Origin: Lactobacillaceae bacterium AF64-9pH9TA
Lineage (GTDB): Bacteria > Bacillota > Bacilli > Lactobacillales > Lactobacillaceae
NCBI GenBank assembly: GCA_027681045.1
Contig: JAQDCK010000011.1
Location: 1 to 43,695 of the forward strand
Direction: 5' to 3'
Length of the DNA stretch: 43,695 bases
The notes under the pieces are model-generated. The model was not told the origin of the DNA and made no database searches. It saw only the letters and a list, made by a program, of their open reading frames with translations. This document shows positions 1 to 43,695 of this stretch, one piece after another (position 1 is the stretch's first letter; the number at the start of each line of letters is the position of its first letter). A program made the position numbers and the translations under genes.

Positions 1-341
1 AAGTCGATCCCGTGTTCCTTGTTGGTGATCGGGTAGCCTTCGTTGTTTGAAACAACTTCCAGGTCGCTGATCTGGATTTCGTAGCCAAAGTGGGACCGGG
101 CGTCTTCATGGATGGTCCCAGTAATGTAGAAGGAAGCTTCCTGGCGCAGGCCCTTGGCTGCTTCAAAAACTTCCTCGCTAACGGCGTTCTTGCGGACAAC
201 GCCTTGGAAGAAGGCCGTACCGTCTCTTAATTGCAGGAAGACGATCTTCCCGCTGGACCGCTTGTCGGTCAGCCAGACATGCATTCTGACTTCTTCGTCA
301 ACGTGCTTGGCTGATTCTCTGATTGAAATCAATTCTGTCAT
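1..341 (-). CDS. asnS: Asparagine--tRNA ligase, N-terminal part (gene runs off the window)
   Basis: Charges tRNA-Asn with asparagine in the cytoplasm. Only the first 113 codons are inside the window; they begin [14 protein letters not shown] and continue into an OB-fold anticodon-binding domain with the segments [20 protein letters not shown] and FFQGVV, typical of class IIb AsnRS. The ATG at 341 is the only sensible start. It lies 62 nt downstream of the TseB-like gene on the same strand, and the order dinG-ypmB-(aspB)-asnS is conserved in Firmicutes, which supports the call; aspB is absent here. The catalytic domain is not visible, so an aspartyl enzyme cannot be fully excluded, but AsnS fits the context best. 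Confidence 0.9.
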
Positions 342-403
342 TCTTTTTTATTCCACCTTATTTTATTAACTCTATCCATGATAGCAGATTTTTGCCTGCT
401 CTT

Positions 404-898
404 CTATAACTTATCGACCAGAGACAGGAGCTTGCCGTCTTTAAACTTGTAAATGGCATAGCAGTAACCGCCGTCGCTGTTGACTGCCGTGACTTCCCAG
501 ACGGCCTGCTTTTGATACCAACCCAGGTTGACTTCCTTGATCGTCTTCTTTGGATAAGACTTCTGGAAGCTGGATTTGACCGTGCTTTCGCTGACGCCGT
601 CACTAGCTGAATAATAGTAGGCCTTGTGTTTGCCCGGCAGGTAGATGAAGTAAGCCGCCTTGCCCTTACTGGTTTTCCCGCTGGCTGAATATGACTTGAC
701 GCCCCGGCTCAAATGGTAGTACTTGTCAATTTGCTTCATGGAAGTCTGCTTGACCAGCTTGGCAACTTTCTCTTTCTGCTGACTGTACGGCTTGGCCGCC
801 TTAGCGACAACCGCCACTGTTCCCGCGTAAAGCAAAAACAGGAAGAAGACCAGCCAGGCCAGATACTGCAGGACATTTTTGACTCTTTCGTTAAGCAT
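404..898 (-). CDS. TseB/YpmB-like membrane-anchored protein (DUF5590)
   Basis: A 164-aa protein with one N-terminal membrane segment (about residues 10-32) and an extracytoplasmic part resembling the PepSY-like DUF5590 fold of Bacillus YpmB, recently named TseB and linked to cell-wall elongation in that genus. Visible pieces are SRGVKSYSASGKTSKGKAAY and the C-terminal YCYAIYKFKDGKLL. The ATG at 898 follows the dinG stop by one base, and its SD (GAGAGG) lies inside the end of dinG, so translation is probably coupled to dinG. The dinG-ypmB-asnS order matches Bacillus. Function in lactobacilli is not established; the assignment rests on fold-level resemblance and gene order. Confidence 0.8.
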   Translation of the reverse strand: MLNERVKNVLQYLAWLVFFLFLLYAGTVAVVAKAAKPYSQQKEKVAKLVKQTSMKQIDKYYHLSRGVKSYSASGKTSKGKAAYFIYLPGKHKAYYYSASDGVSESTVKSSFQKSYPKKTIKEVNLGWYQKQAVWEVTAVNSDGGYCYAIYKFKDGKLLSLVDKL

Positions 899-899
899 T

Positions 900-3683
900 T
901 TACCTCTCGAACTTCAAATTCTTTTTTAACTCACTCGCTTTAATCTTTTGCACCGGAGCCGGCAGGCTGGACCTAAAGGCCGGGCCATAACTCTTGGTCC
1001 AGATCCGGGGATCCAGGATCAAAAACTGCCCGTGATCATCCTCGCCCCGGATCAAGCGACCACATCCCTGCCGCAGGCGGAGAATCGCCCTGGGCAAAGA
1101 GTCCTCTTGAAAGACATCCCAGCCTCTTTGGGCCAGGTAATGCTGCCTAAGGCTGACCTCTGGCAAGTCCGGGGACTCAAATGGCAGGCGGGTGGCGATG
1201 ACCAGGTCAATCCCGCAATTGTGGAAGTCCACCCCTTCCCAAAAGCTATCCGCCCCCAGCAAAATTGACCGTTCAGCAATGACGAAGCGGCGGGTGATCC
1301 GCTCATTTGACCCCGTCAAGCCCTGGGCCAGGAGCTCATAGTCCTTAACCCGGGGATCATTCAGCAGTTCAAAGTAGAGCTGCTTGATCAAGTCCAGGTT
1401 GGTAAACAGGCACAAAACGTGCTTTTGCCCGCTTAAGTCCTTGGTCAGGATATTTTTTAATTCTTCCAAAAAACGCGGGCTGTCTGGATCCGGCTGTCCC
1501 TCGTCCATGGCCAAAATCTCCAGATGGTCAGCCATTGGGAAGCTGGCCTTGCCCTTGTAGCAGGAAACACCTAAATTCGGCAGGGCCAGGACTTGCTTGG
1601 CAAAATCAAAATTGCCGTCATTGGTTATTGTCGCACTGATCATGCTGATATGGTCAAAGCGGTCGTAAATTTTATGCAATTCTTCAGAACTGTCCAGGCT
1701 GAGCCAGTGGAGGTTGCTGCTGAGAGCATCTTCGGGGTTGGTTACGTTGACCACGAAGCCCAAATGCTCCAAGAGCGGCTGGTTCAAGAGGTCAGCCAGC
1801 TGGTAGCTCTTTTCCGTGTAGAATTCCAGCAGGTCGACCTGGTCATTCAATTCTTCCAGCAAAGATTCCTCATCAGTTAAAAAGCGGTCCTTTTCCTGCT
1901 CCAGCAAGTAGCGGATCTGGTTGGTATGGATCCGGACCTGCTCCAATTGCTGCTGGAACTGTCTAAGAAGTGGCCGGAACTGAGAGTTTTCCGGGAAGAG
2001 ATCCTGGCCCTGGATGGTCAGCTGCAGGCTCTTATTGGGCAAAACAATCTGGCTGATCGCCTGCCCCTTGTGCTGGTAGAGGTACTTTTGCATCCGGTTC
2101 AAGCTGTGAATCAAGTCCAGGCTTTCCTGGTCCAAGAGGTCCAGCATGAACTGCAGCTGGACATTTTCCTCGCTTTGTCTGAGCAGGTTATTGTCCGTAA
2201 AGTAGAGCAGATTGCGCAGGTGGCTGATGCTGCCCCAAATTGCTTCCAAGCGCAGGGAGTCCGTCCGGGCCGTCTGCAGGTTTTCGCTGAAGCGGTGGGC
2301 TTCGTCAATTACCAGGTAAGGGTTCTGCCCCCAGATAGAGTCCATGTAATGGTTGACCAGGTAGGCGTGGTTAGTCACCAAAATGTTGGCCTGCTCCTGC
2401 CGGCGGCGGGCCAGGTTCCAAAAGTCAACGCTGGCAAACTGACTGGCCACCCGGGCATCCCCGGGGTGCTTGAGCTGGTTAAAAATCGGCAGTTGCTGGC
2501 TGGTCAGCTGCAATTCATCCATGTCCCCGGTCGTTGTTTCTGTCAGCCAGACCAGGATCTGCATCTGCAAGAGCAAGGTCGCCTTGTTGGGCGAATTCTG
2601 GTAGAGAGTCTGGGCAAAACCGTCTAAATCCAGGTAGTGGCTGCTGGACTTGACCATTTCCGCGTTTAAGCCCAGACCCGTAACCCGCAGGAGCTGGGGA
2701 ATTTCCTGGTCTAGAAGCTGCTGTTGGAGGACCTTGGTCGGTGTGGCAATCACTAATTTTTTACCGGAATAGAGCTGGTAGGCGTAAGCGAAAAGGTAGG
2801 CAAAAGTCTTCCCTGTCCCGTTTGGCGCTTCAGCCAGCATGACTCTTTGCCCGGCATCTTCGACAAAGTCGTGCAAGCGGTCGATTAAGTCCACTTGCGC
2901 TTGCCGGTAATTGATCTTGCCTTTAAAAAGCTTGCGTTTGTCCGTGTCTTTAACTGGAAAATGCCCATTTTCCCCATGTTCAACCGCCGGAATCTCCTGC
3001 CTCTTTAAGACCAGGTTGCGGACCTGCATCTTGTCTTTGGGCAGCTTGCGCCTGCTTTGCCGGGACTGGTCAGCAATCACCTTGATCACATCCCCCGTGT
3101 CCCGGATAAGGCCACTGGCCAAAGAGCCCAGAACATTCAAAGTTGCCTGGGGCAAAGAAGCCAGTTTGTCGATGATCTTTAGGAGCAAGACGGCTGTCCC
3201 GTAAGCGTCAGAATCCGCCTTGTGGGGGTTGGCGTGCTTGATCTCCAGGCTGGCCGTCAAGTCCCGCAACTTGTAAGAAGGCAGGGTCGGAAAGGCGATC
3301 TTGGCCAGTTCAACCGTGTCAACCGCCTTGCAGGTCAAGGCCTCAAAGCCCGCATTGGTCAATTCGTAGTTCAAGAAAGGAAAGTCGAAATTGACGTTAT
3401 GGGCCACGAAAACCGTATCCTGCAAGATCTCGCGGATCTTCGGGGCATAGTGCTTGAAATCAGCCTGGCCGGCCACCATCTTCTGGTCGATCCCGGTCAA
3501 ATTGGTCACGGCCAGGGGAATTTCCCGGTGGGGGTTCATCATGAAGGAATAAGTTTTAACCACTTCGCCATCCTTGACTATGGCGCAGCCAAACTGGATG
3601 ATCCGGTCCCCCTCTTCCTTGCGCGTCCCGGTCGTTTCCAAGTCAACGACCGCGAAGCTTTCGCCGGCAAAAAAATCCGCCAT
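900..3683 (-). CDS. dinG: DinG-family ATP-dependent helicase with N-terminal 3'-5' exonuclease domain
   Basis: A 927-aa protein, the usual length for Gram-positive DinG, which carries an extra exonuclease domain. The N-terminus has the DEDDh signature (AVVDLETTGT near residue 15, then VFVAHNVNFDFPFL and HKADSDAYGT). The helicase part has Walker A in EAPNGTGKTF (about residue 290), the DEAH box in LVIDEAHRF, and late motifs SATI and GADSFWEGVDF and RLRQGCGRLIR. No four-cysteine Fe-S cluster is evident, as in the staphylococcal exonuclease form. It sits 28 nt downstream of addA and one base upstream of the TseB-like gene, so it is probably the third gene of a DNA repair operon. Helicase activity versus mainly nuclease activity cannot be decided from sequence. 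Confidence 0.95.
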   Translation of the reverse strand: MADFFAGESFAVVDLETTGTRKEEGDRIIQFGCAIVKDGEVVKTYSFMMNPHREIPLAVTNLTGIDQKMVAGQADFKHYAPKIREILQDTVFVAHNVNFDFPFLNYELTNAGFEALTCKAVDTVELAKIAFPTLPSYKLRDLTASLEIKHANPHKADSDAYGTAVLLLKIIDKLASLPQATLNVLGSLASGLIRDTGDVIKVIADQSRQSRRKLPKDKMQVRNLVLKRQEIPAVEHGENGHFPVKDTDKRKLFKGKINYRQAQVDLIDRLHDFVEDAGQRVMLAEAPNGTGKTFAYLFAYAYQLYSGKKLVIATPTKVLQQQLLDQEIPQLLRVTGLGLNAEMVKSSSHYLDLDGFAQTLYQNSPNKATLLLQMQILVWLTETTTGDMDELQLTSQQLPIFNQLKHPGDARVASQFASVDFWNLARRRQEQANILVTNHAYLVNHYMDSIWGQNPYLVIDEAHRFSENLQTARTDSLRLEAIWGSISHLRNLLYFTDNNLLRQSEENVQLQFMLDLLDQESLDLIHSLNRMQKYLYQHKGQAISQIVLPNKSLQLTIQGQDLFPENSQFRPLLRQFQQQLEQVRIHTNQIRYLLEQEKDRFLTDEESLLEELNDQVDLLEFYTEKSYQLADLLNQPLLEHLGFVVNVTNPEDALSSNLHWLSLDSSEELHKIYDRFDHISMISATITNDGNFDFAKQVLALPNLGVSCYKGKASFPMADHLEILAMDEGQPDPDSPRFLEELKNILTKDLSGQKHVLCLFTNLDLIKQLYFELLNDPRVKDYELLAQGLTGSNERITRRFVIAERSILLGADSFWEGVDFHNCGIDLVIATRLPFESPDLPEVSLRQHYLAQRGWDVFQEDSLPRAILRLRQGCGRLIRGEDDHGQFLILDPRIWTKSYGPAFRSSLPAPVQKIKASELKKNLKFER

Positions 3684-3710
3684 TTTCCGCTCCTTTCACT
3701 CTAAAAACTT

Positions 3711-6700
3711 CTAATCAACTTCAACAATTTCCCGGCAGCTCAAAAGCACCAGGTACTTTTTCAAAACAGGCAGCTTGCCCGATTCATTTAAGGCTCGCTC
3801 ATAAAGGCGCAGCTGGCCCTGGTACTTTTCTTTCAGATTCTGGATTGCTTCCTCTTGCTTACGCGGGTTAACGTGGTCAGTCTTGTAGTCAAATAAAATG
3901 ATACCATTCTCTGCTTCATAATAGCCATCGATTGTCCCGTGAACCAAAATTTCTCCTGGAAAATCGCTGAAATCCTTAAACAACGTTTTCGGTGACAGGA
4001 TGGTGGCAAAATTTTCCTCCCGGTGGAGGTGGTCAGGCTGCTGGTAGAAGTCTTTGGCAAAGTCGCTCTTGACAAACCAGGACAAGGCTTCCCGGTCCAG
4101 CTTGCTGGCCAGGGTCTGGCTTAGCCGGCCCTTTTCCACTAGGCCGGCAATGCAGCTGTCAATGGCATCCTTGTCGCCTTTGGAATAGTCATAATACTGC
4201 AAGACCAGGTGGCTGGCTGTCCCCAGTTCAGCTGAGCTGACCGTATTTTGGAAGAGGAAGTCAGGTTCAGTATCGATCGGCTGCAAATACCTGTTGGCCG
4301 ACTGCAGTCCCGAAATGTGGGCGTCAGCCAGTTCATCTTCGATCGGGTCACCAAAAGCCTTCTTGATTTCAGACACCGCCTGGTAGGCCGTGGTCCGGCT
4401 GGCATCCAAGTAAGGATAGCCGCCCTGGCTGAAGGCATAGAGCTTTTCCGCCTGCTTAAAGACGGCCTCTTCGTCTTCCGTCAGGTCTGCCCCGCTGTCT
4501 GTTTTAGTCTCACTGGCCGGCAACTGGGCCTGGTCTTTCTTGGGGTCAAAGTGGACAAAGACCAGACTGCTTTCTTGGCCTGCCGCCAAGTCGCTGACGG
4601 CTTTTTCACCCAGCTGCTTCACCTGCTTGGCGCGGGCTAAAGCCGGGGCCAAAAAGTCCAGGGGCTTGGCTACCTTCATTTTATCCAAAAGGGGCAGGCG
4701 GCCAGCAGAAATTTCCTTGGCCCACTTCTCTTCTAGGCCAGCCAGGTCAGTTTTAGCTGGCAGCTTGATATTTGCCGCCAAAATCAGCTTCTGCTTGGCC
4801 CGGGTCAAAGCCACGTAAAGCAGGCGGGCTTCTTCTTCCAGCAGCTTCTGCTTTTTGGCAATCTTCAGCCAGGCATTGGCCAAAGTATCTGCCCGGTATT
4901 CCGGATCATCAAAGGGATAGGCAAAGGACAAACCCAGGCCACTGGCATCTAGGACATAACTGCCGGTAATGTCTTGCTGGTAATTGTAGCGGTGCTCCAG
5001 GCCCAAGACAAAGACAACCGGGAATTCCAGCCCCTTTGAGGCGTGGATGGTCATCAGCTTGACTGAGTTGCCGGCATTTTCGCTCAAAATTGGCTGGGCC
5101 AGGTCCTTCTGGTTCTTCCGCATTCTGGCAATAAAGTTGATGAACTGGTAAAGGTCCTTGAAGCCCGAACTTTCGTAGGCGCTGGCTCTTTCGTACAGGG
5201 CTGTTAAGTTGAGCCGGCGCTGCTGGCCGTTGGTCATGGCCGTCACGATTTCCAAAAAGCTGGTCCGCTCGTAAATGGTCCAGAGCAGTTCTGAAATCCG
5301 GTGGCTCAAGGAAAAGTCGCGAAGGTCCTGCAATTGGGCCAAAAAGTCCCGGCAGCGGGCAGCCAGATCTGTATCTTTTTTAGCATAAGTTCTTAAAGCC
5401 GAATAGAAGCTGACGCTCTTGTTGACCAGGCGGATTTCGGCCAAATCTGAACTGGAGAAGTTAAAAATCGGAGACCGCAAAACCGCCACCAGGGGAATAT
5501 CCTGGTCCGGGTTGTCGATGATCTTCAAATAGGACATGATGACCGTCAATTCAAAAGTCTGGAAGTAGTTCTGGACATCCATGACAAAGAGCGGGAGCCC
5601 GTAGCGGTCAAATTCCTGCTTGATGTCCAGGTTGCTGGTCTTGGACCGGGTCAAAATAGCAATATCGCCATAGCTGATCGGCCGGGTCTGCCCGGTCTTC
5701 GGGTCAAAAATTGGCGTCTGGTCAGCGATCAGCTTCTGGATCCGGCTGATGACCATGGCTAAATCGCCCTGGTTCAATTCCCCGTCATCTTCTGTTGCAG
5801 ATGAATCTTCCTGGTAGAGGACTTCTGTTTCAGTCGGCAGGACCGCCTCTAGGTCATAGCCGGCCGCGAATTTCAGCTGCCCTTCTTTTTGGTAGTCAAT
5901 CCCCCCGAAGTCCTTGGTCAGGAGGCTGTCAAAGATCAAGTTGACAGCTTGGGTGACCGGCTGGCTGGAGCGGAAGTTCTCGGCAAAAATAATCCGTTGC
6001 TTGCCAGCCGAATTTTCCTGGCCATATTCATCATACTTGGCGATAAACAGGCTGGGTTCCGCCTGGCGGAAGCCGTAGATCGACTGCTTGACGTCCCCGA
6101 CCATGAAGAGGTTGTTCTTCCCGTCTTTTTTCAGCCGCTGGATCAAGCCGTCCTGCAGGGCGTTGGTGTCCTGGTATTCATCGACCATGATTTCCTTAAA
6201 GCGGTTTTGGTAGTAGGCCCGGGCCAGGTCAGAGTTTGAGCTGTCCTGGGTCAGAATTTCATAGGCCAACTGCTCCATGTCGCTGAAGTCCAGGACCCGG
6301 TCAGCCCGCTTCAATTCGTTAAAGCGATCGATAAAGGCCAGTTCAACTTCCGCTGCCGCGGAGGCGATTTCTGCCCCCTTGGCTAAGAGGGCCTGCTGGT
6401 CAGCGTTGCTGTTTGCGTAAAAACTAGTATAGACATTGAAGACCAGCTGCTTGCCAGCTTCTTTAACCTCCTTTGCCTCCGCGACAAAGTCGGCGATCTC
6501 CTTGTTTGTCCGCAGGGTCCCGTCAAACTGGCAGGCCGTCAGCAGCTCTCTTTGCCGGTCAAAGGGATCATCTGTAGCCAGGCTTTCCCGGTAGCTGGCC
6601 AGACTGGTGGCAAAAGCCGTAAAAGCTGGCTGGTACTTGGCAAACTTTTCATGGTCAAAGTCGGCTTCGGCCATCAAAGCCGTCAGCTTGTCCGCCAGGT

Positions 6701-7394
6701 TGCAAAATTCTTCCTCCAAGTAAGGCTTGATTTTCTCCTGCCAGAGGGAGCTGTCGACAACGTCGCTGGTCTCCAGCAGGTAAGGGGCAGCCAGCTTTTG
6801 CAGCCAAGCCCGGTAGTTGGGCCGGGCCATGGCAAACTGGTATAAATCCAAAAGCAAGTCTCTGGCTGAATTGGCGTTGCTGTCGCCGGCGAAGGCATCA
6901 TAGAGGGCCAGGAAACGGTCTTTTTTCGCTTGGTCCTCATTTTGCAGGTAGCCGTTTTCGACATCCCTCAAGGCTCTTTCTTTTAAAAGCTCAATCTGGG
7001 TGGCGTCAGTCAAAATGCTGAAGTCAGGGTCGATGTCGATCGCGAAGTAAAAGCGGCGGATGACGTCCAAACAGAAAGAGTCGATCGTGGAAATAATCGC
7101 GGTATCGATTTCAGCCAGCTGCCGGCGCAAAAAGTCGGCCTGGCTGGCATCTGTTTCTTCTTGCAAGCGGTCCTGCAGGCGCTGCTTGATCCGCTGCTTC
7201 ATTTCACTGGCCGCTGCCCGGGTAAAAGTGATGACCAGGAGCTGGTTAACCTCCAAGTGGTCGTCCATGATTTCCCGGATGACCCTTTCAACCAAAACGC
7301 TGGTTTTGCCTGAGCCGGCAGAGGCTGAAACCAAAAGGTCCTGCCCCCGGCTTTCAATGGCCCTGGCCTGGTTTGGTGTATATTTTACAGCCAT
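3711..7394 (-). CDS. addA: ATP-dependent helicase/nuclease subunit A (AddA/RexA)
   Basis: A 1227-aa subunit of the AddAB (RexAB) double-strand-break resection complex. UvrD-like helicase motifs are all visible: Walker A in [16 protein letters not shown] (about residue 22), TRAAASEMK, Walker [10 protein letters not shown] (about 400), [26 protein letters not shown] (about 780) and [10 protein letters not shown]. The C-terminal RecB-type nuclease has [11 protein letters not shown] and the catalytic [10 protein letters not shown] followed by [12 protein letters not shown]. The ATG at 7394 has an SD-like GAAAGGAAA just upstream. addB ends 26 nt upstream on the same strand, as expected for partners made together. 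All key residues look intact. Confidence 0.97.
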
Positions 7395-7420
7395 ACTATT
7401 TCCTTTCTATGTACCATTCC

Positions 7421-10400
7421 TTATCCCCTCTGCCGCAGCCGCTTTTCTACCAAGGCCAGCAGATCTGCCTTTTTAAGGCTTGGCAGGTCCCGGTAAGAGT
7501 TAGTTGGCAGCTGCTGGTCAAAGTAGAAGATATCCTTGTAGTCGCTATAAGCCAGGCCGGTATTGTTGCCTTGCCGGAAAGGATTCAAGGCAATCTGCCC
7601 GCTCAAAATCTCGCTGGCCGCGTCCTCAATCAAGGCTTCGACGTATTCCAGCAGCTCCCGCATCTCATCTTGGCTGAAGAAGTTGTCTTTTTTGCCAAAG
7701 CCCCCGCTCTTGTTCAGTTTGAGGCCCCGGTAAACCGGACTGCTTGCCTTTTTCTCAAGGACTTTGTCGACTTCCTGGTACCAGGCTGGCTCACTGACAA
7801 AGACCCCGGACAATTTCAACTTGTCTTCCCCGCCCAAAAGGTTCTCTTTCAGCTGCAGCTTGCTGTCAAACAAGGCCCCGGTTGATGAGGAGGAGTTGAC
7901 GGAATTCAGCTTCCGGGTGACATATTGGTAAAAGGCCCCCAGGAGGTCAAACTGCCGCCCGCCGGCCAGGAGGTCCCGGTTCTTCTCCAGAACGTCCAAA
8001 TAGGCGATCATCTGCAGGTCTACCCCGCTGGCAAAACGGGCCAGGTTGAAGCTGTGGTCAGAAGACTTGTAGTCGATCAGCTGGCCTAAAACGTGCTGGT
8101 CCCCGTTAAAGAGGTCGACCCGGTCGATCTTGCCCCGGAGGCTGATCTTCCGCTGGCCGGCAAACTTCTTCAAAGGCAAGACCAGGCCAGCCAGCTTTTC
8201 AGCCGGGCCAAAGGCCAGTTCCCCGTAAGTAGCCCGCATCTTGTTTTCCTGCTGCTTGCGCCGGTAGCTTTGGGCTACCTTACTGGTCGTCTTGTCAAAG
8301 GCCTTGAAAAGATATTCATTAAAAGGATCACGCAAGAACTGCTGGTAGAGGGGTTCTTGCAGGATCTCGCTTCTGACCTGCTTGAGCAAAAGCTCCAGGT
8401 CCAGCTCGCTGAGCTTGTCAATTTCGATATTTTTCTTTTGCATTTCCTTGAGCAAAAGCTCAAAGGTCCGGTGGAAGTAGTTACCGGACTGGATGGCATT
8501 CAGCTCATTTTCTGCCCGGGGCCGCAGGCGGAGGCCATAGTTAAGGAAGTATTCAAAAGAATTCTGGTAGTAGCTTTCCAGCTGGGAGACTGAAGACAGA
8601 AGGTCTTTACCGTACAGGCGCTCAGCCAGGTCCTCTGAGATGTCTTGCGGGTTATTGTCATAAGCCATCCCTTCCGCGATTTCTTCTGCTTTTTCTTCCT
8701 CATACTGCCGGCTGAGTCCGACTAGCTTGGCCACCAGCGGGCTTTGAGCGGAATTTTCCTCAGCATAGGCCAGGTAACCTAAGCTGGCCCTTGGACTGGT
8801 CAAAAAGAGCAAAAGCTGGCGGGCAAATTCGGTCCGGTCTTTTTCAGCGGTATCTGGCAGGTCCCTTTGCCGGTATTCCCGGCCGTTAACCAGCTTCAGC
8901 AGGCGCTTGTAGTAAATGGATGGATCCAGCAGGTCATTATTGGAATTGATTACCGGATAGGAGATGTAGACCCGGTCAGAGGCCAGGGCCAGGGCATTGC
9001 CGAATTGGTATTCCTGGTCCAGGTTGCGCAGCTGCTGACTGTCTTCCAAGTAGGCCTCCTGGTCAAAAAAGTCTGCCAGGCTGAGCAGATTTTCCGTAGT
9101 CAAAAAGTTGGGCTTGTCGCTGATTTGCGGCAGGCTGCCATTGGCTGCTCCGATGATGAAGACCTGCTTGTAGCCGCTGGTCTGCACCATCCCGTATTCT
9201 GACAAGGTGACGGCGTCCAGGCTAGCCGGAATCGTCGCGAAATTGGCCTGAGAAAAGGCTGCCGTCAGCATCTTAAAGAAGTCAGCCCAGGCAAAATTTT
9301 CCGGGTTGACCAAGAGGTAGTCTTTGAGCAAAGACAAAAGCAGATTCCAGCACTGCTCCGGCTGCTGGGCCTGCTGCAGGTCTCCCTCCTCGCTGGCTTT
9401 TAAGCGCCAGGCTTCCAGGCGGGCGCTGACCCCGTTTTTGACCAAGAAGTCAAAAAAGAGCTTGACAGCAGTCATGCTGTCTTTTTCACTCTTCAGCTGG
9501 CGAGCAAGCCGGGAGAGCTTGCTGACAAAAAAGTCCCGCAGCTTGTCCAAGCGGTCCAGCCGCTTTTGGTACTGCTCTTGGTCCAGGGCGATGACCTGGG
9601 CCTTGGTAAAGTCCTTGAGGGGCTTTTGCCAAAGGCTGTACTTGATTCCGTGGGCCAGGGCAAAGTTTTCCAGCTGGTCAACGTCGCGCAAATATGCGGC
9701 TTCCCCGGCTTCTGCATCCCCTTCTAAATACCAGTCAGGGATCAAGAGGCGGGTCTTCATGATGCTCAAAAGAGCTGGCGTGTCTCCTGCCTGCTGGAGG
9801 AGCTTGCCCAAATTTTCCAGCAAAAGCACCAAGGGGTGGTACTTCATCTGCTGCTGCAGGTCGTCAAAGAAGGGAATCTGGTTTTGCCGTAAAATCGGAG
9901 CCAAGTAAGTTTCATACTCCTGCAAATTCGGGGCTAAGACCAAAAAGTCCCGGTACTGGCAGCCCTTTAAAGCCACCTCGTCATAGATGGTCCGAGCCAC
10001 GAAATATGCTTCAGCGTAGCGGGAATCCGCCTTAACCAGTTGAAGGTTATCTAAATCCGGCTGGCCCTGTCCCTGCCAGGCCTGGTTCAAGTCCCTGGCC
10101 GGACTGGCTGGACTGGCGATTTTTTCTCTTTCCCAGGCAAAATCATGGGCGGAAAAGTAGCCGGTCAAGTCCTTGATTGTCTTCTGAACCACGTAGTCGT
10201 ATTCCCCGGCGGCCGGCTCAATCACGCTGCCGTCAGCCGTCTTGAAGGCGAAGGTCATCTCGCTTGCAAAAGCTGCCAGCAGCTGCATAGTCATTTTTTC
10301 CTGAATGGAAAAATGAGAGAAATCAGTCACGTAGAAGCTGGCCTGGCTGACCAGGTCCGGCCGGCTGGCCAAAAGCTGGTTCAGCTGGATGTTTAATTCA

Positions 10401-10963
10401 TCCTTGGTGGCGAAGTGCTTTTCACCTACGATTTCTAAAAAGTCCTGGTAGATCAAGTCCAGGTCGTGCAACTTGTCTCTGGTTTCATTATCCAGGTCCA
10501 GTGCCACCGCCGGATCAGCTGCCCGCTCCAAAAGATTGCCCAGGTCCAGCTGACCGGTATGAACCTGCAGGATCGTGCTGTAAACTTGCTTGATCATGCC
10601 GGAATTGGCATGGGAATTTTTGAAAAGCAGGAGTTCATCTCTGCGCTTGTCGATGATCTGCTCCAAAATCATGGTCGCGGCCGCGTCATCCAGACTTTCT
10701 GGCATGAGCAGGTCGGCCTTTTTAAAGAAAAACCAAGCCAGGCGGGAGAAGGACAGGACGTGCAGGTTCTTGACGCTGGTCTCTTCCCGCCCTTGAAGTT
10801 GCGCGACTTTGCCTATTGCGGCAACTTCTGTGTTAAACTTGATATGGTTTGGAACAATAATAAAGGTATCTTTGCCGGGCTGGGCCAGATAATTGCGGGC
10901 AGCCCGGCCGATGATCTCAGTTTGCAGGGGATCGGACTGTCTGCCGGTTATAATTTTGATCAT
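7421..10963 (-). CDS. addB: ATP-dependent nuclease subunit B (AddB/RexB)
   Basis: A 1180-aa partner of AddA. The N-terminus reads MIKIITGRQSDPLQTEII where Bacillus AddB has a Walker A, so no intact P-loop is visible. The C-terminal nuclease motif is LIDYKSSDHSF, followed by ASGVDLQMIAYLDVL. Only two cysteines were found, far apart, so the four-cysteine Fe-S cluster of Bacillus AddB is missing; both points fit the RexB lineage of lactobacilli and streptococci. I chose the ATG at 10963 because AAAGGAG ends 9 nt upstream of it, whereas the GTG at 10972 overlaps that SD. It is the first gene of the addB-addA-dinG operon, with a possible operator at its promoter. Confidence 0.95.
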   Translation of the reverse strand: MIKIITGRQSDPLQTEIIGRAARNYLAQPGKDTFIIVPNHIKFNTEVAAIGKVAQLQGREETSVKNLHVLSFSRLAWFFFKKADLLMPESLDDAAATMILEQIIDKRRDELLLFKNSHANSGMIKQVYSTILQVHTGQLDLGNLLERAADPAVALDLDNETRDKLHDLDLIYQDFLEIVGEKHFATKDELNIQLNQLLASRPDLVSQASFYVTDFSHFSIQEKMTMQLLAAFASEMTFAFKTADGSVIEPAAGEYDYVVQKTIKDLTGYFSAHDFAWEREKIASPASPARDLNQAWQGQGQPDLDNLQLVKADSRYAEAYFVARTIYDEVALKGCQYRDFLVLAPNLQEYETYLAPILRQNQIPFFDDLQQQMKYHPLVLLLENLGKLLQQAGDTPALLSIMKTRLLIPDWYLEGDAEAGEAAYLRDVDQLENFALAHGIKYSLWQKPLKDFTKAQVIALDQEQYQKRLDRLDKLRDFFVSKLSRLARQLKSEKDSMTAVKLFFDFLVKNGVSARLEAWRLKASEEGDLQQAQQPEQCWNLLLSLLKDYLLVNPENFAWADFFKMLTAAFSQANFATIPASLDAVTLSEYGMVQTSGYKQVFIIGAANGSLPQISDKPNFLTTENLLSLADFFDQEAYLEDSQQLRNLDQEYQFGNALALASDRVYISYPVINSNNDLLDPSIYYKRLLKLVNGREYRQRDLPDTAEKDRTEFARQLLLFLTSPRASLGYLAYAEENSAQSPLVAKLVGLSRQYEEEKAEEIAEGMAYDNNPQDISEDLAERLYGKDLLSSVSQLESYYQNSFEYFLNYGLRLRPRAENELNAIQSGNYFHRTFELLLKEMQKKNIEIDKLSELDLELLLKQVRSEILQEPLYQQFLRDPFNEYLFKAFDKTTSKVAQSYRRKQQENKMRATYGELAFGPAEKLAGLVLPLKKFAGQRKISLRGKIDRVDLFNGDQHVLGQLIDYKSSDHSFNLARFASGVDLQMIAYLDVLEKNRDLLAGGRQFDLLGAFYQYVTRKLNSVNSSSSTGALFDSKLQLKENLLGGEDKLKLSGVFVSEPAWYQEVDKVLEKKASSPVYRGLKLNKSGGFGKKDNFFSQDEMRELLEYVEALIEDAASEILSGQIALNPFRQGNNTGLAYSDYKDIFYFDQQLPTNSYRDLPSLKKADLLALVEKRLRQRG

Positions 10964-10979
10964 TGCTTCCACTCCTTTG

Positions 10980-10995
10980 TTGACTGATCGGTCAA
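10980..10995. promoter_or_regulatory. Palindrome TTGACTGATCGGTCAA at the predicted addB transcription start
   Basis: A 16-bp inverted repeat with a single mismatch (TTGACTGA / TCGGTCAA). It lies between the addB SD and an extended -10 (TGATAAAAT on the minus strand, 11001-11009), so it would cover about +1 to +15 of the addB transcript. This is a normal place for a repressor operator. The form resembles TetR-family operators, but no regulator gene is nearby. A role is inferred from position only. Confidence 0.4.
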
Positions 10996-11000
10996 TCTAA

Positions 11001-11009
11001 ATTTTATCA
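11001..11009 (-). promoter_or_regulatory. Extended -10 promoter element for the addB-addA-dinG operon
   Basis: On the minus strand the sequence reads TGATAAAAT, a TG-n extended -10 with hexamer TAAAAT (11001-11006). No convincing -35 is seen 16-18 nt upstream, which extended -10 promoters tolerate. The predicted start near 10994 leaves a short leader before the ATG at 10963. Confidence 0.4.
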
Positions 11010-11096
11010 ATCTCTTTCCTTTTTGGGAACTGATTGCCATTGATTCTAAGCAAACGTTAACCGAACTAACAAATTAATTTTTTGAGGTGATTCTTT

Positions 11097-12008
11097 TTGC
11101 AGACTTCATGTACTGCTCATGGAAAAGTAATTTTGATCGGCGAGCATTCCGTTGTTTACGGCTATGACGCCCTGGCCATGCCAATTCAGGCCCTGCATAT
11201 TAAGACGACCGTCAGTGATTATGCCGGCCCGGTCTGGATGGACACCAAGCTCTACCAGGGTCCTTTTTTTGACGCGCCTGCTGACTATAACGGCCTTAAG
11301 TATGTCGTCAAGGAGCTTTTGGCCAGAAGCGGGAAAAATCCCCAGATCAAGCTTACCTATACCGGGGAAATTCCCATGGAGCGCGGACTTGGCTCCTCAG
11401 CTACCGTCGCTTACGGTACTACCGTGGCCTTGAGCCAATACCTGGATTTGAAGTTAAGTGCAAGTGAAGTTATGGCTATCACCAACCAGGCAGAAACGAT
11501 CAACCACGGCAAGGCTTCCGGCCTGGACGCGGCCACGGTCAATTCCGATTACCTGGTCTTTTTTAATAAGCAAAAGGGCGTAAAAAAGCTCTCCTCAAAA
11601 TTAGGCGCCAGCCTCTTGATCATGGACACGGGCGATTTGGGCAATACCAGAGAAGCCGTCACTATGGTTGCCAAGCTTTTAAATGAGTCACCTGACGCGC
11701 AAGTTAGAATGCGCAAGCTGGGACAACTGGCTGACAAAGTCAAAGCCGCCTGGCTTGAGCAAGACCCAGAGAGCGTTGGTAAATTCTTCAATGTGGCCCA
11801 GGAGCTTTTAGTTTCCTTTAATTTGTCGACGGCCAAGATCGACCGGATCTGCCAGATTGCTGATAAAGGCGGGGCTTTAGGCTGCAAGTTGTCCGGCGGC
11901 GGCCTGGGCGGAATCGTCATCGCCCTTTGCAAGGATGCCGCTTCCTGCGAAGAGATTGCTGCTGCCTGCCAGGCAGAAATCAGTAACTACTGGATTGAAG
12001 AGATTTAA
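11097..12008 (+). CDS. mvaK1: Mevalonate kinase
   Basis: Phosphorylates mevalonate with ATP, the first kinase step of the mevalonate route to isopentenyl diphosphate. This 303-aa GHMP kinase shows the N-terminal AHGKVILIGEHSVVYG, the ATP-binding PMERGLGSSATVAYG (about residue 100) and the C-terminal KLSGGGLGGIVIAL. The start is a TTG at 11097, supported by the SD GAGGTGA six nt upstream; no in-frame ATG exists near it. It opens a four-gene plus-strand operon with mvaD, mvaK2 and fni. The order mvaK1-mvaD-mvaK2-fni is common in lactobacilli and streptococci. Confidence 0.96.
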   Translation: MQTSCTAHGKVILIGEHSVVYGYDALAMPIQALHIKTTVSDYAGPVWMDTKLYQGPFFDAPADYNGLKYVVKELLARSGKNPQIKLTYTGEIPMERGLGSSATVAYGTTVALSQYLDLKLSASEVMAITNQAETINHGKASGLDAATVNSDYLVFFNKQKGVKKLSSKLGASLLIMDTGDLGNTREAVTMVAKLLNESPDAQVRMRKLGQLADKVKAAWLEQDPESVGKFFNVAQELLVSFNLSTAKIDRICQIADKGGALGCKLSGGGLGGIVIALCKDAASCEEIAAACQAEISNYWIEEI

Positions 12009-12063
12009 TTTTTGCCCAAAAATTATTAAAAACAGAATTACACAGTAAAGGAATGTGAAACAG

Positions 12064-13023
12064 ATGAGTAAAACTGCTCGCGCCCATACCAATATCGCCT
12101 TGATCAAGTACTGGGGCAAGAAGGACGCCAAATTGCGCTTGCCGCTCATGTCCAGCCTGTCCATGACCCTGGATGCCTTCTACAGCGACACCAAAATCTC
12201 AGACAGCGAGCAAATGTCTTTTAAATTAAACGGCCAAGCCATTTCCGGTCCGGCCGCTGACCGCGTTTTCGCCTATCTCCGGGCCATGCAGGACCGCTTC
12301 GGAGTCAAGGGAAATTTGGCGGTTGAATCGGTCAACCAGGTGCCAACCGCGGCTGGTCTGGCCTCTTCCAGTTCAGCCTTTGCCGCCATGGCAGCGGCTT
12401 TTGCCGACCACTACCAGTTAGGCGTTGACCGGCGGGAATTGTCCAGAATGGCCCGGATGGGATCTGGCTCAGCTTCAAGATCTGTTTTCGGCGGTTTTTC
12501 CGTCTGGCAAAAAGGCGATAGTGACCAGACTTCTTACGCCTACCCGCTGGACGAAGAGCCGGACATGGACCTGCGCCTTTTGGCTGTTGAAATCAACGAC
12601 CAGGAAAAGAAGATTTCTTCAACCAAGGGGATGGAAATGAGCAAGAGCTCCCCCTTCTACCAGGTCTGGCTGGACAGAAATGACAGTGAGATCAAGGAGA
12701 TGGAAGAAGCGATTAAGCAGGCTGACTTTAGCAAATTGGGTTCTCTGGCTGAATTAAATGCCAGTGAGATGCATGCTTTAACCTTCACCGCTGTCCCTGG
12801 CTTTACCTATTTTGAGCCGAATACCATCAAGGCCATCAAGCTGGTCCAGGACCTGCGCAAGCAAGGGCTGGAGTGCTACTACACCATTGACGCCGGCCCA
12901 AACGTCAAGGTCCTCTGCCAGGGGAAAAATTCTAAAGATATTATTAATTGCTTTGAGTCCTCCTTTGATCGTGTTAAGATTATTGAGGCAGGTTTTGGTC
13001 CAGGAGTCACTCTGTTGGACTAA
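12064..13023 (+). CDS. mvaD: Diphosphomevalonate decarboxylase
   Basis: Converts mevalonate diphosphate to isopentenyl diphosphate with loss of CO2, using ATP. The 319-aa protein has the family N-terminus ARAHTNIALIKYWGKKD, the GHMP loop VPTAAGLASSSSAFAAMA (about residue 105), RMGSGSASRSVFGGF, and the C-terminal TIDAGPNVKVL. I prefer the ATG at 12064 because AAAGGA lies 11 nt upstream; the in-frame GTG at 12055 is only two nt from that SD and would add three residues. It follows mvaK1 by about 55 nt and precedes mvaK2 by 74 nt. Confidence 0.96.
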   Translation: MSKTARAHTNIALIKYWGKKDAKLRLPLMSSLSMTLDAFYSDTKISDSEQMSFKLNGQAISGPAADRVFAYLRAMQDRFGVKGNLAVESVNQVPTAAGLASSSSAFAAMAAAFADHYQLGVDRRELSRMARMGSGSASRSVFGGFSVWQKGDSDQTSYAYPLDEEPDMDLRLLAVEINDQEKKISSTKGMEMSKSSPFYQVWLDRNDSEIKEMEEAIKQADFSKLGSLAELNASEMHALTFTAVPGFTYFEPNTIKAIKLVQDLRKQGLECYYTIDAGPNVKVLCQGKNSKDIINCFESSFDRVKIIEAGFGPGVTLLD

Positions 13024-13097
13024 AGCTTATTTAATTGTCTATAATGTCTTAGGACGTAAAAAAAGAAAAAATTAAAAGAATAAGAGGAAGAGTTTTT

Positions 13098-14180
13098 TTG
13101 ATTACTGAAAAAGCACCAGGCAAACTTTATATTGCCGGGGAATACGCTGTCTTGGAACAAGATTGTCCAGCCATTCTGGTCGCCCTTGACCAATACGTCA
13201 GGGTCTCAATCAAGCCAAGCAGCAGCGACACCGGTTTGATTCACTCCAAGCAATACTCCCAGGACTCTATTCACTGGGTCAGACGGGGGTCAAAGATGGT
13301 GATCGACAACCGGGACAATCCATTTGAATACATTCTGTCCGCAATTTCTTTCACTGAAAGATACTGCCTGGAACAGAATGTCAAGATGGACGTTTACGAC
13401 TTGTTTGTCAATTCTGACCTAGATTCCGCAGATGGCAAGAAGTATGGCCTGGGTTCTTCAGCCGCTGTCACGGTCGCGACGGTCAAGGCAATCTTGCGCT
13501 TTTACGGTATCCAGGCAAGCAAGGACCTGATTTACAAGCTCTCCACAATTTCTCACTACTCAGTCCAAGGCAACGGCAGCGCCGGCGATATCGCGGCCAG
13601 CGTCTACGGCGGCTGGATCGCCTACCAGACCTTCAACAAGCTCTGGCTAAAAGAAGAACTGGCAAGCAAGTCCTTGTCAGCGGTGGTCGGTGAAGCCTGG
13701 CCAGGTCTGAAGATCCAGCAGCTGGTTCCGCCGAAGGGCATGGAGCTCTTGATTGGCTGGAGCCAGCAGCCGGCTTCAACTTCCCGCCTGGTTGACAAGA
13801 CTAACGCCAACAAGAACAACCTGCGGACTGAGTACGCCAAGTTTTTGGCAGACTCACGCAAGTGCGTTTTGCAGATGATCCGCGGTTTTGAAGAAGCCAA
13901 CATCGCTTTGATTCAAAAGCAGATCGGCATCAACCGCCGCTTGCTGCAGCATTTTGCCGCTATCAACAATATTGCTATCGAAATTCCCCGCTTGACTGAG
14001 CTGATCGAAATCGCCAACAAGTTTGGCGGCGCGGCCAAGACCAGCGGCGCGGGCAACGGCGACTGCGGCATCGTCATCGTCAACAAGGACACCGATATTG
14101 ACCGCCTCCGCAAGGAATGGGTCAAGAACAACATCCTGCCCCTGGAATTTCACATTCACCAATCTGAATTAACTTACTAA
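13098..14180 (+). CDS. mvaK2: Phosphomevalonate kinase
   Basis: Phosphorylates mevalonate 5-phosphate to the diphosphate, supplying MvaD. The 360-aa GHMP kinase begins MITEKAPGKLYIAGEYAVLE, has the ATP loop KKYGLGSSAAVTVAT (about residue 117), a second conserved stretch GNGSAGDIAASVYGGWIAY, and the C-terminal KTSGAGNGDCGI. The start codon is a TTG at 13098, with AGAGGAAG ending 7 nt upstream; no better in-frame start is visible. It ends 10 nt before fni, so the two are probably translated from one message. Confidence 0.96.
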   Translation: MITEKAPGKLYIAGEYAVLEQDCPAILVALDQYVRVSIKPSSSDTGLIHSKQYSQDSIHWVRRGSKMVIDNRDNPFEYILSAISFTERYCLEQNVKMDVYDLFVNSDLDSADGKKYGLGSSAAVTVATVKAILRFYGIQASKDLIYKLSTISHYSVQGNGSAGDIAASVYGGWIAYQTFNKLWLKEELASKSLSAVVGEAWPGLKIQQLVPPKGMELLIGWSQQPASTSRLVDKTNANKNNLRTEYAKFLADSRKCVLQMIRGFEEANIALIQKQIGINRRLLQHFAAINNIAIEIPRLTELIEIANKFGGAAKTSGAGNGDCGIVIVNKDTDIDRLRKEWVKNNILPLEFHIHQSELTY

Positions 14181-14190
14181 GAGCATTGCG

Positions 14191-15216
14191 ATGTCACAAA
14201 GATCTATAAGAAAAGAAGAACATCTGGCTTTGACACAGATGTTTTTTAATGCCCAAAAAACGAATTCCTTTGATCAGGTCCACCTGCTCCGCCCGGCCCT
14301 GCCTGAAAGTCAGGTTGACCCAAGCGCCATCAAGACGACCTGGTTTGGCAAAGAGTTAGCCGCCCCCTTCTTCATCAACGCGATGACTGGCGGGTCGAAA
14401 AAATCCAGGCAGATCAACCGGCAGCTGGGTGAAATTGCCAATAAGCAACAAATTGCCCTGGCCTTAGGCTCAGCCAGCATCTTGACCAAGGAAGAAGACC
14501 AGCTAGAGTCTTTTTACGTGGCTAGAGAAGCCAATCCAGACGGCCTCCTGTTTGCTAATGTTAATCCTTTGACTCCAGCTAAAGCGGCTGCCAAGATCGT
14601 CAAGGATCTGCAAGCAGATGCCCTGCAGATCCACCTTAACGTGGCCCAGGAGATCCCCATGCCTGAAGGCGACCGGGACTTTGTCTGGCTGGACCGGATG
14701 CTGGAGATTAAAGAAGCAGCTGGCGTGCCAGTCATCGTCAAGGAAGTCGGCAGCGGCCTGGATCCAGTCAGCCTGCAAAAATTGCAGGCAGCTGGCTTTA
14801 GCTGGTTCGATATCGGGGGAGCTGGCGGCACCAATTTTGCCCAAATCGAAAACTCCCGCAACCCCCACCCTATGGCGTATTTGAACGACTGCGGCCTGCC
14901 AACGGTCCTGGCTACCCTTTTAGCGGCGCCTTTGACCAAGCAGCTAATCGTCTCTGGCGGGGTCAGAAATCCGCTGGACGTCTTCAAAGGCCTGGCCCTG
15001 GGCGGCAAATTTGTCGGCGTGGCCAACCACTTCCTCCACACCCTTTTAAATGAGGGCCTGGATGGCCTAGATGAAGAAATCAGCCGCTGGAAGGAAGAAC
15101 TGGCCTATCTTTTCGCCTTATATGGGCAAGGCAGCCTGCCGGTCAAGCAGCCATATTACTTAGACTTGGAACTGAAGAATCAGTTTGACCAGCTTAAGCA
15201 ATATGCCAGCAAATAG
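14191..15216 (+). CDS. fni: Type 2 isopentenyl-diphosphate delta-isomerase (FMN dependent)
   Basis: Interconverts isopentenyl and dimethylallyl diphosphate, the last step of this cluster, using reduced FMN. The 341-aa TIM-barrel protein shows the N-terminal RSIRKEEHLALTQMF, the flavin-binding FFINAMTGGSKKS (about residue 65), LALGSASI, LQIHLNVAQEIPMPEGDRDF, VIVKEVGSG, the glycine-rich DIGGAGGTNFAQIEN and VSGGVRNPLDVFKGLALGG. The start ATG at 14191 lies 10 nt after mvaK2. A strong terminator follows at 15304. A type I (Nudix) isomerase is a different fold; the Nudix proteins elsewhere in this window do not replace it. Confidence 0.97.
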   Translation: MSQRSIRKEEHLALTQMFFNAQKTNSFDQVHLLRPALPESQVDPSAIKTTWFGKELAAPFFINAMTGGSKKSRQINRQLGEIANKQQIALALGSASILTKEEDQLESFYVAREANPDGLLFANVNPLTPAKAAAKIVKDLQADALQIHLNVAQEIPMPEGDRDFVWLDRMLEIKEAAGVPVIVKEVGSGLDPVSLQKLQAAGFSWFDIGGAGGTNFAQIENSRNPHPMAYLNDCGLPTVLATLLAAPLTKQLIVSGGVRNPLDVFKGLALGGKFVGVANHFLHTLLNEGLDGLDEEISRWKEELAYLFALYGQGSLPVKQPYYLDLELKNQFDQLKQYASK

Positions 15217-15254
15217 AGCAAGCATGCAAGTAAAAAATAAAAACTAAAGAAATA

Positions 15255-15295
15255 ACTGTTGACAAAATTTCTCCCAGGATTTATTTGTTAACAGT
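15255..15295 (+). repeat. Inverted repeat downstream of fni
   Basis: ACTGTTGACAAA (15255-15266) and TTTGTTAACAGT (15284-15295) are reverse complements with one mismatch, separated by 17 nt. The pair precedes the fni terminator by 9 nt. It could form a 12-bp hairpin in the mRNA that protects the 3' end, or be a binding site; nothing distinguishes these. Confidence 0.5.
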
Positions 15296-15303
15296 ATTTT
15301 TTT

Positions 15304-15329
15304 GCGCGGCATAGCCGCGCTTTTTCTTT
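15304..15329 (+). terminator. Rho-independent terminator of the mevalonate operon
   Basis: GCGCGGC-ATA-GCCGCGC is a perfect 7-bp GC-rich stem followed by a T-rich run, on the coding strand of mvaK1-mvaD-mvaK2-fni. Confidence 0.9.
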
Positions 15330-15372
15330 TTTAGAAAAATTGTAGTAACAAGTAGGACATTTAAAAAGTAGC

Positions 15373-15405
15373 AAAAAAAGAATCCAGCTTGCCTGGATTC
15401 TTTTT
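15373..15405. terminator. Bidirectional terminator between fni and ppaC
   Basis: GAATCCAG-CTTGC-CTGGATTC, flanked by an A run on the left and a T run on the right, can end transcription in both directions. It lies just beyond the ppaC stop on the minus strand and backs up the fni terminator. Confidence 0.85.
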
Positions 15406-15422
15406 CCTTGTTATTTAGCTGA

Positions 15423-16358
15423 CTAAGCTTCAAATGCCCGGGTCAATGGCGGAACGATTTGCTTCTTCCGGGAAACAACGCCTGGCAGGTGGGCTTCTGA
15501 GTCAACCAGTTCCTTGCCGAAGGCCTTGGCAAAGACAGACTTGCTTTCGTCGTCACCAATGAAGAGAACTTCTGAGTCGGAGTCCAAAACGTTGGTAATT
15601 ACCAGCATGAACAAGTCGTAGCCGTTTTCCTTAGCATCCTTTTCCATGGCTGCCAGGAAGGCATCCTTGCGTTCCAGGGCTTCTGGGACGTCAACAACGT
15701 TGACTTGAGCGATCCGGGCAGTCTTTGAGCCCAGTTCGAAGCTCTTGGCGTCCAGGTCGATCAGTTCTTCAACTGACTTAGCGGCGATGTTGGTGCCGGC
15801 CTTAAGCAGCTCCAAACCGTATTCCTTGTAGTCAACGCCGGCAATCTTAGCCAGGTCTTCAACTGCTTCCTTGTCGATGTCAGTAGTAGTTGGTGACTTC
15901 AAAAGCAAGGTGTCGGAAATGATGGCACTGAGCATGATACCAGCAATGTTGGCCGGAATTTCCATGTTTTGTTCCTTGAACATTTCCCACAAAACAGTGG
16001 AAGTGCAGCCTACTGGTTCAGCCCGGTAGAACAAGGGGTCGATCGTCGCGAAGTTGCTGATCCGGTGGTGGTCAATAACGTGGGTAACCTTGACTTGGTC
16101 CCGGTCTTCAACGCTTTGTTGCGGTTCATTGTGGTCAACTAGCATGATGGCCTTGACTTCGTTTGCGACAGTCTTAACCACGCGTGGTGCTTCAAAGCCG
16201 AACTTCTTCAAAGCAAAAGAAGTTTCGTCGTTGGCTTCACCCAAAGCAACGGCTTCAGTGTTGTAGCCATGTTGGTTTTGGAAGTATGAGTAGGCAATCG
16301 CCGTGCCGATTGCGTCAGTATCTGGGTTTCTGTGACCAAAAATCAGTTCTTTTTCCAT
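15423..16358 (-). CDS. ppaC: Manganese-dependent inorganic pyrophosphatase (DHH family, class II)
   Basis: Hydrolyses pyrophosphate to two phosphates in the cytoplasm. The 311-aa length and motifs match family II enzymes: [12 protein letters not shown] at residues 7-18 (metal ligands His and two Asp), [11 protein letters not shown] (about residue 72), the DHH motif VIDHHRIS (about 95), and the C-terminal phosphate-binding [15 protein letters not shown] at 16358, preceded on its strand by the SD GAAGGGAA. It is a single-gene unit with its own terminator. All metal ligands appear present. Confidence 0.97.
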
Positions 16359-16461
16359 CTTGGAATTTTCCCTTCTAGATTTAGCTAAAATTATTCTCTC
16401 TATTTAAGTCTACTAGAAAATCAGCGCTTTGTTCAATCTTTTCTCGATCTTTTTGCTTTTT

Positions 16462-18945
16462 TTAGAACAAGCGGCCGACATCCCGGGCCTGGTCCGGTAA
16501 AGGCCGGCCCATAAGCAGTTCCTTAGTTTCTCCGTCTGTCTTAACATCAATGACGAAGGAACCGTTGCTCTGCCGGTCGCCGACTGGGTGGTCGCTGGTC
16601 CGGATGACCTGCTTGCGCAGGCTGGAAGTGATCAAGATCAGCTCATGGTTCTGCCCGTAAGCCTTCAAGGCCACGATCCGGTGCGGCTTGGTCTTCAAGT
16701 TCCGCAAAACCAGTACCCCCCGCTTGGCCCGGCTGGTCTTGCCGATCAGCTTCAGCGGCATCTGTTTGAAGGCCCCTCTTTGGGTTACCAGACCCACCTT
16801 GAGCAGGTCTTCATATTGCGGGTCAGTGACCAGGCAGGCAACGACATAGTCGTCTTCCTTCAAGTTGATTGACTTAACCCCAGCTGCCCGGGCCCCGACT
16901 TGCGGAACTTCATCGATGTCATATTTAAGGGCAAAGGCCTGGTTAGTAAAGAGGGTGATTTCCCGCTTTTCACTTGTCTTGACCAGGTCCACAGTAATGA
17001 CACGGGAGTCTTCCCCCTTCATCTTCATGGCCATAATTGCCCGGGACTTGTAGGTTCTGGTTGGCTGCAGGTCAGCCAGGGCCACCTGCTTAATAAAGCC
17101 GTCGTTTGTGGCCAGCAGGAAGGCCAGGTCTGGATCATCTAAGCGGTCTAAGGCAAAGACCCGGATGATGCTCTCGTCAGCCGCCAGGCCCAGTTCCTGG
17201 GACAAGTGCTGGCCAACATCTTTCCACTTGCTTTCGACCAGCTCATGCACCGGCCGGTAGATCAAGTTGCCGTGGTTGGTGAAAAGGTAGAGGTTGGTCA
17301 AAGTCGACAGGGTCCCCTCATAAACCACCCGGTCAGTTTCCGGCAGGCCATTGTCGCCGGCTTCGGTTGACTGGAAGGACCGCATTGAGGACCGCTTGAT
17401 GTAGCCGTCGCGGCTGATCAAGACCCGGACTGATTCTTCCGTGATCAAGGCCTTTTCATCGACTTCGACTCTGGCCGTTTCATCGCTGATTTCACTGCGC
17501 CGGTCTGAGCCAAATTCCTTCTTGACGGCCCGGAGTTCCTTGATGATTTCCTTTTGCAAAACTTTCGGGTCCGCCAAAATCTTCTCGTATGCCGCGATCT
17601 TGCCCGTCAGTTCTTCTTCTTCAGCTTGCAGGGCTAAGACGTCAGTATTGGTCAAGCGGTAAAGCTGCAAGGAGACGATCGCTTCGGCTTGCCGGTCAGT
17701 GAAGGCAAATTCCGCTACCAGGTTCTTCTTGGCGTCAGCCTTGTTCTTAGAAGCCCGGATAACCTTGATCACCTGGTCCAAGATGCTCATGGCCTTGATC
17801 AAACCCTGGATGATTTCCAGCCGGTCTGAGGCCTTCTTCAAGTCAAACTGGGTCCGCTTGGTTACGACTTCTTCTTCGTGTTCCAGGTAAGCAGCTAAAA
17901 TCCGCTTAAGGCCCACTTGGACCGGAGTCATGTGGTCAATGGCCACCATGTTGAAATTATAGGAAACCTGCAGATCAGTATTCTTCAAAAGGTAGTTGAG
18001 GATGTTCTGGGCGTCAGCGTCCTTCTTAAGTTCGATGACGATGGAAAGGCCGTGGCGGTCAGTTTCGTCTCTGACTTCACTGATCCCGTCCAGTTCCCGG
18101 CTGACCCGGATTTCGTCAATCTTCTTGACCAGCTGGGCCTTGTTGACCAGGTAAGGAATTTCCGTCACCACGATCTGCTGGCGGTGGCCCCGGATCTCTT
18201 CAATATGAGTCTTGGCGCGGACTTGAATCCGGCCCTTGCCGGTCTTGTAGGCATCCCGCAAGCCTTTTTTGCCCATGACGATCCCGCCAGTCGGGAAGTC
18301 TGGCCCTTTGACAAAAGTCATCAGGTCTTCCAGGCTGGCATCCGGGTGCTTAAGCAAGTGGATAGTGGCGTCCAAAACCTCGCCCAGGTTGTGGGGCGGA
18401 ATTTCCGTGGCGTAACCAGAAGAAATCCCAGTTGACCCATTGACTAAAAGATTAGGAAAGCGGGCTGGCAAAACCGTTGGTTCATAGGCGGTATCGTCGA
18501 AGTTGAGCACCATTGGCACGGTTTCCTTGTCAATGTCTTCTAGCAGGACATTGGAAATCTTGGCCAGGCGGGATTCCGTATAACGCATGGCGGCAGGACT
18601 GTCGCCGTCCATGGACCCGTTGTTGCCGTGCATTTCAATCAATGGCTCTCTCATCTTCCAGTCTTGAGACAGGAAAACCAGGGCCCCGTAAATAGAGCTG
18701 TCACCGTGCGGGTGATAGTTACCCATGATGTTACCGACGGCCTTGGCTGCCTTCTTAAAAGGCTTATCAGCCGTGTTGCCGTCCCTGTACATAGCGTAAA
18801 GAATCCGCCTCTGCACGGGCTTAAGCCCGTCGCGGATGTCCGGCAGGGCCCGTTCTTGAATAATATATTTGGAATAGCGGCCAAAGCGTTCGCCCATGAC
18901 CTGTTCCAAAGGAATTTCACGAATCCGCTCGTGAGTTTCTGGCAT
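16462..18945 (-). CDS. parC: DNA topoisomerase IV subunit A
   Basis: Breaks and rejoins DNA for chromosome decatenation, as a tetramer with ParE. An 827-aa protein with N-terminal RALPDIRDGLKPVQRR, the quinolone-determining stretch HPHGDSSIYGAL (residues 78-89), catalytic Tyr122 in AAMRYTESR, and a C-terminal beta-pinwheel. Residue 87 is Gly, where ParC of B. subtilis and S. pneumoniae has an acidic residue. No GyrA-box (QRRGGKG) was seen, favouring ParC over GyrA. I chose the ATG at 18945 because GGAAGG lies 9 nt upstream; the in-frame GTG at 18954 touches that SD. parE ends at 18960, so the genes are translationally close. Confidence 0.95.
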   Translation of the reverse strand: MPETHERIREIPLEQVMGERFGRYSKYIIQERALPDIRDGLKPVQRRILYAMYRDGNTADKPFKKAAKAVGNIMGNYHPHGDSSIYGALVFLSQDWKMREPLIEMHGNNGSMDGDSPAAMRYTESRLAKISNVLLEDIDKETVPMVLNFDDTAYEPTVLPARFPNLLVNGSTGISSGYATEIPPHNLGEVLDATIHLLKHPDASLEDLMTFVKGPDFPTGGIVMGKKGLRDAYKTGKGRIQVRAKTHIEEIRGHRQQIVVTEIPYLVNKAQLVKKIDEIRVSRELDGISEVRDETDRHGLSIVIELKKDADAQNILNYLLKNTDLQVSYNFNMVAIDHMTPVQVGLKRILAAYLEHEEEVVTKRTQFDLKKASDRLEIIQGLIKAMSILDQVIKVIRASKNKADAKKNLVAEFAFTDRQAEAIVSLQLYRLTNTDVLALQAEEEELTGKIAAYEKILADPKVLQKEIIKELRAVKKEFGSDRRSEISDETARVEVDEKALITEESVRVLISRDGYIKRSSMRSFQSTEAGDNGLPETDRVVYEGTLSTLTNLYLFTNHGNLIYRPVHELVESKWKDVGQHLSQELGLAADESIIRVFALDRLDDPDLAFLLATNDGFIKQVALADLQPTRTYKSRAIMAMKMKGEDSRVITVDLVKTSEKREITLFTNQAFALKYDIDEVPQVGARAAGVKSINLKEDDYVVACLVTDPQYEDLLKVGLVTQRGAFKQMPLKLIGKTSRAKRGVLVLRNLKTKPHRIVALKAYGQNHELILITSSLRKQVIRTSDHPVGDRQSNGSFVIDVKTDGETKELLMGRPLPDQARDVGRLF

Positions 18946-18959
18946 ATACTGCACCCTTC

Positions 18960-20891
18960 CTAATCATTTACCTTGTCTAAGATCGACTCTTCCTCGCCCA
19001 GGCGGAACTTGACATTTTCTTCAATCCACTTTCTTCTGGCGGAAGCCTGGTCACCCATCAAGGTGGTTACCCGGCGTTCAGCCAATTGAGCATCGTCGAT
19101 TCTGACCCGAATCAGCATCCGGCTTTCCGGATTCATGGTCGTCTCCCAGAGCTGGTCGGCGTTCATTTCCCCCAGCCCCTTAAAACGCTGCAGGGCATAG
19201 CCCTTGCCGACCTTCTTTTCATCCTCATCGCGCTCTTCATCGGTCCAGGCGTAAAGGTTGGTCTGCTTCTTGCTGATTCTGTAAAGCGGCGGCAGGGCGA
19301 TGTAGACCTTGCCTGCTTCGATCATCGGCCGCATGTAGCGGTAGAAGAAGGTCAAAAGCAGGATCTGGATGTGGGCCCCGTCGTCGTCGGCGTCAGTCAT
19401 GATGATGATCTTGTCGTAGTTGGAGTCTTCGACCTTGAATTCGGTCCCGACTCCGGCTCCGATCGTATGGATCATCGTATTGATTTCTTCGTTCTTAAAA
19501 ATATCCGCCAGCTTGGCCCGCTGGGTGTTCAAAACCTTCCCCCGCAAAGGCAGGATGGCCTGGAAGCGGCGGTCCCGGCCTTGCTTGGCGCTGCCGCCGG
19601 CTGAGTCCCCTTCGACTAAGAAAAGTTCGTTTTTCTTGGGGTTTCTGGACTGAGCCGGGGTTAATTTCCCGGACAGGACTTCCTTCTTGTGCCGCTTCTT
19701 CCCGTTTCTGGACTCGTCTCTGGCCTTCTTGGCGGCTTCTCTGGTATCCCGGGCCCTTTGGGCCTTCTTGACCAGGTCCTGGGCCCATTCCCCATTTTCC
19801 AGCAGGTAGTAAGACAATTTCTCGTACACGATGCTGTCGACCGCGCTTCTGGCCTGGGGAGTCCCCAGCTTGCCCTTAGTCTGCCCTTCAAATTCCAGCA
19901 GTTCTTCCGGGATCTTGACGCTCAAAACGGCGCTGAGCCCTTCCCGGTAGTCGGACCCTTCCAGGTTCTTATCCTTCTTGCCCAAAAGGCCCTGCTTTTT
20001 AGCATAGTCGTTAAAGGCCCGGGTAAAGCCGCTTCTGGCCCCAACTTCATGGGAGCCGCCGTCAGCAGTCCGGACATTATTGACGAAGGAAACAAAGTTT
20101 TCTGAGTATGAATCGCTGTACTGGCCGGCAAATTCGATTTCCATCCCGTCTTGACTGCCTTCAAAGTAGAAGACCTTGCCGATCGTCCCCTTGCCTTCGT
20201 TGAGGTAGGCAACGAAACTTTCAATCCCGTCGTCATACTGGAAGACGTCGTGGTGGTTTGGCGTCCGCTCGTCCGTCAAAGTAAACTTGACTCCCTTAAG
20301 CAGGAATGCCGATTCCCTGATTCTTTCCTGGATGGTCTCGTAGTTGTACTTAGTCGTTGAAAAAATCATCGGGTCCGGCTTGAAAGTGATCGTGGTCCCG
20401 GTCTTTTCCTTGGTTGCCCCCAGGCAGCGGAGGGTGCCGATTGGGTGACCGCCATTTTGGAATTCTTCCTCGTAGGCCTTGCCGTCACGCACCACGTGCA
20501 CCTTCATGTAGCTGGACAGGGCGTTGACCACGGAAGAGCCGACCCCGTGCAGACCGCCGGAGGTCTTGTAGTTCTGCTCCGTGAACTTGCCGCCAGCATG
20601 CAGGACAGTAAGGATGACTTCAATGGTTGGCCGGCCTGATGCATGCATCCCTGTCGGCATCCCCCGGCCGAAGTCCTGCACGGTCACGGAATTGTCCTCG
20701 TGGATGGTCACGTTAATTTCCTGGCCAAAACCAGCCATGGCTTCGTCGACGGAGTTGTCGACGATTTCATAGACCAGCTGGTTCAAGCCGTGGATGTCGG
20801 TTGAACCGATATACATCCCCGGCCGCTTGCGGACTGCCTCCAGCCCGTGCAGAATTTGAATTGAAGAATCATCATAGGTGTTCTTTGGCAA
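18960..20891 (-). CDS. parE: DNA topoisomerase IV subunit B
   Basis: The ATPase subunit that partners ParC. The 643-aa protein has the GHKL ATP site (EIVDNSVDEAMAGF, DFGRGMPTGM, GGLHGVGSSVVNALS), the transducer, and the TOPRIM motifs LVEGDSAGGSAKQGRDR and MTDADDDGAHI, ending with QRFKGLGEMNADQLWETTM. The start is a TTG at 20891 with GGAG 10 nt upstream; the ATG close to that SD is out of frame. ParE rather than GyrB is inferred because parC follows directly. The gene is divergent from plsY, the usual neighbour of parE in Firmicutes. Confidence 0.95.
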   Translation of the reverse strand: MPKNTYDDSSIQILHGLEAVRKRPGMYIGSTDIHGLNQLVYEIVDNSVDEAMAGFGQEINVTIHEDNSVTVQDFGRGMPTGMHASGRPTIEVILTVLHAGGKFTEQNYKTSGGLHGVGSSVVNALSSYMKVHVVRDGKAYEEEFQNGGHPIGTLRCLGATKEKTGTTITFKPDPMIFSTTKYNYETIQERIRESAFLLKGVKFTLTDERTPNHHDVFQYDDGIESFVAYLNEGKGTIGKVFYFEGSQDGMEIEFAGQYSDSYSENFVSFVNNVRTADGGSHEVGARSGFTRAFNDYAKKQGLLGKKDKNLEGSDYREGLSAVLSVKIPEELLEFEGQTKGKLGTPQARSAVDSIVYEKLSYYLLENGEWAQDLVKKAQRARDTREAAKKARDESRNGKKRHKKEVLSGKLTPAQSRNPKKNELFLVEGDSAGGSAKQGRDRRFQAILPLRGKVLNTQRAKLADIFKNEEINTMIHTIGAGVGTEFKVEDSNYDKIIIMTDADDDGAHIQILLLTFFYRYMRPMIEAGKVYIALPPLYRISKKQTNLYAWTDEERDEDEKKVGKGYALQRFKGLGEMNADQLWETTMNPESRMLIRVRIDDAQLAERRVTTLMGDQASARRKWIEENVKFRLGEEESILDKVND

Positions 20892-20986
20892 AATAAAACA
20901 TCTCCAAGCTTTAGATTATAAACTTCGTATCAATTCAGTCCGTTATTTGTTAAAATAGCAGGTACAAGATAAACGGAGTTGATTTG

Positions 20987-21631
20987 ATGTTTGCAATGAA
21001 ATTTGCATTACTTTTAATTTTAGCATACTTAATTGGTTCTTTTCCGACCGGTGTTTTAGTCGGCAAGCTCTTCTACCACAAGGATATCCGGGATTATGGG
21101 TCGCATAATATCGGGACCACCAACACCTTCCGGGTTCTGGGCCCCAAGGCCGGCACCCTGGTCTTCCTGGTTGACTTATTCAAGGGGACCCTGGCCACCT
21201 GCCTGCCCCAGATCTTCCACTTGGGTGACCACCACTTGTGCTTGATTTTCGGGGCAGCGGCCATTTTCGGTCACGCCTTCTCAATCTTTCTCAAATTCAA
21301 GGGCGGTAAGGCCGTGGCTACGACGGCGGGCTTTCTCCTGGGCTACAATGTCCAGTTCTTCGGCCTCTGCGCCTGCTTCTTCATCCCCCTGCTCTTAATC
21401 ACCAGCATGGTGTCCTTGAGCAGCTTGATTTCAGTCATCTTGATTTTTATTTCCAGCTTCTTCTTCCATGACACTTTCATGACCATCATGTCAGGGGTCC
21501 TGGTTGTACTCATCTGGTGGAGCCACCGGGCCAACATCAAGCGGATTATCGCTGGAAATGAGAACCTGGTTCCCTTCGGCCTTTACTATCATATTAAGCA
21601 AAAGCAGGACAAGGGCAAGAAGGACCAGTAA
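20987..21631 (+). CDS. plsY: Glycerol-3-phosphate acyltransferase PlsY
   Basis: Transfers the acyl group from acyl-phosphate to glycerol 3-phosphate, the first membrane step of phospholipid synthesis. The 214-aa integral membrane protein shows the conserved AYLIGSFPTGVLVGK, the GSHNIGTTNTFRVLG loop and FKGGKAVATTAGFLLG, with several hydrophobic helices and a basic tail. I place the start at the ATG at 20987 (GGAG 8 nt upstream) instead of the TTG at 20984. Divergent transcription from parE is widely conserved. It ends at a shared terminator opposite the MarR gene. Confidence 0.95.
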   Translation: MFAMKFALLLILAYLIGSFPTGVLVGKLFYHKDIRDYGSHNIGTTNTFRVLGPKAGTLVFLVDLFKGTLATCLPQIFHLGDHHLCLIFGAAAIFGHAFSIFLKFKGGKAVATTAGFLLGYNVQFFGLCACFFIPLLLITSMVSLSSLISVILIFISSFFFHDTFMTIMSGVLVVLIWWSHRANIKRIIAGNENLVPFGLYYHIKQKQDKGKKDQ

Positions 21632-21655
21632 TTTTTGAACCAATCCTATTATACG

Positions 21656-21667
21656 GAACACATGTTC
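21656..21667. promoter_or_regulatory. GAACACATGTTC palindrome, matching the core of a Gram-positive LexA box
   Basis: A perfect 12-bp palindrome of the form GAAC-RNRY-GTTC. The flanking bases (G and A) differ from the full CGAAC...GTTCG consensus. It lies 25 nt after the plsY stop, in the converging gap, just after a TATTAT string, and is not upstream of any recognisable gene. Function is doubtful. Confidence 0.3.
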
Positions 21668-21705
21668 AAAATGTAAAGGGCTATTTTTTAAATATTGCTA
21701 AAGAC

Positions 21706-21745
21706 AATCAAAAGCCATGATTCCAAAGAATCATGGCTTTTGATT
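21706..21745. terminator. Bidirectional terminator between plsY and the MarR gene
   Basis: An 18-bp perfect stem (arms AATCAAAAGCCATGATTC at 21706-21723 and its complement at 21728-21745) with a CAAA loop and A/T-rich flanks. It serves the convergent genes plsY and marR. Confidence 0.9.
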
Positions 21746-21764
21746 TAGATTTTTTAAAAAGAAT

Positions 21765-22244
21765 TCAAGCACGCCCTTCCGCATTTTTGGCATCTTCTTC
21801 CATTCGTTCTTCCAAGAATAATGCCTGTTTGTCCAGCTTCTTCAAGATGTTCAGGTATTCAGCCTTTTCATCGTCACTTAAGGGGCTCATCAAGTCGCCC
21901 ACAAAGCCCAGCCAGCTGGAGTGGTTGCGGTCGTTTTGCTCTCTGCCCTTTTCAGTCAAATAGAGGCGGAAAACCCGGTGGTCGCTGTTGTCCCGGCGCC
22001 GTTCAATCAAACCGTGCCGCTCCAGGCGGTCCACGACTTCACTGATTGAGGATGGCCTTACTCTGGCAAAGCGGGCCAGTTCCGCCTGCTTCATCCCTTC
22101 ATTCTTACTGAGCAGGGCCAAAGTCCGGTTCTGCCCCCGGACACCGCCCTGCAGCTTCTCATACCGCATTCCCATTTGGGCCAGTTGCCGCTGCAAACGC
22201 ATGCTCCGGTGAAACAATTCTTCATTGAGTTCTTCTTCTGCCAT
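21765..22244 (-). CDS. MarR-family winged-helix transcriptional regulator
   Basis: A 159-aa protein with the MarR layout: an N-terminal dimerisation helix, then a winged helix with MKQAELARFARVRPSSISEVVDRLERHGLIERRRD (about residues 50-85) and SDHRVFRLYLTEKGRE as the wing, and a C-terminal helix. The SD AAAGGA precedes the ATG at 22244. Such proteins usually repress their own gene and a nearby transporter or stress gene, but no such partner adjoins it: plsY converges on it and the HAD gene lies upstream in the same direction, ending before the MarR promoter. The ligand and targets are unknown. Confidence 0.9.
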   Translation of the reverse strand: MAEEELNEELFHRSMRLQRQLAQMGMRYEKLQGGVRGQNRTLALLSKNEGMKQAELARFARVRPSSISEVVDRLERHGLIERRRDNSDHRVFRLYLTEKGREQNDRNHSSWLGFVGDLMSPLSDDEKAEYLNILKKLDKQALFLEERMEEDAKNAEGRA

Positions 22245-22336
22245 CCTGCTCGTCCTTTCTGCAAAAAATAATCAATAAATTAATATTCGGTACCTAACTA
22301 TCAAGTATACCTGGATCATTCATAATGTAAAGAAAA

Positions 22337-22358
22337 ACAGCCGCCAAAAGGCAGCTGT
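22337..22358 (-). terminator. Terminator after the HAD hydrolase gene
   Basis: On the minus strand ACAGCTGCC-TTTT-GGCGGCTGT (one T-G wobble) is followed by TTTTTC, a few nt after the stop at 22365. Confidence 0.8.
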
Positions 22359-22364
22359 CGCTGA

Positions 22365-23168
22365 TTAATCAAACAATTTTCGCAAAATTTGCATTACTCC
22401 TTCATCATTGTTGCTTGGAGCAATGTGGTCAGCAATCTTCTTAAGGTCCGGGTGACCGTTGACCATCGCATAGCTGGTGCCTGCTGCTTCCAGCATGGTC
22501 AAGTCATTTAAATAGTCGCCAAAAGCCAGGATCTCCTCCTTCTTGATCCCCTTAATGTCAGCAATCTTCTTTACCGCTGCTCCCTTATTGGCGTCCTTGT
22601 TAACGATGTCGATCCATTCCGGCCCGGCCAAAACCGCGCTCAAGTTGCCTGGCATCTTAGGCAATTGCCGGTAGATTCTTTCAGCTTCCCTGCCTTCAAT
22701 GTAAACGGTGAATTTGATAATCTCGTCGCTGTTTACTTCAGCCATGAGGTCTTCGACATAGCGGCGCTTGATGTAGTAAGTGTCCAGCTGCTTTAAAAAG
22801 TTCTGGTCACCTGCCGGGTCATGGCAGATAGCCTGGCTGGCCCCGCACAAAATCGGATTGGCCAGAGGCTCATCTTTAAAGAGGTCCAGGCAGAATTTTG
22901 CTTCTTCCGCTGTAATGCCGGCCTTGGCCAAGACTTGCCCCTGCTGGTAGATCAAACCGCCATTGTCGCCAATGAAGATCAAGTGGTCTTTGATCTCCTT
23001 GAAAAGCTCTTCATTGGTGTAATATGGCCGGCCACTGGCGATCACCATCTGTTGGTCCGGGTGGCTTAAGACCCAAGGGGCAAATGAAGCTGGCACCTCT
23101 TTGGCGTCATTGACCAGGGTGCCATCCATGTCAGTCGCGATTAATTTGATTTTTTTCTTCTCTTCCAT
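22365..23168 (-). CDS. Cof-type HAD superfamily phosphatase
   Basis: A 267-aa cytoplasmic HAD-IIB phosphatase. Motif I is ATDMDGTLVND (catalytic Asp pair, about residues 9-19), motif II IASGRPYYT, motif III the lysine in NKGAAVKKIA, and motif IV FGDYLNDLTML. The cap domain lies between motifs II and III. Related proteins act on sugar phosphates, phosphorylated cofactors or nucleotides, so the substrate cannot be named. I chose the ATG at 23168 because GGAG lies 6 nt upstream; an in-frame ATG at 23186 has no good SD. A terminator lies on each side, so it is probably a single-gene unit. Confidence 0.9.
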   Translation of the reverse strand: MEEKKKIKLIATDMDGTLVNDAKEVPASFAPWVLSHPDQQMVIASGRPYYTNEELFKEIKDHLIFIGDNGGLIYQQGQVLAKAGITAEEAKFCLDLFKDEPLANPILCGASQAICHDPAGDQNFLKQLDTYYIKRRYVEDLMAEVNSDEIIKFTVYIEGREAERIYRQLPKMPGNLSAVLAGPEWIDIVNKDANKGAAVKKIADIKGIKKEEILAFGDYLNDLTMLEAAGTSYAMVNGHPDLKKIADHIAPSNNDEGVMQILRKLFD

Positions 23169-23251
23169 CTTTTTCTCCAAACTCATTTTTGCTAGCTTCT
23201 TAGACCATTATTTCATTTTTTGTAAGAGATTTCAAAGCTTTCTGCATGAAA

Positions 23252-23273
23252 AAAGCAGGCAAATGCCTGCTTT
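23252..23273 (-). terminator. Terminator after the 193-aa hypothetical gene
   Basis: AAAGCAGGC-AAAT-GCCTGCTTT, with a T run on the minus strand, 13 nt beyond the stop at 23286. Confidence 0.85.
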
Positions 23274-23285
23274 GCTTCACACTTT

Positions 23286-23867
23286 TTAACCGTAGATCTG
23301 GTTGACTGCCTGCCGGTAGAGGTCAATTGACAAAGCGGCCGGATCCGCGTTTTTCAGACGAAGATATTCCTCACGCAAATCTTCCCACTGGTCCCAGTCC
23401 TTGATTGTTTCTTCCTGGATGGCCAAAAAGCGGGTATTAAAGGCTTCGCTCCACTTGCCGCCATCAGTTTTGACCAGGCGGTATTCATCCCCGTCTTCTT
23501 CCTTGATCACGGTCAAGTCTAACTTAAAGTTGACCTTGCCGCTCTTCTTAGCCCGGTGCAGGAAGGTTAAAGCCTGGCTGTTTTCACGGCCGCCTTCGAA
23601 CTTGCTGGCCAAACCGGCAGTTAAGCCAGCGCTGATTTTAGCCAGAATGGCTGCAGGATCTTCTTCAGCCGTCTTGACCAACTTTAACTGGTAGTCCAGG
23701 TCCACCACCCCGTCGTTTTGGGTCACGAAGTTGCCGGCCGTCCCGACCGTGCTCTCCAGTTCCAGGCTGATGCCTTTTTGCCGCAAGTCCGCCAAAGCGG
23801 CGTTGACCGCGTCAACTGTCAAGTAACGGTAGATCTTGATTTGTTCTTTAGGGATATAGCTGTACAT
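23286..23867 (-). CDS. Hypothetical protein with weak nucleotidyltransferase-like pattern
   Basis: I do not recognise this 193-aa protein. It has no signal peptide or membrane segment. The stretch LESTVGTAGNFVTQNDGVVD followed by LDYQLKLVK (about residues 36-66) resembles the GS-x-GT...DxD pattern of nucleotidyltransferase-fold proteins, but the catalytic spacing is not convincing. The C-terminal half is rich in Trp and charge (KWSEAF, IKDWDQWEDLREEYL), suggesting helices. The start ATG at 23867 lies 6 nt after the remnant of a GGDEF gene, with GAGG four nt upstream, so it was probably the downstream gene of that operon. It ends at its own terminator. Confidence 0.75.
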   Translation of the reverse strand: MYSYIPKEQIKIYRYLTVDAVNAALADLRQKGISLELESTVGTAGNFVTQNDGVVDLDYQLKLVKTAEEDPAAILAKISAGLTAGLASKFEGGRENSQALTFLHRAKKSGKVNFKLDLTVIKEEDGDEYRLVKTDGGKWSEAFNTRFLAIQEETIKDWDQWEDLREEYLRLKNADPAALSIDLYRQAVNQIYG

Positions 23868-23873
23868 AATGCC

Positions 23874-24232
23874 TCATTTCTGCTCTGTGCCAATAAGCTG
23901 GTCCTTGTCCTGCTTTTTAGCCTGGTAAAGATAGTCGTCAGCCTACTGGATCAGCTGCCGCAGCTCTTCTTCATCAGCAACCATGCCGGTGTATAGCCGA
24001 TGCTCAAGGTGGCTGGCTCTTTTAATTGCTGGTTTAGTTTAGCATATTCGCTTTGAAAAATCTGCAGTTTTTTGGCAAAATCGCCATCTTCCAGGCCAGA
24101 AGCAATAATCAGAATTTCATCGCCGCCATAGTGGTAGCTGCGCAAGTGCTCACTCAGCCAGTCTTTTTCATTGACCAATTGCCAGCTGAGGCCATGAACC
24201 TTTTTCCTGCTTCCTTTCTCTTTCATCATCAC
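23874..24232 (-). pseudogene. Remnant of a GGDEF (diguanylate cyclase) gene
   Basis: The minus strand encodes an intact signature, SYHYGGDEILIIASGLEDGD, then FAKKLQIFQSEYAKLNQQL and LSIGYT. After LSIGYT the reading frame is lost near 24000. In the shifted frame it continues GMVADEEELRQLIQ, a TAG stop, then ADDYLYQAKKQDKDQLIG and TEQK before a TGA at 23874. It therefore has at least one frameshift and one nonsense codon. The front half of the GGDEF domain and any sensor domain are absent: the readable part starts about 30 residues before GGDEI. It lies 24 nt downstream of the EAL gene on the same strand, so both belonged to one c-di-GMP operon. Confidence 0.8.
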
Positions 24233-24256
24233 ATCACATTTTTATTCCAACACTGT

Positions 24257-25942
24257 CTAAGAAATTACCTGCTGGTTTTCATCCAACTTAACCGGCTTGC
24301 TGAATAAAAAGCCCTGCAGCAAGTCGCAGCCTGCATCTCGCAGGAAGTCTCTATGTTCTTCGGTTTCAACACCTTCTGCCAAGACCGTCAGCCCCAGTTT
24401 ATGGGCGACTTTGACGATTTCTGGAATCAAAAGTCGGTTTAAAGGACCGTCATCCAGGTGGCGGATAAAGACCATGTCGATTTTGACCAGGTCAAAGTTA
24501 TAATCGTTTAAAGCGTTGAGAGAGGAATAGCCGCTGCCGAAATCATCCATCCAAACTTCAAAGCCGTAGGAGTGCAGCTGATCGATCTGCTCTTTCAAGC
24601 AGCTAGTATTGTTTGACAGGTCCCGCTCCGTAATTTCAATCTTGATCAAAGACCGGGAGAGACCTGCTCCAATAACCAAGTTGTTGATTTTTTCAACCAG
24701 ATTAGGCATTTCAAAGTCTTCATGGGTCAAGTTAACTGAGACTGGCTTCAGGTCCAGCCCCCGCTTCTTCCACTGCTGCAATTTGGCAACCACTTCACAG
24801 AGTATGTACAAGTCCAAATAATAGGTCAAGTGGTGCTTTTCAATCACCGGGATAAAGGCAGCTGGAGAAACCAGGCCCTTTTCCGGATCCTGCCAGCGGG
24901 CCAGGGCTTCATATGAGGCCGTTTTGCCGTCATTAGCCGAGCAAATTGGCTGGAAGTAGGCCGTCAGCCAGCCTTCATCCATGGCCCGGCTGAAGTTGTT
25001 CAAAAAGTAGCTCTCTTCCAGGCCTTCTTCTTCCACTTCCGGGTCGTATTTCTTCACGTAGACCCGGCGGTCGGGGCCGATCTCCTTCATGGCCTGGTTG
25101 GCTCGGTGGGCAATCGTCATGATGTTCTGGTCATCATCCAAAATCTGGTAAAGGCCAAATTGCAAGTCAACGGCTTCATTCTGGGCCAGGTTGACAAATT
25201 TTTCGTGGATTTCCTTGATCTTTTCATCAATACCTTCACCTACCGTCAAGATCAAGAAACGGTCATCCTTGTCGTGGTAAACATGCCCCTCTTTGATTTC
25301 GCTAACCAAAAACTCACTTAATTCCCGTAAGAGCAGGTCACCCTTTTTCAAGCCATAAAGGTTGTTGTAGACGTTCATGCCAGCAATATTGAGAGTAATG
25401 CAGACCGGCTGCTTCTTAGCTAAACGCAGCTTGGCCACTTCTTCCATGCCGAAAATCTCCAGGAAACGGCGGTTGGGCAGGTTGGTCAACCGGTCCTGGT
25501 ACATTTGGTCATTGGCATACTTCTGGTAGTGAGTATCTAAAATCTGGTTATTCTTGACAGATTCTTCCACGTCGCTGTAAAAGAAGAAGCCCAGGTTGAC
25601 GCCATCAACCAGCACATAGTTGGCCCAGGAGTGGAAAATATGGTAATCCTCCATCTTTGGTGTCTTCCAGCGGAAGAAAACATCGTATTTCTCACCCTTG
25701 TGAGCCGCGAAATTCTTGCCAAAATAAGCCATTCGGCCAATGTCGTCCGGGTGGACGAAGCCAAACATACTCTTGTCCAGGTTAGCAATCAAGTCTTCCC
25801 GGCTGATCCGCAGCAATCTGCACAATTCATCTGTCACCAGCAAGGTCTTGGGCTTGCCGGCAATTATTTGGTAAATTGCCATGCCAGTCGGCAGCTGCTC
25901 ATAGTCTTTTCTTTGCTGCTCCGTGAATTTGATTATTTCCAT
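24257..25942 (-). CDS. PAS-GGDEF-EAL protein, probable c-di-GMP phosphodiesterase with degenerate GGDEF
   Basis: A 561-aa cytoplasmic signalling protein without membrane segments. Residues 15-125 look like a PAS sensor domain (MFGFVHPDDIGRMA, YVLVDGVNLGFFFY). Residues 145-300 form a GGDEF domain whose active-site loop reads KDDRF (225-229) in place of GGDEF, so cyclase activity is unlikely. Residues 312-553 form an EAL domain with all main ligands: E345-A-L, N404, E436 (EITE), D466-D467-FGSGYSSLN, K487 (VKIDM), E523 (AEGVE) and Q543 (QGFLFSKP). This predicts hydrolysis of c-di-GMP, perhaps tuned by GTP bound to the dead GGDEF domain. ATG at 25942, AGGAG 9 nt upstream. Its former partner gene, a GGDEF remnant, follows. 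Confidence 0.92.
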   Translation of the reverse strand: MEIIKFTEQQRKDYEQLPTGMAIYQIIAGKPKTLLVTDELCRLLRISREDLIANLDKSMFGFVHPDDIGRMAYFGKNFAAHKGEKYDVFFRWKTPKMEDYHIFHSWANYVLVDGVNLGFFFYSDVEESVKNNQILDTHYQKYANDQMYQDRLTNLPNRRFLEIFGMEEVAKLRLAKKQPVCITLNIAGMNVYNNLYGLKKGDLLLRELSEFLVSEIKEGHVYHDKDDRFLILTVGEGIDEKIKEIHEKFVNLAQNEAVDLQFGLYQILDDDQNIMTIAHRANQAMKEIGPDRRVYVKKYDPEVEEEGLEESYFLNNFSRAMDEGWLTAYFQPICSANDGKTASYEALARWQDPEKGLVSPAAFIPVIEKHHLTYYLDLYILCEVVAKLQQWKKRGLDLKPVSVNLTHEDFEMPNLVEKINNLVIGAGLSRSLIKIEITERDLSNNTSCLKEQIDQLHSYGFEVWMDDFGSGYSSLNALNDYNFDLVKIDMVFIRHLDDGPLNRLLIPEIVKVAHKLGLTVLAEGVETEEHRDFLRDAGCDLLQGFLFSKPVKLDENQQVIS

Positions 25943-26000
25943 GGTCTTTCACTCCTGTTTTTCCGCCATCCAGCAAACTTGATTCTTTGTGCTTAACTTA

Positions 26001-26029
26001 ATTATAAAATAAGAATTATTTTTCTTAAA
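26001..26029 (-). promoter_or_regulatory. Predicted promoter of the EAL protein gene
   Basis: On the minus strand TTTAAG (26024-26029) and TATAAT (26001-26006) are separated by 17 nt. The -10 is a perfect consensus. About 30-40 nt further upstream lie a palindrome ATTTCCAATGGAAAT (26043-26057) and a cre-like site. Confidence 0.5.
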
Positions 26030-26057
26030 GTTATAAAAGCACATTTCCAATGGAAAT

Positions 26058-26071
26058 TGAAAGCGTTTTAA
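26058..26071. promoter_or_regulatory. cre-like site upstream of the EAL gene
   Basis: TGAAAGCGTTTTAA differs from the CcpA consensus TGNAANCGNTNNCA at one position. It lies about 30 nt upstream of the predicted -35 of the EAL gene, a position that would suit activation. It abuts the palindrome at 26043-26057. Confidence 0.4.
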
Positions 26072-26170
26072 TTTATTATTAAAGAAAGAACGAAATATAA
26101 TTTATCGGTTATCATTTCTCGCTTATATTATATTTGTCGCAAGTCATAATTAAAAGGCTTTCATAAACTT

Positions 26171-26483
26171 CTTCGAAAAAAGCTCTTGCCCAGGCTTTTT
26201 GATGAGCCTGGATTATCCTGGCCGCTGCCTGGTCACCCACCTGCTGCAAAAACGGGTCGCCCGAGGCAAAACCGTGATCATGATCACCCACGATATGGAC
26301 TGGCTGGCCGAAAATTGCCAGGATGTTTATGCCATGAGCCAGGGCCGCTTAGTCGACCACGGCCCCGTTCACCAGCTCTTTAGTGACCGGGAGCTTTTAG
26401 ACCGGCTGGGCCTTTTGCCGGCCAAGAGCTGGCAGCTCAGCCAGCTGATCGGGCTGAAGCCGGAAGTCCTTTCGTTAAAATAA
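26171..26483 (+). pseudogene. C-terminal remnant of an ABC transporter ATPase (EcfA/CbiO type)
   Basis: The frame encoding LPRLFDEP (a Walker B-like end, 26186-26209) gives way by frameshift to LDYPGRCLVTHLLQKR, then VARGKTVIMITHDMDWLAEN with the switch histidine, and a C-terminal tail ending at the stop at 26483. The tail DHGPVHQLFSDRELLDRLGL is typical of ECF transporter ATPases. The Walker A and signature motif are missing, so this is only the last third of the gene and cannot hydrolyse ATP. There is no start codon with an SD. Upstream sequence is AT-rich and holds nothing recognisable. Confidence 0.75.
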
Positions 26484-26488
26484 ACCGA

Positions 26489-26640
26489 AGCAGCGGCAAA
26501 ATATCGTAAATATTTTGTATGCGCTTCATCTTGTTCTCATCAGTCACGCTATCTTTTTAGCCCGCTGCTATAACTTTTAGTTTACTTTACCTGTTTTTTT
26601 ACCTAAAAATCCTCTTAAAAGTAGGTAAAATCATGCTTAA
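26489..26640. repeat. Cluster of inverted repeats in the gap before the YfcC-type gene
   Basis: Three pairs lie in this AT-rich gap: CAAAATAT/ATATTTTG (26497-26504 and 26510-26517), AGCAGCGG/CCGCTGCT (26489-26496 and 26562-26569) and TTTTACCTA/TAGGTAAAA (26597-26605 and 26632-26640). None has a T run typical of a terminator. No coding sequence is seen between 26484 and 26729. Confidence 0.5.
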
Positions 26641-26647
26641 TTTTATA

Positions 26648-26661
26648 CGAAAGCGTTTGCA
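26648..26661. promoter_or_regulatory. cre-like site (CcpA operator) upstream of the YfcC-type carrier
   Basis: CGAAAGCGTTTGCA matches TGNAANCGNTNNCA except at the first base. It overlaps the predicted -35 (TTGCAA, 26657-26662), so CcpA binding would block RNA polymerase. This suggests carbon catabolite repression of the transporter. Confidence 0.6.
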
Positions 26662-26685
26662 AAATCGTTCCTGCTTTTTTACAAT
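26657..26685 (+). promoter_or_regulatory. Predicted promoter of the YfcC-type carrier
   Basis: TTGCAA (26657-26662), 17 nt, TACAAT (26680-26685). The predicted start near 26692 leaves about 38 nt before the ATG at 26730. Confidence 0.55.
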
Positions 26686-26729
26686 TAATTATGTAAGGAA
26701 AGCAAAAGCAAACAAGGAGGATGATTTTG

Positions 26730-28274
26730 ATGCTTTTTCATCGCAGTGGGAGCAAGAAACGCAAGCATGAATTCCCGACCGCTTATTCGGTCATCATTAT
26801 CGTTTTGGTGCTCGTCCAGCTTTTAACCTTTTTCATCCCGGCCGGCAACTATGCCACGGTCTCCTATGACCAGTCGGCCAAGGATTTTGCCATCACTATG
26901 CCATCCGGCAAGGTCAAGCATGAACCGGCAACGCAGAAGACCCTTAACCGCTATAAGGTCAAGATCGATGCCGAGAAATTAATCGACGGCACCATCTACA
27001 AACCGGTGGCGATTCCAGATTCTTACCAGAGAGTTAATGTCAAGAAGCCTAATTTCCGGGAAGCTGTCATTCAGTTTTTGACTTCCCAGGTGCAGGGGAT
27101 TGCCGACTCAATCGACATTATCACCTTTATCTTGATCCTCGGGGGGATCATCGGGGTTGTCTACGCCAACGGGGCCATCAACTCGGGGATGCAGGCCCTG
27201 TCTGAACATATCAAGGGCAAGCAGATTCTCTTGATCATCATCGTTATGGGCCTGATCGCCCTGGGCGGGACCACTTTTGGCCTGGCTGAAGAAACCATGG
27301 CCTTCTACCCAATGCTGATTCCGGTCTTCTTGGAGGCCGGCTATGACACGATGACCGTGGTCGCCACCATCTTCCTGGGCACCACTTTAGGGACTTTGGG
27401 TTCAACCATCAACCCCTTCTCAACGGTTATTGCTTCAAACACGGCGGGGGTCAACTTCGCCCGGGCCCTGCCTTTGAGAATCATCATGCTCCTGGTTTCC
27501 CTGGGGGCCGGGATGCTCTACACCATCATCTATGCTGAAAAAGTCCGCAAGGATCCAAGCAAGTCCCTGGTCTACGACCAATATGAAGAAAACAAGAAAA
27601 AGTTTCTTGCTTTTGACTCACAAGAAGACAAGGGCGACTTCACCTGGCGGCAAAAGCTGACTCTGTTAACCTTCGTGGCTGGCTTTTTGGTCATGATCTG
27701 GGGCGTCCAGAGCCAGGGCTGGTATTTCACGGAAATTGCGGTCGTCTTCCTGGCCGTTTCCTACCTTCTCTTCCTGGTTTCCGGTTTAAGTGAACACCGC
27801 TTTATGGAAAGCTTCGTCAATGGCGCGGCTGACCTTTTAGGGGTTGCCTTGACGGTCGGCCTGGCCCGGGCAGTCTCCATCGTGATGGATGAAAGCCACA
27901 CCAGCGACACCATCATGTACTTCTTCAGCAAGCAAATCACTGGCATGAACAAGCTGGCCTTCGTCTGGGTCCTCTTCTTGATCTACATCGTCCTCGGCTT
28001 CTTTATCCAGTCTTCCTCTGGCCTGGCTGTTCTGTCCATGCCAATCATGGCTCCGCTGGCCAACATCGTCGGCGTCGACCGGGCCAGCGTGATCGATGCC
28101 TACAACTGGGGGCAGGGCTACATCGGCTTGATCGCTCCAGTCGGCTTGATCTTGATGTCCCTGGCCATGGTCAACATCAGTTTTGACCGCTGGTTTAAGT
28201 TCATCTGGAAGCAGTTGGTCATTCAGTTCGTGATCTGTCTGATCTTCCTGGGAATCGGCCTCCTGGTCTACTAA
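26730..28274 (+). CDS. YfcC-family membrane transporter (DcuC/ArcD-like superfamily)
   Basis: A 514-aa integral membrane protein with about 12 hydrophobic segments and an extracytoplasmic loop after the first (FIPAGNYATVSYD onward). Motifs such as LILGGIIGVVYANGAINSG, GGTTFGLAEETMAFYP, GTTLGTLGSTINPFSTVIAS and LGFFIQSSSGLAVLSMPIM place it in the YfcC group of the C4-dicarboxylate/arginine-ornithine carrier superfamily. Substrates of this group are uncertain; amino acids, dipeptides or dicarboxylates are all possible. I start it at the ATG at 26730, since AAGGAGG ends 9 nt upstream; the ATG at 26721 abuts that SD. The cre-like site points to control by sugar supply. It is a single-gene unit with its own terminator. 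Confidence 0.88.
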   Translation: MLFHRSGSKKRKHEFPTAYSVIIIVLVLVQLLTFFIPAGNYATVSYDQSAKDFAITMPSGKVKHEPATQKTLNRYKVKIDAEKLIDGTIYKPVAIPDSYQRVNVKKPNFREAVIQFLTSQVQGIADSIDIITFILILGGIIGVVYANGAINSGMQALSEHIKGKQILLIIIVMGLIALGGTTFGLAEETMAFYPMLIPVFLEAGYDTMTVVATIFLGTTLGTLGSTINPFSTVIASNTAGVNFARALPLRIIMLLVSLGAGMLYTIIYAEKVRKDPSKSLVYDQYEENKKKFLAFDSQEDKGDFTWRQKLTLLTFVAGFLVMIWGVQSQGWYFTEIAVVFLAVSYLLFLVSGLSEHRFMESFVNGAADLLGVALTVGLARAVSIVMDESHTSDTIMYFFSKQITGMNKLAFVWVLFLIYIVLGFFIQSSSGLAVLSMPIMAPLANIVGVDRASVIDAYNWGQGYIGLIAPVGLILMSLAMVNISFDRWFKFIWKQLVIQFVICLIFLGIGLLVY

Positions 28275-28299
28275 ACACATTTATCGCTCCTTAAAGAAG

Positions 28300-28334
28300 C
28301 AAGGTAAAGGAAATTCCTTTTACCTTGTTTTTTT
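28300..28334 (+). terminator. Terminator of the YfcC-type gene
   Basis: CAAGGTAAAGGAA and TTCCTTTTACCTTG form a long stem with one bulged T, followed by a run of T, 25 nt after the stop. Confidence 0.85.
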
Positions 28335-28572
28335 GCTTAATATTTGTCTTTTTCCACTTTTGCTGTTTCACGCTGTCGCGATTTTTTCAGCTTACTTTTT
28401 TAACGCCCTTTAATTGCTTGGTATATCTAGCTTTGTCGTTAATTTACTGTATTTAATAGCCTTGGTGCACAAATCCTTTTTGACCATCTTTTAAGAGCAA
28501 AAGCTTGTTATTAAGGGATTATGCTCCTTTGACTTGTAACCGGTTAAAATAGCTTTTTAGTTTCACGGGATT
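28335..28572. other. Gene-free AT-rich spacer
   Basis: No open reading frame with an SD, RNA signature or clear repeat is seen on either strand between the YfcC terminator and the Nudix promoter. It may hold long untranslated or decayed sequence. Confidence 0.5.
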
Positions 28573-28601
28573 ATGACAAAAAGACTTTTTCCTGGTAAAA
28601 T
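28573..28601 (+). promoter_or_regulatory. Predicted promoter of the first Nudix gene
   Basis: ATGACA (28573-28578), 17 nt, TAAAAT (28596-28601). Transcription would start near 28608, 27 nt before the ATG at 28635. Confidence 0.55.
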
Positions 28602-28634
28602 CGCCCTAAAAGCGTTGAAAATTCGAGGTAAATT

Positions 28635-29186
28635 ATGGAAATTCTTGATATTGTGGATAAAGAGGGCCGGCCTACCGGGCAGACCATTGAGCGCAGTGAA
28701 GCCCACCGGATTGGGGCCTGGCACCGCTGCGCCTCAGTTTGGATCATCCGGCAAAAAGCCGGCAAGTGGCAAGTCCTCCTGCAGAAAAGGTCAGCTAATA
28801 AGGACTCCTACCCAGGCTGCTTTGATACCTCTTCAGCTGGCCACATTGATGCCGGAGACGAGCCTCTGGAAACGATCATCAGAGAGCTGGAAGAAGAACT
28901 GGGCATCAAGAGCCAGGCGGCCGACTTTACCTTTATCGGTACCTTCCACAACTGCTACGACGAAGTCTTCCACCAGGCAGAATTCAAAAACCGGGAAGTA
29001 TCCTTTGTTCACGTTTACTCTAAACCGGTTGACGAAAAGAAATTAGTCTTGCAGGAAGAAGAAGTTTCAGCTGCTTCTTGGTTTGACCTGGATGAAGTCT
29101 GGGAAAAGTCTTTGGCCAAAGACCCAGCCTTCTGCACCCCGGTGGGCGGATTAAAGCTTTTGCGGGAATACCTGCAAAAACTATAG
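28635..29186 (+). CDS. Nudix hydrolase, IDI-like subgroup
   Basis: A 183-aa cytoplasmic Nudix protein. The Nudix box reads SAGHIDAGDEPLETIIRELE then EELGI (about residues 70-94), with Asp where the consensus GX5E has Glu. The surrounding pattern (EAHRIGAWHRCASVWII, LQKRSANKDSYPG, PVGGLKLLREYL) resembles the YfcD/isopentenyl-isomerase-like branch. The window already has a type 2 isomerase, so a true type I isomerase is unlikely; hydrolysis of a nucleoside diphosphate derivative is more probable. SD GAGG lies 6 nt upstream of the ATG. Own promoter and shared terminator. Confidence 0.88.
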   Translation: MEILDIVDKEGRPTGQTIERSEAHRIGAWHRCASVWIIRQKAGKWQVLLQKRSANKDSYPGCFDTSSAGHIDAGDEPLETIIRELEEELGIKSQAADFTFIGTFHNCYDEVFHQAEFKNREVSFVHVYSKPVDEKKLVLQEEEVSAASWFDLDEVWEKSLAKDPAFCTPVGGLKLLREYLQKL

Positions 29187-29223
29187 ACGATAGAAAAGAA
29201 GAAAGAAAAGAAAGAGAAAAAAG

Positions 29224-29253
29224 AAAAACTAGCTGATTTTTCAGCTAGTTTTT
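29224..29253. terminator. Bidirectional terminator between Nudix and GH18-like lipoprotein genes
   Basis: AAAAACTAGCTGA-TTTT-TCAGCTAGTTTTT, a perfect 13-bp stem, ends both the plus-strand Nudix gene and the minus-strand lipoprotein gene. Confidence 0.9.
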
Positions 29254-29268
29254 CTTTGCTATCTCAGT

Positions 29269-30297
29269 TTATTCCATCCGCCAAATGCTGATGCCAACCT
29301 TTTTCCCGCTGGCCTTGTCCAGGGTCTTGGACCAGAGCTGCAGGGTTGTTTGGTCAGCGTACCAGACGGTGTGGCTGCCATATTTGAAGTAAAGAGCACC
29401 ACTCTTTTTGTCACGGACGGCCTTGGCCTTGTATTTCTTCTTAATTTTCAGAGCTTCAGGACCCGTCACGGAAGTCACTTCATCCCCATTAAAGTTAAAG
29501 CCCCCATTTGACAAGGCATAAGAAATATTGCCTAAGCTGGAGAAGTCCTTAACTGTCTTCTTCAAGAACTTGTAGTCAGCCTTGGGTCCGGGATTTGTCC
29601 CATAGCCATAAAGGTTGTAGCACATCACGACATATTCCGGTCCCTTAGGGAAGTTGATTTTGCTTACCGGCGTTGACGGCTCAAGCACGATCCGCAAATC
29701 CAGGCCTGCCTTCTTAGTGCGGACATAGAGGGCTTTTTCAAAGACTAAAAACTTCTTCCAAAGGCTGAGATTGTCCCGGATCTGCTCATAGTCGATTTCC
29801 ACCCCGGTAAAATTGTACTTCTTGGCCAGAGCTACGACTTCCTTAGCATGCTTGTCCGCGTTTGCCTTGCTGGACAAGAGGGTCTCCAAAAGTTCGGTGC
29901 TCTTGTCCGCTGTCCGGGTGTCGTTGACTACGGTCATGTAGCGCTTGATCTTGCTGGTTTTGGCCGTAGTTCGCATTTCCTTATCCAGCTTCTTGCTGCC
30001 ATCTGCTAAAAAAAGTTCGTAGTTCTTGTTTTCATCGTAAAAAGCCGCGAAGGTCCCGACGGCGTCGATGTTCTGGCTTTCCTTTTGAATGGTCTGCCAA
30101 GGCTTGTCCACGTCCCAGTAGACCGTCCAGGCAAACAAATCCCGGCCCTGGCTGAGTTTTGCCAAATCCCCGCTTGCCTTCTGGCTGGTCTTGGTCTCAG
30201 TTTTCGTCTCAGTCTGCTTGACCTTTTGCCCCTGGCTGCATCCCCCGACTAACAGAACCAGGGCCACAATACTCAAAAATTTGCTGATTTTCCTCAT
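29269..30297 (-). CDS. Lipoprotein with glycoside hydrolase family 18-like domain
   Basis: A 342-aa secreted, lipid-anchored protein. The signal peptide MRKISKFLSIVALVLLVGGC ends at a lipobox cysteine, followed by a low-complexity linker of KQTETKTETKTSQK. The remaining domain resembles GH18/YaaH-like barrels: FAWTVYWDVDKPW, MTVVNDTRTADKS, and YNFTGVEIDYEQI, in which the DxE end of the catalytic DxxDxDxE motif is kept while the first Asp is replaced. YVVMCYNLYGYGTNPGPKAD matches the MxYD/N region. A role in cleaving or binding wall glycans is plausible but unproven. The ATG at 30297 has GGAG five nt upstream; the longer frame starting at 30357 would bury the signal peptide. Divergent from the second Nudix gene. 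Confidence 0.82.
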   Translation of the reverse strand: MRKISKFLSIVALVLLVGGCSQGQKVKQTETKTETKTSQKASGDLAKLSQGRDLFAWTVYWDVDKPWQTIQKESQNIDAVGTFAAFYDENKNYELFLADGSKKLDKEMRTTAKTSKIKRYMTVVNDTRTADKSTELLETLLSSKANADKHAKEVVALAKKYNFTGVEIDYEQIRDNLSLWKKFLVFEKALYVRTKKAGLDLRIVLEPSTPVSKINFPKGPEYVVMCYNLYGYGTNPGPKADYKFLKKTVKDFSSLGNISYALSNGGFNFNGDEVTSVTGPEALKIKKKYKAKAVRDKKSGALYFKYGSHTVWYADQTTLQLWSKTLDKASGKKVGISIWRME

Positions 30298-30351
30298 GAC
30301 TGCTCCATTCTTATCGTACAATAAAGGTGATACAAGGAGGACTGACACTTT

Positions 30352-31008
30352 ATGCAAGAACCAAAAATTTCACCTGAACAGAGCAAGACTCTTGCCACTA
30401 CAAAATACGTCAAGCTCTACGACCTAGCTTATGAAAACGGGGTCCACTACTATGATGCTTCAAGGCGGGACAAAGACCAGCTCTTTGCCTTCAAGCAGGA
30501 TCCAGAGCTGGGAAGCGCCCTGCCCGATGCCGTCTGCGCGGTCATCATCGTTAAGGAAGCCGGTCAGGAAGACAAGCTCCTGCTCTTTTACGAGTACCGG
30601 TACCCGGCTGGCAGCTACCTGCTCGGCCTGCCGGCAGGCTTGATTGACCCGGCTGACCTGGCCAGCCCGGATCCAATCAAAACAGCTATGATCCGTGAAA
30701 TCAAGGAAGAAACCGGACTCAGCATCGGCAAAAAGGACACGGTTGAAGTCATAAACCCCCTGGTCTTCACAGCTTCCGGCTTCAGCGACGAAAGCAACGC
30801 TATTGTCAAAGTCGTCATCCACGTCGATGACTTGTCCGCCCTTAACCACAAAGGAGCTGAAGGCACCGAGGTTTTTGGTGACTTCAAATTAGTTGACAAG
30901 GAAGAGGCCCGCAGCCTACTCAAGGAAGGCAGAGACGACTATGGCCACTACCTACCCCTGGTTGCCTGGGCAGCCCTGTGCTACTTTGTCAGTGACCTCT
31001 GGAAATAA
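30352..31008 (+). CDS. Nudix hydrolase, ADP-ribose pyrophosphatase-like
   Basis: A 218-aa protein. The Nudix region is GLPAGLIDPADLASPDPIKT then AMIREIKEETGLS (about residues 94-126): REIKEETG is intact and an insertion lengthens the segment before it. The preceding LLLFYEYRYPAGSYLLGLPAG resembles the YRxPxG region of ADP-sugar pyrophosphatases, and EEARSLLKEG near the C-terminus also fits. Hydrolysis of ADP-ribose or another nucleotide sugar is the likely reaction. SD AAGGAGG lies upstream of the ATG at 30352, within 55 nt of the divergent lipoprotein start, so the two promoters must overlap. Confidence 0.85.
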   Translation: MQEPKISPEQSKTLATTKYVKLYDLAYENGVHYYDASRRDKDQLFAFKQDPELGSALPDAVCAVIIVKEAGQEDKLLLFYEYRYPAGSYLLGLPAGLIDPADLASPDPIKTAMIREIKEETGLSIGKKDTVEVINPLVFTASGFSDESNAIVKVVIHVDDLSALNHKGAEGTEVFGDFKLVDKEEARSLLKEGRDDYGHYLPLVAWAALCYFVSDLWK

Positions 31009-31044
31009 TTGTAGCAATCCTTTATTACATAGATATTACAAGAC

Positions 31045-31076
31045 AAAAGCCGCGGCAGAAAATGCCGTGGCTTTTT
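31045..31076 (+). terminator. Terminator of the second Nudix gene
   Basis: AAAAGCCGCGGCA and TGCCGTGGCTTTTT form a stem with one G-T pair and a T run, 37 nt after the stop. Confidence 0.85.
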
Positions 31077-31118
31077 AGCGTAGTTGTATTTTTGAAGAAG
31101 AGTTTATTAATCAGTTAG

Positions 31119-31232
31119 CTATGCCGTCAGCCCCAATAATGCCGTGGCGATGATGCCAAGTACAATAAAGGCGATAATGCTCCAATAAGTTAGCTTGGGC
31201 TTGTCCGGCTTGCAAAAGACGTAGCGTGCCAT
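31119..31232 (-). CDS. Small membrane protein, 37 aa
   Basis: A short reading frame in the gap between the Nudix and ABC-F genes. It begins MARYVFCKPDKPKLTYW and continues with one hydrophobic helix (SIIAFIVLGIIATALLGL) to a TAG at 31119. On its strand a purine-rich GGGGGCGGAAAAGG precedes the ATG. A basic N-terminus followed by a single helix is the usual plan of small membrane proteins, which may modulate a larger partner. No family is recognised and no terminator separates it from the ABC-F gene 96 nt upstream, so it may be its downstream co-transcribed gene. Supported only by SD, length and composition. Confidence 0.55.
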   Translation of the reverse strand: MARYVFCKPDKPKLTYWSIIAFIVLGIIATALLGLTA

Positions 31233-31327
31233 CCTTTTCCGCCCCCTTTAGTTAACAGATTAAACTAAGGAAGTAAAATCGAGTAAAAGGCTATCATTAA
31301 TTTTATGTAAATTTTAGAGCAGGATGG

Positions 31328-32830
31328 CTATTTATGCAAGCTGACTCTTCCTTTGGCGACTGCCTCAATAAAGGCCTGGTCGTGGTCAACCAGGAGCATA
31401 GCCGGCTGCTCTTTTTTCAGCAGCTTGATCAGCTGGTCCTGGTTGAAAAGGTCCAGGTAGTTGGCCGGTTCATCCCAAAGGTAGAGGCTGGCTTCCTCAG
31501 TCAGGGACTTGGCCAGGGCCACCCGCTTCTTTTGCCCCTGGCTCATCTCCTCAATCTTTTGCTTAAAGGCTTCCCGCTCCAGGCCTAATTTTTTCAACTG
31601 GTTTAAAAAGTTTTCATAGTCCAGGTCATGCTCTTTGGCAAAAGCCGGCAGATAGCCCCGGTAAGCCGACAAATCTTGGGGCAGGTAACTGATTTTAAGC
31701 CCCGTCTGCAAGTCCCAGTCCCCCTGGCAGGTAAAATTCTTATTGCCCAAGAGCCAGGCCAAAAAGCTGCTCTTGCCGCTGCCATTTGGCCCGGTCAAAG
31801 CCACAATGCCGCGGCTGGCGATTGCTAAATTCAGCCCTTGAAACAAGGTCCTGCCGGCAATCTCTAAGCTAAGATTCCGGCCGGTAAAAAGGGTCTGGTG
31901 GTAATCGGCTTTAAAATTCAAGTTTAATGCCGGAGCCTCTTCAATATTGGACAAAAGGCCCTGCTTAGCTGCCTCTTCTTTTTTCTGCCGGCGGGCCACA
32001 TTTTTAGCCCGCTTCATCACTTTGGCCGCCCGCTTACTCAAAAAGCCCTTGTCCAAGAGCTCTGCCTTGCGGTCAGGCTTGATTTTCCCTTTGGCGTGGA
32101 TGCTGCTCTCTGCCTTATGGGCATTGGCCGCCAGCTGCTTTTGACTTTTTTCCAGGCTCTTGATCTCCCGGCGCAGCTGCTGGTCTTTCTCTTGATTAGT
32201 CTGGTCGCGCTGCTTTTTGGTCGCCTGGTAGCCGGTAAAATCATCCCGGTATAGGTGAATTTCTCCGTTTTCCAAGGCCAGGACATGATCGCTGACTTCT
32301 GCTAAAAAAGTCCGGTCGTGGCTGACCACGATGTAGCCGGTCTTGGATTTTTTCAGATACTCAGCTACTTCCTGGCGGCTGGCACCGTCTAGGTGGTTGG
32401 TCGGTTCATCCAGCAAGGGGAAAACGCCATCTTGACTAAAGGCCAGGGCTAAAAGCAGCTTGCTCTGCTCTCCCCCGCTGAGCTGGCCAAAGGGCTGGTA
32501 GAGCAAGTCCGGACTCAAGTTCAACCGGTTCATTTCTTTTTCCAGGCGCCAGAGTTCAAAAGTTGCTTCATCCTGCAGGCTGAAGTAAGCCGCCTCATCT
32601 TTTGGCAAAAAGCGGGGGTAGTAGGTAAAATTCAAAGGAGACTTGACTGCCCGCCGGTCGCCCAATTGCCCGGCCAAAAGACGGAGAAAGGTCGTCTTGC
32701 CCCGGCCATTTCGGCCAACCAGGGCCAGTTTCCAGCTGGAATCCAGGTCCAAAGAGAGGTCGGTAAAGATTGCTTCTGCCTGGCTGGGGTAAGTGTAGGA
32801 AAGGTGCGTAATCTGAATTGCTGTCATCAT
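31328..32830 (-). CDS. ABC-F ribosome-protection ATPase (Lsa/Msr-type)
   Basis: A 500-aa soluble protein with two ABC domains and no membrane segments. Domain 1: LVGRNGRGKTTF, LSGGEQSKLLLAL, LLDEPTNHLDG. Linker (about residues 210-300): basic, coiled coil, with LLDKGFLSKRAAKVMKRAKN, as in antibiotic-resistance ABC-F proteins. Domain 2: ALTGPNGSGKSSF, MSQGQKKRVALA, LWDEPANYLD. These factors enter the ribosomal E site and free drug-blocked ribosomes. Which drugs cannot be told. The ATG at 32830 follows immediately after the TAA of an upstream leader ORF, with GAGG 5 nt upstream. A leader with a terminator suggests drug-inducible attenuation. Confidence 0.9.
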   Translation of the reverse strand: MMTAIQITHLSYTYPSQAEAIFTDLSLDLDSSWKLALVGRNGRGKTTFLRLLAGQLGDRRAVKSPLNFTYYPRFLPKDEAAYFSLQDEATFELWRLEKEMNRLNLSPDLLYQPFGQLSGGEQSKLLLALAFSQDGVFPLLDEPTNHLDGASRQEVAEYLKKSKTGYIVVSHDRTFLAEVSDHVLALENGEIHLYRDDFTGYQATKKQRDQTNQEKDQQLRREIKSLEKSQKQLAANAHKAESSIHAKGKIKPDRKAELLDKGFLSKRAAKVMKRAKNVARRQKKEEAAKQGLLSNIEEAPALNLNFKADYHQTLFTGRNLSLEIAGRTLFQGLNLAIASRGIVALTGPNGSGKSSFLAWLLGNKNFTCQGDWDLQTGLKISYLPQDLSAYRGYLPAFAKEHDLDYENFLNQLKKLGLEREAFKQKIEEMSQGQKKRVALAKSLTEEASLYLWDEPANYLDLFNQDQLIKLLKKEQPAMLLVDHDQAFIEAVAKGRVSLHK

Positions 32831-32920
32831 TTATACCTCGAAAAGAAAAAAGAGAGTCTGCACCCCTGCAATGAACAGACTCTCCGCGGCAAAAGCAGCG
32901 TCAATCTTGCAAAAGTGCAT
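32831..32920 (-). CDS. Leader ORF 2 of the ABC-F gene, 29 codons
   Basis: On the minus strand AAGGGGG, 5 nt, ATG starts a frame MHFCKIDAAFAAESLFIAGV then QTLFFLFEV, ending at a TAA directly followed by the ATG of the ABC-F gene. It runs straight through the terminator hairpin at 32852-32884, so a ribosome translating it would melt the terminator, and termination of translation would deliver ribosomes to the ABC-F start. Whether the peptide itself matters is unknown. The upstream continuation of this open frame (to 33049) has no SD and overlaps leader ORF 1 in another frame. Confidence 0.55.
   Translation of the reverse strand: MHFCKIDAAFAAESLFIAGVQTLFFLFEV
32852..32884 (-). terminator. Attenuator terminator in the ABC-F leader
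   Basis: GAGAGTCTG, a 15-nt loop and CAGACTCTC, followed by TTTTTTCTTTTC on the minus strand, between the promoter and the ABC-F start at 32830. A terminator in front of a gene that has only this promoter indicates conditional read-through. Confidence 0.85.
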
Positions 32921-32992
32921 AGTAACCCCCTTGACCGCGCAGCAAATAAAGCTGCTTGAATCATGATGGTTGCCTGTGAAAAATGCAAGATT
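32903..32992 (-). repeat. Inverted repeat in the ABC-F leader linking ORF 1 to ORF 2
   Basis: AATCTTGCA (32984-32992, minus strand) and TGCAAGATT (32903-32911) are perfect 9-nt complements. The first arm overlaps the stop codon of leader ORF 1, the second lies within leader ORF 2 and about 19 nt before the terminator stem. A ribosome paused on ORF 1 would cover the first arm and change downstream folding. A shorter hairpin (GCAGC/GCTGC, 32940-32956) lies in the loop. Confidence 0.6.
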
Positions 32993-33002
32993 ACAGACGC
33001 AC
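32991..33002 (-). CDS. Leader ORF 1 of the ABC-F gene: three codons, Met-Arg-Leu, stop
   Basis: GTG CGT CTG TAA on the minus strand, 8 nt downstream of a consensus SD AAGGAGG (33011-33017). It is the first initiation site in the transcript. The sequence fMet-Arg-Leu equals the start of the MRLR element that makes the ErmD leader peptide stall with macrolides and ketolides. Its stop overlaps the inverted repeat at 32984-32992. A three-codon ORF is well below normal gene size, so the evidence is the SD, its place in a leader with a terminator, and the motif. Confidence 0.55.
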   Translation of the reverse strand: MRL

Positions 33003-33039
33003 CGCTTTCGCCTCCTTTTCGCGTAATTATTTGCCTTGT

Positions 33040-33069
33040 ATACTAGCATAATGTGCAGAGAAGAAGCAA
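33040..33069 (-). promoter_or_regulatory. Promoter of the ABC-F leader transcript
   Basis: Minus strand: TTGCTT (33064-33069), 18 nt, TGC-TAGTAT extended -10 (33040-33045). It shares AAAGGCTTGC and TGCTAGTATA with the oppA promoter near 43540. Transcription would begin about 30 nt before leader ORF 1. Confidence 0.6.
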
Positions 33070-33174
33070 GCCTTTTTACTAAAAGTTTTGCTAATATTCT
33101 TATTCTAAGGTTTCTTATTTTATTTTCTATTTATTTTATTATATTTTCCTCTGCTAAAATTTAATTGCTTTTGC

Positions 33175-33203
33175 TTTCCATTTTCCGAAAAAAGTTCTAC
33201 AAT
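33175..33203 (+). promoter_or_regulatory. Predicted promoter of the bile salt hydrolase gene
   Basis: TTTCCA (33175-33180), 17 nt, TACAAT (33198-33203). The SD AGGAGGT follows at 33212 and the ATG at 33229. The -35 is weak. Confidence 0.45.
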
Positions 33204-33228
33204 GACCTTAACAGGAGGTATTTAAATC

Positions 33229-34203
33229 ATGTGTACGGCAATTACTTTCGCAACTGATGACCACTACTTTGGCCGTAATTTGGACTTGAACTTTTCTTAC
33301 AATGAAACAGTCACTATCACTCCAAGAAACTATGTTTTCCCAATGAGGAAAGTGCCGGACTTAAGCAGCCACTACGCCATCATCGGCATGGCGACGGTTG
33401 TCGGCGACTACCCGCTTTACTATGATGCCGTTAATGAAGAAGGTCTGGGCATGGCCGGCTTGAACTTCCCGGGCAATGCCCACTACTTCCCTAACCAAGA
33501 AGGCAAGGACAACATTACTTCCTTTGAATTCGTCCCATACATTCTGGGGACCTGCAAGAGCGTGACTGAAGCCAAGGAAGCCTTAAAGAAGATCAGCATC
33601 TCAGCTGAAGACTTTTCAAAGGACTTCCCAACCAGCCCCCTGCACTGGATGATTGCCGACAAAGACTCCAGCATCGTGGTTGAATCAATGGAAGACGGCC
33701 TGCACATTTATGACAACCCAGTCGGCGTCATGACCAACAACCCGCCATTCCTAATTATGAAGTTTGCTTTGAACGACTACTACGCCCTGTCAGCTCACCC
33801 CTTGGACCACAAGTTTGCTGACGGCGTTGAATTGACTGAATACTCTCGCGGCATGAGCAGCTTAGGCCTGCCAGGCGACTTGTCCAGCAAGTCCCGCTTC
33901 GTCCGCTGCGTCTTCACCAAGTACAACAGCCTCTGCGACAAGGATGAAGCCAGCTCAGTCAACCAGTTCTTCAAGATCCTGGGTTCAGTTGAACAAGTCA
34001 AGGGCCTGTGTGAAGTTAGCCCGGGTGAATACGAGTACACCATCTACTCATCCTGCATGAACCAAGAAAAGGGGATCTACTACTACACCACCTACGGCAA
34101 CCCGGAAGTTCATGCCGTTGACATGCACAAGACTGACCTGGATGGCAAGGAACTGACCAGCTACAAGCTGCAAAAAGACCTGCAATTCCACTTCGACAAC
34201 TAG
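33229..34203 (+). CDS. bsh: Choloylglycine hydrolase (bile salt hydrolase-like Ntn hydrolase)
   Basis: A 324-aa Ntn-family amidase that begins MCTAITF, so removing Met1 exposes the nucleophile Cys2. Other active-site residues of the bile salt hydrolase family appear in order: R16 and D19 (FGRNLDLNF), N79 (GMAGLNFPGN), N170/N171 (VMTNNPPF) and R223 (KSRFVRCVF). The likely reaction is removal of glycine or taurine from conjugated bile acids; a penicillin V acylase is the main alternative and shares these residues. No signal peptide, so it is cytoplasmic. SD AGGAGGT precedes the ATG. It is a single-gene unit converging with phoR. Confidence 0.9.
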   Translation: MCTAITFATDDHYFGRNLDLNFSYNETVTITPRNYVFPMRKVPDLSSHYAIIGMATVVGDYPLYYDAVNEEGLGMAGLNFPGNAHYFPNQEGKDNITSFEFVPYILGTCKSVTEAKEALKKISISAEDFSKDFPTSPLHWMIADKDSSIVVESMEDGLHIYDNPVGVMTNNPPFLIMKFALNDYYALSAHPLDHKFADGVELTEYSRGMSSLGLPGDLSSKSRFVRCVFTKYNSLCDKDEASSVNQFFKILGSVEQVKGLCEVSPGEYEYTIYSSCMNQEKGIYYYTTYGNPEVHAVDMHKTDLDGKELTSYKLQKDLQFHFDN

Positions 34204-34233
34204 TACAATAACAGAAATTAGCCAATATACAGC

Positions 34234-34267
34234 AAAACCAGTTCACTGTTTAAAGTGAACTGGTTTT
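34234..34267. terminator. Bidirectional terminator between bsh and phoR
   Basis: AAAACCAGTTCACT and AGTGAACTGGTTTT form a perfect 14-bp stem with a short loop and T-rich flanks, serving bsh and the pst-pho cluster. Confidence 0.9.
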
Positions 34268-34284
34268 CATTTGTCATTTTTACT

Positions 34285-35943
34285 TTATTTGCTATTATCA
34301 TCTACTCCTGCTGGCAGGGCCGGGAAAATAACCGTGAAGGTTGCCCCCTTGCCTAGTTCACTTTCCAGGCGGATTGTCCCGTGGCACTGCTGAACGGCAT
34401 GCTTGACAATCGACAGGCCCAGTCCAGTGCCCCCTGTCTTGCGACTGTGGCTCTTATCCACCCGGTAGAAGCGTTCAAAAATCCGGTTCTGGGCTTCCTG
34501 GGGAATCCCAATCCCAGTATCCGCCACTTGCAGGATCGCCTGGCCCCGGTGCTCTTTGACCGTAATCTTGGTCTTGCCCTTTTCCTTGTTGTAGCGGATG
34601 CTGTTATCAATCAAGTTGTAGGCAATTTCGTAAACCAGGCGGAAGTTGGCCAGGATCATAGTGTCTGACAAATTAGTTTCCAGCTTGATTCCATGTCGGT
34701 CAGCCGAACTCTGCAGAGCTTCCAGGGCCTCTGTCACCGGGCTCTTCAAGTTCAGCTTGATTTCTTCAAAGCGCTGATTTTCATCCAGGTGGGACAAACG
34801 GATGATGTCGTCAATCAAGGTCAAAAGCTGGGCAGAAGATTCGCGGATCTTCTTGTAAAAGCCGTCCCGGTCCTCTTCTTTAACCAGGTGGTTTTCCAAA
34901 AGTTCAGCTGCCCCCATGATGGACTGCAGGGGCGTCTTAAGCTCATGCGACACATTGGCCGTGAATTCCCGCCGAACCTGCTCTTCATGGTATTCTTCCG
35001 TCACATCAACCACCAGGATCGAAGTCCCCTTCAGAATCTTGCGGCTGGTAATAGGGCTGGCACTGATTTGAATATTGCGGCCGTTTCTTTCCACAATCCC
35101 CTCAGCATGGGCCAAGCGGCTGTTCTTATCGATGATTTCCTTAACGTCATCTGGCAAGGGGTCAGTATCGTGCAAGCCCAAAAGGGAGACAACCGCCGGG
35201 TTGGACAAGAGGATCTGGTCATCCAGGTCAATCAAGATCAAACCTTCCAGCATGGCATCTGTTACCGTCTTTAATTCCTTTTCCCGGTGGTGCAGCTGCT
35301 CTATTTGGTCAGCGATCTGCTTATTTTGGCTGTCCAGCCTGGTTAAGAGCGGCTTGATTTCATCATAAGCCTTGCTTTCCAGGGGCTTGTCCAAGTCCAT
35401 TTCATTCAGCGGCTTGACGATCGTTTGCGAGATCGTCTTGGCCAGGAACCAGGACACTAAAACCGCCAAGAGCATGATCAGCAAAAGCGGCGACAAAAGT
35501 CTGACCAGCATCCGCCAGAAGGAGTTTCTGGTGATCGCGATGCGGATGACCCCGCCGTCATTGAGCCGCTCGGCATAATACATGGTTACGGTCGACAAGG
35601 TCGTGCTGTAGCGCTCGCTGGTCCCTATCCCCTTTTTCATGGCTTCGGCGACTTCCTCGCGGCGGGAATGGTTGCCCATTTTTTGGGGATTCTCTTCATT
35701 GTCGTAGAGAACCTTGCCCCTGGAATTGATCCAAGTAATCCGGTAGTTCTCCCCTTTTAAGTTCTTGATGTACTTCTTGCCGCTGGTATTTACCCCGCTG
35801 GCTGCCAGGTCAGCCTGGGAAGCCAGGGCGGACATTTCTGTATGGTCGAAGTCAATGCTCAAGACAATCGCGCTTAGGAGTACGGCAAAGAAGAGAACCA
35901 AAGAAGTCAGTAAAAAACTTGCCCGAAATATCTTCTTAAACAT
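34285..35943 (-). CDS. phoR: Sensor histidine kinase of the phosphate two-component system (PhoR)
   Basis: A 552-aa membrane kinase. A first membrane segment lies at about residues 8-30, an extracytoplasmic sensor follows, and a second segment at about 148-168 (LLSPLLLIMLLAVLVSWFLA). Then come a HAMP-like region, a PAS domain (VTDAMLEGLILIDLDDQIL), the phospho-acceptor helix FTANVSHELKTPLQSIMGA, and the ATPase domain with NLIDNSIRY, VADTGIGIP and GTGLGLSIVKHAV. The ATG at 35943 overlaps the phoP TAA by one base (TAATG), indicating coupled translation. Assignment to phosphate sensing rests on the adjacent phoU and pst genes. Confidence 0.93.
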   Translation of the reverse strand: MFKKIFRASFLLTSLVLFFAVLLSAIVLSIDFDHTEMSALASQADLAASGVNTSGKKYIKNLKGENYRITWINSRGKVLYDNEENPQKMGNHSRREEVAEAMKKGIGTSERYSTTLSTVTMYYAERLNDGGVIRIAITRNSFWRMLVRLLSPLLLIMLLAVLVSWFLAKTISQTIVKPLNEMDLDKPLESKAYDEIKPLLTRLDSQNKQIADQIEQLHHREKELKTVTDAMLEGLILIDLDDQILLSNPAVVSLLGLHDTDPLPDDVKEIIDKNSRLAHAEGIVERNGRNIQISASPITSRKILKGTSILVVDVTEEYHEEQVRREFTANVSHELKTPLQSIMGAAELLENHLVKEEDRDGFYKKIRESSAQLLTLIDDIIRLSHLDENQRFEEIKLNLKSPVTEALEALQSSADRHGIKLETNLSDTMILANFRLVYEIAYNLIDNSIRYNKEKGKTKITVKEHRGQAILQVADTGIGIPQEAQNRIFERFYRVDKSHSRKTGGTGLGLSIVKHAVQQCHGTIRLESELGKGATFTVIFPALPAGVDDNSK

Positions 35944-36620
35944 TAGTCTGCTTCATGGTAGCGATAACCGACCCCGCGCACCGTTTCGATATGCTTACCA
36001 GCCTCACCCAACTTCTGTCTCAAGGTTCTCACGTGAACGTCTACCGTGCGCGTTTCCCCGTAAAAACCAGTCTCCCAGATCTGATCCATGATTTCTTCCC
36101 GGGAAAAGACAGTTCCCGGATGAGTAATCAAGAGCTTCAGGAGTCCATATTCTTTCAAAGTCAAATCGACCTGATGGCCGTTTTCGAAAACTTCATGCCG
36201 CTTCAAGAGGATCTTGATCCCGTCTTTTTCGATCTTGTCCTCCTTATTGCGGTTGGTCCGGCGCAAAACAGCCTTAACCCGGGAAACCATTTCCATCATT
36301 CCAAAAGGCTTGGTTAAGTAGTCATCCGCCCCGGAATCCAGGTTCTTGACCTTGTCATATTCTGCCGTCTTAGCACTGGCGATAATCACCGGCAGGTCTT
36401 CAGTCGCGGAAGTAGACCTAAGCCGGTGGAGAATTTCGCTGCCGTCTTCATCAGGCAGCATCAAGTCCAAAATCACTAAATCCGGCCGGCTATTGTCCAG
36501 GGCCTTGAAAAAAGATTGTCCGTCTTCAAAGCCGCGGACCTTGAAGTTCATTGATTCCAGCGTGTACATTTCGATTTCGCGGATGCTTTCGTCGTCTTCC
36601 ACGCACCAAATTTCAGTCAT
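35943..36620 (-). CDS. phoP: Response regulator of the phosphate two-component system (PhoP)
   Basis: A 225-aa OmpR-type regulator. The receiver domain has the acidic pair VEDDESI (about residue 8), the phosphorylated Asp in LVILDLMLPDEDG (about 52), and the switch Thr/Lys in IIASAKTAEYDKVK and YLTKPFGMME. The C-terminal winged helix includes DLTLKEYGLLKLLI, VFSREEIMDQIW and RTVDVHVRTLRQKLG then VRGVGYRYHEAD. It is cotranscribed with phoR and lies 85 nt after phoU, with its own promoter at 36651-36680. It probably activates the pst operon under phosphate limitation. Confidence 0.94.
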   Translation of the reverse strand: MTEIWCVEDDESIREIEMYTLESMNFKVRGFEDGQSFFKALDNSRPDLVILDLMLPDEDGSEILHRLRSTSATEDLPVIIASAKTAEYDKVKNLDSGADDYLTKPFGMMEMVSRVKAVLRRTNRNKEDKIEKDGIKILLKRHEVFENGHQVDLTLKEYGLLKLLITHPGTVFSREEIMDQIWETGFYGETRTVDVHVRTLRQKLGEAGKHIETVRGVGYRYHEAD

Positions 36621-36650
36621 AAAAAATCCCCTTAACCTTTCTTAATCTTA

Positions 36651-36680
36651 ATTATAGTTGACAACCATAATCATTCACAA
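36651..36680 (-). promoter_or_regulatory. Predicted internal promoter of phoP-phoR
   Basis: Minus strand TTGTGA (36675-36680), 18 nt, TATAAT (36651-36656). The -10 is a perfect consensus. It would let phoPR be made separately from pst. Repeated TTAAG/TTAA strings follow between it and the phoP SD. Confidence 0.55.
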
Positions 36681-36705
36681 GAGTGGTCAGAGGAATTTCA
36701 TGGAC

Positions 36706-37344
36706 TTATCTGCCAGTCTTGCCGGTAGTTACAAATAAGGACCATTTAGCAATGTTTACGGCGTGATCACCGATTTTTTCAAAGTACTTCGCGACCATCA
36801 TCAAATTGATCAAATATTCCGGATTACCATCCTTATTAAAGTTATCAATTAAAAATGCCTTCGCTTTGTCAAAGCCTTCGTCGACCTGGTCATCGCGGTC
36901 AATTACAGCCTTGGCCAGTTCTACATTCTGGTTGGCCAAAGCTGTTACCGCGTCGTTGACCATGCCAGTAGCAATTTGGGACATGCTCTTCAAGTTCAGC
37001 ATGTCATTTGCGACTGAGAGGTGTTCGTTAAGGACCAGGTCGGCAATGTCCGCGCCAATTTCACCGATTCTTTCAAGGTCGTAGACCGCCTTTAAAGATG
37101 CACTGATTATCCGCAAGTCAGTGGCAACCGGCTGCTGCTCCATCAAAAGGCGCAGGCAGGTTTCTTCAATGTCACGCTCTGCTTTGTGAATCCGGTGGTG
37201 CAAGTTAATGGTGTCCTCTGCTTCATGGTAGTTGCCCGTAAACAGGGTGTCGGTTGATTCAGAAATGCTTTCCTTGCACAGCTGGCCAATTTCTTCCATT
37301 GCTTCATGCAAGTGATCCAGTTCCTTGTCAAATCTTGTTCTCAT
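36706..37344 (-). CDS. phoU: Phosphate signalling regulator PhoU
   Basis: A 212-aa all-helical protein built from two PhoU repeats of the three-helix type. Visible signature pieces are RFDKELDHLHEAMEEIGQL, the metal-binding-like INLHHRIHKAERDIEETCL, DLRIISASLKAVYDLERIGE with the acidic DxxxD pattern, and in the second repeat FEKIGDHAVNIAKW. PhoU links the Pst transporter to the PhoR kinase and signals phosphate sufficiency. It follows pstB by 18 nt and precedes phoP, so it sits in the expected place. Confidence 0.95.
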   Translation of the reverse strand: MRTRFDKELDHLHEAMEEIGQLCKESISESTDTLFTGNYHEAEDTINLHHRIHKAERDIEETCLRLLMEQQPVATDLRIISASLKAVYDLERIGEIGADIADLVLNEHLSVANDMLNLKSMSQIATGMVNDAVTALANQNVELAKAVIDRDDQVDEGFDKAKAFLIDNFNKDGNPEYLINLMMVAKYFEKIGDHAVNIAKWSLFVTTGKTGR

Positions 37345-37362
37345 TTTTGGCCTCCTCTAGCC

Positions 37363-38121
37363 TTAACCGAACCGGCCGGTGATGTATTTTTCAGTTCTTT
37401 CATCCTTCGGCATGGAGAAGAGCTGGTCAGTTTCACCGAATTCAACCAGGTCACCCAAGAGGAAGAATCCAGTCTTGTCAGAGATCCGCACGGCTTGCTG
37501 CATGTTGTGCGTAACGATGACGATCGTATAGTTCTTCTTCAGTTCCAAAGCTAATTCTTCAATTTTAGAGGTTGAAATCGGGTCCAGGGCACTGGTCGGT
37601 TCGTCCATCAACAATACTTCCGGCTTGACAGCCAGGGCCCGGGCGATGCAAAGCCTTTGCTGCTGACCACCGGACAGACCCAGGGCTGATTTCTTCAGCC
37701 GGTCCTTCAAGTCGTCCCAGATAGCTGCCTGCTTGAGGGAAGTTTCTACGATTTCGTCCAGTTCCTTCTTGTCAGTAATCCCGTGAATCCGCGGGCCATA
37801 GGCAACATTGTCGTAAACGCTCATCGGGAACGGGTTTGGTCTTTGAAAGACCATGCCGACTCTTTGCCGCAGGACGGTCACATCCAGGTCACCGTTATAG
37901 ATGTCAGTGCCATCCAGCTTGATCGATCCATCAATCCGGCAGCCTTCAACCAGGTCGTTCATTCTGTTAAGTGACCGCAAAAGAGTTGATTTCCCACAGC
38001 CTGACGGGCCGATGAAGGCAGTGATTTCGTTCTTTTGGATGTGCATATCGATGTCATGCAAGGCATGAAAATCACTGTAGTACAGGTTCAGATTTTCAAT
38101 TGTAATTTTGTCTTCCATCAT
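37363..38121 (-). CDS. pstB: Phosphate import ATP-binding protein PstB
   Basis: A 252-aa ABC ATPase of the PstSCAB high-affinity phosphate importer. Walker [20 protein letters not shown] (about residue 37), Q-loop [21 protein letters not shown], signature [18 protein letters not shown], Walker [13 protein letters not shown], and H-loop [19 protein letters not shown]. The FQxPNPFP motif is specific for PstB. The ATG at 38121 overlaps the pstA stop by one base, with GGAGG 6 nt upstream. Confidence 0.97.
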
Positions 38122-38996
38122 TAATTTCCTCCGTTATTGCGCTTACGCATTCTGTCAGAGATACGGCGCGTAACCAAAGTGAAGAGCAGGGCCAAAACGA
38201 CCAGGACTGCTGAAGTAAAGTTGGCGATCTGAGTGGCTGACGGGTTCAAGGCCCCTTCAGTTCTCATGACCCAGATGTGCAGGGACAGGGTTTCACCGCT
38301 TCGGAACGGGTTCAGCGGTGAAGTTGGCGAGGTAACCTTCCAGAAGTTCTGCCAGTTGATGTAAGTTGACTGGCCGGAAGTATACAAAAGCGCAGCAGCT
38401 TCACCGAAGCCGCGCCCGGCAGCCATGATTACCCCGGTCAAGATCTGCGGCATAGCCGCCGGAATCAAGACCTTGCGGATGGTTTCTGACTTGGTCGCGC
38501 CCAGGCCCAGGGAACCTTCCTTGTATTCCACCGGCAAGGCCCGGATGGCGTTGTTGGTTTCAGTAGTGATCAGAGGAATAGAAAGAATTGAAATCGTCAA
38601 GGCACCGGCCAGGATATTCCAGGACATCCCGGTCCACATGATGAAGGCCAAGTAGCCAAACAAGCCGATAACGATAGATGGCAGGGATGACAAGGATTCG
38701 ATACTGATTTCAAAGATTGTCAGGAACTTGCCTTCCTTGGCGTATTCAGCCAGGTAAACCCCGGCCCCGATGCCGATCGGCACTGAGACCAGCAGTGAGA
38801 GGAAAACTAAGTAAATAGTGTTGAAAAACTGGTTGAAAATCCCGTTGCCGGCTGCTCCCAAGAAGTCCCACTGAAAGCCTTTCAAGCCGTCAAAGATGAT
38901 GGTCAGCGTTAAGTAGAGCAGGAAGGCCAGCATAATCCAGCCGATGGCGTAGAAGATTCCCGTCATCAGCCGGTCTTTTCTTTTAGCACGGCTCAT
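38121..38996 (-). CDS. pstA: Phosphate ABC transporter permease PstA
   Basis: A 291-aa inner-membrane permease with about six helices. It shows the PstA-type [15 protein letters not shown] and the coupling loop [20 protein letters not shown], then [18 protein letters not shown]. The reading frame is open 30 codons further upstream, into the end of pstC, but I start at the ATG at 38996 ([12 protein letters not shown]) because it carries an AAGGA 9 nt upstream and gives the usual cytoplasmic basic end. It starts two nt after the pstC stop. Confidence 0.93.
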
Positions 38997-38998
38997 AT

Positions 38999-39907
38999 TT
39001 ATTTTTCCTTCTTTCCATTGCCAAGCTTGTGAATCAAGACGATCAAAACGATTGAGATGATGAAGAGTAAGAGGGCCATTGACCACAAAGCCAGGTTGTA
39101 TTCCCCGCCCTGGGCCGTGTTACCCATGTCAGCGGCAATTGCACTGGTCAGGTTGCTGGTTGGTGACAAGAGACTGGTCGCGAAGGACCGGGTCTTACCG
39201 ATAACCATGGCTACGGCTAAAGCTTCACCGATGGCCCGGGCCAGGCCCAAGACCACACCGGTCAAGATACCGCCGGAAGCGGCTGGCAAAACAACCTTGC
39301 CGATGACTTGCCAGCGGGTCGCCCCTAAACCGTAAGCCCCTTCTCTGTAGCTATTCGGGACTGACTTGATGGCGTCGGCAGCGACAGTAGTGATCGTTGG
39401 GAAAATCATGATGGCTAGAACGATCGATGCGGCCAGGACTGAGAAACCGCCCATCTTTGGGTGGAAGGTGTTTCTGATTATAGGAACCAGCTTGGTCAAG
39501 CCAAACCAGCCGTAAACAACGGATGGTATGCTGACGTAGATTTCAGTTGCTGGCCGGAAGAACTTTTCACCGATTTTTGGTGAAATTTCCGTCATGAAAA
39601 CGGCTGAGCCGATCGCGAACGGCAGGCAGATGAGCAAACCCAGTAAGCAGGTTTCCAGGGAACCAACGATGTAAATGGCAGCCCCGACTTTCCCCCCGAA
39701 CATACCGGTCTTGTCAAGCGGTGCCCAGTCACTGGTAAACAGGAATTCCCAAACGCTGTGGCGCGCCTTAAGGAAGGTCTGGCTACCTTGGTAGAGCAGG
39801 AAGGCCCCCATCAAAAGGGTCAAAGCAACGATCAAGAGGCCGCAGGCGATGTAGACCGCGCGCCAGCGCTTGTCTTTGGCAATTGCTTTTTGAACTACTT
39901 TGTCCAT
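38999..39907 (-). CDS. pstC: Phosphate ABC transporter permease PstC
   Basis: A 302-aa permease, partner of PstA. It has about six membrane segments, the family loop SIPSVVYGWFGLTKLVPII, and the EAA-like coupling loop SVPNSYREGAYGLGATRWQV followed by VVLGLARAIGEALAVAMVIG. The ATG at 39907 lies 19 nt after the pstS stop. The gene pair pstC-pstA follows pstS in the standard order. Confidence 0.95.
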   Translation of the reverse strand: MDKVVQKAIAKDKRWRAVYIACGLLIVALTLLMGAFLLYQGSQTFLKARHSVWEFLFTSDWAPLDKTGMFGGKVGAAIYIVGSLETCLLGLLICLPFAIGSAVFMTEISPKIGEKFFRPATEIYVSIPSVVYGWFGLTKLVPIIRNTFHPKMGGFSVLAASIVLAIMIFPTITTVAADAIKSVPNSYREGAYGLGATRWQVIGKVVLPAASGGILTGVVLGLARAIGEALAVAMVIGKTRSFATSLLSPTSNLTSAIAADMGNTAQGGEYNLALWSMALLLFIISIVLIVLIHKLGNGKKEK

Positions 39908-39926
39908 AATGCCTTATTTCTCCTTC

Positions 39927-40811
39927 TTACTTAGTATGGGTGGCTTTAGCGGCAGCCGTCAGCTTGGAGGCTACGCCGTAGCCCATGGCTTCGATCTTCT
40001 TGCCATATTCCTCGCTGAGCATCTGCTGCAAGAATGCCTTGGCCGCACCCTTTGGCCGGCCCTTAGTGTACATGTGCTCATAGCTCCAAACCGTATACTT
40101 GCCATTGTAGACATTCTTTAGGCTTGGCTTAACACCGTTGATTGAGACGATGCCGACTTGCGGGTCACCGGTCAAGTAGGACAGGGAAACGTAGCCAATT
40201 GATCCGGAAACACTTTGGATCATTTGAATCAAAGTACCTGAGTCGTCAGTTTCCAGAGACTGGTTTGACTGGCTAGCATGCTTCTTCAAAGCGTATTGCT
40301 CAAAAGTTGCCCGGGTACCTGATGAAGATGGTCTGGAAACCAGGACGATCTGGCAGTCATTGCCGCCAACCTGCTTCCAGTTGGTCACCTTGCCGGTGAA
40401 GACCTTGATCAACTGTTCAGTGGTCAGATTCTTGACCCCGGCATCCTTGTTGATGATTGGGGCGATGGCAGTAATGGCCACTTGGTGGTCAACCAGCTTG
40501 CTGGCTGACTTCTTGTCCAGCTTTTCTTCCGCGAGCAAGTCTGAGTTCCCGATGTCGATGGTGCCGTCAGAAACCTGCTGCAGGCCTTGGCCTGACCCAC
40601 CCCCGTTAGTGTTGATGACACTGTCCGGGTTCTTGTCCATGAAAGTCTTGGCCGCGCTCTGCGCTAAAGGCAGAAGGGCAGATGATCCGGCGATGTTAAC
40701 TGTCCCGGAAACTCCCTTGGTATCGGCTTCGGAGCTGCCGATGACGCAGCCGGTGACGATTGCCAGCAAAACAAGCGCAACGATGGCGACTTTGTTTTTC
40801 TTGCGTGACAT
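39927..40811 (-). CDS. pstS: Phosphate-binding lipoprotein PstS
   Basis: A 294-aa extracytoplasmic receptor that captures phosphate for PstCAB. The signal VAIVALVLLAIVTGC ends in a lipobox cysteine. Phosphate-contact segments are IAGSSALLPLAQ (about residue 42), NGGGSGQGLQQV, IGNSDLLAEE and VSRPSSSGTRATFEQY. SD GGAGGAA precedes the ATG at 40811. It heads the pst-phoU-phoPR cluster on the minus strand and has a PhoP-box-like repeat 70-90 nt upstream. Confidence 0.95.
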   Translation of the reverse strand: MSRKKNKVAIVALVLLAIVTGCVIGSSEADTKGVSGTVNIAGSSALLPLAQSAAKTFMDKNPDSVINTNGGGSGQGLQQVSDGTIDIGNSDLLAEEKLDKKSASKLVDHQVAITAIAPIINKDAGVKNLTTEQLIKVFTGKVTNWKQVGGNDCQIVLVSRPSSSGTRATFEQYALKKHASQSNQSLETDDSGTLIQMIQSVSGSIGYVSLSYLTGDPQVGIVSINGVKPSLKNVYNGKYTVWSYEHMYTKGRPKGAAKAFLQQMLSEEYGKKIEAMGYGVASKLTAAAKATHTK

Positions 40812-40880
40812 GTTAATTCCTCCTTGAATTCTTACTGATTCAATCTTAATGGAGGCAAGTTAAATGCATTCAGTGATGAT

Positions 40881-40897
40881 TGTTAAATCAATGTAAA
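40881..40897 (-). promoter_or_regulatory. PhoP-box-like direct repeat upstream of pstS
   Basis: On the minus strand TTTACA-TTGAT-TTAACA: two TT(A/T)ACA hexamers with an 11-bp period, the layout of Bacillus PhoP boxes. Two weaker hexamers continue at the same period (CACTGA and TTTAAC). It lies about 70 nt before the pstS start, and PhoP is encoded in the same cluster. Confidence 0.55.
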
Positions 40898-41008
40898 ATG
40901 CTTATTTTTGTTTAAACCAAGCCGCTTTCTTAACAGAATTACAAAGTTTTTGCAAGGCTCCCCTTTACTTATTCAGTTTATTTTGTTTAATTTACCTGTT
41001 TTTTACAT

Positions 41009-41307
41009 TTGAAAGATGACTTTGGCAGCGGCTATTCCAGCTTGAACGTCTTAAAGGGCCACCACTTTGACGTCATCAAGATCGACATGGTCTTTCTCAG
41101 AAAATTTAATGACCGGTCCAAGACGATCGTCCGCAATATCTGCCGGATGGCTAAGGAATTAGGAATCAGAACCGTCTGTGAAGGGGTTGAGACTCAGGAA
41201 CAGTTTGACTTCCTAAAAAAGCCGGCTGCAACCTGGCCCAGGACTTCCTCTTCAATCCGCCTGTTCCTTTAGACGAACTTTACAAGAAAATGGTGCCTTA
41301 TTTATAG
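41009..41307 (+). pseudogene. C-terminal fragment of an EAL-domain (c-di-GMP phosphodiesterase) gene
   Basis: The plus strand encodes DDFGSGYSSLNVLKGHHFDV, IKIDMVFLRKF, and LGIRTVCEGVETQEQFDFLK, the last third of an EAL domain. A frameshift in the A run near 41215 breaks it; in the next frame the natural end follows, AGCNLAQDFLFNPPVPLDEL then YKKMVPYL and a TAG at 41305. The E-A-L motif and everything before DDFG are missing, and no start signal exists. The fragment is close in sequence to the intact EAL protein at 24257-25942 but on the other strand 15 kb away, so it is a separate relic, not a local duplicate. Confidence 0.8.
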
Positions 41308-41314
41308 GCAGAAA

Positions 41315-41344
41315 AAAACCACTAGTCACAAGGCTAGTGGTTTT
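41315..41344. terminator. Bidirectional terminator after the EAL remnant and the small membrane protein gene
   Basis: AAAACCACTAG and CTAGTGGTTTT form an 11-bp stem with an 8-nt loop. It still follows the decayed EAL gene at normal distance and serves the minus-strand gene ending at 41358. Confidence 0.88.
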
Positions 41345-41357
41345 AGTTTGTCAATTT

Positions 41358-41591
41358 TTACTTGCCAGCAATCGCTACAAAGCAGATTAAGGCAATGATC
41401 ATTAGGAGCCAGAGCACGATCTGCCAGATTAGGGCCAGGGTAATCCAGCCTTGCATCTTCTCTAACTGTTCATCTTTCCGCTTGATAACGAGGTAAATTG
41501 CCGGCACCAGACCGAAGATTGGCCAAATGTAGGCAGCAACCAGCAGAATGATCAGCCAGACATTGTAAACAAAAGAATTTGAGTCCTTCAT
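41358..41591 (-). CDS. Small membrane protein, 77 aa
   Basis: A hydrophobic protein with two predicted helices: NVWLIILLVAAYIWPIFGLV (about residues 9-30) and WITLALIWQIVLWLLMIIAL (about 48-72), joined by a basic loop KRKDEQLEKMQG. I start at the ATG at 41591 because GGGGGAG lies 6 nt upstream; the open frame extends to 41663 but without an SD and with a charged, non-membrane extension. It follows the oppA-like gene by about 80 nt on the same strand with no terminator between, so the two may be cotranscribed. No family is recognised. Confidence 0.75.
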   Translation of the reverse strand: MKDSNSFVYNVWLIILLVAAYIWPIFGLVPAIYLVIKRKDEQLEKMQGWITLALIWQIVLWLLMIIALICFVAIAGK

Positions 41592-41671
41592 TTTTTGCTC
41601 CCCCTCTTTGCACAAAACTCTTAAATCTGCCTTCAGTTTAGCAAAAGAGAGCCCTTTTGACAATTGTTCTT

Positions 41672-43285
41672 TTACTGTAAGTAGGCATATTCGAAGTAGT
41701 AGCTGCCGTTGTAGATCAAGCCCTTGACCTTTGTGTTCAGCATCCAGGCACTGCCGGACTGAACCAGCGGCGTTACCCCCTGGTCGGTCATCAAGATGTT
41801 TTCTGCTTTGGCCAAAAGCTGCATCCGCTGGCTAGATGAAGTAACTGTCTTGGATTTGGCGATCAACTGGTCATACTGCTTGTTTGACCACTTACCGGAG
41901 TTGTAGCTGTTGGTTGAGGTCATGCAGTCCAGGAATGAAATCGGGTCAGCGAAGTCAGCATTCCAGCCGCTGACGCAGGCTTCAAAATTGCCGCTGTCCA
42001 TCTTGGCAAATTGGGACTTGGTCGGCAGGCTCTGTACCTTGACGGAGACTTGCTTGCCAAAAGCCGTTTCCAAGGCACTCTGGATGTATTCACCAATCGC
42101 CTTTGAACTGTCGTCATCAGCCGTCAGCAAAGTAAAGGATAATTTCTTCAGCTGCAAGTCCTTGAGGGCCTCCTTAAATGTCTTCTGAGCCAATGTCTTG
42201 TGGTAGCTGGTAATTTGCTTGGTCGTCTTATCCTGGGCCAGCTGGGTAAAGTCCTGCCCGTCCACCTTGGTCATATCAGCCGCGGTAAAGGTCGTCGCGC
42301 CGGTAAAGCCGCCGCCCAGGGTCTTGGCCAGGGCCTTCCGGTCCAAAGCCATGGAAACTGCTTGACGGAGCTTAGTACTCTTAAATTTAGCCAGCTTGGT
42401 GTTGAACTGCATGTAAGTCGTGCCATTGTTCTTTCTGATCATGTAGCCGGCTTGCTTTTGCAGGTTCTTGGCTGCCTGGGCGCTCAAAATTGCCGTATCC
42501 AGCTTGCCGTCCTGGTAAAGGTTGTAGGCCGTTGACGGTGACTTTTCAACCATGAAGTTAATCTGGGCCAGTTTGACGGCTGACTTGTTCCAGTAGTTCT
42601 TGTTCTTGACCATCTTCCAGGACAGGTTGGCTCCGGTCCAGCCTTTTTGGACAAAGGGGCCGTTGAAGACCGTGGTCTTAGAAGAAGTACCGAACTTGCT
42701 GCCATATTTTTCAACTGCAGTTTGGTTTTCCGGAAAAAAGACCGGGAAGGCCAGCAAGAGCTTGAAATAAGGCAGCTTGTGGTCTAATTTAACCTGCAGC
42801 TTGTACTTGCCAAGAGCTTTGACGCCCAGGCTGGCCGGCCCTTTTTTGCCTGCTACGATCGCGTCCGCGTTCTTAATGCCGGAGAAGATATAGCTGTATT
42901 GAGACGCGGTCTTGGGATTAACCGTCCGCTGCCAGGAGTAAACGAAGTCTTTAGCAGTAACTGCCTGCCCGTTGGACCACTTACCGTCTTTCCGTAAATC
43001 AAAAGTCCAGGTCAGACCGTCCTTGCTTTGGGCCGCATTAGTCGCCAGGGCTTCCTTGGCCTGGTTGTCCTTGTCTAATTGATACAGGCCTTCCATGGTG
43101 TTTTCCATCTGGTTGAAAGAAGTCGCGTCCGTCACCTTCGACGGGTCCATAGTGATGATTTCTGCCGATGTCATCCAGTTCAATACCTGCTTCTCACTCG
43201 CCCCTTTGCTTTGCCCACAAGCCGTCAAAAGTGCCCCAGAAAATAAAACAGCAGCACCAGCCAATAAAGATTTTCCCTTGTTCAA
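41672..43285 (-). CDS. oppA: Peptide ABC transporter substrate-binding lipoprotein (OppA-like)
   Basis: A 537-aa family 5 solute-binding lipoprotein. The signal KSLLAGAAVLFSGALLTAC ends at the lipobox Cys. Family landmarks include TMDPSKVTDATSF, LDKDNQAKEALATN, WTFDLRKDGKWSNGQAVTAK then DFVYSWQR, RKALAKTLGGGFTG and the C-terminal DFADPISFLDCM and VTPLVQSG. It binds oligopeptides for an Opp importer whose other genes are not in this window. I start at the TTG at 43285: GAGG lies 8 nt upstream, whereas the TTG at 43291 would be only 2 nt from it. A long leader with its own ORF precedes it. Confidence 0.92.
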   Translation of the reverse strand: MNKGKSLLAGAAVLFSGALLTACGQSKGASEKQVLNWMTSAEIITMDPSKVTDATSFNQMENTMEGLYQLDKDNQAKEALATNAAQSKDGLTWTFDLRKDGKWSNGQAVTAKDFVYSWQRTVNPKTASQYSYIFSGIKNADAIVAGKKGPASLGVKALGKYKLQVKLDHKLPYFKLLLAFPVFFPENQTAVEKYGSKFGTSSKTTVFNGPFVQKGWTGANLSWKMVKNKNYWNKSAVKLAQINFMVEKSPSTAYNLYQDGKLDTAILSAQAAKNLQKQAGYMIRKNNGTTYMQFNTKLAKFKSTKLRQAVSMALDRKALAKTLGGGFTGATTFTAADMTKVDGQDFTQLAQDKTTKQITSYHKTLAQKTFKEALKDLQLKKLSFTLLTADDDSSKAIGEYIQSALETAFGKQVSVKVQSLPTKSQFAKMDSGNFEACVSGWNADFADPISFLDCMTSTNSYNSGKWSNKQYDQLIAKSKTVTSSSQRMQLLAKAENILMTDQGVTPLVQSGSAWMLNTKVKGLIYNGSYYFEYAYLQ

Positions 43286-43392
43286 TTCCAATACCTCGCA
43301 TAAACAATTAACAGTTTCCAGTTAACGATGCCATTGGCGCGAACAGAAAAATCTTACAGCCGTGCTGCTTACAGATTATTCAAGAATTTTGC

Positions 43393-43476
43393 TTAAGAGC
43401 AAAAGCATGACAAATATCGGCTCGCCTTACCAACGACACCGCCAAGCCTGCAAGTATTTACTCTAGCTTGAGTCAT
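43393..43476 (-). CDS. Leader ORF upstream of oppA, 27 codons
   Basis: Minus strand: AAAGGAG, 8 nt, ATG, then MTQARVNTCRLGGVVGKASR and YLSCFCS before a TAA at 43393. The SD is stronger than that of oppA itself. The peptide is basic, with three cysteines, two of them (C24 and C26) near its end; it has no membrane segment. Its SD-start region and its last codons are the two arms of a long inverted repeat, so translation and folding are linked. About 108 nt separate its stop from the oppA start. It may be a regulatory leader or a small protein. Confidence 0.5.
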   Translation of the reverse strand: MTQARVNTCRLGGVVGKASRYLSCFCS

Positions 43477-43490
43477 GCTCTTTGCTCCTT
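43395..43490 (-). repeat. Long-range inverted repeat enclosing the oppA leader ORF
   Basis: On the plus strand AAGAGCAAAAGCATGAC (43395-43411) is nearly the reverse complement of GTCATGCTCTTTGCTCCTT (43472-43490): GTCATGC and TTTGCTC pair perfectly with a small internal shift. In the transcript the leader SD and start codon would be paired with the end of the leader ORF. Confidence 0.6.
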
Positions 43491-43524
43491 TCTAATTAAA
43501 ATCGTTCTTCCTAATATGCTTACT

Positions 43525-43552
43525 ATACTAGCACACTTTCACCTTTATGCAA
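43525..43552 (-). promoter_or_regulatory. Promoter of the oppA leader transcript
   Basis: Minus strand TTGCAT (43547-43552), 16 nt, TGC-TAGTAT extended -10 (43525-43530). It shares AAAGGCTTGC and TGCTAGTATA with the ABC-F leader promoter. Confidence 0.6.
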
Positions 43553-43619
43553 GCCTTTTGGGCAAAAAGAGGATAAAAAGCAGCTTTTTACATTACTTTC
43601 TTGCAAATGAAAGCAAAAA

Positions 43620-43643
43620 AGAGCGGCTCCTCAGAGTCGCTCT
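43620..43643 (-). terminator. Terminator after the tRNA gene
   Basis: AGAGCGACTC-TGA-GGAGCCGCTCT (minus strand, one wobble pair) followed by TTTTTTGC, 7 nt after the tRNA 3' end. Confidence 0.85.
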
Positions 43644-43649
43644 AAATTA

Positions 43650-43695
43650 TAGCGGTGATCGGGGTCGAACCGATACGTCCGTAATGGACACCAGA
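43650..43695 (-). tRNA. tRNA, 3' part only, class II, probably tRNA-Leu
   Basis: The minus strand shows a long variable arm (GTCC-ATTA-CGGAC), a T arm with stem ATCGG/CCGAT and loop TTCGACC, the 3' acceptor strand CACCGCT and discriminator A at 43650. The long variable arm restricts it to Leu, Ser or Tyr; the end of the anticodon stem (TCTGG) and the arm sequence fit Leu best. The anticodon is outside the window. CCA is not encoded. Confidence 0.8.

Follow-up and report, generated by a model that had tools for sequence, protein, structure and literature searches.

The leader of an Lsa-like ABC-F gene on the minus strand of the analysed stretch of DNA (43,695 nucleotides; hereafter, the window) contains a three-codon upstream open reading frame (uORF), GTG-CGT-CTG-TAA, which very probably serves a ribosome-mediated transcription attenuator induced by peptidyl-transferase drugs that hold the ribosome on the start codon or immediately downstream of it. 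The sequence displays a conserved uORF, three mutually exclusive helices with paired changes, and a computed switch in the nascent RNA. Translation of the uORF, stalling, the identity of the drugs, induction, and resistance itself are what we infer.

All leader features are on the minus strand. The Shine-Dalgarno sequence (SD) AAGGAGG of the uORF (33017-33011) is followed by an 8-nt spacer, GTG (33002-33000), CGT (32999-32997), CTG (32996-32994), and TAA (32993-32991), so that positions 33020-32991 read GAAAAGGAGG-CGAAAGCG-GTG-CGT-CTG-TAA. The uORF (32991..33002) would encode Met-Arg-Leu. An initial annotation of this DNA had placed the SD and the uORF at these coordinates before an ABC-F gene; the coordinates are correct, and the uORF sits in the leader of the Lsa-like gene. 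Further upstream, inspection by eye suggests a putative extended -10 element, TG-C-TAGTAT (33040..33045), and a weak putative -35 element, TTGCTT (33064..33069), which is absent from the pattern-scan list. TG-N-TANNAT blocks resembling the putative extended -10 element occur at the equivalent place in the leaders L008, L009, and L010. The transcript start would fall at about 33037-33032.

The downstream gene (31328..32830, minus strand) is intact and encodes an ABC-F ribosomal protection protein of 500 residues. Its best NCBIfam match is ABCF_Lsa_all, with a score of 529.7 bits against a model cut-off of 750 (NF000167); the score for the broader ribo_prot_ABC_F model is 409.9 bits, above the cut-off of 380. 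Among solved structures, Lsa(A) is the closest (7nhk, E 1.7e-128). Because the score is below the ABCF_Lsa_all cut-off, the gene is named Lsa-like rather than Lsa. Relatives mostly align from residue 2; therefore, translation may begin at the second ATG (32827), which is preceded by an SD, GAGG (32839-32836). The divergent neighbour (33229-34203, plus strand) encodes a choloylglycine hydrolase family protein (PF02275, E 1.6e-102). The nearest of the genomes compared (G001; 28% of sampled words shared, ~190 contigs) has no match to the protein at E <= 1e-40 and none to the leader at E <= 0.001; therefore, close relatives of the source species may differ in whether they carry the gene.

Three close homologues of the ABC-F protein are 95%, 86%, and 78% identical. 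In their leaders (L008, L009, and L010), GGAGGCGAAAGC with the SD is kept, the start codon is GTG, TTG, and TTG, codon 2 is CGT, codon 3 is CTG, CTA, and CTG, and the stop codon is TAA. The start codon is exchanged only for other start codons, and the third codon changes only synonymously. Alignment of related leaders was the check proposed in the initial annotation, and it finds the SD and NTG-CGT-CT(G/A)-TAA in all three.

The wider comparison covers three sets from protein searches. The genus search covered 75 genomes, 44 of them with matches at E <= 1e-40; with matches lacking the N-terminus left out, the genus set comprises 59 upstream regions including the window. The family set comprises 301 genomes, of which 138 match at E <= 1e-90 (101 of 132 new matches examined), and the order set 295 genomes, 89 with a match (best 20 of 65 new matches examined). 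TTG-CGT-CTT-TAA or TTG-CGT-TTT-TAA is present in 31 of the 59 genus leaders. Other genus variants are MRL with CTG or CTA, MRF with TTC or CGC, MRI (L020), MRN (L017, L037, L058, L063), MKF (L061, L062), MLL (L040), and a two-codon MR (L057). GTG (the window, L008, L066) and ATG (L059, L060, L063) are the rarer starts, and the longer uORFs are MRYLILQ (L031), MRSLIF (L047, L054), and MKKANR (L064). No such uORF is seen in L021, L024, and L045 of the 59, and L016 ends at the contig end.

A strict motif, SD followed by [ATG]TG-(Arg/Lys)-X-TAA with a position between -340 and -100, occurs in 94 of 160 Lsa-like loci (genus 48/59, family 46/101) versus 8 of 3,200 dinucleotide-shuffled versions of these upstream regions, counts that overstate independence because the leaders are related. 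The motif is present more often than expected by chance. Among the 94 loci, the start is TTG in 88, GTG in three, and ATG in three; the peptides are MRL (23), MRN (20), MRF (18), MKF (11), MRI (9), MKI (6), MKN (5), MKM (1), and MKL (1), with Arg spelled CGT, CGC, or AGA and Lys spelled AAG or AAA.

An open scan of 180 loci, accepting every NTG, codon 2, and stop codon after an SD, gives 144 matches in 122 loci (genus 49/59, family 53/101, order 20/20). The first base is T in 116 matches, G in 14, A in 14, and C in none, and codon 2 is Arg in 72, Lys in 43, His in 15, and another residue in 14. All 15 His matches are [AG]TG-CAC-TTT, a second NTG within the 3' strand of the hairpin SL1 described below. 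When one ORF is taken per locus, with preference for a basic codon 2 (L036 is mis-chosen, at its second NTG), the start is TTG in 113 of the 122 loci and codon 2 is basic in 112. Each of the 20 order loci (best 20 of 65) has a TTG-started three-codon ORF, with Lys as codon 2 in 18 and Asn in two. The scan finds no SD with a three-codon ORF in 58 of the 180 loci, which include longer or two-codon uORFs, SDs below the pattern, and leaders without any. The absence of C as first base and the basic codon 2 in several spellings point to selection on the start codon and the basic residue. A short uORF with an SD is thus kept in relatives upstream of an ARE-ABCF gene.

In one enterococcal genus (L197-L213, partly the same genomes as the order set; L197 is the same locus as L186), TTG-AAA-AAT-T(A/G)A is present in 17 of 17 leaders. 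None of these 17 leaders, which precede LsaA-like genes in a set that has E. faecalis outside it, contains the published LsaA consensus MAGN. In each, an overlapping ORF of two codons is present as well (start GTG or ATG, one further codon, stop TGA). Three enterococcal proteins were considered as E. faecalis lsaA and none was accepted, the LsaA match being only 751-771 bits.

TTG-CGT-CTT-TAA also occurs on named plasmids of Ligilactobacillus salivarius, Limosilactobacillus reuteri, and L. amylovorus (L190, L191, L192), before ABC-F genes 53-54% identical to that of the window; the Limosilactobacillus reuteri locus adjoins an IS3 transposase gene. Leader and ABC-F gene are together on these plasmids; therefore, the gene seems to carry the switch along when it moves. 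Named plasmids of E. raffinosus and E. gilvus carry TTG-AAA-AAC-TAA, and one of Latilactobacillus curvatus carries a longer TTG-started uORF, MKIAC. By the scan, lsa(E) of E. faecium, also on a plasmid (L196), has no three-codon uORF; the sole ORF detected is one of six codons with an ATG start at -366.

The uORF lies in the 5' strand of SL1 (32888..33012), a predicted anti-antiterminator hairpin identified from the window fold and from pairing over 43 leaders. In its lowest helix, GGCGAAAGC (33012-33004) pairs with GCTTTTGCC (32896-32888). The helix through the uORF pairs GCGTC (33000-32996) with GACGC (32902-32898), the next helix pairs AATCTTGCA (32992-32984) with TGCAAGATT (32911-32903), and the fold places an upper helix near 32978-32968 with 32927-32918. 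The initial annotation had described an inverted repeat with one arm over the stop codon; the AATCTTGCA/TGCAAGATT repeat does overlap it, but the helix covers the entire uORF, not the stop codon alone.

The SL1 3' strand TGCACTTTTGCAA (32919-32907) is also the 5' strand of a 13-bp antiterminator, as judged from alignment and fold. Its partner TTGCAGGGGTGCA (32871-32859) lies inside the loop and 3' arm of the terminator, and the duplex has a free energy of -17.0 kcal/mol. ACAGGC (32977-32972) was considered as the antiterminator and dropped for the 13-bp pairing supported by the alignment. The predicted intrinsic terminator, GGAGAGTCTG...CAGACTCTCT with a U-rich run (32841..32885; arms 32885-32876 and 32860-32851; hairpin, -16.2 kcal/mol), lies between the uORF and the ABC-F start (32830) and is identified by sequence, fold, and pairing over 43 leaders. 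It is missing from the pattern-scan list of the window; the loop limit of the scan is 8.

Pairing was assessed on an alignment (A1) of 43 genus leaders including the window. Left out were L016 (contig end), L021, L024, and L045 (no uORF seen), L064 (the longer TTG-started MKKANR), L061 and L062 (MKF, missed by the regular expression), L029, L050, and L056 (duplicates), and the divergent L017, L037, L047, L059, L060, and L063. For the antiterminator, 94.7% of cells are paired and 15 cells are changed on both sides, compared with 30-61% and 1-8 cells in slid controls; the covariation is 0.214 versus 0.172 +/- 0.006 for shuffled alignments. For the terminator, 96.4% of cells are paired and 34 are doubly changed. 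For SL1, counted over 18 pairs with the two lowest helices excluded, 92.1% of cells are paired versus 29-43% in slid versions; its 12 doubly changed cells are not above those of slid versions (8-14), and the support for SL1 is therefore mainly the percentage paired. The leaders are related, and doubly changed cells are not independent events. A model with 10 pairs only (R1) finds L017, L037, L047, L054, L057, and L058 at E below 1e-5 and L060 at 0.079; it does not find L059, L061-L064, L021, L024, and L045. Rfam gives no match at gathering score in the window and, over the leader, a single sub-threshold miRNA match (20.5 bits versus 70).

The free minimum-energy fold of the window leader (-77.9 kcal/mol) contains SL1 and the terminator together with an outer helix; forcing the antiterminator gives a fold of -67.6 kcal/mol. 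When the uORF is masked as by a ribosome stalled at the start codon, codon 2, or codon 3, the minimum-energy fold contains the antiterminator. At full-length equilibrium over the 43 leaders, the antiterminator exceeds 0.5 in five leaders with the start mask and in eight with the codon-3 mask, compared with 0/43 unmasked and 0/43 when the loop is masked as a control. Both switching sets include the window, whereas L008 is in the codon-3 set only, and L009 and L010 are in neither. Switching at full-length equilibrium was rejected, as masking the uORF still leaves the terminator ahead in most leaders.

Folds of the nascent RNA were computed for 40 leaders (L039, L054, and L058, in which no canonical terminator is aligned, are out). 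With the 3' end at columns 243-249, the antiterminator is dominant in 37-40 of 40 masked leaders versus 0-2 of 40 unmasked. At column 239, it is dominant in 28/40 and 36/40 under the two masks. At column 254, the terminator is ahead again, in 33/40 with the start mask and 31/40 with the codon-3 mask. The equilibrium folds mostly stay unswitched and the nascent folds switch; therefore, the switch must be kinetic, with capture during transcription. Pairing and nascent folds both indicate a mutually exclusive antiterminator that an occupied uORF would free. To take in loci outside the genus, each locus was also scored, without an alignment, for a single strand that can pair with the uORF region and alternatively with downstream sequence. 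In 107 of 122 loci (genus 45/49, family 44/53, order 18/20), no more than 1 of 40 shuffles attains this score; the score of the window is attained by 0/40 and that of L010 by 5/40. Ribosome-mediated attenuation, as the initial annotation had proposed, fits these results: the ORF is conserved as an ORF and lies within an SL1/antiterminator/terminator switch that has paired changes and flips in the nascent folds.

In the mechanism we propose, ribosomes would, without drug, complete Met-Arg-Leu and depart, and SL1 would close over the uORF. Closed SL1 would hide its own 3' strand, the terminator would form, and the ABC-F gene would stay silent. With a drug of the lincosamide, pleuromutilin, or streptogramin A type, which acts on the peptidyl transferase centre immediately after initiation, the ribosome would be held on the uORF and SL1 kept open. 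The SL1 3' strand could then capture the emerging terminator loop and 3' arm, and RNA polymerase would read into the ABC-F gene. By analogy with published three-codon ABC-F leaders, the drugs and the stall position would be the same here.

The SD-like and stop sequences could instead be by-products of SL1, in an attenuator that senses a direct ligand, pausing, or the general speed of RNA polymerase with the uORF untranslated. The uORF and part of the SD are indeed inside SL1, and part of the SD and TAA conservation could be structural because both lie in or beside it. We consider this improbable, however: the absence of CTG from the 144 open-scan matches and the varied spelling of the basic codon 2 argue against it, as do the persistence of the ORF in family and order loci with differing leader sequences and the lack of an Rfam family match.

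The initial annotation had linked Met-Arg-Leu to the MRLR element of the ErmD leader peptide and to macrolides and ketolides. In this rival reading, the leader would be a macrolide or ketolide sensor with an MRLR-like start as in ErmD, nascent peptide and drug acting jointly in the tunnel. The window does encode Met-Arg-Leu, MRL is more frequent (23 of 94) than any other tripeptide, and MefAL and ErmDL contain MRLR (PMC10314930). Residue 3 among the 94 is, however, also F (29), N (25), I (15), or M (1), and M-R-L-stop is without the second basic residue of the '+x+' arrest motif (Arg/Lys-X-Arg/Lys) of the ErmDL/MefAL type (PMC10314930). Moreover, the nearest characterised relatives are Lsa-type proteins, and erythromycin gave no stall at the three-codon uORF of are5sc (PMC12421871). 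The tie to macrolides and ketolides is therefore not upheld. The six-codon MsrDL stalls at its UAA stop codon with erythromycin (PMC10314930); therefore, the sequence leaves room for a macrolide response here, which we nevertheless regard as very improbable.

It is scarcely credible that the sensor is instead a second leader ORF (ATG 32920, SD AAGGGGG, 29 codons, MHFCKIDAAF...). In its favour, SD-like purines precede NTG-NAC-TTT in many genus leaders and L009 differs at three Ala third positions; against it, length and frame vary (MHF, MHFCQD, MHFWQD, VHF, and MYF, each then a stop), L054 has ATA at the start, and conservation of the start follows from its place in a helix strand. This ORF spans 32831-32920 (minus strand), over the SL1 3' strand and the terminator, and ends at the ABC-F start. 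The synonymous changes of L009 and the short leader matches (about query 147-182) at first favoured it as a coding unit, but it was rejected: both fall within the SL1 3' strand, and leaders do not share the reading frame. In many genus leaders, NTG-NAC-TTT often meets an immediate stop, and helix conservation would account for it at least in part.

If the drug-induced attenuator holds, lactic acid bacteria from food and the gut would have Lsa-like genes, some plasmid-borne, that are inducible through a minimal sensor; therefore, uninduced tests could understate resistance. The common TTG start and the basic second residue make these loci a ready collection for probing the requirements of a three-codon sensor. 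A more speculative and rather doubtful extension is that UUG-(Arg/Lys)-(Asn/Leu/Phe/Ile)-UAA defines an unreported class of Lactobacillales Lsa-like sensors with the weak UUG itself as the tuned part, which would hold basal ribosome occupancy low, so that only a drug-frozen initiation complex would persist for the time needed to expose the antiterminator strand.

Three-codon ABC-F leaders are already known, also with TTG. The initial annotation had stressed that such a sensor would be extremely short, but this is not new: MIN of vmlR, MR[I/M] of cplR, MK[L/Q] of vmlR2, and MLV of are5sc are published, with experiments for vmlR, cplR, and are5sc. In the excerpts of open-licence PMC text, we found no description of Lactobacillales Lsa-like uORFs beyond the computed LsaA consensus MAGN, and none of the broad TTG-(Arg/Lys)-X-TAA consensus with its antiterminator. 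The LsaA uORF likewise lies in the leader of the nearest characterised ABC-F family, but its consensus has four residues (PMC10201436). uORF4u offers alternative starts as an option (PMC10219788); therefore, an ATG-limited search would miss TTG uORFs, though to name such a search as the source of MAGN would be a guess. More generally, searches restricted to ATG or to longer ORFs would miss sensors of this kind.

The B. subtilis vmlR leader has the same arrangement of a uORF in SL-1, an alternative antiterminator, an intrinsic terminator, and an ABC-F gene (PMC9226507). Its three-codon uORF(MIN), with the SD, lies within SL-1, which acts as anti-antiterminator; expression under lincomycin almost disappears when the start codon or the SD is lost (PMC9226507). 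In contrast to the window, vmlR has an AUG start, MIN/MDN/MDK/MRK tripeptides, and an ARE2 gene, and adds NusG pausing and an SD-sequestering SL-4 (PMC9226507). C. difficile cplR, with uORF(MRI) and the consensus MR[I/M], shares Met-Arg-X-stop and a terminator before a pleuromutilin/lincosamide/streptogramin A ABC-F gene; the start mutated there is AUG, the gene is ARE1, and the terminator stem also hides the main SD (PMC10201436). S. coelicolor are5scL1 has three codons (MLV) and the TTG start that is common in the Lactobacillales relatives, but it belongs to an actinobacterial ARE5 gene, and its codon 2 is Leu (PMC12421871). At are5scL1, LSAP drugs stall the ribosome at the start codon and erythromycin does not, the toeprint template of the main figure being AUG-mutated (PMC12421871).
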